This document shows positions 1 to 45,080 of a stretch of 45,080 nucleotides of DNA, in pieces. This DNA comes from Bacilli bacterium. GTDB lineage: Bacteria; Bacillota_I; Bacilli_A; RFN20; CAG-826. The position numbers were made by a program, and so were the translations under genes. The stretch is from contig JAKSVI010000009.1 of the NCBI GenBank assembly GCA_024408095.1, positions 1-45,080 of the forward strand. Reading direction: 5' to 3'. Within the stretch, counting starts at the first letter, position 1; every line of letters begins with the position of its first letter. The notes under the pieces were generated by a model, which made no database searches, had not been told where the DNA came from, and saw nothing but the letters and a program-made list of their open reading frames with translations.

Positions 1-8
1 TCAAAAAG

Positions 9-38
9 AACGGGGATTGGTCCCCGATACTCCCCGTT
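9..38. repeat. Bistable inverted repeat at the left edge
   Basis: The arm AACGGGGA (9-16) can pair with TCCCCG at 21-26, giving a 4-nt loop, or with TCCCCGTT at 31-38, giving a 14-nt loop. The two right arms are a 10-bp-spaced duplication, so the two hairpins exclude each other. There is no strong T-run afterwards, so this is not a standard terminator. It may be the 3' end of an element lying outside the window. Confidence 0.5.
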
Positions 39-118
39 TAATTTGAAAGGACCTATTTTTAAAGCCACTGATTATTTCTATATTCGTTTTTCTTTTTTAT
101 TACGACACAATAATTTAT

Positions 119-492
119 ATGAAAAGAAGAAGTGTTGATAAGATACAATTGTGGTTTAATGAATTCATTGAAGAAAAGTCATTTATAAACTTGTCAGAAG
201 CTAGTTTAAAGGACTATAGAGAAGCTTTAATAGATACGTTAGAGAAACCCAAGGCGACTTAAGTAAAGCTTCTTTAATTGAGTGGGTTAAATTGTTTAAA
301 AGTAAGGGAGCTGAGAGATCTATTAACCATTATTTAGGACACTTGAGAGTGTTTTTAAAATATTGTATGGGTAAAGGTTACATTGAATCATATAAGATCC
401 AACTCCAAAAGCAACAAGAGGAAGTAATTAAGTTCTATAATGATGAACAAATTAAAAAGTTATTGTTAAAACCTAAAGAGTTGCAAAATTGA
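119..492 (+). pseudogene. Tyrosine recombinase (phage-type integrase) N-terminal remnant, frameshifted and truncated
   Basis: From ATG 119 a first frame gives about 47 codons (begins MKRRSVDKIQLWFNEFIEEK) and stops at 259-261. Reading continues in another frame from about 241 (RETQGDLSKASLIEWVKLFK) through SINHYLGHLRVFLKYCMGKG to the TGA at 490-492. Joined, the two look like the helical core-binding (SAM-like) domain of XerC/XerD-type integrases, including the usual helix in which short-range joining determinants are followed by a YL-x-x-L-R-x-F pattern. The whole catalytic domain with its R-H-R-Y residues is missing. The evidence for decay is direct: a frameshift near 240 and loss of the C-terminal two thirds. 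It was probably the integrase of a lost mobile element. The family call rests on the pattern of a short stretch, so it is moderate. Confidence 0.6.
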
Positions 493-666
493 GGCGAAAA
501 TTGACCAGAGTTCAGCCAGCGGGTTTAATTTAACTATTATTATTAAAATTCTAATAGTGCAAACTTCAAAAAAATAAACAATATGTAATCAAACAATTTA
601 ATTTAAAGAAAAAACAACAAAATTAATTGCAAAAATTACAATACATAAAAAACAAACAATAAAATT

Positions 667-693
667 GATCTATCCAACCAATAGATCTTTTTT
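667..693 (+). terminator. Rho-independent terminator
   Basis: Perfect 7-bp stem GATCTAT (667-673) / ATAGATC (681-687), a 7-nt loop and six T (688-693). It lies 175 nt after the recombinase remnant and may end a transcript from that region. Confidence 0.7.
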
Positions 694-1079
694 AATACTT
701 ACTAATATGGTGTCAGCCCAACAATAAAAAATAATAACTAATAATTCATATAATCCTATAACAATTAATACATACTAACTGTCTATCATCCTATACATAA
801 ATATAACTATTAATTCATACCTGCTGACACAGCCCATACTATTAACTATATATAAAATATATAAAGGCTAATTAATTCAACCAGCTCTGCCTCCAACAGC
901 CTGCCAGCAAAACAAGCCCATAGACACACAAAAACATAATTAACTAATAAATGCTCACCAGCTGTCATTCTGCTTGCCATACAGACTTCTAAATACAATA
1001 TAACAACATGCTGGCGTGCCAATAATCCATACTCTCAGCACTGGCCCACATACAACTAATAAAACCAACTGTACTGGCT

Positions 1080-1097
1080 GCCCTGGCCGGGTTTTTT
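1080..1097 (+). terminator. Weak terminator-like hairpin
   Basis: A short GC stem GCCC (1080-1083) / GGGT (1089-1092) is followed by a T-run at 1092-1097. The stem is only 4 bp, so the call is tentative. Confidence 0.3.
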
Positions 1098-1219
1098 CTA
1101 CACTTCAATTTGTTCTTTTTCTTTCAAATGATTTTGTTCGACTACAATTTTTGTAAAGAGACAAGTGCGTTTGAAGAAAACGTGACAAATATTAGTGCAG
1201 AAATAAAATAGTATTTAGA

Positions 1220-1245
1220 AGATCGCTCGCGAGGGTGGTCTTTTT
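1220..1245 (+). terminator. Terminator with GNRA tetraloop
   Basis: A nine-pair stem (1220-1228 with 1233-1241, including three G-U pairs) closes a GCGA loop at 1229-1232 and is followed by T at 1241-1245. No gene ends just upstream, so it may end a small unannotated transcript in the 1100-1220 region. Confidence 0.6.
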
Positions 1246-1392
1246 GTCGTTGTGGTGGGTGACCAAACTAAATAGAAAAAAGTTAAACTAAAATTACAAA
1301 AATAGAGAACTGCTGCCATGAAAACATACATTCAAAATTCAATCTATGTAAGGAGAAAACTATGACAAGAGATGAATAGAAAAAGAGTTATT

Positions 1393-1410
1393 ATTCAACT
1401 AACGTTGAAT
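1393..1410. repeat. Inverted repeat upstream of the hydantoinase promoter
   Basis: Perfect 7-bp arms ATTCAAC (1393-1399) and GTTGAAT (1404-1410) with a 4-nt centre, about 80 bp upstream of the -10 box of the next gene. It could be an operator or a weak hairpin. Confidence 0.35.
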
Positions 1411-1484
1411 TAGCATTTATTGATAAACTTAAAATTATGTTTATAAAAAAAGAGGCGAATATTGTGAAAATGAATGAATTTATT

Positions 1485-1493
1485 TGTTATAAT
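1485..1493 (+). promoter_or_regulatory. Extended -10 promoter, leaderless type
   Basis: TATAAT at 1488-1493 is preceded by TG at 1485-1486, the extended -10 pattern. Only 7 nt separate it from ATG 1501, so transcription would start at or next to the start codon. No convincing Shine-Dalgarno sequence is present, and the -35 region is weak. Confidence 0.6.
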
Positions 1494-1500
1494 AAAAGCG

Positions 1501-2886
1501 ATGATTATTAAGTGTGATTTATTGATTAAAAATGGTAAAGTTGTTTTACCTAATAAGATAGAAAACGTAGATATTGCAGTCAAAGATGAAAAGATAATTT
1601 TGATTGGTCTAAATTTAAATGTGGAAGCCAATGAAATAGTGGATGCTAGCGGAAAAATAGTTGTTCCTGGAGCAATTGATGCACATACTCATTTAGCTAT
1701 GTCATATAAAACCACCTTTTCAGCAGATGATTATTTCACTGGCACAAGAGCCGCACTTTGTGGTGGAACTACATCAATAATCGATTATCCTTGTCAAACT
1801 AAGGGCGTATCTATTAAAGAAACATTAAAACCACGTTTTGAAATGTGCCAAAAAGATGCCTGTGCTGATTATTCCTTCCATTGCGCCATAACAGATTTTA
1901 ACGATGGAGAAATTCTAAACGAAATGGATGAAGCTTGTGAAAATGGAATTACTTCATATAAGGGATATATGGTATATAAAAAAGAGGGAATGATGTTATC
2001 AGACCAGATGATCTCTACTCTTTTAAAAAGAACTAAAGAAGTTGGAGCTATTTTAAATTTACATGCAGAAAATTATGAGATGTTAGAAGAACGTTGCCAA
2101 AAATATTTAAAAGAAGGCAAAACAAGCCCATGGTATCACTATATGTCTCGACCAGAATCTGTTGCAGCTGAAGCTGATAAAAGGGCAATACGTTTAGCAA
2201 CAAATTTAAAGGCCCCTTTATATCTAGTTCATATGTCAGATAAAGAAGGACTTGAAGCAGCAATTCAAGCAAAACAGGCGGGATTTGATATAAAAATTGA
2301 AACTTGTCCACATTATTTAGAATTTACAAATGAAGTTTATAAAAGGGTTGATGGCATAAATTTTGTTTGCTCTCCACCCATGAAAAATAAAGAATCTCAA
2401 GATGCATTATGGAAAGCCTTAAATGATGGATATATAGACACTATCGCAACAGATCATTGTCCATTTAAAAAAGAAGAAAAATTGTGGGGAAAAGATGACT
2501 TTACAAAGACACCTAATGGCTGTGCAGGGATAGAAAATATGTATCCTTATATGTTAAGTAAAGCAAATGAAGGGAAGACAACTTTTGAAACCGTTGTGAA
2601 AGTTTGTTCATATAATCCAGCTAAGATATTTGGTTGCAAAAATAAAGGAAGTATAGAAATAGGAAAAGATGCCGATATTGTTATCTTTGATCCTAATAAA
2701 GATTTTGTTATATCAGTTAAAAATATGCATTCTAATTATGATTACACCATTTGGGAAGGGCATAAATGCCATGGTTATATAGATTCAACATATCTTAGAG
2801 GTAAGTTAGTTTTCAAAGATGGAAAATTTCTTGGAAAACGTGGATCAGGTAAGTTTATAAAAAGAACAAGATATAATCGCGGTTAA
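1501..2886 (+). CDS. Dihydropyrimidinase / D-hydantoinase-type amidohydrolase
   Basis: A 461-residue cyclic amidohydrolase that opens hydantoin or dihydropyrimidine rings. Key residues are visible in order: the HTH metal pair (H62, H64), the lysine of SYKGY (K154) expected to be carbamylated, HAEN (H188), LVHMSD (H244) and ATDHCPF (D318). These are the ligands of a binuclear metal site, normally zinc. Length is normal for the family. The frame extends upstream to 1474, but ATG 1501 is chosen because it gives the normal N-terminus and follows a TATAAT box closely. It heads a block with a metal transporter, nucleoside hydrolase and sugar kinase, and an XdhC factor faces it. This suggests purine or pyrimidine breakdown. 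Allantoinase is less likely; the exact substrate cannot be told from sequence. Confidence 0.88.
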   Translation: MIIKCDLLIKNGKVVLPNKIENVDIAVKDEKIILIGLNLNVEANEIVDASGKIVVPGAIDAHTHLAMSYKTTFSADDYFTGTRAALCGGTTSIIDYPCQTKGVSIKETLKPRFEMCQKDACADYSFHCAITDFNDGEILNEMDEACENGITSYKGYMVYKKEGMMLSDQMISTLLKRTKEVGAILNLHAENYEMLEERCQKYLKEGKTSPWYHYMSRPESVAAEADKRAIRLATNLKAPLYLVHMSDKEGLEAAIQAKQAGFDIKIETCPHYLEFTNEVYKRVDGINFVCSPPMKNKESQDALWKALNDGYIDTIATDHCPFKKEEKLWGKDDFTKTPNGCAGIENMYPYMLSKANEGKTTFETVVKVCSYNPAKIFGCKNKGSIEIGKDADIVIFDPNKDFVISVKNMHSNYDYTIWEGHKCHGYIDSTYLRGKLVFKDGKFLGKRGSGKFIKRTRYNRG

Positions 2887-2910
2887 TCAAAAGCCATCCA
2901 ATTATTATTG

Positions 2911-2939
2911 TTATAAAATAAATTCATTTATTGTATACT
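2911..2939 (+). promoter_or_regulatory. Promoter upstream of the ZIP transporter gene
   Basis: TTATAA (2911-2916), a 17-nt spacer and TATACT (2934-2939). The ATG at 2950 is 10 nt further on, leaving a leader of only a few bases. Confidence 0.5.
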
Positions 2940-2949
2940 ATCAATTGAT

Positions 2950-3807
2950 ATGGAATATATTGGTTGGGTAATATTAGTAACAGCAGTTTCAGGAATAATT
3001 GGCACCGGTCTTGGTGGTCTAATTGGTGTTTTAGTTAATAAGAATTCTAATAAAGGCGTATCATTATTACTTAGCTTTGCTGGCGGTATTATGTTAGCCA
3101 TTGTTGTGTTTGATTTATTTCAAGAATCAATTATCCCGTTTATCAAAGATAAGCAAAATAACTGGTATTATGTTGTTGTAGTATTGGGATGTGCCTTTGT
3201 TGGTTACATTCTTGTTTATTTAATTAATAATTTAATTGATAAACGTCTTTCTAAAGAAGTGCCACACACATCATCTGGTCACCCTGATTTGCATGATGAT
3301 CTTAACGAAATGATCCATTTGGATCACATTGAAGTTCATAAAAAAAATCACAATAGCTTATTTGTTGCAGGTTTAATTACTGCGATAGTTATAGCATTAC
3401 ATAATTTACCTGAGGGTATTGCTATTGGAGCTAGCTATGCTACGAATCCTAGTGCGATTATTGTTAGTAGTGGCTTTGCTTTAGCCGTCGTGATTGGCTT
3501 ACATAACGTTCCAGAGGGAATGGCTGTTGCCGTTCCTCTTGTTGTTGGTGGAACAAAAAAATGGAAGGCTGTTTTAATTACTGCATCTACTGGTATTCCA
3601 ACAGTTATTGGTGCAGTTATTGGATTTGCTATCGGAAATATCGGTCCAATTGGATTATCTATAAGTCTTGCTTTAGCAAGCGGAGCCATGCTTTATGTAG
3701 TGTTTGGTGAACTATTACCTGAGTCATATTTAATGTGGAAATCTAAGCTCCCTGCTCTTGTTACTTTTGTGGGATTGTTAATTGGTTTTCTCATTGTGCT
3801 AATATGA
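2950..3807 (+). CDS. ZIP-family divalent metal transporter
   Basis: A 285-residue membrane protein with about eight hydrophobic segments, resembling ZupT/ZIP importers of zinc, iron or manganese. Two signature motifs are intact: HNLPEGIAIG (H151, E155) and HNVPEGMAVA (H185, E189), which form the metal site between segments 4 and 5. A hydrophilic loop at about 98-135 carries roughly nine histidines and several acidic residues, typical of the ZIP metal-sensing loop. It follows the hydantoinase by 63 nt with its own promoter-like sequence, and overlaps the next gene by ATGA. I infer it may feed zinc to the neighbouring amidohydrolase, but this is only context. Confidence 0.88.
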   Translation: MEYIGWVILVTAVSGIIGTGLGGLIGVLVNKNSNKGVSLLLSFAGGIMLAIVVFDLFQESIIPFIKDKQNNWYYVVVVLGCAFVGYILVYLINNLIDKRLSKEVPHTSSGHPDLHDDLNEMIHLDHIEVHKKNHNSLFVAGLITAIVIALHNLPEGIAIGASYATNPSAIIVSSGFALAVVIGLHNVPEGMAVAVPLVVGGTKKWKAVLITASTGIPTVIGAVIGFAIGNIGPIGLSISLALASGAMLYVVFGELLPESYLMWKSKLPALVTFVGLLIGFLIVLI

Positions 3808-4583
3808 GAATTATTTTAAAAAACAATGCAGAAATCGATTATTTACACTTTGGAAGTGGTAAAAAGCTTTTTGTTATATTACCTGGTATATGCTTATTAT
3901 CAGTAGTAAATAATGACGAAATAATACAACAAATATTTGATGATTTTTGTAAAGACTATCAAGTTTATTTATTTACATATAACAATAATTTTCTTAATAG
4001 TTATTCTATTGAACAAATGGCGAATGATATAGCTGAGGCCATGAGACAACTAAACATTGAAAACGCTTATATTTTTGGAGCTTCTCAAGGTGGAATGATT
4101 GCCCAGATTTTAGCAATTCAACACAAAGACCTTGTTAAAAAAGTTGTCCTTACTTCGACATTGTCAAAACAAAACGTTGTTTCAGCTGAAGTTTTTAATG
4201 AATGGAAACGATTGTCAGATTTAGGTGATGCAATAAAATTAAATCAATATGCGTTTTCTAAAATATATTCGAAGGATTATTTAATTAGATATAAAGATGC
4301 TTTCAATGCTCTTGAAAAAATGGGAACAAAAGACCAACTAATTAATTTTGGTAAAAATGCAGTAGCTTGTAGAAATTTTAATTGTTTTGATCAATTAAAC
4401 AAAATTACATGTCCAGTATTTGTTATTGGATCTAGAAAAGATTCAGTAACTAGTATTGAAGGTACACTAGAATTAATTGAAGCATTGAAATGTAAATATT
4501 ATATATATGACGACTATTCACATGCTGTATTTGATGAAGATATTAATTTTCATAAGCATTTGCATCAATTTTTTAAGGAATAA
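3804..4583 (+). CDS. Alpha/beta hydrolase
   Basis: A 259-residue soluble alpha/beta-fold hydrolase. The nucleophile elbow is GASQGG (S94), the acid is probably D213 in GSRKDS, and the base is H240 in YSHAVF. The early VILPGI stretch supplies the oxyanion region. The start overlaps the ZIP gene by 4 bp (ATGA), so translation is probably coupled. Substrate is unknown; esterase, lipase-like and C-C hydrolase activities are all possible. Its place in a hydantoin/nucleoside block does not settle this. Confidence 0.8.
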   Translation: MRIILKNNAEIDYLHFGSGKKLFVILPGICLLSVVNNDEIIQQIFDDFCKDYQVYLFTYNNNFLNSYSIEQMANDIAEAMRQLNIENAYIFGASQGGMIAQILAIQHKDLVKKVVLTSTLSKQNVVSAEVFNEWKRLSDLGDAIKLNQYAFSKIYSKDYLIRYKDAFNALEKMGTKDQLINFGKNAVACRNFNCFDQLNKITCPVFVIGSRKDSVTSIEGTLELIEALKCKYYIYDDYSHAVFDEDINFHKHLHQFFKE

Positions 4584-4586
4584 AAT

Positions 4587-5516
4587 ATGGAAAAGCGTAA
4601 GTTAATTTTAGATGTTGATCCAGGACATGATGATGCTTTTGCTATCATGTTAGCAGGTAGCACTGAAGACATAGAACTATTAGGTATTACTGTTGTTTCT
4701 GGAAATCAAACAATAGATAAGACGTTTAGAAACGCATTCAACGTTTCAAGATATTTAGGATTAGATGTTCCAATATATATGGGCTCGGATAAACCATTAG
4801 TAAAGCCTCAACAGGCATGCGCTGAAATACATGGGGAGACAGGTTTAGATGGGTTTAATTTTCCCCAATACAATATTACTGTACCAGATGTTGATGCTGC
4901 TAGTTTCATTGTTAGTTCCCTACATAAATATAAAGATGTGACAATTGTGACCTGCGGCCCAATGACAAATCTTGCACTGGCCATTAAAAAAGATCCAACG
5001 ATTGTGAAGAATATTAAGGAAGTTATTTTTATGGGTGGAAGCATTGGTTTAGGCAATATTACGCCTGCTGCTGAATTCAATATTTTATGTGATCCTGAGG
5101 CTGCAGACATTGTTATAAACAGTGGCGTTTGTCTCAAAATGATTGGACTTGATATTACACGAAAAGTGCTGGTTTTGCAGGGAATTATTGAGAAAATGCG
5201 TGGAATTCACAACAGAGCAAGTGATATGTTTGTCTCATTAATGGAGTTTTTCAATAAATCTAATCAAGCATTGTTTGGTATACCTGCTGGACCATTGCAT
5301 GATCCTGTAACTATAGCCTCAATTATTGATGAAAATTTAGTCACTTTTAAAAAGATGAATGTTACAGTCGATTGCACGCGTGGTCCTAGTGATGGTAGAA
5401 CTAATTGTGACATATTAGATGTCCTTCATTTACAAAAAAACGTTTATGTTGGAATAGATATTAATGTTGAGAAATTCTGGAATATTGTTGAACAAGGGTT
5501 AAAGCATTATGAATAA
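4587..5516 (+). CDS. Nucleoside hydrolase (inosine-uridine preferring type)
   Basis: A 309-residue enzyme that splits the N-glycosidic bond of nucleosides into free base and ribose. The calcium-binding signature DVDPGHDDA is at 9-17 (D9, D11, D15, D16). Further family marks are IFMGGS, AEFNILCDPEAA and the late HDPV (H238, D239). Length matches RihA/IunH proteins. It starts 3 nt after the hydrolase gene with an AAGGA ribosome site and overlaps the following kinase by 8 bp. The pair makes a direct route from nucleoside to ribose 5-phosphate. Base preference cannot be predicted. Confidence 0.92.
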   Translation: MEKRKLILDVDPGHDDAFAIMLAGSTEDIELLGITVVSGNQTIDKTFRNAFNVSRYLGLDVPIYMGSDKPLVKPQQACAEIHGETGLDGFNFPQYNITVPDVDAASFIVSSLHKYKDVTIVTCGPMTNLALAIKKDPTIVKNIKEVIFMGGSIGLGNITPAAEFNILCDPEAADIVINSGVCLKMIGLDITRKVLVLQGIIEKMRGIHNRASDMFVSLMEFFNKSNQALFGIPAGPLHDPVTIASIIDENLVTFKKMNVTVDCTRGPSDGRTNCDILDVLHLQKNVYVGIDINVEKFWNIVEQGLKHYE

Positions 5517-6390
5517 AATTATTGTTGTTGGTTCTATTAATATTGATAACGTTGTTTATACCAAGAAAGTTCCGGTTCCAGGAACGACAGAGATGGGCGA
5601 ATCATTCATGAGTAACATTGGAGGGAAGGGAGCTAATCAAGCTTGCGCCATTCATTTTTTAGAAACCCCTGTTATGTTTGTAGGAGCAATTGGGAATGAT
5701 CCAAATGGAGAAAAAGTTAAAAAATATTTTGATTCAATAAATCTCAATAATCATTTATTTGTTAAAACTGCTCCGACAGGTTCAGCACATATATGGTGTG
5801 AAACAGTAAAAGGGGAAAATCAAATCATTACTATTCCTGGAGCAAATGAAGCGTTAACTATAAGCGACATGAAAGAATTTGAAAATTTAATTGAAGCAAA
5901 CGATATTTTGCTACTCCAATTAGAGATTCCTATTGATTGCGTTTTACATCTAATAAAGTGTGCAAAAAATATAGGAGCAAAGGTTGTTTTAAATCCAGCC
6001 CCATATCATTTTATTGATAATGAGTATTTGAAATACATTGATTATTTTATTCCTAACGAACATGAATTAGATGGCTTTATTCCCGGTAAAGAATCTTATG
6101 AATATAAGGCGAAAACTCTACTAAAACTCGGTGTCCAAAACGTTATTGTTACGTTAGGTGAAAAAGGATCACTTTTTGTGAATAATCAAGAAACAATAAA
6201 TGTGCCTCCAAATAAAGTTAATGTAGTTGACACAACGTGTGCTGGAGATAGTTACTGCGGAGCGTTTTCTTCATACTTGTTAAAGGGAAAATCCATTAAA
6301 GAATGTTTAAAGTTTGCTTCATTAGTAAGTTCGAAAACTGTAACAAAAAAAGGTGCAATTTCTTCATTGCCACACATTCAAGATTTATAA
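5509..6390 (+). CDS. rbsK: PfkB-family sugar kinase, probable ribokinase
   Basis: A 293-residue PfkB-fold kinase, likely converting ribose to ribose 5-phosphate. The N-terminal signature GGKGANQA (38-45) and the anion-hole/catalytic motif DTTCAGD (241-247, base D247) are present. The usual Gly in DTxGAGD is Cys here, a mild deviation. It overlaps the nucleoside hydrolase by 8 bp, and AAGGG before ATG 5509 gives a ribosome site. The coupling strongly suggests it takes the ribose that enzyme releases. Adenosine or other nucleoside kinase activity is a weaker alternative. Its stop abuts the stop of the convergent XdhC gene with no spacer. Confidence 0.85.
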   Translation: MNKIIVVGSINIDNVVYTKKVPVPGTTEMGESFMSNIGGKGANQACAIHFLETPVMFVGAIGNDPNGEKVKKYFDSINLNNHLFVKTAPTGSAHIWCETVKGENQIITIPGANEALTISDMKEFENLIEANDILLLQLEIPIDCVLHLIKCAKNIGAKVVLNPAPYHFIDNEYLKYIDYFIPNEHELDGFIPGKESYEYKAKTLLKLGVQNVIVTLGEKGSLFVNNQETINVPPNKVNVVDTTCAGDSYCGAFSSYLLKGKSIKECLKFASLVSSKTVTKKGAISSLPHIQDL

Positions 6391-7242
6391 TTATTCAAAA
6401 TATTTTTCGTTATCAGGAACTGTGTTTCTTAAGTGGGAATTAAGATGTTCTTTTTTATAATAAACAGATAGCATTTCACCTGCTATAGAAATAGCAATTT
6501 CTTCAGGAGAATTGCCACCAATATCTAATCCAATCGGTGAATAAAAATTTTGCAAATTGAGATCATTTCCATAAATTTCATTGGCTTTTTGCATATATTC
6601 TCCAATTTTTTTCTTTGAACAAAGCATTCCAAAATATGATGGATTATAGCCAATCTCTAATACTTTATTCAGTACATGATAATCATTTGTGTGACTAGGT
6701 GTACAAACTACTAAATAGGCATTTGGTTTCAAACCATATTTTTCTATATATTCAACAAAGCCAACATTAACTTTTTCATCACACGAATCATCTAATGAAT
6801 TGATGACAGATTCTCTTTCCTCAATAATTGTTATATGAAATCCTAATGGTTTTAGTGTTTTTGCAAGAGCAGCGCCACAATGTCCAGCCCCAAAAATATA
6901 TACATGTTGTTTAGGACCTACAAACTCATAGAACAGTGTAACCTTGCCACCACAAACCATATCTAAAGGAATTTCATCTCCTTCAGGATAAACATCTCGC
7001 CCATATAACATATATTTTTCGGTAAATGATTTTCTTTCTTTTATTACTTGTTTACATTTTTCTCTAGCATAAAATTCAATAGCGCCGCCGCCAACAGTGC
7101 CAATCGCGTTATTGTCTTCATCAACAAGCATTTTTTTGCCAACATCGGCAGGCCCCATACCTTCTTTTTCGGTTACAGTTACCAGAACTACATCTTTTCC
7201 TTGCTTAGATAATTTGTTTAGTGTTTCAAAAATATTGTTCAT
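6391..7242 (-). CDS. XdhC/CoxI-family molybdoenzyme maturation factor
   Basis: A 283-residue protein of the XdhC type, which binds molybdenum cofactor, helps sulfurate it and inserts it into xanthine dehydrogenase-like enzymes. The N-terminal XdhC domain shows GPADVGKKMLV and GTVGGGAIEFYA. The C-terminal half is a Rossmann domain starting VYIFGAGHCGAALAKTL. No molybdenum hydroxylase subunits or cofactor-biosynthesis genes are in this window, so the partner must lie elsewhere. Its position next to purine/hydantoin genes agrees with the xdhC-hydantoinase clusters known from other anaerobes. A TAAAAT box (7249-7254, minus) lies 6 nt before the ATG, so the mRNA is probably leaderless. Confidence 0.85.
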   Translation of the reverse strand: MNNIFETLNKLSKQGKDVVLVTVTEKEGMGPADVGKKMLVDEDNNAIGTVGGGAIEFYAREKCKQVIKERKSFTEKYMLYGRDVYPEGDEIPLDMVCGGKVTLFYEFVGPKQHVYIFGAGHCGAALAKTLKPLGFHITIIEERESVINSLDDSCDEKVNVGFVEYIEKYGLKPNAYLVVCTPSHTNDYHVLNKVLEIGYNPSYFGMLCSKKKIGEYMQKANEIYGNDLNLQNFYSPIGLDIGGNSPEEIAISIAGEMLSVYYKKEHLNSHLRNTVPDNEKYFE

Positions 7243-7248
7243 AGAAAT

Positions 7249-7254
7249 ATTTTA
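7249..7254 (-). promoter_or_regulatory. -10 box of the XdhC gene, leaderless type
   Basis: TAAAAT on the minus strand with a 6-nt gap to the ATG at 7242. No clear -35 and no ribosome site. Confidence 0.45.
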
Positions 7255-7288
7255 CTTTAGAGTTAGTAAGAAAAAAACAGAAATAATC

Positions 7289-7338
7289 TTTTGTTTGTGC
7301 GCGTCTTTCAAGGTAAAAGACCGTGCGCACGAACAAAA
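7289..7338. repeat. Large GC-containing stem-loop between divergent genes
   Basis: The left arm (7289-7308) and right arm (7315-7338) pair over a TTTTGTT/AACAAAA base, a TGTGCGC/GCGCACG block and a GTCTTT/AAAGAC top, with a 3-nt bulge and a 6-nt loop. It lies between the start of the XdhC gene and the promoter region of the rightward gene. No free T-run follows on either strand. It is much more stable than the surrounding DNA and stands out. It could be a bidirectional transcription barrier, a regulatory hairpin or a remnant of a small mobile repeat. Confidence 0.6.
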
Positions 7339-7346
7339 ATAAAAGT

Positions 7347-7375
7347 TTGATTTTTGTGACACAAATTGGGAAAAT
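7347..7375 (+). promoter_or_regulatory. Possible promoter with a palindromic operator in its spacer
   Basis: TTTGTG-A-CACAAA (7353-7365) is a perfect 13-bp inverted repeat. It sits inside the 17-nt spacer between a -35-like TTGATT (7347-7352) and a -10-like GAAAAT (7370-7375). This is where a repressor would bind. The half-site resembles those of Crp/Fnr- or Rex-type regulators, but no regulator can be named. Confidence 0.35.
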
Positions 7376-7395
7376 AAATGTTGAGGATTTAACAT

Positions 7396-8052
7396 ATGAA
7401 AAACATTACAAATAAACATATTCGGATTTTGTTGTCTGTTTTATTTTTTGGAGGAATATGGGGTTTTTTAGAAGCTACATTAGGTAGTTTGCTCCATCTT
7501 TCGTTTGTCGCTGATACAGTGAGATTATTTGCATCAAGTACAGTAATTATGGTCCCAATTGCAATGTTCTTAATGGCTTGCTGTTATAAGAAGGAAAATG
7601 CTATTAGAACTGTTATCTATATTGGCTTATTAGCTGCAGGAATTAAAGCAGTGGTTTGTGCAATTTTCCATTTACAATTTAATGCATGCTATTACATTCT
7701 TTTGGAATCAGGTTTTTGCACATTAGGTCTTCTTGTGTTTAACCCTAAAAAGGTATTATCACTTAGAAGTTTAGGAGCATTTGCATTAGCAAATACACTA
7801 TATTTGTTTGTTAGCACAACATTTATTAAATATGATGTTACATCGATTGGATCTGAACAATGGATTAATTATGTTTTGATTTCCAATGTCATTGCTATCT
7901 CATATGTTGCTTTATTTGGCTTTGTTTTATTCATGGTCAAAAAACCATTAGAAAAGAAAGGCTCATTTAATTTATCAAAAATTATTTACAATCCTATTGT
8001 ATGCAGTTTAATTATGATTGCTGCGATTAGTATGACAATTGTTTTAAAGTAA
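7396..8052 (+). CDS. Polytopic membrane protein of unknown function
   Basis: A 218-residue, strongly hydrophobic protein with about seven membrane segments. A conserved-looking patch, FFGGIWGFLEATLG (17-30), lies in the first segment and carries a buried glutamate. I do not recognise the family. It has an AGGA ribosome site before ATG 7396 and ends 1 nt before the acyltransferase gene, so the two are almost certainly co-transcribed. A small transporter subunit is possible but unsupported. Confidence 0.7.
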   Translation: MKNITNKHIRILLSVLFFGGIWGFLEATLGSLLHLSFVADTVRLFASSTVIMVPIAMFLMACCYKKENAIRTVIYIGLLAAGIKAVVCAIFHLQFNACYYILLESGFCTLGLLVFNPKKVLSLRSLGAFALANTLYLFVSTTFIKYDVTSIGSEQWINYVLISNVIAISYVALFGFVLFMVKKPLEKKGSFNLSKIIYNPIVCSLIMIAAISMTIVLK

Positions 8053-8053
8053 T

Positions 8054-9130
8054 ATGAACACTAAAAGAGTGGCTGCTATTGATATAGGCAAATTTATAGC
8101 CATTCTTTTTATTATCCTGACACATGTTTTGCAACGCACCATCCCCGGATATACCGATACTTGGGGATCAGTTTATATTTTGTTACTAGGTGTTCCGGTC
8201 TTTTTCTTTTTATCTGGAATGTCTTATAGATATAAAGAACACTTGAAACCCATAGGTTTTTTATACGACATATTAAAAAGAGGTTTTGCTTATCTTCTAC
8301 CATTCATATTATTTTTATTGTTTCGAGTTCTTGTAAATAAACAATGGCCTGACTTCGCAACCGCTTTTAATGAATGCATGAATTATCCTGTAATGGGACT
8401 ATGGGTTTTGTGGATTTTGTTATGGATTTCAATTGTTGTAGATATCGGATTGTTAATAAGTTCAGTAAAACCAAAACTCAAAGTTGTATTTGTTCCTGCT
8501 GTTTTAATTGTTGGCTTGGTTACTTTGATAATACTCAGAAACAATGGAGTCATAACTACTGATAGTTCAATTGGATATAACTATTTTGTCACCTACATTC
8601 CTGTCTTTATTGTTGGATATTTATTTGGCAATTTATCTTTAAAAATTAAAAATAAATTTGTACTAATTTCTTTTATTGCTGTTGGGCTAGCTGGTTTGTT
8701 TCCAGTATCGATTTTTAACATGAATATTATTAAGGTAACATTTCTTTCTAGTGTTGGAATGATTTATGTTGGAAGTTTATGCGCAATATTATTTTATATT
8801 GGAATTATCAACTTGCTAAAATGTCTCAAAATGTCCGATTTGCTAGGGTTTTGCGGGAGATTTACGCTTGAAGCATATATGATACATTTAATTTTATTGA
8901 AGAATTGGAATGGTTTAGCTTTATCAAATAACGCACAAATTTTTGGAATGACTATTGGATTGTTTTTGCTATGCATAGTTACGATTGCAGGCGTTGTGGC
9001 GGTTACATATTTTGTCCCTTTTTTACATTTTCTTGTATTCGGAAGGCACTTCTCATTCTATGAATTTGAAAACAAATTCTTTGATAAAATCAAAAATGTT
9101 TGTTATCAACATGGGCACAAAAATAAATAA
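8054..9130 (+). CDS. Acyltransferase-3 family membrane protein
   Basis: A 358-residue protein with about ten membrane segments. The N-terminus RVAAIDIGKFIAILFIILTHV, with histidine H24 in the first segment, is the mark of the acyltransferase-3 (OafA/YrhL/WecH) group. VPVFFFLSGMSYR follows, as usual. These enzymes O-acylate surface sugars or other envelope molecules. The start is 1 nt after the previous stop and has no ribosome site of its own, suggesting translational coupling. The acceptor is unknown; the polysaccharide locus further along is one candidate. Confidence 0.82.
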   Translation: MNTKRVAAIDIGKFIAILFIILTHVLQRTIPGYTDTWGSVYILLLGVPVFFFLSGMSYRYKEHLKPIGFLYDILKRGFAYLLPFILFLLFRVLVNKQWPDFATAFNECMNYPVMGLWVLWILLWISIVVDIGLLISSVKPKLKVVFVPAVLIVGLVTLIILRNNGVITTDSSIGYNYFVTYIPVFIVGYLFGNLSLKIKNKFVLISFIAVGLAGLFPVSIFNMNIIKVTFLSSVGMIYVGSLCAILFYIGIINLLKCLKMSDLLGFCGRFTLEAYMIHLILLKNWNGLALSNNAQIFGMTIGLFLLCIVTIAGVVAVTYFVPFLHFLVFGRHFSFYEFENKFFDKIKNVCYQHGHKNK

Positions 9131-9143
9131 TTTCTAAAAAGCG

Positions 9144-9172
9144 TTTATATATATCATATTATTATTTATAAT
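9144..9172 (+). promoter_or_regulatory. Promoter of the gdpP operon
   Basis: TTTATA (9144-9149), 17-nt spacer, TATAAT (9167-9172). ATG 9185 lies 12 nt downstream, giving a leader of about 5 nt without a ribosome site. Confidence 0.6.
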
Positions 9173-9184
9173 AAGTAAGCAGAT

Positions 9185-11218
9185 ATGGGAAAAACAATTA
9201 AACATCTTAAACTCGCTTGCTTTATTATCATCTTAACTGAACTGATTTTCTTATCAGTCTTTTGTGGTTTTTATTTAACAAATTTTACAAATATTCAAGC
9301 TTATGTTGAGCCAATATATCTATTAATCGGAGCAATTGGACTTATCTTAATTAATATAATTTTTGTTTGGATAATGTTTATTAAGGTCTCCTCTTTAAGA
9401 CAAAAAACAGATTTGCATGCTGCCGAGGTTATCGGAAGTGATGTTCAAGAAGCTTATAACTTTGCGATGATTGGTCTTGCCGTTACCAATGATGATGGTG
9501 TTGTTATTTGGACTAATGATCTATTTAAAGATCGTCACATCGATATTATCGATTTAAAAATATTGGAATGGCAACCTTCATTAGAAGAACTTATACAAGC
9601 TGGTAATAGTGAAACAATTTCTAAAATTGTTATTAATTCAAGAAATTATGAAGTTAAGTTTTTAGCGGAAGCTGGCCTTTGGATTTTTAAAGATACTTCT
9701 GACTATGAATCTCTATATAAATATAGTAGAGAGCAAGCCCCTGTTGTCGGAGTTATCTCGATTGATAACTTTGCAGATGTTGTTCGTGGTGATGAAGATT
9801 ATAACGATACGATTTCTAAAGTTAAAAATGAATTATTTGATTATGCAAAACAATATGATATTTTACTAAGAAGATTTAAGGATGATAGTTATTCCTTGCT
9901 CTGCAATTATGAGAGTTTCAGCAAAATGAAAAATGATAATTTTTCTATTGTTGATAAAGTTCGTGCTGTTTCTGTTCATGAAGACATTCCTTTAACTCTT
10001 TCAATTGGTATTGCACATGATTTTCCTGATGTTGTTAAACTAAATGAGCTTGCAAATGCGGCATTAGATGTTGCTATGTCACGTGGTGGTGACCAGGTTG
10101 TTGTTTCCGCATATGGAAAAGATATGGAATTTATCGGTGGAAAAACAGAAGCTCAGGAAAAACGTAATAGAGTTAAGATTCGTGTTTTAGCAGATTCTTT
10201 AATCTCGTTAATTAAGAACTCTTCAAATGTATTAATTATGGGCCACACTGATATGGACATGGATGCTTTTGGTGCATGTTTAGGCATTAAAGCTATATGT
10301 GATTACGCACAAATTAAATCAAATGTTGTTGTTAATATAAAAGCAACTGAAGGCAAAACTAGAGCAGCAATGAATTCATGCTTTTCAAAAGAAGAGCACG
10401 ATAAATTATTTGTAAGTGAGAAAGAAACAGAAAGTTTAATAGAACCAAATACATTATTAGTCGTTGTAGATGTTCACATTCCTAGCATGGTTATGGCACC
10501 TTCTTTACTTGAGAAAATAGGCAAGGTAGTCGTCATTGACCACCACAGAAGAGCTGAAGAATATATTGAATCTCCTGTGTTTAACCATATCGATCCTGCA
10601 GCAAGTTCATCCTGTGAACTTATTGCTGAATTTATAAAATTCGCTTCTGTGAATCCGCGCATTTATTTGCCTAACTCATTTGCTACTATTATGCTTTCTG
10701 GAATATTCCTTGATAGTGGATATTTCAAAAGTAGGAATACAGGTATGAGAACATTTGAAGCATCTACCATATTAAAAGAATATGGTGCTGATAATGCTTT
10801 GGCAGATGATTTATTAAAAGATGATTATGAAGAATATAAAGAAGTTAACGATATAGTTAGGAACCTAAAAACTCCTCAATATGGTGTTGTTTATGCAATT
10901 GCAAACCCTGACATCATTTACGATCAGTCAACTATTGCAAAAGCGTCGAATATATGTCTCGCAATGAAAGGTGTTCACGCTGCATTTGTTTTAGGAAAAA
11001 TATCAAACAGAGAAATAAGAATGTCAGCTCGTAGTGATGGATTAGTTAATGTTCAATTACTTGCGGAGAAATTAGGTGGCGGCGGCCATTTTAGTTCAGC
11101 TGCTTGTGTCTTTGAAAAGAGTGATTTAGCAGCTGTTGAAGAGATGTTATGTTCAGTATTAGAAAAATATTATGCCGATGCAAAGAGCGATGCAAAATTA
11201 GGTTTAAGGGAGGAATAA
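9185..11218 (+). CDS. gdpP: Cyclic-di-AMP phosphodiesterase GdpP
   Basis: A 677-residue membrane-anchored enzyme that hydrolyses c-di-AMP and so affects osmotic and cell-wall balance. Two membrane segments (about 9-33 and 40-67) are followed by a PAS region (about 85-150), a degenerate GGDEF domain (about 180-315, without a GGDEF motif) and a C-terminal DHH-DHHA1 unit. Catalytic marks are GHTDMDMDAFG (H354, D358, D360), VVDVH, VVIDHH (D452-H454) and GGGGH (631-635). Length matches the usual 650-680. It leads the classic gdpP-rplI-dnaB order, with rplI 3 nt downstream. Confidence 0.96.
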   Translation: MGKTIKHLKLACFIIILTELIFLSVFCGFYLTNFTNIQAYVEPIYLLIGAIGLILINIIFVWIMFIKVSSLRQKTDLHAAEVIGSDVQEAYNFAMIGLAVTNDDGVVIWTNDLFKDRHIDIIDLKILEWQPSLEELIQAGNSETISKIVINSRNYEVKFLAEAGLWIFKDTSDYESLYKYSREQAPVVGVISIDNFADVVRGDEDYNDTISKVKNELFDYAKQYDILLRRFKDDSYSLLCNYESFSKMKNDNFSIVDKVRAVSVHEDIPLTLSIGIAHDFPDVVKLNELANAALDVAMSRGGDQVVVSAYGKDMEFIGGKTEAQEKRNRVKIRVLADSLISLIKNSSNVLIMGHTDMDMDAFGACLGIKAICDYAQIKSNVVVNIKATEGKTRAAMNSCFSKEEHDKLFVSEKETESLIEPNTLLVVVDVHIPSMVMAPSLLEKIGKVVVIDHHRRAEEYIESPVFNHIDPAASSSCELIAEFIKFASVNPRIYLPNSFATIMLSGIFLDSGYFKSRNTGMRTFEASTILKEYGADNALADDLLKDDYEEYKEVNDIVRNLKTPQYGVVYAIANPDIIYDQSTIAKASNICLAMKGVHAAFVLGKISNREIRMSARSDGLVNVQLLAEKLGGGGHFSSAACVFEKSDLAAVEEMLCSVLEKYYADAKSDAKLGLREE

Positions 11219-11221
11219 GCA

Positions 11222-11674
11222 ATGGAAGTTATTTTATTATCTGATGTCAAAGGTGTTGGTAAAAAGAACCAAACAGTTAAGGTTAGTGATGGGTATGCAA
11301 ACAACTTTTTATTACCAAGAAAACTTGCTGTTCCTTCAAGCAAAAAATCTCAAGAAATTTTAGAAAATCAAAAAGAAAATGCGAGAATTGCTGATGAAAA
11401 CGCAAGAAAAGAAGCAACTTTATTAGCAAAAAAACTTGAGACAATTACTTGCGAATTTTCATTAAAAGGTGGAAATGCAGGTAGAACTTTTGGAAGCATT
11501 TCTTTAAAACAAATCGAAGATCAATTAGAGACAAAATTTGGAATTACAGTCGATAAAAGAAAATTTTTAGATAAAGGACCATTAGACTCTTTTGGATTCT
11601 ATAAGTTAAAGATTGATTTATACAAAGGTGTTATCGGCGAAATTAATGTTCACATAGTAGAGGAGGGAAAATAA
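11222..11674 (+). CDS. rplI: Large-subunit ribosomal protein bL9
   Basis: A 150-residue ribosomal protein of normal length. The N-terminal rRNA-binding domain begins MEVILLSDVKGVGKKNQTV and includes the typical YANNFLLPRKLAVP stretch. A long charged connecting helix (about 42-75) and the C-terminal domain follow. A strong GGGAGGA ribosome site lies before ATG 11222, within the end of gdpP. Confidence 0.97.
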   Translation: MEVILLSDVKGVGKKNQTVKVSDGYANNFLLPRKLAVPSSKKSQEILENQKENARIADENARKEATLLAKKLETITCEFSLKGGNAGRTFGSISLKQIEDQLETKFGITVDKRKFLDKGPLDSFGFYKLKIDLYKGVIGEINVHIVEEGK

Positions 11675-11675
11675 T

Positions 11676-13172
11676 ATGGCGAAAAAAGTTGCAAACGATT
11701 TACCACATAATTCTGATGCTGAAAGAGCTGTATTAGGATCAGCCTTACTTGATAAAGATTCCCTACTAGATGTTTTAACTTCTCTAAATGAAAGTGATTT
11801 TTATGAAGGTAGACATCAACTAATTTTCCGTGCCATTAGTTCAATTAACGCAAAACAAAAAGCTGTTGATGTTTTAACAGTTAGTGAAGAACTTATGAAT
11901 ATGAAAGAATTAGAAAATATTGGCGGAGTTAGTTATCTCCAACAATGTTCTGATTCAATGGTTGCTTTAAGTGCTTTGAAATTTTATATCGACATTGTCT
12001 ATGATCAGGCTGTTTTACGTAATATGCTTATTACAATTCGTGGTATTGATGAAAAATATAGAACCGCTGAAATTACAGATGTAAACGACTTTATTTTAAC
12101 TTCTGAAACAGCTTTTAAAGATGCTGTGGAGAAAAGAAAGGTATCTACATTTGAAACAATGGATAACGTCGCAGCAAAAGTAAAAGCAAAGTTAGATAAT
12201 ATTCAAGTTTCTGAAAATGGTGTTACTGGAATAAACACTGGATTTCCTAGATTGAATGAACTCACTCATGGTTTCCAAAAAGGCGAAATGATTATTGTTG
12301 CTGCTCGTCCATCTGTTGGCAAAACTGCTTTCGCTTTAAATATTGCTCACAAAGTTGCAACTAGGGGAGGGAAAGCTGTCGCTATTTTCTCAATTGAAAT
12401 GACAAACGATACTTTGTTTAAACGTTTATTAGCATCATCTAGTTGCGTTTCTTTAAATAACATTATTACTGGAAAGTTAAATCAAAAAGAACGTATTGAT
12501 ATGTCTGATGCATTTAGAGAATTAAGTCAGGCTCCAATTTATCTTGATGAAACATCAGGTATTAAAATTTCTGATATTGTTAACAAATCAAGAAAATTAC
12601 AGGTTCACGAACCAAACCTAGGTTTAATTATTATTGATTATCTTGGACTTGTGCAAACTTCTTCTGGTGGCAAATCAAATCCAGATTCCAGACAAGAAGA
12701 AGTGAGAAAAATTTCTTTGACTTTAAAGGGTTTGGCAAAGGAATTGAACATACCTATTATTGTTGTTAGCCAACTTTCACGTGATTGTGAAAAACGTGGT
12801 GAAAATAAACGCCCGATGTTGAGTGATCTTAGAGACAGTGGATCTATCGAACAAGATGCTGATGTTGTTATGCTTTTATATCGTGCTGATTATTATAAAG
12901 ATTCCGCTTCTGATTCATCTATTGGACATAAAAAAGGTGGAAATTTGACCAACGAAGATAAATATGAATTAGCGAAAAGAAAGAAAGAACAAGAACTCGG
13001 TAATTCAATTCCTGGCAACGCTTCATATATAGAAATAAATGTTGCAAAAAATAGAAATGGTTCAACTGGAAAATTCCCATTATTCTTCTACAAGGATTAT
13101 CAAAGATTTGATACTCCATCTAAAGAGTGGGAAGACGCTATGAGAGAAATAACAAAAGACGATATAGATTAA
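11676..13172 (+). CDS. dnaB: Replicative DNA helicase DnaB (DnaC of Bacillus)
   Basis: A 498-residue hexameric helicase that unwinds the replication fork. The N-terminal domain starts LPHNSDAERAVLGSALLD. The RecA-like domain has Walker A ARPSVGKTAFALN (near 209-221), Walker B LIIIDYLGL, and SQLSRDCEKR with RPMLSDLRDSGSIEQDAD. The usual short link between DYY (405-407) and IEINVAKNRNG is enlarged to about 44 residues of charged, low-complexity sequence (about 408-451), which explains the length above the common 440-460. The ribosome site GAGGAGGG lies at the end of rplI and the gap to it is 1 nt. Confidence 0.96.
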   Translation: MAKKVANDLPHNSDAERAVLGSALLDKDSLLDVLTSLNESDFYEGRHQLIFRAISSINAKQKAVDVLTVSEELMNMKELENIGGVSYLQQCSDSMVALSALKFYIDIVYDQAVLRNMLITIRGIDEKYRTAEITDVNDFILTSETAFKDAVEKRKVSTFETMDNVAAKVKAKLDNIQVSENGVTGINTGFPRLNELTHGFQKGEMIIVAARPSVGKTAFALNIAHKVATRGGKAVAIFSIEMTNDTLFKRLLASSSCVSLNNIITGKLNQKERIDMSDAFRELSQAPIYLDETSGIKISDIVNKSRKLQVHEPNLGLIIIDYLGLVQTSSGGKSNPDSRQEEVRKISLTLKGLAKELNIPIIVVSQLSRDCEKRGENKRPMLSDLRDSGSIEQDADVVMLLYRADYYKDSASDSSIGHKKGGNLTNEDKYELAKRKKEQELGNSIPGNASYIEINVAKNRNGSTGKFPLFFYKDYQRFDTPSKEWEDAMREITKDDID

Positions 13173-13173
13173 A

Positions 13174-13926
13174 ATGTTTTTTAACGTAATAGCCAGTGGC
13201 TCAAAAGGTAATGCCACAGTAATTGTCGAAAATAATACAAGAATCCTCATTGATTTGGGGATTTCTTTATGTCGACTAGAAGAAGGTTTAAAAGAAATAA
13301 ATTTGTGTACTAAAGATATTGATGCAGCATTTTTTACGCATAACCATTCTGATCACATAAAAGGTATTAAATTCTTATCTCCTAAAAAAATGTATGGTCT
13401 ACAGGGCACGTTGCCTTCAAGTTTGTCAAACATCATTAATTTAGATAAAGAAATTAAGATTAAAGATCTGACAATAATCCCTTTCAATACAAGTCATGAT
13501 GCCATTAATCCTTGTGGATTTGTCATAAAATCTAAAAATGAAAAACTAGTGTATATGACTGATACGGGCGTTTTTCTTAAGGACTCACTTGATATATTAA
13601 AGGATCCGGATTACTTAATTATTGAAAGTAATCATGATATTAAAATGTTGATGGAAACTAATAGAACGATGGAATTAAAACAGCGTATATTATCTGATCA
13701 TGGACATTTATGTAATGAAGATAGTGCATTTGCGACGTTAGATATTATCGGGCAGAATATAAAAGAAATTGTTTTAGCACATTTATCAGAAGAAGCAAAT
13801 ACTCCAGAACGAGCTCTTAAAGCCTATAATGAAGTTTTTGCATTTAAAGGTTTTGATTTTAATAAATATAAGATACGTTGCGCTAACCAATGGGTGTCCT
13901 TATTAGGCGGTAATTATGAAAATTAA
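13174..13926 (+). CDS. walJ: Metallo-beta-lactamase-fold hydrolase WalJ (YycJ/VicX)
   Basis: A 250-residue MBL-fold protein. The metal motif is THNHSDHIKG (H56, H58, D60, H61), and SGSKGNATVI near the N-terminus plus DLGIS match the WalJ/YycJ type. In Bacillus this gene belongs to the walRKHIJ operon and is linked to coordination of cell division with replication. Here it stands directly behind dnaB, without walRK, and overlaps rlmH by 11 bp. The enzymatic substrate is unknown; a 5'-3' exonuclease role has been proposed for the family. Confidence 0.88.
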   Translation: MFFNVIASGSKGNATVIVENNTRILIDLGISLCRLEEGLKEINLCTKDIDAAFFTHNHSDHIKGIKFLSPKKMYGLQGTLPSSLSNIINLDKEIKIKDLTIIPFNTSHDAINPCGFVIKSKNEKLVYMTDTGVFLKDSLDILKDPDYLIIESNHDIKMLMETNRTMELKQRILSDHGHLCNEDSAFATLDIIGQNIKEIVLAHLSEEANTPERALKAYNEVFAFKGFDFNKYKIRCANQWVSLLGGNYEN

Positions 13927-14395
13927 AATAATTGCAGTAGGCAAGATAAAAGAAAAATATTTGAAGGACGGAATAGCTGAATATGTTAAGAGAATTCAGC
14001 CTTATTCTGATGTGGAAATCTTTGAATTAAATGATTATTCAATTTATGATTCAAACAGCATTTTTGAAATTGAAAAAGCTAAAACTGAAGAAGGTAAATC
14101 CATTCTTAAAAATATCAAAAATACGGAATATGTGATTACCTTAGATTTAAACAAAAATGAGCCAAATAGTCTGCAATTCGCAACTATTTTAGACAAATCT
14201 TTCCAAAAAGGAGGCTCAAAAATTACCTTTGTTATTGGTGGAAGTTATGGTTTATCTGAAGAAGTTAGAACCAGAGCAAATGATTCTATTAGTTTATCGA
14301 AACTTACATTCTTGCATCAAATGACAAGACTAATTTTGCTTGAACAAATTTATCGCTCATTTAAAATTTTAAACAACGAGGTCTATCATAAATGA
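13916..14395 (+). CDS. rlmH: 23S rRNA (pseudouridine-1915 N3) methyltransferase
   Basis: A 159-residue SPOUT-class methyltransferase modifying helix 69 of 23S rRNA. Typical stretches are ITLDLNKNEPNS, FVIGGSYGLSEEV (the SAM-binding knot) and the C-terminal LHQMTRLILLEQIYRSFKI ending in VYHK. Length is the normal 155-160. It overlaps walJ by 11 bp and the next gene by 4 bp (ATGA), so all are one operon. Confidence 0.96.
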   Translation: MKIKIIAVGKIKEKYLKDGIAEYVKRIQPYSDVEIFELNDYSIYDSNSIFEIEKAKTEEGKSILKNIKNTEYVITLDLNKNEPNSLQFATILDKSFQKGGSKITFVIGGSYGLSEEVRTRANDSISLSKLTFLHQMTRLILLEQIYRSFKILNNEVYHK

Positions 14396-14730
14396 ATTAT
14401 CCTGAATTTAATAAATATAAAGAAGAATTCGATAATAAAAATCCATATTCAAAAAAATATATTTTGGATGATGGAAGTATGTTTTATGTAGAACCAGCTT
14501 TTTATACTCAACTAATCGGGTTTAAAACATATCGTCCAGAATCGTTTGAAAAAATTTTAAACGAAATTGAAAGATTGGTTAGAAAAAATAAGAAAGTTGT
14601 ATTTGTTGGAAACTTTGAATTTCCTCAAACGGAAGTTGATCAATTTATTTTTCTAGAAATAACCGATGTTACTGATCCATTAAAAATATTTGTCGAGGAT
14701 AAGTCTCGCGGTTCCGATTATGGTGATTAA
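14392..14730 (+). CDS. Hypothetical 112-residue protein
   Basis: A small soluble, charged protein with no recognised family and no membrane segment. The sequence has an acidic N-terminal half, a central basic helix (ERLVRKNKKVVFVGNFEF) and an acidic tail. It overlaps rlmH by ATGA and is followed at once by a terminator, so it is the last gene of the gdpP-to-rlmH operon. Codon use matches its neighbours and the reading frame is clean, which makes it a real gene despite the missing function. Confidence 0.7.
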   Translation: MNYPEFNKYKEEFDNKNPYSKKYILDDGSMFYVEPAFYTQLIGFKTYRPESFEKILNEIERLVRKNKKVVFVGNFEFPQTEVDQFIFLEITDVTDPLKIFVEDKSRGSDYGD

Positions 14731-14734
14731 AAAA

Positions 14735-14756
14735 ACACTCGATTGAGTGTTTTATT
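14735..14756. terminator. Bidirectional terminator
   Basis: Stem ACACTC (14735-14740) / GAGTGT (14745-14750) with loop GATT. T-rich sequence follows on the plus strand, and seven A precede it, giving a T-run on the minus strand. It ends both the rlmH operon and the convergent membrane-protein gene. Confidence 0.85.
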
Positions 14757-15894
14757 GTGGTCTTAATTGTCTCATGCAGAGCCACATTATTCTGATGCCA
14801 TCGAGAATAATGAATGACATAACTGCAAATCGAGGAATGATAAAGCTTAGTATTAACGCGATAATAGCTGGAGATAATGAAGCCCACATTGAAATTTTCA
14901 TACATGTCCAGAATTTTAAATAATTAAATACGTTTTTCTTACCTCTAGTTAATATAAAGATTAATACGCCCATTAACAAAATCAAGCCTGCGTAAACACC
15001 AATATACATCCATGTATTGATAGCCATAGCTTTGTTTTTGGCCTCAATATAACTTTCATCAAACACAACCATTAAACGCACAAAAGTATTTTCGGCAAAT
15101 TGTATTTTGTCTGATGGAAAATCAGTCCAACTGTTATATGAATTCAAAAATTTAGCAGATAAAAATTCACCATCAGGATCGATTGCTTTATCTGTTAATA
15201 ATCTATGGAACATTCCATCTGGGCAGAATGTATATGTCCACGTGGAACCAGCAAAACTACTAGCGGCAACATTGGACCTGCCAATTGGTCTTATAAAATA
15301 AGAAAGGCCAGTTCTATAAAAACAGAGGATACTAGGCAAATAGTACATATTTTCTGTATCATCTTTAATTTCTTCATATGTTTTTGGAGTTTGGCCGACA
15401 AAATCAAGGTCAAGTCTATAATATTTATCATTTAATGAAGTAATAACAGTACTTGCTGCACTTGCATCTCCATCAACATAAACAGTAGTTAATTCAATAA
15501 GAGAAATCGGAGAAGCATATTCTTTTCCGGTGACTGGATTAGTTGCAAATTTACGAGTGTGATTTTTTCCAATAGTGGAGTCTAAAGAAAGAACATCATC
15601 TTTATATGCTCTAAGTTGTCCATCTAGGAATTTTAATTCATATCCATCTTTTAAAAATTGGAATGAACAGTCAGTAGTTGCACAATCTTGGTCATAATTT
15701 AAAGCAGATGCAAAGTTAGAACCATTGACTTTCGCAATTGCTGTCATTGTAGGAATTACAGGAATAAATGCAGCGATAACACCAAAAAGAACCGCTACAA
15801 ACCATGGCATTTCTTTAGCGCCATCAATAGCTTTTTGGTTGCTAATTAATCCACCAAATATATTTGAGAAGTTTCTTTTTGCTTGTGCACCCAT
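14752..15894 (-). CDS. Membrane protein with a large extracellular domain, unknown function
   Basis: A 380-residue protein. One hydrophobic segment (about 31-55) follows a short cytoplasmic N-terminus. Then comes a roughly 220-residue hydrophilic region, probably outside the cell, with a close cysteine pair (CATTDC), and three C-terminal membrane segments (about 295-315, 330-350, 355-372). The pattern of one plus three segments around an outer domain recalls DUF1189-type proteins, but I cannot confirm the family. The stop lies within the T-run of the shared terminator. The likely promoter is TTGAAA (15933-15938) with TAAAAT (15910-15915) at 17-nt spacing, giving a leader of about 8 nt. Confidence 0.7.
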   Translation of the reverse strand: MGAQAKRNFSNIFGGLISNQKAIDGAKEMPWFVAVLFGVIAAFIPVIPTMTAIAKVNGSNFASALNYDQDCATTDCSFQFLKDGYELKFLDGQLRAYKDDVLSLDSTIGKNHTRKFATNPVTGKEYASPISLIELTTVYVDGDASAASTVITSLNDKYYRLDLDFVGQTPKTYEEIKDDTENMYYLPSILCFYRTGLSYFIRPIGRSNVAASSFAGSTWTYTFCPDGMFHRLLTDKAIDPDGEFLSAKFLNSYNSWTDFPSDKIQFAENTFVRLMVVFDESYIEAKNKAMAINTWMYIGVYAGLILLMGVLIFILTRGKKNVFNYLKFWTCMKISMWASLSPAIIALILSFIIPRFAVMSFIILDGIRIMWLCMRQLRPQ

Positions 15895-15909
15895 AATTAA
15901 ACTGTGATA

Positions 15910-15938
15910 ATTTTATTAAATTATTTTATTATTTTCAA
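15910..15938 (-). promoter_or_regulatory. Promoter of the leftward membrane-protein gene
   Basis: On the minus strand, TTGAAA (15938-15933), 17-nt spacer, TAAAAT (15915-15910). The ATG at 15894 is 15 nt downstream. Confidence 0.55.
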
Positions 15939-15989
15939 ACAATAAATAAATTATTTATTTTTTTTGTTTTGAATTTATTGGCAAAAATG

Positions 15990-15995
15990 TATAAT
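15990..15995 (+). promoter_or_regulatory. Candidate -10 box of tmRNA
   Basis: TATAAT at 15990-15995 would start transcription near 16002, about 18 nt before mature tmRNA. An alternative is TTGGCA (15978-15983) with TGCTAT (16002-16007), starting a few nt before the mature end. Confidence 0.45.
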
Positions 15996-16019
15996 ATTTT
16001 TTGCTATAAAGCAACACAT

Positions 16020-16408
16020 GGGGTCGTATAGGATTCGACGGAGATGTGCTAGGCTCTAACAGCAGCTGGCTGACAACCATAAATGTCAAACAAAAATAAC
16101 TGATAACAGTTATATGAGAGCTCCTAGAGCTCAATCACTCTGCTTAGCTTAGTCTACCCGATATAGGGACCGACAGATTGTCGGACAGAGCGTCTCTCAA
16201 AGTTTTATTCCTTTCACGTTTGAGTAAGATGTCATAACAAAAGGATAGTTAAAAGAAGTGGACTTGTTATCTTTTAGCAAAACTAGGAAGTCTCGCAAGC
16301 ACTAGTGCGTCGATACATAAACGCTTGTTAAAAATTAATATCGTCTAAGCTGTAGACGTTATTGAAGAGTCATCTTCGGACGCGGTTTCGATACCGCCGG
16401 CTCCACCA
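16020..16408 (+). ncRNA. ssrA: Transfer-messenger RNA
   Basis: The tmRNA rescues stalled ribosomes with SmpB. The tRNA-like ends are clear: 5' GGGGTCGTATAGGATTCGAC and 3' ...GGCTCC-ACCA, with a T-arm GCGG-TTTCGATA-CCGC and an encoded CCA. Acceptor pairing GGGGTC/GGCTCC includes two G-U pairs. In the first pseudoknot region TGACA (16071-16075) pairs with TGTCA (16084-16088). A later helix pairs CTCTG (16138-16142) with CAGAG (16186-16190), and CCGACA-GAT-TGTCGG forms a hairpin. Of the three frames after the first pseudoknot only one stays open, to TAG at 16150-16152. Its end reads ...QSLCLA rather than the usual ALAA. The resume codon is uncertain; GAT 16102 is one option. Confidence 0.95.
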
Positions 16409-16420
16409 GAAAAGAAAACT

Positions 16421-16445
16421 AAGGGTTTTATCCCTTTTTCTTTTT
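16421..16445 (+). terminator. Terminator of tmRNA
   Basis: Stem AAGGG (16421-16425) / CCCTT (16432-16436) with a 6-nt loop, extended by A-T pairs and followed by a T-rich tract to 16445. Confidence 0.8.
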
Positions 16446-16470
16446 GATATTATATTAGAGGAAACTTATT

Positions 16471-16499
16471 TTGATTTTATTTAAAAAAAGAATTAATAT
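16471..16499 (+). promoter_or_regulatory. Promoter of the DegV gene
   Basis: TTGATT (16471-16476), 17-nt spacer, TAATAT (16494-16499). Unlike several neighbours it leaves a leader with a ribosome site (AAGG 16507-16510) before ATG 16518. Confidence 0.65.
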
Positions 16500-16517
16500 A
16501 AAGCGCAAGGTAAAAAA

Positions 16518-17360
16518 ATGAAAATTGCAATCTCTTCTGAAACAACAATCGATGTTCAACAAGATGTTTTAGACAAATACGACATAAAAACTGTGCCTTT
16601 TACAGTTTTATTAGGTGATAAATCTGGAAACGATGGAGAAATTACCCCAGACGTTATTTTTAAATATGTTGATGAAACTGGAGTTTTGCCTAAGACTGCT
16701 GCAGTTAATGAATATCAGTTCGATCAACATTTTTCTAAGTTATTAAAGGAATATGATGCTGTTATACATTTATCCTTAAGTTCAACGCTTTCATCTGCAT
16801 ATGGAAACGCTGTGAGAGTAGCCAAAAATCTCAAAAATGTCTTTGTTATTGATACTAAAAGTTTATCAACCGGTATTGCGTTATTGGCGATTCATGCCCG
16901 CGAACTTGCTAATTTAGGACTTTCTCCTGAAGAAATTGTGAAAAAAGTAGAAGCAAGAATACCTTATGTTCAAGCTAGTTTCGTTTTGAACACCACAAAG
17001 TATTTGCACAAAGGTGGAAGATGTTCGTCTCTTGCTAGATTTGGATCAATGCTTCTAAGAATTAAACCACAAATTTTAGTTAAAGATGGGAATATGATTC
17101 CTGGAAAGAAATTTTCTGGTAAGTCCAAAAATGTTGTTCCTGATTACGTTGACCTTTCATTGGAACAATTTAATAAACCAGATTTAACTAGATGTTTTGT
17201 CACTCATTCTCATGCCGCACCCGAAATAATTAATGATGCAGTGAGGAAAATGAAGGAACGTGGATTTAAAGAAGTTTTGATCAGCGTTGCTAACTCAACA
17301 ATCGTAAGCCATTGTGGACCAAAATGTCTTGGTGTCCTATTTATTAACGATGGCAAATAA
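16518..17360 (+). CDS. DegV-family fatty-acid-binding protein
   Basis: A 280-residue DegV protein. The family binds a single fatty acid and, as FakB, presents it to the kinase FakA in Gram-positive bacteria. The N-terminus KIAISSETTIDVQQDV and the stretches HLSLSSTLSSAYGNA and VFVIDTKSLSTG match, and RCSSLARFGSMLLRIKP is the usual later motif. FakA is not in the window, so a FakB role is inference. It has its own promoter and ribosome site and stands alone between tmRNA and a small acidic protein gene. Confidence 0.88.
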   Translation: MKIAISSETTIDVQQDVLDKYDIKTVPFTVLLGDKSGNDGEITPDVIFKYVDETGVLPKTAAVNEYQFDQHFSKLLKEYDAVIHLSLSSTLSSAYGNAVRVAKNLKNVFVIDTKSLSTGIALLAIHARELANLGLSPEEIVKKVEARIPYVQASFVLNTTKYLHKGGRCSSLARFGSMLLRIKPQILVKDGNMIPGKKFSGKSKNVVPDYVDLSLEQFNKPDLTRCFVTHSHAAPEIINDAVRKMKERGFKEVLISVANSTIVSHCGPKCLGVLFINDGK

Positions 17361-17427
17361 ACCTACAATTTAACTATATAGTTTTTTAATTCTTTTATTT
17401 ATAAAAATACTAATAAATTACTAAAAC

Positions 17428-17440
17428 TAGACAGTGTCTA
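17428..17440. promoter_or_regulatory. Perfect inverted repeat, possible operator
   Basis: TAGACA-G-TGTCTA forms a 13-bp palindrome 74 bp before the small acidic protein gene and upstream of its likely -35 (TTGCAT, 17464-17469). It could be a regulator site or part of the end of the DegV transcript. Confidence 0.35.
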
Positions 17441-17501
17441 AAATTGTTTCAAATATTTGTTGTTTGCATTGTTTTTGGATGGTATCTTATTAACAAGAAT
17501 T

Positions 17502-17642
17502 ATGAATGATCCAAGAAATAAAAACACTTCATTAACCGATAGCGAAATGGTTGATATGGCTGAAGCCTTTGAAGAGGCCGAAGAATATATCGATGGTCGT
17601 TCAAATGACTTTGATATTGATTATTTCATTCCTGAAGAATAA
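17502..17642 (+). CDS. Small acidic protein, unknown
   Basis: A 46-residue, very acidic protein (about 17 Asp/Glu) starting MNDPRNKNTSLTDSEMVDM. The frame opens at 17457, but the upstream part is hydrophobic and sits over promoter-like DNA, so ATG 17502 is preferred. TTGCAT (17464-17469) with TATTAA (17488-17493) would give a leaderless transcript; no ribosome site is seen. A proper terminator follows 3 nt after the stop, which supports a real transcript. No family is recognised. The N-terminal NKNTSL-x-D also occurs in the 45-residue protein at 33387. Confidence 0.55.
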   Translation: MNDPRNKNTSLTDSEMVDMAEAFEEAEEYIDGRSNDFDIDYFIPEE

Positions 17643-17645
17643 TAG

Positions 17646-17666
17646 AACTCTCTAGTAGAGTTTTTT
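17646..17666 (+). terminator. Rho-independent terminator
   Basis: AACTCT (17646-17651) / AGAGTT (17657-17662) with a 5-nt loop and a T-run to 17666, directly after the small acidic protein gene. Confidence 0.8.
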
Positions 17667-17692
17667 ATTAAATCTTAATCTAAAAAATTTTA

Positions 17693-17698
17693 TATAAT
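17693..17698 (+). promoter_or_regulatory. -10 box, leaderless type, of the polysaccharide locus
   Basis: TATAAT with a 6-nt gap to ATG 17705 and no ribosome site. The -35 region is AT-rich and not distinct. Confidence 0.55.
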
Positions 17699-17704
17699 AT
17701 ATAC

Positions 17705-19138
17705 ATGCGCGAGGCATCAAAAGATAAAAAGAAAATAAATTGGGGTGTTTATGCTTATGGCGTCGCCTTTTTGTTTTTGGAAGTTATTGCATTTTTAACT
17801 TTCTCACTTGGTAATTCAATAATTGCAGATGTTATCATGGGTGGAGTTATCGTTATTTTACTTATCATCGTGAGTTTTAGAAAAATTCATTTTGATTCTT
17901 TCTATTCATTTGCGTTTTTATTATTTCCACTTGTACTATTTGGCATCATTTCTGCAATTAGCATATTTGCAAAAAATGAAATGTCTATGACCATGAATGT
18001 TTGTTTACCTATAGCATTAACTGCCTTTGCTTTAATTGGTTATCTAATTTCATTTAATAAATATCTCAAATTATCAACCTTATTCACTGTTATTTTTTCT
18101 ACCTTAGCTATTCTTACGCTTATTAATTTTATTGCTACATTAATTCAATTTGGTCCTTTACACGTTATTACCTGTAAAAATTGGTTTATATATTATGCCG
18201 GCGAAAAAAGTAGTGTTGCTGTTAGTGAAATGGCTTATTCCTTGATGGGATTTAAGCTTAGAGAAGTTACATTACAATATGCTGCATTATATCCAACTTT
18301 ACTTTTATGTTCTGCAATTGGACTATTTTTCATTTCACCTAAAAAGAATACCAAACTATTTGTTTTGTATTGTTTATTTACTCTTCTCGCAATAATAGGA
18401 CTTGTATTCTTAGCTGGAAAAATGGTTATTATTTCTTCTTTATTGGTCTTGATAATGTTGACACTTGTTGTTCTAACTTCTAAGAAGATAATTTCACTTA
18501 AAGCTATTAAATGGGTAATAGGAATAGGCGTAGCGTTATTTGCTGTTCTATTTATCTTAATTTTTATTAATGGTCAATGGCAATGGTCATTTACTAGTGG
18601 ATTTAGAAATGCAATTAGTAATAATTCTTTCACTGATAAAATTTTCAATTCTTATTTAGGCGACTATTCTAGCGCCACCCACAACATCTTTAGCAATGAT
18701 TCTCTTAACAATGGTCATATGTTTGGGCATGCCTTTGGAGATCCACGAGAATATCCTAACTACTTTGTATTGAGTGATTTTACTAATTCTTGGTTCTTTG
18801 ATTTATTCGTAGTTGGTGGATTATTTGGATTTGTACTATTTATTTTGTTCTTTATACTCGGCATGAAGGGCTTATTTAATTTTGCTAAAAATAGTAATGA
18901 AACCACTTCTAATAAAGCTTTTCTAATTGGATTTATACTTGTCTACTTTACTTATACTTTTGTGGCAAGTTCAGGTAGCCCGTACATTTTCTTTAGTGAT
19001 CATTTACCAATGTATTATACTGGCCCATTTTTTGTTGTAATTGTGCTTCTTTGTTATGCATATTGTTACAAAAATGTTTTTATCAATATAAACAAAAATA
19101 ACGAAAATAAAGGGGAAATTGCCGATGAAAATGCATAA
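17705..19138 (+). CDS. O-antigen ligase / Wzy polymerase-like membrane protein
   Basis: A 477-residue protein with about twelve membrane segments and a long external loop (about 290-355) carrying SSATHNIFSNDSLNNGHMFG. This layout, with a His-containing loop between late segments, is typical of Wzy polymerases and WaaL-type ligases, whose sequence is otherwise poorly conserved. It starts the surface-polysaccharide locus and overlaps the lipoprotein gene by 14 bp. The role, polymerising or attaching the repeat unit made by the nearby glycosyltransferases, is inferred from fold and context. Confidence 0.65.
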   Translation: MREASKDKKKINWGVYAYGVAFLFLEVIAFLTFSLGNSIIADVIMGGVIVILLIIVSFRKIHFDSFYSFAFLLFPLVLFGIISAISIFAKNEMSMTMNVCLPIALTAFALIGYLISFNKYLKLSTLFTVIFSTLAILTLINFIATLIQFGPLHVITCKNWFIYYAGEKSSVAVSEMAYSLMGFKLREVTLQYAALYPTLLLCSAIGLFFISPKKNTKLFVLYCLFTLLAIIGLVFLAGKMVIISSLLVLIMLTLVVLTSKKIISLKAIKWVIGIGVALFAVLFILIFINGQWQWSFTSGFRNAISNNSFTDKIFNSYLGDYSSATHNIFSNDSLNNGHMFGHAFGDPREYPNYFVLSDFTNSWFFDLFVVGGLFGFVLFILFFILGMKGLFNFAKNSNETTSNKAFLIGFILVYFTYTFVASSGSPYIFFSDHLPMYYTGPFFVVIVLLCYAYCYKNVFININKNNENKGEIADENA

Positions 19139-20009
19139 TAAATTAATTTTTTTGTTACCATTAATTGCTCTCACCTCATGCGGTTATGGACTTAAAAATG
19201 CTGTATATGGTGATAGATATAATTCCCCTGTTTTTGATAACAATTTTTATACAGATTTTGATTCACGTTTAATGGCGGCAGACGATATTGAAGCCATTAA
19301 ACTAGACAACGAAACAAATTTTGTTTTTACTTCTTATGGCGATCATAATTTTGTTGATCACGTTGATCCTGCTAGAGCACGCTCACTTGAATTTTGGAAT
19401 TTTAGTTTTAATGATGGCGCATATTATGGAAAACAAAACAATCTATCGTTAGTAGATGAATCATTTAACTATGGATACGCTTCAAAACTTTTTGATGGAC
19501 GTATGTTTTGTGGTGGAAAATATCAATTATCGAGAGTCCAAATTAAGGAGCAAGGTTTTGGACTAATGTTTAAAAAAGAAATTGTCTCCAATGTTAAGGA
19601 TACAATTCCTTATTTTGCGATGTGTTTTAAGGCATCTGTGGATTATACAAATTATGAAGGCTATCCTGAAACTCAAGTCCCTTCTCATTATTCAGATATC
19701 AACTTGCACGTTTCTTTATATTGCGAAAATCAAATGAAAAATAAGTTAGAAAAACATACATATTCCTATCCATTATCAAGTCTTGAGACTAATCATTCAG
19801 ATCATTGTGAGAATAATGGAGTATACGATATTAAATCAAATTATGTCTTTTTTGGTTTTTCCTTGGAAAAACTATCTTATGAACATTGTATAGGAATATC
19901 TATTACTTTTAGCGATGTTGTAGATGTCTACTATAATAGGGAACAATATAAAAGAAACTATTCATTAATGGTATATGAAATTTTCTTATCTAATTTAAAT
20001 TGGAATTAA
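19125..20009 (+). CDS. Lipoprotein of unknown function in the polysaccharide locus
   Basis: A 294-residue exported lipoprotein. The signal peptide MKMHNKLIFLLPLIALTSC ends in lipobox LTSC with lipidated C19. The mature part is rich in aromatic and beta-forming residues and has scattered cysteines, suggesting a beta-sandwich that may bind sugar, but no family is recognised. ATG 19125 is chosen over the TTG at 19119 because AAAGGGG lies about 8 nt ahead of it and it gives a proper signal peptide. It overlaps the Wzy-like gene, so the two are coupled. Its stop overlaps the stop of the convergent TupA-like gene by 4 bp. Confidence 0.72.
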   Translation: MKMHNKLIFLLPLIALTSCGYGLKNAVYGDRYNSPVFDNNFYTDFDSRLMAADDIEAIKLDNETNFVFTSYGDHNFVDHVDPARARSLEFWNFSFNDGAYYGKQNNLSLVDESFNYGYASKLFDGRMFCGGKYQLSRVQIKEQGFGLMFKKEIVSNVKDTIPYFAMCFKASVDYTNYEGYPETQVPSHYSDINLHVSLYCENQMKNKLEKHTYSYPLSSLETNHSDHCENNGVYDIKSNYVFFGFSLEKLSYEHCIGISITFSDVVDVYYNREQYKRNYSLMVYEIFLSNLNWN

Positions 20010-20905
20010 TTTTTAATATCTAACCATTTGCCAATTTCGAAATCAGCATTATCATCATCAAAAATTAATGTTCCCTTTGCAGGGGTAAATGTAAGTTCCG
20101 AAAAATATATTTTGTTGTTTATAGAATATAAATCTACTCTAACAAACTGAAACGGAGAAGATAATTTTTCTGCCATTTTAACCATTTGTGGCCAGTTCTC
20201 TGGTTTCTTTATTGGGGAAGTTGTTTTTTTCCATCCATTGAATTGTGCGCCATCAAATTCTTTCCAATCTATATAGTAGTTATTATATCTAATATCTTTG
20301 TTTCTATTAGTCACAACATACATATATTTAGCGGTTCCATTAAAACAATGTATTTTATATTCAACAGGCAAATAGTTGTTTTCTAACAATAACTTTTCAA
20401 TAATAATTTGAGGTTTAATTTTAGAATAGTGCAATTCTACAGTTTTCTTGCCATAGTTAGTTTTTAACCACTTATTGAACTTTTTTCTCAGTTTCTTTAG
20501 ATCGAGTTTTGTTTTATCAAAGCAGAGATAATTGTAGCCAGAAGCGTGAGAACATTTCATCACAAATTGACTTGGCAACTTATTGAAATCAATGTCGTCA
20601 AATTTATCAAAAACTCCATAAATTTCAATTAAATTATCAGCAAAACCCTGTTCTTTTACAAAATCTCTTACACCAACTCGGCCAGCACATTTCCTAACTA
20701 AATCATTTTTTGGGTATTCAAAAAGCCTTAAATGTTGAAGCTTTTCTGTATAGCGAATGGGTTTATCAAAATTACATTTATGATGAGTGATGTATTTGTA
20801 TTGCAAAGAGATATAAAGTTTCTTGGAAAATACTTTAATTACATTTCTTGAAAGAACCCCAAAAAATCTTTTCATTTTATTCTCTTTTAAGTTTGGATTA
20901 GACAT
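20006..20905 (-). CDS. TupA-like ATP-grasp protein
   Basis: A 299-residue protein resembling the TupA-like ATP-grasp family, first linked to teichuronopeptide synthesis and common in capsule loci. Typical parts are CNFDKPIRYTEKLQHLRLFE, FVMKCSHASGYN, IIIEKLL, VEYKIHCFNG and the late FVRVDLYSINNKIYFSELTFTPAKG with metal-binding Asp/Glu. It would join an amino acid or similar group to a glycan or peptide. ATG 20905 is preferred over 20911 because GGAGG lies 6 nt before it and abuts the other. It overlaps the flippase gene. Confidence 0.82.
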   Translation of the reverse strand: MSNPNLKENKMKRFFGVLSRNVIKVFSKKLYISLQYKYITHHKCNFDKPIRYTEKLQHLRLFEYPKNDLVRKCAGRVGVRDFVKEQGFADNLIEIYGVFDKFDDIDFNKLPSQFVMKCSHASGYNYLCFDKTKLDLKKLRKKFNKWLKTNYGKKTVELHYSKIKPQIIIEKLLLENNYLPVEYKIHCFNGTAKYMYVVTNRNKDIRYNNYYIDWKEFDGAQFNGWKKTTSPIKKPENWPQMVKMAEKLSSPFQFVRVDLYSINNKIYFSELTFTPAKGTLIFDDDNADFEIGKWLDIKN

Positions 20906-22436
20906 GCTCATCCTCCAAATTCTTAGATTTCTTTTTGAAAAATGACATAACTAAATTTTCTTTAAGCAAAATTAATGATCCAATGTATATTATTGCGTCA
21001 ACTAATACAGTAATTATTATTTGTAATGTTTGTGTCAAAACAGCATTGTGCCCAGTTTGTATGCACACATTTTGTGTGAGAAAACTTATACCAACTGAGG
21101 TACCAGCTATAATCAATGCTACAACAAAAAGTTTTAATGAATTTTTATTAAATAGAGCATCTTTTGTCCATTTCCAAGAAATTGTAATTAAGAAGATAAT
21201 AACAAGCAAATCAGTAACTGTGGTACCTATTGCAACTGCAATTGATGGCGATTCTGGCATCGCATATTTTCCTAAAATTATAGAAAGTATAATATTTAAT
21301 GCAGTGCCTCCTGCTATTGCAAAAAGATAATATTTTTCCTTTTTGGCAGGCAACAGAATCTGACCGTAGATAATGTCACCAAGAGAATATGTAAGCATCA
21401 TGAGGCATAAAGCAGTCAAAACCCACGGAGCATTTTTATACTGTAACGACGACGTTAATGAAGAGCTTCCACTCATCAAACCGCATATTGGAGTGGCAAG
21501 AGTTGTCATAGTGGCAATTGCGGGAAGAACTATAAATAGACAAATATTTACTGAGTATCGGTTTAAATTTTTAAAATACTTTTTGTCTTCTAACTGATAG
21601 CAATATGCGCTTCTGGGAATAAAGACTGTTGATAAAGCTGTTATAACACCAATAACAATATCTATCCCTTTTACACCAACGGAATAGTTGCCAACTTCAA
21701 CTTTGGATTGATCCAATAATCCAAGAATAAATTCATCTGTTTGGTTATAAAGTGCCAAACAGAAACTCAATGCAAATGATATTGAAAGAGGTTTAATTAG
21801 TTCTTTATATGAGTATGGCATTGTCTTTTTAAACGAGACAAATTTGCCAACATAAAATAAATTTACAATCGTAGTTAGGATAGTTACTGAGACTGCGACA
21901 AGTGCGTAAATCCATGCATCTTTCCAGTTTTTTACGAAAATTATGACTAAAATTGATGAGATACATAGAACAGCTATTGAGCGGATGGACATATAAAATT
22001 GCTTTTCTAAAGCAATAAAAACCCACTCAAAAGAGAATGCGCCAGTTAAGAAATTTAATGAGAGAATGAAGATGATTGATTGTGCATCGACAAATGATTG
22101 ATTACCATTTGCCGCTAAAGGCAAAACAACCGCGCAAAGAAGTCCAAATGATAGAAGCGTTGAAATGAGTTGAAGAAAGAAAAATGATTGAACTTTATTT
22201 GAAAATTTCTCTTTATCGTCTCTAACTTTAACACATTCTCTTACTGCAATATTTGGTATACCTATTTTTGCAATAATCAAAAAATAAGATACAAACGTAG
22301 CGGCCCACGAGTATAAACCTAATTGGGCTTCACCGAGGCACCTGCAAACCCAAGGGAATGTGATAAATGAAAGAATAGTGAGAACTAAAGTCCTCACAAT
22401 ATTAACAATGACATTCGATCTGACGTTATTGAACAT
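20898..22436 (-). CDS. Wzx-like polysaccharide flippase
   Basis: A 512-residue membrane protein with about fourteen segments of the MATE/MOP (polysaccharide transport) group. The N-terminus NVRSNVIVNIVRTLVLTILSFITFPWV, followed by LGEAQLGLYSWAATFVSYF, is typical of oligosaccharide flippases. It would move the lipid-linked repeat unit across the membrane. The frame opens at a TTG (22445), but that overlaps the -10 box; ATG 22436 is the likely start. TATAAT (22445-22450, minus) lies 8 nt before it, so the mRNA is probably leaderless. The TupA-like gene is co-transcribed behind it. Confidence 0.87.
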   Translation of the reverse strand: MFNNVRSNVIVNIVRTLVLTILSFITFPWVCRCLGEAQLGLYSWAATFVSYFLIIAKIGIPNIAVRECVKVRDDKEKFSNKVQSFFFLQLISTLLSFGLLCAVVLPLAANGNQSFVDAQSIIFILSLNFLTGAFSFEWVFIALEKQFYMSIRSIAVLCISSILVIIFVKNWKDAWIYALVAVSVTILTTIVNLFYVGKFVSFKKTMPYSYKELIKPLSISFALSFCLALYNQTDEFILGLLDQSKVEVGNYSVGVKGIDIVIGVITALSTVFIPRSAYCYQLEDKKYFKNLNRYSVNICLFIVLPAIATMTTLATPICGLMSGSSSLTSSLQYKNAPWVLTALCLMMLTYSLGDIIYGQILLPAKKEKYYLFAIAGGTALNIILSIILGKYAMPESPSIAVAIGTTVTDLLVIIFLITISWKWTKDALFNKNSLKLFVVALIIAGTSVGISFLTQNVCIQTGHNAVLTQTLQIIITVLVDAIIYIGSLILLKENLVMSFFKKKSKNLEDEHV

Positions 22437-22444
22437 ACCAGTCA

Positions 22445-22450
22445 ATTATA
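22445..22450 (-). promoter_or_regulatory. -10 box of the flippase gene, leaderless type
   Basis: TATAAT on the minus strand with 8 nt to ATG 22436. A weak -35, TTTCAA, lies 17 nt further upstream. Confidence 0.55.
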
Positions 22451-22567
22451 CAATTTTAAATGTATTTTTGAAATATATTTCATGTTGGTCATTAATATGT
22501 GTAATTACGCATTACGTATTACAAATTTAATGTCATTTTGATAACTATTTGTTATCATTTATGTAAT

Positions 22568-23758
22568 ATGAAAATTCTCGTTGTTTGTCAGTATTATTAT
22601 CCAGAAAATTTTACTATTTCTAATATTTGCGAAGAATTAGTTAAACTTGGTCATAATGTTGATGTTCTTACAGGAAAACCAAATTATGGTTTTGACCATA
22701 TTTTGAAAGAATATAAAAATGTAAAAAATGAACTAATCAACGGCGTCAATGTCCATCGTGTAAAAATATCTCCACGCAATAAATCAAAAATTTCGACAAT
22801 AAAAAATTATTTATCATTTTGGAGAAATTCTAAAAAATGGGTTAGGCATTGTAAAACTAAATACGATGTTGTTTATTCGATGTCATTATCCCCTGTTACA
22901 ATATTAAGTGCTGGCTCTTTATATAAGAAAAAATTTGGTACGAGATTTGTTGTTCATTGTGTAGATTTATGGCCAGAATCAGTTAGCATAACAGGTGCTA
23001 TTAAAAAGAACTCATTAGTATTTAAAATTCTATACAAATGGTCTAAAAAACTATATGAAAACGCAGATGAAATACTAATTGGGTCCCCATCATTTAAGAA
23101 TTATTTTAATGATGTTTTGCATATAAATAACGTCCCAATTAAGTTTGTGCCGCAATGCTCATTGGTTGAGAATTTTTTAGAGTGTGAATGTCCAATAAAA
23201 TTACCGACCGGTACCAATATTTTTTATTGTGGAAACATTGGAACAATTCAATTAGTAGAAAACATTCCTGAAGCAATGTCTTTAGTTAAAAATAATGTAC
23301 ATTTTCATGTGATCGGTATGGGTGTTAATACACAGAAGTTTTTAGAAAATATTAAGAAATTTAATGTCGAAGATAGAGTAATATATCATGGACCTAAACC
23401 ATTTAAAGAGGCGATTAAATATTTAGTTAACGCCGATGCTTTATTTGTTTCTTTGAAAGCTGAAGGATATGTTGGCAATACAATTCCAAACAAGCTTACT
23501 ATGTATTTATCATTTGGTAAGCCAATCATTGGGTCTTTGACTGGAGATGGTTTAAAGATAGCAAACGAAACAAGAGGTGTTGTTGTTTGTAAACAAGATG
23601 CCTCAAGTATCGCGTGTGCCATAGACAAATTATGCAGTATAGAAAATTCCCGATTAAATGTTATGGGCAAAAGAAATTTAGCCTATTACAGTAATAACTT
23701 TTCGTGTAAATATATCACTAAAGAAATAGAACAAATTCTATTTGAAAATATTAAGTAA
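22568..23758 (+). CDS. GT4-family glycosyltransferase (WbuB/WcaI-like)
   Basis: A 396-residue GT-B glycosyltransferase. The N-terminal MKILVVCQYYYPENFTISN and VDVLTGKPNYG are typical of WbuB/WcaI-like enzymes of capsule and O-antigen loci. The C-terminal donor domain has IFYCGNIGTIQ, NKLTMYLSFGKPIIGS and a late acidic region. The frame extends upstream to 22538, but ATG 22568 gives the family N-terminus. No ribosome site is seen. The last seven codons share DNA with the end of the opposite glycosyltransferase gene (21-bp convergent overlap). Sugar specificity is unknown. Confidence 0.88.
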   Translation: MKILVVCQYYYPENFTISNICEELVKLGHNVDVLTGKPNYGFDHILKEYKNVKNELINGVNVHRVKISPRNKSKISTIKNYLSFWRNSKKWVRHCKTKYDVVYSMSLSPVTILSAGSLYKKKFGTRFVVHCVDLWPESVSITGAIKKNSLVFKILYKWSKKLYENADEILIGSPSFKNYFNDVLHINNVPIKFVPQCSLVENFLECECPIKLPTGTNIFYCGNIGTIQLVENIPEAMSLVKNNVHFHVIGMGVNTQKFLENIKKFNVEDRVIYHGPKPFKEAIKYLVNADALFVSLKAEGYVGNTIPNKLTMYLSFGKPIIGSLTGDGLKIANETRGVVVCKQDASSIACAIDKLCSIENSRLNVMGKRNLAYYSNNFSCKYITKEIEQILFENIK

Positions 23759-24889
23759 AAAGTTTGTAATCTTCTCGCAAATATTGATTTTTGAGAAATA
23801 TTGTTTTGCTTTTTGATTAGCTTCTAAAACTAATGCATTTCGTTCATTTTCGCTTAAAGATAATGTTTGTTCAATAACCTCTCCAATGTTTTTTGGTGAA
23901 GCATCATCTAACCATATAATCGAATCCCTAAATATTTCCTGTAGTCTAGAATTGATTCCAGAGATAGTAACGGCTCGTGAGCTTGCATATTCAATTGTCT
24001 TGCTTGGAATGGAATATTTATCTAATGATTCAGAAAAAGGTCTTGGATTAATACATGCAAAGGCACCATTCTCGAGTTTTCTTATTTCTTGATAAGGTAA
24101 AGTTCCTAAAAATATAATGTCATTATCGTTTGCCATCTTCTCATTAAGTAATGTTTTGTCGAAATGGTGTCCAGCAATTATTAATTTAAAGTTTTTATGA
24201 TCTATTTGTTTGAACGCTTCGATTAAATTATAGACGCCATATTGTGGTAGCATTGCACCGGAGAAAAGCAAATAATCTCCATGGTCTTTGCTTATTGTGA
24301 AATCCTCATAATCATCAAGAATACCAGAGACTAAAACAGAAGGTTTTTGGAATTTATTGTATAAATCATCAAGGCCATTAGTGAGAGAAATATATGCATC
24401 AGCTTGTTGAGCAAGTTTGATCATTTTATCTTGTCTTTTTTTCTTCAAAAATGAAATGTTGTGAGGTGAATCTGTGAGCAAATATACAAGAGGCATTTTA
24501 AATTTTTTAGACATTTTGTTAGCCAATTGTAAGATAGTAAAATTCATTGAATCTGCAATAATTATTGAACTTTTGCAGTGATTTTTAATGATTTTCTCAG
24601 ATTCTTTCAAATATGAAATGTATCTCAATACCTTGTTATTTTTCACTTCTAGATAATTCCAAGAAGTGTTATTTTCTTCAAACTTATAAGAATCGAAATG
24701 TTTTATTTTGCAGTTTGATGAATTATAAGGACGTAATGTAATGACGGTAATATTATTTTGCAATGATAAAGATTTTATCAAACGATAATGGAAGTTCTGA
24801 TTTGATGGATTTGGAGTAACATTCCAAAGAGATAAAAAATTTGGATATTCTTCCTGTCTAATAGCACTTGTTAAATAAATGATGTTCAT
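23738..24889 (-). CDS. Glycosyltransferase, GT4-like
   Basis: A 383-residue GT-B-type protein. YLLFSGAMLPQYGVYNLIEAF begins the C-terminal donor domain, followed by FKLIIAGHH and FLGTLPYQEIRKLENGAFACINPRP, with the acidic end SIPSKTIEYASS. This is typical of group-1 transferases. The start overlaps the stop of the upstream gene by 4 bp (ATGA), so both are one leftward operon. It ends antisense to the C-terminus of the previous glycosyltransferase. Donor and acceptor are unknown. Confidence 0.85.
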   Translation of the reverse strand: MNIIYLTSAIRQEEYPNFLSLWNVTPNPSNQNFHYRLIKSLSLQNNITVITLRPYNSSNCKIKHFDSYKFEENNTSWNYLEVKNNKVLRYISYLKESEKIIKNHCKSSIIIADSMNFTILQLANKMSKKFKMPLVYLLTDSPHNISFLKKKRQDKMIKLAQQADAYISLTNGLDDLYNKFQKPSVLVSGILDDYEDFTISKDHGDYLLFSGAMLPQYGVYNLIEAFKQIDHKNFKLIIAGHHFDKTLLNEKMANDNDIIFLGTLPYQEIRKLENGAFACINPRPFSESLDKYSIPSKTIEYASSRAVTISGINSRLQEIFRDSIIWLDDASPKNIGEVIEQTLSLSENERNALVLEANQKAKQYFSKINICEKITNFLLNIFK

Positions 24890-25974
24890 TTTTGTAAACC
24901 TTTTAAAATTTCGAAAAGTTTTAATCCTTCTTGCTCCAATGATACTTTGTGAGCAGTGGAGATAGCGTTTTGAGACATACCATAGTTTATTTTATCAATA
25001 GCGTCACTAATTGTTTTTGGTTTTTTAAGGTTAACAATGAAACCGTTTTTATTATTCTCAACATATTGAAGTGAACTTACTACATTATCACTAGATATAA
25101 CGGGCAAGCCACATGCAAAAGCTTCCAATGTTGTTTGACCATAAATATCATATTTAGAAAGAGTAATAAAGGCATCACATGATTTCATTAAGTCAAACAG
25201 CTCATCTTTCTTTACGAAATTTAATATGTAAATATTAGATAGATTGTTTTTAGCAATCATTTTACTGTACTTATTCTCTTCTTTGCCGCTTCCTACTAAT
25301 AGCAAAGAATCCTTTTTATCTCTAAATTGTTCAATTAATTGAATGTTATTTTTGCGTTTTATAAATTGGGTTGGACATATAAATAATTTTCCATTTGGAA
25401 GGTGAAATTTAGATCTTATAGTTTGTTTTTCATCTTGAGTTAGTGGTTTCTTTAATATATCTGTTTCGTAGAAAGTTGAATATGGATAAAGAAAAATTTT
25501 ATCTTTTTTCGCGCCATAATAAATTAAATACTCATTAGCTTTATTACATGGCGATAAATAAAATGATGCTTTCTTGATGTATGATTTTTTTATCATTTTT
25601 TTCAAACAAGACTCGTTTTTTCTAAGGCCCCCATTGATCATCAATCCAAATGGGATTTTATGTCTATGCATATAGTTAATGGACATCATTTCACTTAAAT
25701 GACTATAGCCATTCATAATGATAAAATCATAGTTTTTATAGTTTTTTGCAATGAATTGTTTAACTTTTTTTGTGCAAGTGCCTTCGTTTCCGATATATCC
25801 ATTTTTATAAAACATAGCGTTGAATTTATATTCGTTACAATTATAAAAGGCTAAGGGTCTGTCACCAGCTTTTTCCCTTTCAAAAATAACATCTAATTGA
25901 ACAAACTTAGAAAGTTCATTAAACGCTCTAACTTTATATGGAGCAGGATGATTAAAAACTATTAAAACTTTCAT
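24886..25974 (-). CDS. Glycosyltransferase, GT4 family
   Basis: A 362-residue transferase. The N-terminus MKVLIVFNHPAPYKVRAFNE is typical of GT4 enzymes. The donor domain shows KLFICPTQFIKRKNN, LLVGSG and DAFITLSKYDIYGQTTLEAFACGLPVISS, containing the E-x7-E pattern. It heads a two-gene leftward operon. TATAAT (25981-25986, minus) lies 6 nt before the ATG, so the mRNA is probably leaderless. The divergent ung promoter lies about 30 bp away. Confidence 0.9.
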   Translation of the reverse strand: MKVLIVFNHPAPYKVRAFNELSKFVQLDVIFEREKAGDRPLAFYNCNEYKFNAMFYKNGYIGNEGTCTKKVKQFIAKNYKNYDFIIMNGYSHLSEMMSINYMHRHKIPFGLMINGGLRKNESCLKKMIKKSYIKKASFYLSPCNKANEYLIYYGAKKDKIFLYPYSTFYETDILKKPLTQDEKQTIRSKFHLPNGKLFICPTQFIKRKNNIQLIEQFRDKKDSLLLVGSGKEENKYSKMIAKNNLSNIYILNFVKKDELFDLMKSCDAFITLSKYDIYGQTTLEAFACGLPVISSDNVVSSLQYVENNKNGFIVNLKKPKTISDAIDKINYGMSQNAISTAHKVSLEQEGLKLFEILKGLQK

Positions 25975-25980
25975 ATGCTA

Positions 25981-25986
25981 ATTATA
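25981..25986 (-). promoter_or_regulatory. -10 box of the glycosyltransferase operon, leaderless type
   Basis: Perfect TATAAT on the minus strand, 6-nt gap (TAGCAT) to ATG 25974, no ribosome site. Confidence 0.6.
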
Positions 25987-26017
25987 CTTATTATATTTCT
26001 ACAAAGGTAGAAAATGT

Positions 26018-26023
26018 TATTAT
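26018..26023 (+). promoter_or_regulatory. -10 box of ung, leaderless type
   Basis: TATTAT with a 6-nt gap (TGAAAT) to ATG 26030, no ribosome site; divergent from the glycosyltransferase promoter. Confidence 0.45.
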
Positions 26024-26029
26024 TGAAAT

Positions 26030-26704
26030 ATGGAAACCTGGAATGAGTTTTTTAAAGAAGTTGGAAGCAAGCCTTATTCAGACCGTCTAAGAAGTTTTTT
26101 AGATGATGAATATCGGGATCATATATGTTATCCGCCACGCGAGCTTTTATTTAATGCATTTAGGTTAACCCCTTTAAAAAATGTAAAAGTTGTAATAATA
26201 GGACAAGATCCTTATCATGAACCAGGCCAAGCTATGGGATTGTCTTTTTCAGTACCGAAAGGAATTAAAGTGCCTCCATCATTATTAAATATATATAAGG
26301 AAATAGAACAAGAATTTGGTGTGAAAATAGATAAATCCAGTGGGGACCTAACTTATCTAGCAAAACAAGGTGTACTTTGTTTGAATTCAATATTGTCTGT
26401 TCGGGAGCATCAACCGATGAGTCATAATATTGAGGAATATTTTTTATTCTTTAAGGACGTAATGTCTGTTTTAGATAAACAAAGACAACCTATGGTTTTT
26501 ATGCTCTGGGGCGGACCAGCAAGGAAGTTAAAAAAATTGTTAAATAATCCATCTCACCTTATTCTTGAATGTGTTCATCCTTCTCCTCTTGCGGCTATAC
26601 ATGGTGGATGGTTTGGCAACAATCATTTTAAATTAGCAAACGACTATTTGATTTCAAATAAAGTAAAACCAATTAAATGGTTCAAAAACATAGAAAATTT
26701 ATAG
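26030..26704 (+). CDS. ung: Uracil-DNA glycosylase
   Basis: A 224-residue family-1 enzyme that removes uracil from DNA in base-excision repair. The water-activating motif GQDPYHEPGQA (D60) and the C-terminal loop HPSPLAAIHGGWFGNNHF (H183) are intact, as is the uracil-binding LNSILSVREHQP. Length is the usual 220-230. It has its own promoter and stands alone before the riboswitch. Confidence 0.97.
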   Translation: METWNEFFKEVGSKPYSDRLRSFLDDEYRDHICYPPRELLFNAFRLTPLKNVKVVIIGQDPYHEPGQAMGLSFSVPKGIKVPPSLLNIYKEIEQEFGVKIDKSSGDLTYLAKQGVLCLNSILSVREHQPMSHNIEEYFLFFKDVMSVLDKQRQPMVFMLWGGPARKLKKLLNNPSHLILECVHPSPLAAIHGGWFGNNHFKLANDYLISNKVKPIKWFKNIENL

Positions 26705-26721
26705 AAAAAGTTTTACAATGA

Positions 26722-26806
26722 TTTTCGGGAGCTGAGCGAACTCGGCTGAGAGGATTCTTCTTCGAATCGACCATACCTGATCCAGATAATGCTGGCGTAG
26801 GAATTT
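26722..26806 (+). promoter_or_regulatory. TPP riboswitch aptamer (THI element)
   Basis: Conserved blocks are present in order: a P3 hairpin CTGAG-CGAA-CTCGG, the CTGAGA box (26746-26751), a GATTC/GAATC hairpin, and the 3' block ACCTGATCCAGATAATGC followed by GGCGTAGGA. This is the thiamine pyrophosphate aptamer. Its 3' strand GTAGGAA (26797-26803) can instead pair with TTCCTAC (26813-26819), which forms an antiterminator. It controls the thiamine transporter gene right behind it. Confidence 0.95.
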
Positions 26807-26810
26807 TGTG

Positions 26811-26836
26811 GCTTCCTACGATTAGGAGGCTTTTTT
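26811..26836 (+). terminator. Riboswitch expression-platform terminator
   Basis: Stem GCTTCCTA (26811-26818) / TAGGAGGC (26823-26830) with a CGAT loop and six T (26831-26836). The right arm contains AGGAGG (26824-26829), the ribosome site of the next gene 8 nt before its ATG. The hairpin can therefore block both transcription and translation. Confidence 0.92.
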
Positions 26837-26837
26837 A

Positions 26838-27764
26838 ATGAAAGGTAAAAAATGTGTTGGAATTTTGTTGTTAATTCATGCATTTTTTGTTTGCTTTTGT
26901 GGACCATATTTTCAAACAACAAGTGATTATGTCTCAATCCAAAATTTGACAAACGACATTAGTTTTGCAGGGATTTCTGCAATTATTATATCAATTTTAA
27001 TTGTAATTATGGTTATTACGTATTGTACATTTTTTACTAATGCAAATAAAGTTAAGATTATATTTTTGCCCTTAGATTTGCTATGCATTGTATTGTTATT
27101 TTTGTCAGCAAAAATCGCTAGTCTTTTTGGATTGATTGCTACCATATCTTTTATACCAATCGCACTTGCTATTTATACGATTATCTTGTTCTTTGTTCTA
27201 TGTTCTCAAATTTTAGAGAAATTCACTTTAACGACAATGGATATAGTTGAAATTGCGCTTTTTGTCGGCTTAGCTTTGGTACTAGATTTAGCGCCATTAA
27301 AATTTAAAGTTGTACCTCAAGGAGGCTCCATATCTTTGACAATGCTTCCATTAATGATTTTGTCATTAAGAAAAGGCTTTATTAAAGGCTTTATCGGTGC
27401 TGGTATTTTATTCGGTCTAATTAACTGTCTTACCGATGGCTATGGTCTTGTGACTTACCCATTAGATTATTTTATCGGTTTTGGAAGTGTTGCAATTTTT
27501 GGCCTTTTTAGAACATTAATTTACAAACGTTACAGTCTTATAAATATTGTTTATTATGTTATTGCCGGATTGTTAACAATGACAATTAGAGTTTTTGCAT
27601 CAACTTTGTCTGGTATCTTATTTTTTAATTACACTTTTGTTGCCTCATTAATATATCAACTTACATATATTCCAGCCGCCGTTGCAGCTTCTACAATTGT
27701 TGCAATCATCTTATATAGGCCTCTTTTCATGCTTAACCAAAGACAACTAAAAAGAGCAAAATAA
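26838..27764 (+). CDS. thiT: ThiT-like thiamine ECF transporter S-component with an extra N-terminal membrane domain
   Basis: A 308-residue membrane protein. Residues from about 134 match ThiT/YuaJ: DIVEIALFVGLALVLDLAP, PQGGSISLTMLPLMILSLRK, GFIGAGILFGLINCL and PLDYFIGFGSVAIFG. ThiT binds thiamine and works with the shared EcfAA'T module, which is not in this window. Normal ThiT is about 190-200 residues; here some 133 N-terminal residues with about four membrane segments are added. I do not recognise that part. The TPP riboswitch directly upstream confirms the thiamine link. The AGGAGG ribosome site lies inside the terminator stem. Confidence 0.92.
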   Translation: MKGKKCVGILLLIHAFFVCFCGPYFQTTSDYVSIQNLTNDISFAGISAIIISILIVIMVITYCTFFTNANKVKIIFLPLDLLCIVLLFLSAKIASLFGLIATISFIPIALAIYTIILFFVLCSQILEKFTLTTMDIVEIALFVGLALVLDLAPLKFKVVPQGGSISLTMLPLMILSLRKGFIKGFIGAGILFGLINCLTDGYGLVTYPLDYFIGFGSVAIFGLFRTLIYKRYSLINIVYYVIAGLLTMTIRVFASTLSGILFFNYTFVASLIYQLTYIPAAVAASTIVAIILYRPLFMLNQRQLKRAK

Positions 27765-27786
27765 TTACTGAAAATTATATTCTATC

Positions 27787-27801
27787 TCTCACTAAGTGAG
27801 A
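27787..27801. repeat. Inverted repeat before the next operon
   Basis: TCTCACT-A-AGTGAGA is a perfect 7+1+7 repeat just after thiT. Too few T follow for a good terminator. It ends 2 nt before the -35 box at 27804, so it could be an operator. Confidence 0.35.
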
Positions 27802-27803
27802 AT

Positions 27804-27831
27804 TTGTGATATAGTAAATAAGTATTATAAA
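27804..27831 (+). promoter_or_regulatory. Promoter of the membrane protein-ntdp-tsaE operon
   Basis: TTGTGA (27804-27809), 16-nt spacer and TATAAA (26 nt after the start of the -35). The leader that follows contains a good ribosome site, AGGGG at 27835-27839. Confidence 0.55.
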
Positions 27832-27847
27832 GATAGGGGTGTATCAT

Positions 27848-28888
27848 ATGAAAAATAAAAAAGCAAAGATTGTAGATGAAACAGAAAACAATTCATCTTT
27901 ACAAAACTTAGATTCCTCCGAAACAATAAAAACCGAAACAAAAGAAGATAAACCATTTGATCAGCAAATCGAAGAAGCTCGAATGGTGCTTCAAGGCATT
28001 TACAAAAAAAGCAGAAGAATTAGCAACATCTTTATGATAGGTGCTGTTGCTTTTTTAGTTGCAGGAATGGTCCTTGCGGTTCAAAAGGAAAACAATGTTC
28101 TTCCAATCATCGGTTTTGTTTTAATGGGTGTTGCAATTTTATCTCTAATTATCCAATACATTGTTAATAGAAATAAGTTTCCGGATGCAACTAAGGAATA
28201 TGCAAAAAATGTAACTGCATTATTAAATGGACACATTTTTTCTTCTACTCTTATTTCCGATTTAAAAACTGATCCTCTTGAAAAGATAGAACAATCTGAA
28301 ATCTTATCTGATGGAGTTTATAACTCAATTTCTCAATTAGCCAGCAGAAATGTTGTTACTGGAACTTATAAAAAAAGAAATTTTAGAATTGCAGATTTAG
28401 CAGTATACGAAGTGGGCGAAAAAAGAAATCAACGTCCTTTAGCATTTATTGGTAAATACTTAGTCTATCCCAATGACTTACATTTTGAAGATAGAATTAT
28501 CGTTTCGATTTATAATCCTGCTGTCAATAGTGTTGTTGAAAAAGGTCAAACTGTTACCAAAGAAGCAAGATTGGATAAACCAACAAATATTGAAGATCTT
28601 GAACTTGTTATGGAAGAAAGCAATATGAAGATTTACGCGAAAAACGGTGTCGATGTTAAAGATGTTCTTGGAAGTAAATTCTTCAAATATTTATCATCCA
28701 TTCAAATTGATAAAACATTGCTTAATGCAAACTTATGTTTTTGGGCTGGTAGATCTATTGCATATTTTAGCTACGATGATGATGTTGTTAGCTTACCATT
28801 TGAAAAAGAATTTAATGGCACTCCAACAAAAGAATTTCGTAAAGATTTTGAAGAATTGCTAGAAGGTTTGTCAATTTTGACAAAATAA
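27848..28888 (+). CDS. Membrane protein, possibly DUF3137-like
   Basis: A 346-residue protein with an acidic, hydrophilic N-terminal 60 residues, two membrane segments (about 61-81 and 86-106) and a long cytoplasmic C-terminal domain. The domain pattern (FRIADLAVYEVGEKR..., FIGKYLVYPNDLHFEDRIIVS) recalls DUF3137 proteins, but that call is tentative. ATG 27848 is preferred over GTG 27839 because AGGGG lies 8 nt ahead of it. It stands 2 nt before the Ntdp-like gene, so they share an operon. Confidence 0.65.
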   Translation: MKNKKAKIVDETENNSSLQNLDSSETIKTETKEDKPFDQQIEEARMVLQGIYKKSRRISNIFMIGAVAFLVAGMVLAVQKENNVLPIIGFVLMGVAILSLIIQYIVNRNKFPDATKEYAKNVTALLNGHIFSSTLISDLKTDPLEKIEQSEILSDGVYNSISQLASRNVVTGTYKKRNFRIADLAVYEVGEKRNQRPLAFIGKYLVYPNDLHFEDRIIVSIYNPAVNSVVEKGQTVTKEARLDKPTNIEDLELVMEESNMKIYAKNGVDVKDVLGSKFFKYLSSIQIDKTLLNANLCFWAGRSIAYFSYDDDVVSLPFEKEFNGTPTKEFRKDFEELLEGLSILTK

Positions 28889-28890
28889 AT

Positions 28891-29418
28891 ATGAGATACG
28901 TTGGTAAGTGGCTTGGTATTAAATGTTTTAAGCACGATGGTGCATTACATAGAATTTGGGATCGTGGACTTGTGTTAGACAATAACGATGACTTTTTAGT
29001 TTGCGCTACCAAAAGTGCCAAGGTTGTTGAGTCCAATGGAAGACGATGGTTTACAAGTGAACCTGCAGTGACAATATTCTCCAAAAAAGAGTGGTGGAAT
29101 GTAATTTGCATGTTTAAAAATGATGGCATTTGTTATTACTGCAATATTGCTTCTCCATGCGTTGTGGATAATGGAAACATTAAATATATAGATTATGACT
29201 TAGATGTCAAACTTTTTCCTGATAAGTCTATTCGTGTATTAGACGAGAAAGAATATGACAGGCATAAAGAGCAATATAAATATTCTGAAAAATTAGATTC
29301 AGTGCTTAAATTTGAAACAGAGAATATTATTGAAAAAATGGGAAAAAGAGAATTCCCTTTTAAAGATGAAATTATAAAGGAATATTATGATAATTTTTTA
29401 TCACAATTAGCGAAATAA
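28891..29418 (+). CDS. DUF402 nucleoside tri/diphosphate phosphatase (Ntdp-like)
   Basis: A 175-residue DUF402 protein closely resembling the staphylococcal/Bacillus Ntdp (YgaC) enzymes, which hydrolyse nucleoside tri- and diphosphates. Shared stretches include KHDGALHRIWDRG, WWNVICMFKNDGICYYCNIA and IKYIDYDLDVKLFPD. The last carries the metal-binding Asp cluster. Length matches. It lies 2 nt after the membrane-protein gene and 1 nt before tsaE. Confidence 0.88.
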   Translation: MRYVGKWLGIKCFKHDGALHRIWDRGLVLDNNDDFLVCATKSAKVVESNGRRWFTSEPAVTIFSKKEWWNVICMFKNDGICYYCNIASPCVVDNGNIKYIDYDLDVKLFPDKSIRVLDEKEYDRHKEQYKYSEKLDSVLKFETENIIEKMGKREFPFKDEIIKEYYDNFLSQLAK

Positions 29419-29419
29419 A

Positions 29420-29869
29420 ATGGCATTCTCAAAAATGATTATCACAAATAACACTGAAGAAACTTTAGAGCTTGGAAAAAAGTTAGCTTTGAGTTTACCT
29501 AGTGGTTCAGTAGTGACCTTAAATGGTGAATTAGGAGCTGGAAAAACTACACTTGTTAGAGGCGTGGCAAGAGGCTTAAATATAAACGAAGTTGTTCAAT
29601 CGCCTACCTTCAATATTATGAAAATTTATTTAAAAGGAAATCGTCCCCTCATTCACATCGATGCATACCGATTAGCTGATGTAAATAGTGATATCGGTCT
29701 AGATGAATATATTGGATACGAAACTGGCTTAACCTTTATTGAGTGGTCACAATATATTTCTCAATTAATTCCAAAAAACCATATCAATATCGACATAAAA
29801 TGTTTAGATTTTGAAAAAAGAGAGTTAATTGTCTCAACGAACAATGAAGAAATTTTGAGGCTGTTTTAA
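29420..29869 (+). CDS. tsaE: tRNA t6A synthesis ATPase TsaE
   Basis: A 149-residue P-loop ATPase of the TsaBDE complex that makes N6-threonylcarbamoyladenosine at tRNA position 37. Walker A is GELGAGKTT (36-44); FIEWSQ is the usual later motif. Length is normal. It is followed 1 nt later by tsaB. Confidence 0.95.
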   Translation: MAFSKMIITNNTEETLELGKKLALSLPSGSVVTLNGELGAGKTTLVRGVARGLNINEVVQSPTFNIMKIYLKGNRPLIHIDAYRLADVNSDIGLDEYIGYETGLTFIEWSQYISQLIPKNHINIDIKCLDFEKRELIVSTNNEEILRLF

Positions 29870-29870
29870 T

Positions 29871-30455
29871 ATGATTACCATTATTCTTGACTCTTCCAAC
29901 ACATCACTTTCAGTAGGTTTGGCTAAGGATAACAAATTACTAGCATCTAAATCTTATAAATGTTGGCAAGAACAAAGCGAACATATGATTCCTGAACTAG
30001 ATGATTTGTTAAGAAAAAATAATGTTGATAAAAACGAGATTTCTGAAATTGTTGTTTCGATTGGTCCCGGATCTTATACGGGGGTAAGAATAGCATTAAC
30101 AATTGCTAAAGTTTTGGCGTTATCAACTAATGCCTTGGTTTATCCCGTTAGTTCATTAAGAGCCTTGTCTACAATCAACGAACCATCTATTTGTTTGATT
30201 AACGCTCGAAGCGGTAGATCTTATATTGGTGTTTATGATAAACAAAGCATATTATTAAGCGACAGAATTTTAACTAACGATGACGTGCTTGACTATATAA
30301 AAATGAACCCCTCTTATAAAATAAGAGGAGAAGTGTCTTATCTTGGATTTAATGACACAGACACAAATGTTTGTGAGACTATGCTACATTTAAAACAATT
30401 TACAAAGCCTGTTGATAATGTTCTTGGTTTAAAACCAGTCTACATGAAGGATTGA
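29871..30455 (+). CDS. tsaB: tRNA t6A synthesis protein TsaB
   Basis: A 194-residue ASKHA-fold partner of TsaD. Marks are ILDSSNTSLSVGLAKD, the helix EQSEHMIPELDDLL and the VVSIGPGSYTGVRIALTIAK segment. It is somewhat shorter than the 220-230 residues common in Bacillus, through a trimmed C-terminal half. It lies between tsaE and rimI in one operon. Confidence 0.94.
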   Translation: MITIILDSSNTSLSVGLAKDNKLLASKSYKCWQEQSEHMIPELDDLLRKNNVDKNEISEIVVSIGPGSYTGVRIALTIAKVLALSTNALVYPVSSLRALSTINEPSICLINARSGRSYIGVYDKQSILLSDRILTNDDVLDYIKMNPSYKIRGEVSYLGFNDTDTNVCETMLHLKQFTKPVDNVLGLKPVYMKD

Positions 30456-30456
30456 T

Positions 30457-30948
30457 ATGGAATTATTAAATATTGAAGTTAGACCAATGACAATAACGGA
30501 TATGCCAAGTGTTATGGAGATTGAAAATCTTTGTTTTAAACATCCTTGGGGAGAACAAGATATACTTTATGAACTTAATGAAAATCCCGTTAGCCATGTG
30601 TGGGTAATTGAACTATCTCAAAATGGGCAGAAGGCTATCTGTGGTTTCTGTGATTATTGGGAAACATTTGATAGCGCAACCATTTGCCAAATTGCAGTTC
30701 ATCCAAAAATTCAAAGACATCAATTAGGTAACGCAATGATGGATGAAATCATTAATGACTGTTATATTAAAAAAATAAAAAACATCACATTAGAAGTGAG
30801 AGCGAGTAATGAAAAAGCTATAAATTTCTATAAAAGACACGGGTTTTGCACTGAAATTGTAAAAAAATCTTATTATTCCGATGGTGAAGATGCACTATAT
30901 ATGATCAAAAAAATGGAGGAAGAATATGGCAACGATACTAGCAATTGA
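30457..30948 (+). CDS. rimI: RimI-type protein N-acetyltransferase
   Basis: A 163-residue GNAT acetyltransferase. The acetyl-CoA site is in IAVHPKIQRHQLGNAMM, and LEVRASNEKAINFYKRHGF is the typical RimI C-terminal block. RimI acetylates the N-terminus of ribosomal protein bS18 and is commonly found in tsaE-tsaB-rimI-tsaD operons, as here. It overlaps tsaD by 23 bp. Confidence 0.92.
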   Translation: MELLNIEVRPMTITDMPSVMEIENLCFKHPWGEQDILYELNENPVSHVWVIELSQNGQKAICGFCDYWETFDSATICQIAVHPKIQRHQLGNAMMDEIINDCYIKKIKNITLEVRASNEKAINFYKRHGFCTEIVKKSYYSDGEDALYMIKKMEEEYGNDTSN

Positions 30949-31939
30949 ATCAAGCTGTGACGAGACCGCTGTTGCTATTACAAGAGATGGTAATCTCCTT
31001 GCCAATATTGTTTCAACACAAATTGAAGTTCATAGAAAATATGGTGGTGTTATGCCTGAGATTGCCTCAAGATTGCATGCTGAGAATATTGGTGTTGTTT
31101 TAAAAGAAGCTTTGGAAACAGCAAATATTGCTCTAGATGATATAGATGCTTTCGCTGTTACTCGTGGCCCAGGATTAATAGGCGCTTTGCATGTTGGATT
31201 ACAAGCTGCAAAAACTTTAGCAATGTTATATAAGAAACCACTAATTCCAGTACACCATCTTGCCGGACATATATATGCAAATAAATATGTAGATAATTTT
31301 ACTTATCCATTATTGGCAGTCGTTGTTTCTGGCGGGAATACAGAACTCGTTTTGATGAAAGATGACTTAGACTTTAAAGTAATTGCTGAAACTCGTGATG
31401 ATGCCATCGGCGAATGTTATGACAAAGTCGCTCGTGTTTTAGGACTCCCTTATCCTGGTGGTATACCTATTGATAAATTAGCAAAAGAAGGTAAACATTC
31501 TTATGATTTGCCCACTCCATTAAAAGGTGAAAAAACATTAGATTTTTCATACTCTGGTCTAAAGACCAATGTTATAAATCTTGTGCACAACCTTGAACAA
31601 AAAGGTGAAAAAGTCAATGTTCCTGATATGTGCAAATCATTCCAAGATGTAGCGGTCGAACTAGTGATTGATAGAACTATTAAAGCAAGTAAATTATATG
31701 ATGTTAAAGAAGTTATATTAGCTGGTGGAGTTTCTGCAAATTCATATTTAAGACAACGAATGACTGAAGAGATGAATAAACTTAATATAAAGATTAATAT
31801 CCCGCCAATGTGGTGCTGCACTGATAATGCTTCAATGATAGCGAAAGTTGCTGAAAAACTTTATGATATAAAACTTTTTGCACCATTAAATATAGGAGTA
31901 GACCCTAATTGGTCTATAGAAGATTGGAATAAATTTTGA
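30926..31939 (+). CDS. tsaD: tRNA N6-threonylcarbamoyltransferase TsaD
   Basis: The 337-residue catalytic subunit for t6A37 formation. The ASKHA fold begins MATILAIESSCDETAVAI. Metal-binding histidines lie in HHLAGH (H111, H115). VSGGNTEL and the late VILAGGVSANSYLR are intact. It overlaps rimI by 23 bp and a GGAGGA ribosome site lies in rimI. A weak hairpin (GAAATC 31938-31943 / GATTTC 31949-31954) covers its stop. Confidence 0.96.
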   Translation: MATILAIESSCDETAVAITRDGNLLANIVSTQIEVHRKYGGVMPEIASRLHAENIGVVLKEALETANIALDDIDAFAVTRGPGLIGALHVGLQAAKTLAMLYKKPLIPVHHLAGHIYANKYVDNFTYPLLAVVVSGGNTELVLMKDDLDFKVIAETRDDAIGECYDKVARVLGLPYPGGIPIDKLAKEGKHSYDLPTPLKGEKTLDFSYSGLKTNVINLVHNLEQKGEKVNVPDMCKSFQDVAVELVIDRTIKASKLYDVKEVILAGGVSANSYLRQRMTEEMNKLNIKINIPPMWCCTDNASMIAKVAEKLYDIKLFAPLNIGVDPNWSIEDWNKF

Positions 31940-31946
31940 AATCAGT

Positions 31947-31973
31947 TTGATTTCATTAAATTATAGTTATAAT
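31947..31973 (+). promoter_or_regulatory. Promoter of asnS
   Basis: TTGATT (31947-31952), about 15-nt spacer, TATAAT (31968-31973). AGAGG (31980-31984) provides a ribosome site before ATG 31993. Confidence 0.5.
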
Positions 31974-31992
31974 TAAAAAGAGGTAAATAAAA

Positions 31993-33384
31993 ATGGAACC
32001 AGTATCAACAACAAATTTTGACTTATACGATATCGTAGTAAGTGGCAGCGAAGAAGAACTGAAAAATCTTAATAAAGTTGTTCTTCAAGGTTGGGTTAGA
32101 ACCAATAGAGACAATGGGTCAATCGGATTCATTGAATTTAATGACGGAACATATTTTAAAAATGTACAGTTAGTTTATTCAAACAGCTCTAAAAATTATG
32201 ATTTGCTCAGAAGCCTTAAAACTGGATCTGCAATTTCGATTTTAGGATCTGTTCGTTTAACTCCTGAAAATAAACAACCTTTTGAAATTGTTGTTGATGA
32301 TTGCTCTTTAGAAGGTGATGTTGATGATGATTATCCTCTTCAAAAAAAGAGACATTCATTTGAATTTCTTAGAGAAATAGCGCACTTACGTCCACGTGCT
32401 AATACATTCCAAGCAGTATATAGAGTTAGAAGCGTTCTTAGCTATGCTATACATGAATTCTTCCAGGAGAGAGGATTTATTTATGTCCACACTCCAGAAA
32501 TAACTACAAACGATGGAGAGGGAGCGGGAAATGTTTTTGATGTAACAACTCATGACACAAAAGATTTATTTAGTTTTTATGGCAGAAAAGTCAATTTAAC
32601 AGTTACTGGTCAATTACATGTTGAGCCATTTGCTTTAGCGTTTAGAGATGTTTATACATTTGGACCTGTATTTAGAGCAGAACATTCTAACACAGTCAGA
32701 CATGCTTCTGAATTTTGGATGATTGAGCCTGAGATGGCTTTCTGTGACTTAAATGACAACATGGATGTAATTGAAGATTGCGTTAAATATTGTATTAATT
32801 ATTTACTAGAAGCTTGTCCAGATGAAATGAACTTTTTTAACAGTATGATTGATAATACTTTGCTTGAAAGACTGAAACATGTCGCGAATAGTGAATTTAA
32901 GAAAATGACATATACAGAAGGCATTGAAATTTTGAAAAACGCTGTCAAATCTGGCGTAAAATTTGAAAATTCGGATATTTTCTGGGGTATGGATTTACAA
33001 TCTGAACATGAAAGATATCTCACAGAAAAAGTTATTAATGGACCATTGTTCTTGATTGACTATCCCAGTGAAATTAAAGCTTTCTATATGCGATTAAATG
33101 ATGATGGTAAGACAGTCGCTGCATGCGATTTGTTAGTTCCAAATGTCGGCGAACTGGTTGGTGGTAGCCAAAGAGAAGAACGATATAATTTATTAAAAGA
33201 AAAAATGGATAAACTTGGTATTACTCAAGAACTTGATTGGTACCTCGATACTAGAAGATATGGTGGTTGTAAACATTCAGGTTTTGGTATCGGTTTTGAT
33301 CGCTTATTAATGTATGTTACAGGTATGCAAAACATTAGAGATGTTCAACCATATCCACGCACAAGCAATTCTATTAAATATTAA
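31993..33384 (+). CDS. asnS: Asparaginyl-tRNA synthetase
   Basis: A 463-residue class IIb synthetase charging tRNA-Asn. The N-terminal OB-fold has VVLQGWVRTNRDNGSIGFIE. Motif 2 is FRAEHSNTVRHASEFWMIEPE, and motif 3 is GFGIGFDRLLMYVTGMQNIRDVQPYPR. The sequence is of the AsnRS rather than AspRS type. As the window also encodes GatCAB, the amidotransferase is presumably needed for Gln-tRNA rather than Asn-tRNA. That is inference: presence of GlnRS was not testable here. Confidence 0.96.
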   Translation: MEPVSTTNFDLYDIVVSGSEEELKNLNKVVLQGWVRTNRDNGSIGFIEFNDGTYFKNVQLVYSNSSKNYDLLRSLKTGSAISILGSVRLTPENKQPFEIVVDDCSLEGDVDDDYPLQKKRHSFEFLREIAHLRPRANTFQAVYRVRSVLSYAIHEFFQERGFIYVHTPEITTNDGEGAGNVFDVTTHDTKDLFSFYGRKVNLTVTGQLHVEPFALAFRDVYTFGPVFRAEHSNTVRHASEFWMIEPEMAFCDLNDNMDVIEDCVKYCINYLLEACPDEMNFFNSMIDNTLLERLKHVANSEFKKMTYTEGIEILKNAVKSGVKFENSDIFWGMDLQSEHERYLTEKVINGPLFLIDYPSEIKAFYMRLNDDGKTVAACDLLVPNVGELVGGSQREERYNLLKEKMDKLGITQELDWYLDTRRYGGCKHSGFGIGFDRLLMYVTGMQNIRDVQPYPRTSNSIKY

Positions 33385-33386
33385 TT

Positions 33387-33524
33387 ATGAATAAGAACAC
33401 CTCATTAATTGATGAACAAGCAAGAAAAGAAAGAATGAACTTTCGTTTATTCTGGCTTTTATTAGTATTAAGTTTATCCTTAATTGGTTATTTAATTTTT
33501 GAGATTATCACTATTTTAAACTAG
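33387..33524 (+). CDS. Small single-pass membrane protein
   Basis: A 45-residue protein: a charged N-terminus (MNKNTSLIDEQARKERMNFR) followed by one hydrophobic segment (about 21-43). It starts 2 nt after the asnS stop and has no ribosome site of its own, so translation would be coupled. The hydrophobic, positively flanked design is protein-like and not random, but function is unknown. It ends 4 nt before the convergent gene. Confidence 0.55.
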   Translation: MNKNTSLIDEQARKERMNFRLFWLLLVLSLSLIGYLIFEIITILN

Positions 33525-33528
33525 CAAT

Positions 33529-34185
33529 TTATTGCTGATTATTGTTGAAATAATTAAAGGCTTGGCTTTGGTTGTAATTGTCCAAGCTTTTTTCAAATAT
33601 TGATTTACTTAATGCTCGTATTCTTAAACGTCTTGCAATGAAGGCTTGGCACACGATTAAATACCAAACTCCACCGACTAAAATACCTGGTACAAAAATA
33701 TATGATGGAATTGCATTAACCACAAAATGTGGAGTATTAGTTAGTGGTGGCCAACTAGAAAGCACTTTCATTCCAAAAACAGTGGTGTAATAGTCAGGAT
33801 TATCAAAATCCCAAAGAAATAATAATGACGCGAAGCCTTTATCTACACTTGAGAATGGATTATATGAAAAATCTTTCATTATAGAATTTCCAATTACCAA
33901 TGTAAGTGAGGCTATTAGACAAATTAATAGAGGAACAGCGGCCTGTTTAAAAAACATTCTCCAATTCTTCTTTCTTGCATACTTTTTAAATGATTTTGGA
34001 TCAGTAATAACTCTAGTAACAACTACATCGTGAACAGCATCATCTAGTTTTTTGCCTTGTGATTTCATGACTCTAGTGATGATAAAACCGATGTACCAGA
34101 CAATTACAAAGAGAAGCAAAATAACTAATGCTAGAGCAAAAATAAAACGTTTATCACTTTCGCTTAAGGAAATTAAATTATACAT
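33529..34185 (-). CDS. Membrane protein, unknown
   Basis: About 218 residues with three or four hydrophobic segments (about 15-38, 85-105, 160-185) and a polar Gln/Asn-rich tail. No family recognised. The frame includes an earlier ATG at 34191, but AGGAGG lies only 2 nt before that one and 8 nt before ATG 34185, which is preferred. It is the last of three leftward membrane-protein genes that overlap one another. Confidence 0.65.
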   Translation of the reverse strand: MYNLISLSESDKRFIFALALVILLLFVIVWYIGFIITRVMKSQGKKLDDAVHDVVVTRVITDPKSFKKYARKKNWRMFFKQAAVPLLICLIASLTLVIGNSIMKDFSYNPFSSVDKGFASLLFLWDFDNPDYYTTVFGMKVLSSWPPLTNTPHFVVNAIPSYIFVPGILVGGVWYLIVCQAFIARRLRIRALSKSIFEKSLDNYNQSQAFNYFNNNQQ

Positions 34186-34534
34186 TTTCATCTCCTCCTA
34201 CATCGTTATTTTGATCATATGTATTCTCTGCAGTTTGATTGTCTTGTTGATATTGCGAATTGTCATAGTTTATGGAAGGCTGAGCGATTGGCGATGCGCT
34301 AGCAAAAGGGTTATCAAAATTGTTTGTGGTTTTGATAATTTCTTTTGCTTTTATATCTTCTGGTAAATCATCAAATAGCGATCTTCCAGTAAAAAATAAG
34401 GCAAACCATTTGATGCCTAAAAAGAAAAATATGCCAATTCCCACAACCGCCCATATGGATAAAATGAGCAGCATAAAAGGAAGAACAAATAGATACAAAA
34501 CTCCTTTACCAAATTTCTTAAAAAAGCTCGACAT
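34178..34534 (-). CDS. Small membrane protein with Asn/Gln-rich tail
   Basis: 118 residues: two hydrophobic segments close together (about 12-48), then an acidic, low-complexity tail rich in Asn, Gln and Asp. No family recognised. The start overlaps the stop of the upstream gene by 1 bp (TAATG), and its end overlaps the next gene. Composition of the tail suggests a disordered cytoplasmic or surface segment. Confidence 0.6.
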   Translation of the reverse strand: MSSFFKKFGKGVLYLFVLPFMLLILSIWAVVGIGIFFFLGIKWFALFFTGRSLFDDLPEDIKAKEIIKTTNNFDNPFASASPIAQPSINYDNSQYQQDNQTAENTYDQNNDVGGDENV

Positions 34535-35463
34535 TAATTAAAATTTCCTTCGCTAAACATTTTAACTTTTTCTTTCTTATAAGACAAATAATTATTGACA
34601 TAGCCAATAATTCCTATCTGGATAAACCACACGCCTATAAGCAATAAACCTAATGGATTTGCAATATATTGATAACATGCTGCAAACACAAAAATTGAAA
34701 TGATTAATGAAATTAATAATAAGATGTTTAAAGCCTTATTTTTATCAATAATAATCTTGATAATTTGGTATATCGAAAAATACATTGCAAAGCTCATGAA
34801 GAAGTAAGACATAGGCCCATAAGCAAATCCAAAAATTAATGACAAAGTTAAGCATGAAGCAATTCCAATCGGAACAAGATAAAACATCTTATAACCATCA
34901 TTGACTTTGATACCTAATTTAGGAAGTTCTTCTGCGATAACTAAATAAGAGAATGCTGATTGGGTAACAGCAATGAAACCAATAAACATTGGGGCAATAT
35001 AAGACAAATATGGGTGATCAATAACTTTAAAGGCACTTGCAAAAACATTGATTAAATCAACACCCGCAATTAATTTCGTGAGAGGAAGAAAAGCGTAAGA
35101 TAGCGCAACATTTAGTAATGATGTAACAAAAATAATTATTATTGGCGGGATATTTTTCTCAATTAAAATTCCAAAAATAAATCCAACAATAATTGACGGA
35201 ATGACATAAAAAAGCGTGTCAGATATGTTCCAAACTGTGACAACCATGCATAGTGAGATTGTAGCTATTGCGTAAATTGGAAAATATTTTTTTTGGCAGA
35301 ATAAAGTTACAATGCAATTTGTTAGTGGCAAGACAAAGACAATTAAAAAAAGCAAATAAGGGACAAGAGTTGTTAGCAAAACAAATAAAACATTAATGGC
35401 AGCCATAATGCCCATATATGCTAAATTTTGTGTAATTCCCTCGCGTTTTTTAAACAGCTTCAT
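34534..35463 (-). CDS. Polytopic membrane protein, possibly DUF2232/YybS- or ECF S-component-like
   Basis: 309 residues with eight or nine membrane segments. The beginning (LAYMGIMAAINVLFVLLTTLVP) looks like the start of ECF S-components and of YybS-type (DUF2232) proteins; I cannot decide between them. It heads a three-gene leftward operon. Its promoter is clear: TTGTAA (35493-35498) and TAAAAT (35470-35475) at 17-nt spacing on the minus strand, 6 nt before ATG 35463, so the mRNA is probably leaderless. Confidence 0.65.
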   Translation of the reverse strand: MKLFKKREGITQNLAYMGIMAAINVLFVLLTTLVPYLLFLIVFVLPLTNCIVTLFCQKKYFPIYAIATISLCMVVTVWNISDTLFYVIPSIIVGFIFGILIEKNIPPIIIIFVTSLLNVALSYAFLPLTKLIAGVDLINVFASAFKVIDHPYLSYIAPMFIGFIAVTQSAFSYLVIAEELPKLGIKVNDGYKMFYLVPIGIASCLTLSLIFGFAYGPMSYFFMSFAMYFSIYQIIKIIIDKNKALNILLLISLIISIFVFAACYQYIANPLGLLLIGVWFIQIGIIGYVNNYLSYKKEKVKMFSEGNFN

Positions 35464-35469
35464 GAAATT

Positions 35470-35498
35470 ATTTTACAATTTCAAAAATATTTTTACAA
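35470..35498 (-). promoter_or_regulatory. Promoter, leaderless type, of the leftward membrane-protein operon
   Basis: On the minus strand TTGTAA, 17-nt spacer, TAAAAT, then 6 nt (AATTTC) to ATG 35463. This is the best-formed leaderless promoter in the window. Confidence 0.65.
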
Positions 35499-35527
35499 AA
35501 ATTTAAAAAAACGTCGAACTATATAGT

Positions 35528-35974
35528 ATGAGGAAATTTTTATTTATTGCTTGTTTTGCATTATTTCTTATAGGCTGTTCTAAGCAAAACATTGAGTGTC
35601 AAAACCAACCTAAAACATGGCATACATATGATGAAATTTCAGAATTAAAAATTGAGTGGAAAATGTCATTTTCATTGGCAAAACCCCAATATTTTGTTTA
35701 TATTTACTCAGAATCTTGTTATTTTTGTCATGAGATAAAAAATGAAGTAATTGGTTTTGCGTTAGAACATTTTGATATGTTTTATTTTGTTGAATATTGT
35801 GAAGAAATTAAAATTTTAAACGATGTGTCAGAAACAATTGGAAAAGTTGAATCTGATGAAATGGGAATATTGGGCACGCCTACTTTATTGCTTTTTAAAA
35901 CCAAGACTTTGATGGTTAATATTGCTGGATCAAATAAAATTTTATATTATCTTGAAAATTATGATTTATCATAA
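35528..35974 (+). CDS. Thioredoxin-fold lipoprotein with CxxC motif
   Basis: A 148-residue exported protein. The signal peptide MRKFLFIACFALFLIGC ends in a lipobox with lipidated C17. A thioredoxin-like domain follows with CYFC (C64, C67) after YVYIYSES, and GTPT with a cis-proline near P118. It is likely an extracytoplasmic thiol-disulfide protein anchored to the membrane. The redox role is inferred from the motif. No disulfide-exchange partner is seen nearby. The start lies directly behind TATAGT, which is too close to act as its -10 box. Confidence 0.78.
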   Translation: MRKFLFIACFALFLIGCSKQNIECQNQPKTWHTYDEISELKIEWKMSFSLAKPQYFVYIYSESCYFCHEIKNEVIGFALEHFDMFYFVEYCEEIKILNDVSETIGKVESDEMGILGTPTLLLFKTKTLMVNIAGSNKILYYLENYDLS

Positions 35975-36003
35975 ACTTGAAAGATAATTAATATTATGTT
36001 AAT

Positions 36004-36020
36004 ATATTGCTTGGCAATAT
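36004..36020. promoter_or_regulatory. Inverted repeat abutting the pcrA start codon
   Basis: ATATTGC-TTG-GCAATAT is a perfect 7-bp repeat ending one base before ATG 36021. There is no ribosome site. It may be an operator or a hairpin affecting initiation. Confidence 0.4.
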
Positions 36021-40219
<4,199 letters not shown>

Positions 40220-40236
40220 CCTACTAATGCAATTTA

Positions 40237-40266
40237 TTAACAATCGGAAAACTAAAAAAATATAAT
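40237..40266 (+). promoter_or_regulatory. Promoter of the gatCAB-galE operon
   Basis: TTAACA (40237-40242), 18-nt spacer, TATAAT (40261-40266). The leader to gatC is about 60 nt. Confidence 0.6.
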
Positions 40267-40331
40267 TCTCTCATTTTTTATATATATTAAAAATGCGTTT
40301 CATGATAAAATTACGAACGTTGGTGATAATT

Positions 40332-40628
40332 ATGAAACCTGTAACAAAAGAAATTCTTAAAGAGTCTGCTAACAAACTGATGTTTGATATGTCAGATGAA
40401 CAGTATTCCGCTCTCTTAGAAGAGTTTGATACTATAACAAAACAAATGGAATTGATCTCAGAAATTCCAAATGTTGATGAGATTACACCTATGGTGTTTC
40501 CATTTGATGTAACTAATGATTACTTACGAGAAGATGTGGCTCAAGAATCTCTTAAAAGAGACGATGCTTTAAAAAACGCAAAAGATGTTGTAGATGGACA
40601 AATCCGTCTTCCTAAGGTGGTGGGATAA
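40332..40628 (+). CDS. gatC: Asp/Glu-tRNA amidotransferase subunit C
   Basis: A 98-residue GatC, which wraps GatA and GatB together. It shows KEILKESANKLMFDMSDEQYSALLEEF and the later VTNDYLREDV ... DALKNAKDVVDGQIRLPKVV, the family hallmark. The frame extends upstream to 40293, but ATG 40332 gives the normal length and is preceded by TTGGTG as a ribosome site. Its stop shares one base with gatA. Confidence 0.92.
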   Translation: MKPVTKEILKESANKLMFDMSDEQYSALLEEFDTITKQMELISEIPNVDEITPMVFPFDVTNDYLREDVAQESLKRDDALKNAKDVVDGQIRLPKVVG

Positions 40629-42088
40629 TGGATTATTTAAAACTTTCAATATCTGAAATTCATAAAGCGATTTTAGCTGGTGAAGTTTCACCAAAAGAAC
40701 TCATTTTAAGTGCTTTAAAAAAAGCTCATGAGGATAAAAATAATGCTTTTGAGTATATATGCGATAAAGAAGCTTTGGAGCAGGTCGAAAATTTAAACGA
40801 AAATCAGAAAAATAATTTATTATATGGCATACCTTTTGTATTAAAAGACAACTTTTCAACAAAGGATATTCCAACCACTGGTTCTAGCAACATTTTAAAT
40901 GGATATGTTCCTATTTATTCGAGCGAAGTTTATCTCAGATTGGTTGAACAAGGTGCAATCTTAATTGGTAAGACAACTATGGATGAATTAGCCATGGGCG
41001 GGACTGGTACAACTGGACACAAAGGTGTTACATATAACCCTTGGGATAAAACAAATTCTCGTTTAGTTGGTGGCTCTTCATGTGGCAGCGCTGCTGCATC
41101 GAGCGCTGGTATAGTGCCTTTTGCGATAGGCAGTGATACTGGCGATAGCGTTAGAAAACCTGCATCATACGTTGGACTAGTTGGTTTTAAACCAACCTGG
41201 GGAAGAATTTCTAGATATGGAATGTTCCCTTTTGCTACATCCTTAGATCATGTCGCCTTTTTCACTCGTAATGTAGAAGATAGCGCTACTATTTTGAAGG
41301 TGTTAGCTGGACGTGACGACAAGGATTCAACGTCTTCGTTTAAACCAGTTGATGACTATTGCAGTCAATTAAATGCAAACTTAAAAGGTAAAAAAATTGC
41401 TTTGATAAAAGGCATCAATGATTGTATCAATGATACGTTAATTTTAGATACTTTTAACAAAGTTGTTGAACTTGCTAAGCAAGAAGGCGCGACAATCGAT
41501 CTAGTAGAAATTGATAACAAATTATTAAAGGCAATTTATCCTACTTATATTGTAATATCTTGTGCTGAGGCAACAAGTAATAATGCTAATTTGGATGGCA
41601 TTAAGTTTGGGCCTCGTGCAGAAGGAGAATCATACGAACAAATCGTATTTAACAATAGAACAAATGGTTTTTCTGAATTAATTAAAAGAAGATTTGTTAT
41701 TGGCTCTTACTCTTTACTAAAAGAAAATCAAAACGATCTATTTTTAAGAGCCCAAAGATGTCGCCATTTAATTGTGAATACTATTAACAATGTATTAGAT
41801 GAATATGATGCAATATTGACGCCAGCTACTCCATCAGTTGCTCCATTAATATCAAGTGTTTCTAGTGATAAATTATCTAATGAATATCTTATTGCTGATA
41901 ACCATCTAGCGATTGCCAATTTTGGTGGCTTGCCATCTATTACTATTCCATGTGGGTTTGAAAATGGTCTACCGTTTGGCCTTAATTTAACTGGAAAAGC
42001 GTTTGAAGAAACAAAATTATATTCTATTGCAAAACGATTTGAAGATATAACAGGCTTAGCAAATATAGTTGCAAAGGAGGACAAATAA
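40628..42088 (+). CDS. gatA: Asp/Glu-tRNA amidotransferase subunit A
   Basis: A 486-residue amidase that releases ammonia from glutamine for the transamidation of Glu-tRNA-Gln (or Asp-tRNA-Asn). The catalytic triad is K73 (VLKDNF), cis-Ser S150 in GGSSCGSAAA and nucleophile S174. The nucleophile region reads SDTGDSVRKPAS, with Asp173 where SDTGGS is usual. The motif is otherwise intact. It follows gatC with a 1-bp overlap; gatB starts at the next base after its stop. Confidence 0.96.
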   Translation: MDYLKLSISEIHKAILAGEVSPKELILSALKKAHEDKNNAFEYICDKEALEQVENLNENQKNNLLYGIPFVLKDNFSTKDIPTTGSSNILNGYVPIYSSEVYLRLVEQGAILIGKTTMDELAMGGTGTTGHKGVTYNPWDKTNSRLVGGSSCGSAAASSAGIVPFAIGSDTGDSVRKPASYVGLVGFKPTWGRISRYGMFPFATSLDHVAFFTRNVEDSATILKVLAGRDDKDSTSSFKPVDDYCSQLNANLKGKKIALIKGINDCINDTLILDTFNKVVELAKQEGATIDLVEIDNKLLKAIYPTYIVISCAEATSNNANLDGIKFGPRAEGESYEQIVFNNRTNGFSELIKRRFVIGSYSLLKENQNDLFLRAQRCRHLIVNTINNVLDEYDAILTPATPSVAPLISSVSSDKLSNEYLIADNHLAIANFGGLPSITIPCGFENGLPFGLNLTGKAFEETKLYSIAKRFEDITGLANIVAKEDK

Positions 42089-43516
42089 ATGGAATTTGAA
42101 CCAGTTATTGGATTAGAAATCCATGTAGAAATGAAAACAAAATCCAAAATGTTCTCTTCTGGCAGAGTTGCTTTTGGTGATGATCCGAACACAAATGTTG
42201 TCGCAGTCGATATGGCTTTTCCTGGCACAATGCCTGTAGTTAACAAACAAGCTGTAATCAATGCAATAAGAGTTTGTCACGCAATGAATATGACTATTGA
42301 TGATGAATTATGGTTTGACCGTAAAAATTATTTCTATAGTGATTTACCAAAAGGCTATCAAATAACACAACAATTTAGGCCTATTGGTTCTAATGGCTAC
42401 ATCGATATTGATTTAGAAGATGGCAGCAAGAAACGTATCAACATTGAAAGACTTCATATGGAAGAAGATACTTGCAAACAGCTACACTCTTGGGATGTAT
42501 CATTACTAGATTATAATCGTGCAGGCATTCCTCTAATTGAAATTGTTTCTAAACCTGAACTAAGAAGTGGTTATGAAGCGATGAAATATGTCGAAAAAAT
42601 TCGTTCGATTGTAACCTTTCTTGATGTGAGTGATGGCAAAATGGAAGAAGGATCACTCCGCTGCGATGTTAATATTTCGATTAGAGAAAAAGGAAATACA
42701 GCCTTTGGAACAAAAGTTGAAATTAAAAATCTTAACTCTTTAGCGAATATCCAAAAGGCTATTGATTTTGAAATATCTCGTCAGTCATTATTAGTTGAAT
42801 TTGGCGATAAAGTTCAACAAGAAACACGTCGTTTTGATGAAGCAAGTAAAGAGACTGTTCTAATGAGATTAAAGACCGATTCGGTTGATTATAAATATTT
42901 TGTAGATCCAAATATCGCACCAATTAAACTCAGTGAACAATTCATAAACGATGCGATTAATTCCTCACCAGAACTGGCTGAAGTAAAGTTGGCTAGATAT
43001 AAAAAATTAGGATTAAACGAATATGATTGTTCGCTATTAATTGCTGATAAAGATATTTCGGTATATTTCGATGAATTATTAAAGACAAACGCTAATCCTA
43101 AATTACTTGCTAATTGGGTAATTTCTGATGTTCAAGCAGTGTTAAACAAAAATGGAATTTCAATTAAAGAATTCCCTATTTCAGTTGACAATTTAGGCAA
43201 ATTAATTTTAATGATTGAAGCCGGGAAAGTTTCTAATAAACAAGCTCGTGAAATTTTTGAGAAAATGTTAGAAAACAATGCAAATCCTGAGGATTTAGCT
43301 CAAAAATTGGGAACTTCACTTAATTCTGATGAGGCAAGTATTATGAATATGATTAATGAAGTTTTGTCTCAAAATCCACAATCGATTATTGATTATAAAA
43401 ATGGTAAAGATAGAGCTTTAGGCTTCCTTGTTGGTCAAGTTATGAAATTAAGCCATGGGCAAGCGAATCCGGCAATGACAAGTAAACTATTAACGGAAGA
43501 ACTTAAAAGGAGATAA
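42089..43516 (+). CDS. gatB: Asp/Glu-tRNA amidotransferase subunit B
   Basis: A 475-residue subunit that phosphorylates and amidates the tRNA-bound Glu/Asp. The N-terminus FEPVIGLEIHVEMKTKSKMF, the RKNYFYSDLPKGYQITQQ block and MEEGSLRCDVNISIRE are typical. The C-terminal YqeY/tail domain (AREIFEKML ... GFLVGQVMKLSHGQANP) is complete. Ribosome site AAGGAGG lies before ATG 42089. Confidence 0.97.
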   Translation: MEFEPVIGLEIHVEMKTKSKMFSSGRVAFGDDPNTNVVAVDMAFPGTMPVVNKQAVINAIRVCHAMNMTIDDELWFDRKNYFYSDLPKGYQITQQFRPIGSNGYIDIDLEDGSKKRINIERLHMEEDTCKQLHSWDVSLLDYNRAGIPLIEIVSKPELRSGYEAMKYVEKIRSIVTFLDVSDGKMEEGSLRCDVNISIREKGNTAFGTKVEIKNLNSLANIQKAIDFEISRQSLLVEFGDKVQQETRRFDEASKETVLMRLKTDSVDYKYFVDPNIAPIKLSEQFINDAINSSPELAEVKLARYKKLGLNEYDCSLLIADKDISVYFDELLKTNANPKLLANWVISDVQAVLNKNGISIKEFPISVDNLGKLILMIEAGKVSNKQAREIFEKMLENNANPEDLAQKLGTSLNSDEASIMNMINEVLSQNPQSIIDYKNGKDRALGFLVGQVMKLSHGQANPAMTSKLLTEELKRR

Positions 43517-43519
43517 TTT

Positions 43520-44536
43520 ATGTCAGTATTAGTAACAGGTGGAACTGGATATATTGGTTCACACACAGTAGTTGATTTACTAAATAACAATTATGATGTT
43601 GTAATAGTCGATAACTATGTTAATTCCAAACCTGAAGTATTAAATCGCATTAAAACTATTACAGGCAAAATGCCAAAATTCTATGAAGTTGATTGCTGTG
43701 ATGAAAATGCATTTAGAAAAGTTTTTGAAAAAGAGAACATAACGGATGTAATTCATTTTGCGGGTCTTAAAAGTGTTGGAGAGTCCGTTCAAAAGCCTGG
43801 ATTATATTATTCAAACAATATAGGTTCAACATTAACCCTTTTGAAATTAATGCACGAATTTGATGTAAATAATCTTGTTTTCTCAAGTAGTGCTACTGTT
43901 TATGGTGTTCCTGACCATGTTCCTTTGAAAGAAGACGATCCAATTGGAGGATGCACAAATCCTTATGGAGAAACCAAATTAGATATTGAATACATTCTTA
44001 AATATGAGACCTCAATGTGTTCAAAAATGAATGTTGCAATTTTAAGATATTTTAATCCTATTGGAGCGCACAAATCTGGACTAATTGGTGAGGATCCGCA
44101 GGGGATACCAAATAATTTAATGCCGTATATCACACAAGTTGCTGTTGGAAAAAGAGAACATTTAAATGTATTTGGCAACGATTATCATACAGTTGATGGA
44201 ACAGGAGTTAGAGACTATATTCACGTTGTTGACTTAGCGGCTGGCCATTTAGCGGCCTTACGAAAATTAACAGAAAAGCCAGGTTTAGTAATTTTTAACC
44301 TTGGTACTGGTAAAGGAACTTCTGTATTAGAATTAGTTACTGCTTTTGAAAATGCTAACAATATTAAAATTCCTTATGTTATTTGTCCAAGACGTCCTGG
44401 TGATGTTGATGAAAATTATGCTGATGCATCAAAAGCATTTAAGGAAATGGGTTGGGAAGCTAAATTAAACATCGTTGATGCTTGCCGCGATTCTTGGAAT
44501 TGGCAAAAGAATAATCCAAAAGGTTACGATAAGTAA
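43520..44536 (+). CDS. galE: UDP-glucose 4-epimerase
   Basis: A 338-residue extended short-chain dehydrogenase interconverting UDP-glucose and UDP-galactose. NAD motif GGTGYIGSH (7-15), SSSATVYG, and the YxxxK pair Y149/K153 are present. GVRDYIHVVDLAAGHLAAL is the GalE hallmark. It lies 3 nt after gatB with AAAGGAG as ribosome site and 7 nt before tRNA-Arg. It likely supplies UDP-Gal (or UDP-GalNAc) for surface glycans, an inference from the glycosyltransferase locus in the same window. Confidence 0.95.
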   Translation: MSVLVTGGTGYIGSHTVVDLLNNNYDVVIVDNYVNSKPEVLNRIKTITGKMPKFYEVDCCDENAFRKVFEKENITDVIHFAGLKSVGESVQKPGLYYSNNIGSTLTLLKLMHEFDVNNLVFSSSATVYGVPDHVPLKEDDPIGGCTNPYGETKLDIEYILKYETSMCSKMNVAILRYFNPIGAHKSGLIGEDPQGIPNNLMPYITQVAVGKREHLNVFGNDYHTVDGTGVRDYIHVVDLAAGHLAALRKLTEKPGLVIFNLGTGKGTSVLELVTAFENANNIKIPYVICPRRPGDVDENYADASKAFKEMGWEAKLNIVDACRDSWNWQKNNPKGYDK

Positions 44537-44543
44537 TTTATTT

Positions 44544-44620
44544 GCGCCTGTAACTCAGCTGGATAGAGTACCACCCTCCTAAGGTGGGAGTCAGACGTTC
44601 AAATCGCCTCAGGCGCGCCA
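44544..44620 (+). tRNA. tRNA-Arg (CCT anticodon)
   Basis: Acceptor GCGCCTG/CAGGCGC (7 bp), D-arm ACTC..GAGT, anticodon stem CCACC/GGTGG with loop CTCCTAA (anticodon CCT, reads AGG), T-loop TTCAAAT and encoded CCA. The T-stem AGACG/CGCCT contains one A-C mismatch. It begins 7 nt after galE, so it is probably processed from that transcript. Confidence 0.95.
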
Positions 44621-44633
44621 CTTGTCAAAAATT

Positions 44634-44663
44634 AAGATGATAGACTTGTCTAACATCTTTTTT
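44634..44663 (+). terminator. Terminator after tRNA-Arg
   Basis: AAGATG (44634-44639) and TAGAC (44641-44645) pair with GTCTA (44648-44652) and CATCTT (44654-44659) across an A-A mismatch, and a T-run follows to 44663. It ends the gatCAB-galE-tRNA-Arg transcript. Confidence 0.85.
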
Positions 44664-44919
44664 CTTATTTTTGCACTATGTTCTTACTTTTTTTCGATTT
44701 TTAAGTAGCCTCATAACGACTCGGATTAAAACGATTATTTATCTGCTTTCTAAAGACTCAATTTTATTTCTAATGAAGGCAAGGAAAAAATCCTAAAATG
44801 GCATGTAATATTTCATGTTACAGAATGAAAATACTCATTTAGTTTGGCATTATCAATTTATGATAAAGATGATAAACTATTACCAATGTAAACGTCATTT
44901 ATATTAAATAAAATATATC
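44664..44919. other. Intergenic region without visible genes
   Basis: AT-rich, no open frame above about 15 codons with a start and ribosome site. A short repeat TGTAA...TTACA lies near 44805-44823. Nothing else recognised before the tRNA-Ala promoter. Confidence 0.5.
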
Positions 44920-44948
44920 TTGATATTATTTTTATATTTATATAGAAT
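44920..44948 (+). promoter_or_regulatory. Promoter of tRNA-Ala
   Basis: TTGATA (44920-44925), 17-nt spacer, TAGAAT (44943-44948); the tRNA begins 13 nt later, leaving about 7 nt of 5' leader. Confidence 0.7.
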
Positions 44949-44961
44949 TTATTTTGCAAAT

Positions 44962-45037
44962 GGGCCTGTAGCTCACTTGGGAGAGCGCTTCCATGGCATG
45001 GAAGAGGTAGAGGGTTCGATCCCCTTCAGGTCCACCA
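44962..45037 (+). tRNA. tRNA-Ala (GGC anticodon)
   Basis: Acceptor GGGCCTG/CAGGTCC with one G-T pair, D-arm GCTC..GAGC, anticodon stem CTTCC/GGAAG with loop ATGGCAT (anticodon GGC, reads GCC/GCT), T-arm GAGGG-TTCGATC-CCCTT and encoded CCA. All arms are sound. Confidence 0.96.
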
Positions 45038-45050
45038 AAATGCCACTCTA

Positions 45051-45080
45051 ACTTTGATACAATGAATAGTTGGTCAAAGT
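45051..45080. repeat. Inverted repeat at the right edge
   Basis: ACTTTGA (45051-45057) and TCAAAGT (45074-45080) are perfect complements with a 16-nt spacer. It may be the start of a structured element cut by the window edge. Confidence 0.3.

Follow-up and report, generated by a model that had tools for sequence, protein, structure and literature searches.

A membrane protein that accompanies XdhC and molybdenum hydroxylases in Bacilli is a candidate importer of molybdenum cofactor

Results

Genes at the locus

The stretch of DNA analysed (the window) is 45,080 nucleotides long and comes from a Bacilli bacterium; the genes considered here lie between positions 1501 and 8052. The forward strand encodes a D-hydantoinase/dihydropyrimidinase-type amidohydrolase (1501..2886, start possibly 1474; TIGR02033, 479.8 bits, cut-off 393.25), a ZIP-family metal transporter (2950..3807; PF02535, 111.3 bits), an alpha/beta hydrolase (3804..4583; PF00561, 68.4 bits), a nucleoside hydrolase (4587..5516; PF01156, 309.7 bits) and a ribokinase-like PfkB kinase (5509..6390; PF00294, 209.9 bits). 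The reverse strand then carries an XdhC-family maturation factor for molybdenum hydroxylases (6391..7242), in which the XdhC_CoxI (PF02625, 63.2 bits) and XdhC Rossmann (PF13478, 101 bits) domains are both present and above cut-off. Back on the forward strand, a conserved hairpin element (7289..7337, core 7303-7321), which may act as an RNA or a DNA site, precedes the gene for a 218-amino acid membrane protein without a family name (7396..8052). We call this protein C12 and regard it as a candidate S-component-like importer. C12 and XdhC are divergent, with 153 bases between them.

The first six of these genes, hydantoinase through XdhC, had been listed in the original prediction, and all are intact open reading frames with the boundaries given there. 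The list was right in its genes and stopped one gene before C12, the recurring neighbour of XdhC. Judged by sequence, the names of four of the proteins are valid at family level only: the kinase (TIGR02152, 284.8 against 299.65), XdhC (equivalog TIGR02964, 131.1 bits against 161.6) and the ZIP protein (ZupT, 144.8 against 252) fell below their NCBIfam cut-offs, as did the nucleoside hydrolase for all four NCBIfam nucleoside-hydrolase equivalogs. The nucleoside hydrolase retains DVDPGHDD and HD motifs, the hydantoinase HTH and YKG, and the kinase GGKG and DTTCAGD, with the meaning of these motifs taken from general background. A route from nucleoside to ribose-5-phosphate, as predicted, is plausible given the family matches and kept motifs of the nucleoside hydrolase and kinase, whose reading frames overlap by 8 bases.

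That the six genes form one unit for degradation of nucleosides and their bases is a reading to which we give almost no credence, close together as the genes are and despite the overlap of nucleoside hydrolase and kinase. XdhC lies on the opposite strand and is convergent with the kinase, and the genes therefore make up one neighbourhood, yet no single operon. In the genome Horse_feces357 (locus L068), an XdhC that is a 74% relative of the window protein stands with C12 at the same spot, adjoining homologues of the window genes at 9185-15894; the 10 kb beyond XdhC hold no homologue of the other five genes. The hydantoinase, proposed to help break down the released base, proved to be of another type than that of the purine operon found in relatives, to which it is 28.5-32.7% identical (eight full-length copies). 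A carbamoylase-family gene (TIGR01879) adjoins four of its five best relatives (in G006, G012, G032 and G013); no carbamoylase gene is found next to the window hydantoinase. We thus rejected the single purine or salvage island on strand change, synteny and hydantoinase type. The C12-XdhC unit excludes the hydantoinase at 1501-2886, and the locus apparently consists of ordinary, seemingly unrelated genes plus one functional pair, C12 and XdhC.

C12 occurs with molybdenum hydroxylases

The presence of XdhC had been taken to imply a molybdenum hydroxylase encoded elsewhere. This held in relatives: two hydroxylases are carried by all four other genomes with an above-cut-off XdhC in a 58-genome set, and by 3/3 of the named genomes. 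The hydroxylases retain their motifs. Among 395 genomes of the class, C12 was found in 48 of the 72 with a molybdenum hydroxylase and in 1 of the 323 without, solely the window's own 83.3%-complete genome. Two genomes were omitted from these tables, G410, which fell short of the PF02738 cut-off, and G203, whose C12 match has six stops; G058 and G186 have identical coordinates. In 36 of the 48 cases C12 immediately follows the xanthine-dehydrogenase gene, at a distance of 1.72-1.85 kb from the PF02738 match. It is divergent from XdhC and away from the operon in G132, G324, G416, G013, G060 and the window; eleven C12 genes are on another contig, two of which (G299 and G340) are operon pieces at contig ends. 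In most loci read, C12 is in or with an operon for uric-acid degradation. C12 is XdhC's recurring partner.

The window assembly itself (83.3% complete) gave no match to PF02738, PF03453, PF06463 or PF01967 when searched for the molybdoenzyme and molybdenum cofactor (Moco) genes that the original prediction expected. The prediction had named such an absence as evidence against itself, and within the assembled part of the genome this is the result. The markers of the uric-acid cluster, PF02738 and the operon-type hydantoinase, are likewise not found in it, as would be expected if C12 and XdhC were idle relics left behind by a lost hydroxylase operon. We consider this doubtful: 17% of the genome is missing from the assembly, neither reading frame is damaged, the hairpin has been retained, and in no other genome was C12 found without a hydroxylase, bar the interrupted match in G203. 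The window genome's own hydroxylases probably lie in its unassembled part.

The same co-occurrence would be accounted for if C12 imported molybdate or were a membrane partner of XdhC or the hydroxylases, in maturation or electron transfer, and its direct proximity to XdhA and XdhC fits such a role. C12 is missing from two relatives, G004 and G029, that possess both XdhC and hydroxylases, and G003, G006, G020, G021 and G031 have C12 without a strong XdhC match; moreover, molybdate alone would be no help to a genome without MoaA and MoaC. We judge this explanation quite improbable.

C12 and cofactor synthesis

A set of 61 genomes contained 12 with hydroxylases. All ten of these that are without MoaC have C12, and neither of the two with MoaC (G004 and G029) does; MoaA was not found in any of the seven searched among the ten C12 genomes without MoaC. 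This set and the class-wide one overlap (G000, G004, G006, G014, G020 and G021 are in both). Class-wide, MoaC is absent from 42 of 48 C12 genomes versus 13 of 24 hydroxylase genomes without C12 (p 0.003, the genomes not being independent), and the C12 genomes without it include the 1-2-contig genomes G104, G128, G156, G168 and G178. When only the operon-bearing families are counted, the difference is a modest one (42/6 versus 2/3, p 0.03). Strict complementarity of C12 and MoaC, true in the 61 genomes, fails in the 395 and was discarded: six genomes, all of family f19, have both (G137, G174, G180, G272, G327 and G413), and thirteen hydroxylase genomes, one of them single-contig (G083), have neither. 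The moa genes of G272 and G413 adjoin a protein whose nearest match is the tungstate-binding TupA (181.0 bits and 184.1 bits, respectively, against a cut-off of 400); G029 has ModA (127.1 bits, cut-off 62.5). Use of tungsten might possibly account for genomes with both C12 and MoaC. However, G292 has MoaC but not C12, and its operon is of similar look; tungsten alone therefore fails to sort the genomes.

Absence of MoeA_N was also considered as proof of a missing cofactor pathway and dropped, because G004 and G029, which carry moa genes, are without MoeA_N as well. Both have a 342-354-amino acid MoeA-like protein without this domain, beside moaA, moaC, a MOSC-MogA fusion and modABC.

These genomes also bear on whether C12 might be an S-component-like importer of a pathway substrate such as xanthine, urate or another purine, unrelated to the cofactor. 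Its position in or with the uric-acid operon at most loci read would suit such a function, as would the six C12 genomes that also have MoaC. None of ten operon-flanking proteins tested is a purine permease, and substrate uptake is therefore unexplained. G004 and G029, however, have the same operon without C12, and they alone in that set have MoaC; furthermore, the hairpin of C12 recurs in their moaA-moeA gap and is not found in the operons read. Import of a purine thus strikes us as unlikely.

A conserved hairpin precedes C12

The hairpin precedes C12 in 9/9 off-operon loci of the window lineage. A model built from seven of these gave 67.0 and 71.7 bits for the two loci outside it. The relatives that make cofactor also matched: in the moaA-moeA gap of G029 the model scored 41 bits (E 2.6e-9 in 666 kb), with the hairpin antisense to the moa genes, and in that of G004 the match was weak at 15.7 bits, not significant by score alone (E 0.34 in one search and 0.048 in another), with an identical 11-base loop and a 7-base-pair stem. 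Taken over all 11 sites, pairing holds in 99.1% of 108 cells, and in 5 cells both sides of the pair have changed; in a shuffle control, 0/500 reached either figure.

The hairpin is absent at 3/3 off-operon C12 loci of families f19 and f28, and no match above 13 bits was seen near f19/f28 C12 genes or in f19 moa loci. The uric-acid operons read likewise gave no match above 13 bits except at L108 (13.7 bits, E 1.4). A loop match in the G006 operon (L029:2161) was taken as chance. Among the model's other weak matches are two of its own sites, hit on the reverse strand. No Rfam family, the Moco RNA motif included, reached its gathering score in window positions 7243-7395, and none did in L081, L082 and L136-L138.

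Predicted fold of C12

Low-confidence fold models of C12 appear to resemble best the S-components of ECF transporters, whose fold has about six membrane helices. Mean pLDDT is low, at 57.5 for the window protein and 64.4 for that of L066. For the L066 model, ECF S-components take the first six places among the VIA matches, with Z 9.8-11.2 and the best unrelated protein at 8.1, and for the window model S-components reach 9.2 and 7.6 with an unrelated protein close behind at 7.2; Z under about 13 may mean a common helical arrangement. Foldseek returned no match with E <0.25 for either model; unrelated helical proteins came first by E-value, and S-components had the best TM-scores among the 50 matches listed.

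S-components work with an EcfA/EcfA'/EcfT module and dock on EcfT through a small-residue motif in helix 1 (AxxxA). C12 has G19-x3-G23-x3-A27; across 34 members G19 and G23 are invariant, and A27 occurs in 90% or more. A match to a curated sequence model is not demanded of every S-component. When the 34 members were compared with Pfam, 18 families each matched one of them, with E 0.022 at best, and no S-component family was among the 18. The window protein had no NCBIfam match, hhalign showed no relation to the FolT-like protein of G004 (probability 0.3%), and the C12 profile found just two chance hits to designed proteins among PDB sequences.

Discussion

The original prediction is partly supported in its interpretation overall. 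That C12 imports molybdenum cofactor or a precursor, which XdhC then matures, seems to us an even bet. C12 would bring in the cofactor or precursor. Inside the cell, a nucleotide would be added by a MocA-like transferase encoded in the uric-acid operon, and XdhC, in its usual role, would sulfurate the cofactor and insert it; with it, the two molybdenum hydroxylases of the operon would take part in purine breakdown. Several computed observations form the basis of this proposal: C12 is near-exclusive to genomes with hydroxylases, is placed behind XdhA or beside XdhC and often occurs where MoaC is absent, a hairpin is common to C12 and moa genes, and the hydroxylase motifs are retained. From these we infer transport itself, its substrate, use of an ECF module and the order of the steps. 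The fuller claim falls a little short of an even chance and is offered tentatively: C12 might be the first dedicated bacterial importer of Moco or molybdopterin and a new family of ECF S-components, letting many Bacilli-related cofactor auxotrophs run two hydroxylases of uric-acid breakdown, and the new hairpin might govern import in certain species and, in their relatives, synthesis.

Import through C12 by bacteria unable to make the cofactor may explain how they run molybdenum enzymes, and C12 makes cofactor import testable with one gene. If this is true, purine degraders like the horse-faeces relative would have to obtain a metal cofactor from their neighbours or from the diet; we know of no such metal-cofactor cross-feeding link. 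The prevailing view, as given in the accessible part of a 2022 paper, is that any cell in need of Moco has to synthesize it, C. elegans being a seeming exception (PMC9793310).

The relatives' operon is like the reductive uric-acid cluster of E. coli and C. difficile, as far as the accessible text describes it (PMC12507026), in its XdhA- and XdhD-like hydroxylases, SsnA, HyuA-like hydantoinase, UacX-like DHO_dh protein, carbamoyltransferase, YgeY, PLP enzymes and carbamate kinase. Unlike that cluster as described there, it often has C12, XdhC and an NTPase and occurs mostly in genomes without MoaC. The Moco RNA motif, a riboswitch candidate, is likewise described as a conserved element with structure that precedes Moco genes (PMC2408646); compared with it, the window-lineage hairpin is short and has no Rfam match at gathering score. 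ECF S-components (5edl, RibU, ThiT, PanT) are similar in size to C12 and are the best structural matches of both predicted models. They import vitamins and other micronutrients. C12 differs from them in having no sequence-family match, in its tie to molybdenum hydroxylases and in its proposed substrate, molybdenum cofactor, for which the literature searches listed no named bacterial importer. A 2018 survey tabulated Moco-dependent enzymes without a complete Moco pathway for 305 bacteria (13 + 292) and, in its accessible sections, leaves open how such orphan molybdoproteins work (PMC6147048). The C12 genomes without MoaC resemble these bacteria in having Moco-dependent enzymes without cofactor synthesis; the explanations put forward in those sections are novel components of the biosynthetic pathway or enzyme forms independent of Mo, whereas C12 suggests import.

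XdhC and its neighbors

The window is the complete contig G000:C65 of an assembly of 1,110,565 bases with a completeness of 83.3%. All six genes of the original prediction (hydantoinase, ZIP transporter, alpha/beta hydrolase, nucleoside hydrolase, PfkB/ribokinase-type kinase and XdhC, 1501-7242) were found with intact ORFs by Pfam, NCBIfam and motif searches, XdhC being on the minus strand and convergent with the kinase. C12 (7396-8052), encoding a 218-amino acid membrane protein without a match to Pfam or NCBIfam at E 0.001, starts 153 bases past the other side of XdhC. The proposal that the six genes form one conserved block was not borne out in Horse_feces357 (G060, locus L068). There, the divergent pair C12 and XdhC is placed as in the window, next to homologues of window genes 9185-15894, and homologues of the hydantoinase, ZIP protein, hydrolase, nucleoside hydrolase and kinase are all absent from the 10 kb beyond XdhC. 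From their sequences, we take genes 9185-15894 to include gdpP, rplI, dnaB and others. Near the contig edge, two short ORFs (119-492) resemble tyrosine recombinase remnants by eye, with no recombinase match in Pfam, and the tmRNA (16020-16408, plus strand) has an unusual predicted tag, DNSYMRAPRAQSLCLA, a call that may be off.

XdhC had also been taken to imply a molybdenum hydroxylase (PF02738). Among 58 genomes of the family and order, XdhC was matched at E 0.001 in eight and exceeded the cut-off in five (the window's genome, G004, G013, G014 and G029). Hydroxylases were present in nine, two apiece (G031 gave three matches, two at contig ends). All four of the other strong XdhC genomes are among them; the search of the window's 83.3% complete assembly returned none. 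Two hydroxylases were likewise found in each of three named genomes with XdhC relatives, HGW-Tenericutes-1 (L066, 51%), UBA5632 (L067, 51%) and Horse_feces357 (74%). The XdhA-like proteins carry GGGFGGK and GQGSDT in 10/10 and KSVGE in 9/10, the tenth being cut by a contig end, and the second kind carries GGAFGGK, GQGxxT and KGxGE in 11/11. Judged by these motifs, which span genomes with and without MoaC, the relatives' hydroxylases look functional.

A conserved cluster surrounds these hydroxylases, encoding a MocA-like nucleotidyltransferase (TIGR03310, 119-120 bits, cut-off 186.45), FAD and Fe-S subunits, the XdhA-like enzyme, a hydantoinase, SsnA, a DHO_dh/ferredoxin protein, the second hydroxylase, threonine-synthase-like and cysteine-synthase-like enzymes, YgeY, a carbamoyltransferase and carbamate kinase. 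The gene order in L066 is XdhA - C12 - XdhC - NTPase - hydantoinase - SsnA. Within the operon, the NTPase_1-like P-loop protein (156-163 amino acids) accompanies C12 and XdhC (L066, 10815-11285, plus strand; L026, 13685-14176, minus strand). Eight full-length operon hydantoinases are only 28.5-32.7% identical to that of the window, which has a 75% relative in G006; a carbamoylase-family gene adjoins the window-type hydantoinase in G006, G012, G032 and G013, not in G018. This low identity and these neighbors argue against the proposed tie to XdhC, and the likeliest reading of the window's protein is an enzyme for hydantoin or a dihydropyrimidine that has no connection to it.

C12 and molybdenum cofactor synthesis

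Adding the three named genomes to the 58 relatives gave 61, with hydroxylases in 12, C12 in 11 and the cofactor synthesis protein MoaC in 3. C12 was present in all ten hydroxylase genomes lacking MoaC and in neither of the two possessing it (G004 and G029); the eleventh C12 genome is the window's own. MoaA was detected in G004, G029 and G041 among the 58. MoeA_N was found in G041 only, and its absence is uninformative because G029 and G004 use a MoeA-like protein of 342-354 amino acids without a MoeA_N match in their cofactor operons (L081, 8171-9199, and L082, 9110-10174, both minus strand).

Class-wide, 395 genomes (G203 left out of the C12 count) contained hydroxylases over the cut-off in 72, C12 in 49 and MoaC in 24. 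C12 occurred in 48 of the 72 genomes with a hydroxylase versus 1 of 323 without (p 2e-42, relatedness ignored). MoaC was lacking in 42 and present in 6 of these 48, compared to 13 and 11 of the 24 hydroxylase genomes without C12 (p 0.003, kinship ignored). Pooling families f1, f16, f19 and f28 (53 genomes) gave 42/6 versus 2/3 (p 0.03); all these p-values are too small, since the tests count related genomes as independent. Five genomes with C12 and without MoaC (G104, G128, G156, G168 and G178) are in one or two contigs. C12 adjoins the XdhA-type gene in 36 of the 48, is 6.1 kb away in one and lies on another contig in 11, including G299 and G340, whose operon pieces are split by contig ends. 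In G285 an intact C12 adjoins XdhC outside the operon, and the hydroxylase contig retains a C12 fragment with six stops.

MoaC and C12 are both missing from thirteen hydroxylase genomes (G077, G083, G088, G095, G108, G129, G133, G241, G270, G320, G361, G379 and G405; G083 is a single contig), which would need another cofactor source. TupA-like proteins adjoin the moa genes of G272 and G413 (f19; L142, L145), and the pathway may therefore serve tungsten enzymes there.

A hairpin shared with cofactor genes

In the window, the stretch between XdhC and C12 contains an inverted repeat whose loop is asymmetric. Its 19-base hairpin core precedes C12 in seven loci (window, G060, G013, G006, G021, G153 and G416), and a covariance model built from these found two hairpins outside the set, in G132 and G324. 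Eight of the nine genomes belong to f1, the ninth being Horse_feces357. No XdhC match adjoins the hairpin in G006, G021 or G153, so the element goes with C12. In six loci, about 74-82 bases separate the end of the core from C12. In G416, G132 and G324, a lipoprotein gene of no known family, divergent from XdhC, stands between the core and C12; this gene (L136, 2220-2825; L137, 3911-4450; L138, 4206-4745; all minus strand) could encode an extracellular capture protein for C12.

In the cofactor locus of G029, the model also matched the gap that separates moaA from the moeA-like/moaC/mogA/modABC operon (41 bits; E 2.6e-9 in 666 kb and 3.8e-10 in 96 kb). The equivalent gap in G004 scored weakly (15.7 bits; E 0.34 and 0.048), with an identical 11-base loop, TTCAAGGTTAA, flanked by a 7-base-pair stem. 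Base pairing holds in 99.1% of 108 cells across the 11 sites, five cells vary on both sides, and 0/500 shuffles attained either value. The hairpin could act as RNA or as a DNA site, being sense to the downstream gene at ten sites but antisense to it in G029. The three off-operon C12 loci of f19/f28 that were read (G137, G174 and G285) lacked it, as did the f19 moa loci and the hydroxylase operons read.

Predicted fold and possible role of C12

The best VIA matches to the model of the window's C12 (pLDDT 57.5) were S-components of ECF vitamin importers, 5edl (Z 9.2, 170 residues, 4.5 A) and 4hzu_S (7.6), the latter just ahead of an unrelated protein at 7.2. For the L066 protein (pLDDT 64.4, pTM 0.61) the top six were 5edl (11.2), 4huq_S (10.9), the RibU structures 5kbw (10.9) and 3p5n (10.3), and ThiT, 4muu and 3rlb (9.8), with the top unrelated match at 8.1. 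Foldseek gave no significant match for either model. The models suggest, without proving, that C12 is an S-component.

Three lines point to the molybdenum cofactor: C12 occurs almost exclusively alongside molybdenum hydroxylases, its genomes often lack cofactor synthesis, and it shares a control element with synthesis genes. The S-component-like fold would supply a mechanism, making uptake the candidate function. This reading is weakest at the fold, at the six genomes where C12 and MoaC coexist (import and synthesis together are common for vitamins), and at the thirteen hydroxylase genomes with neither. No importer of the cofactor or of molybdopterin appeared among the literature matches listed; the nearest statement is a suggestion that some type 11 secretion proteins may take part in molybdopterin uptake (PMC12282271). 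By gene content, the relatives' operon corresponds to the pathway of reductive uric-acid breakdown reported in E. coli and C. difficile (PMC12507026).
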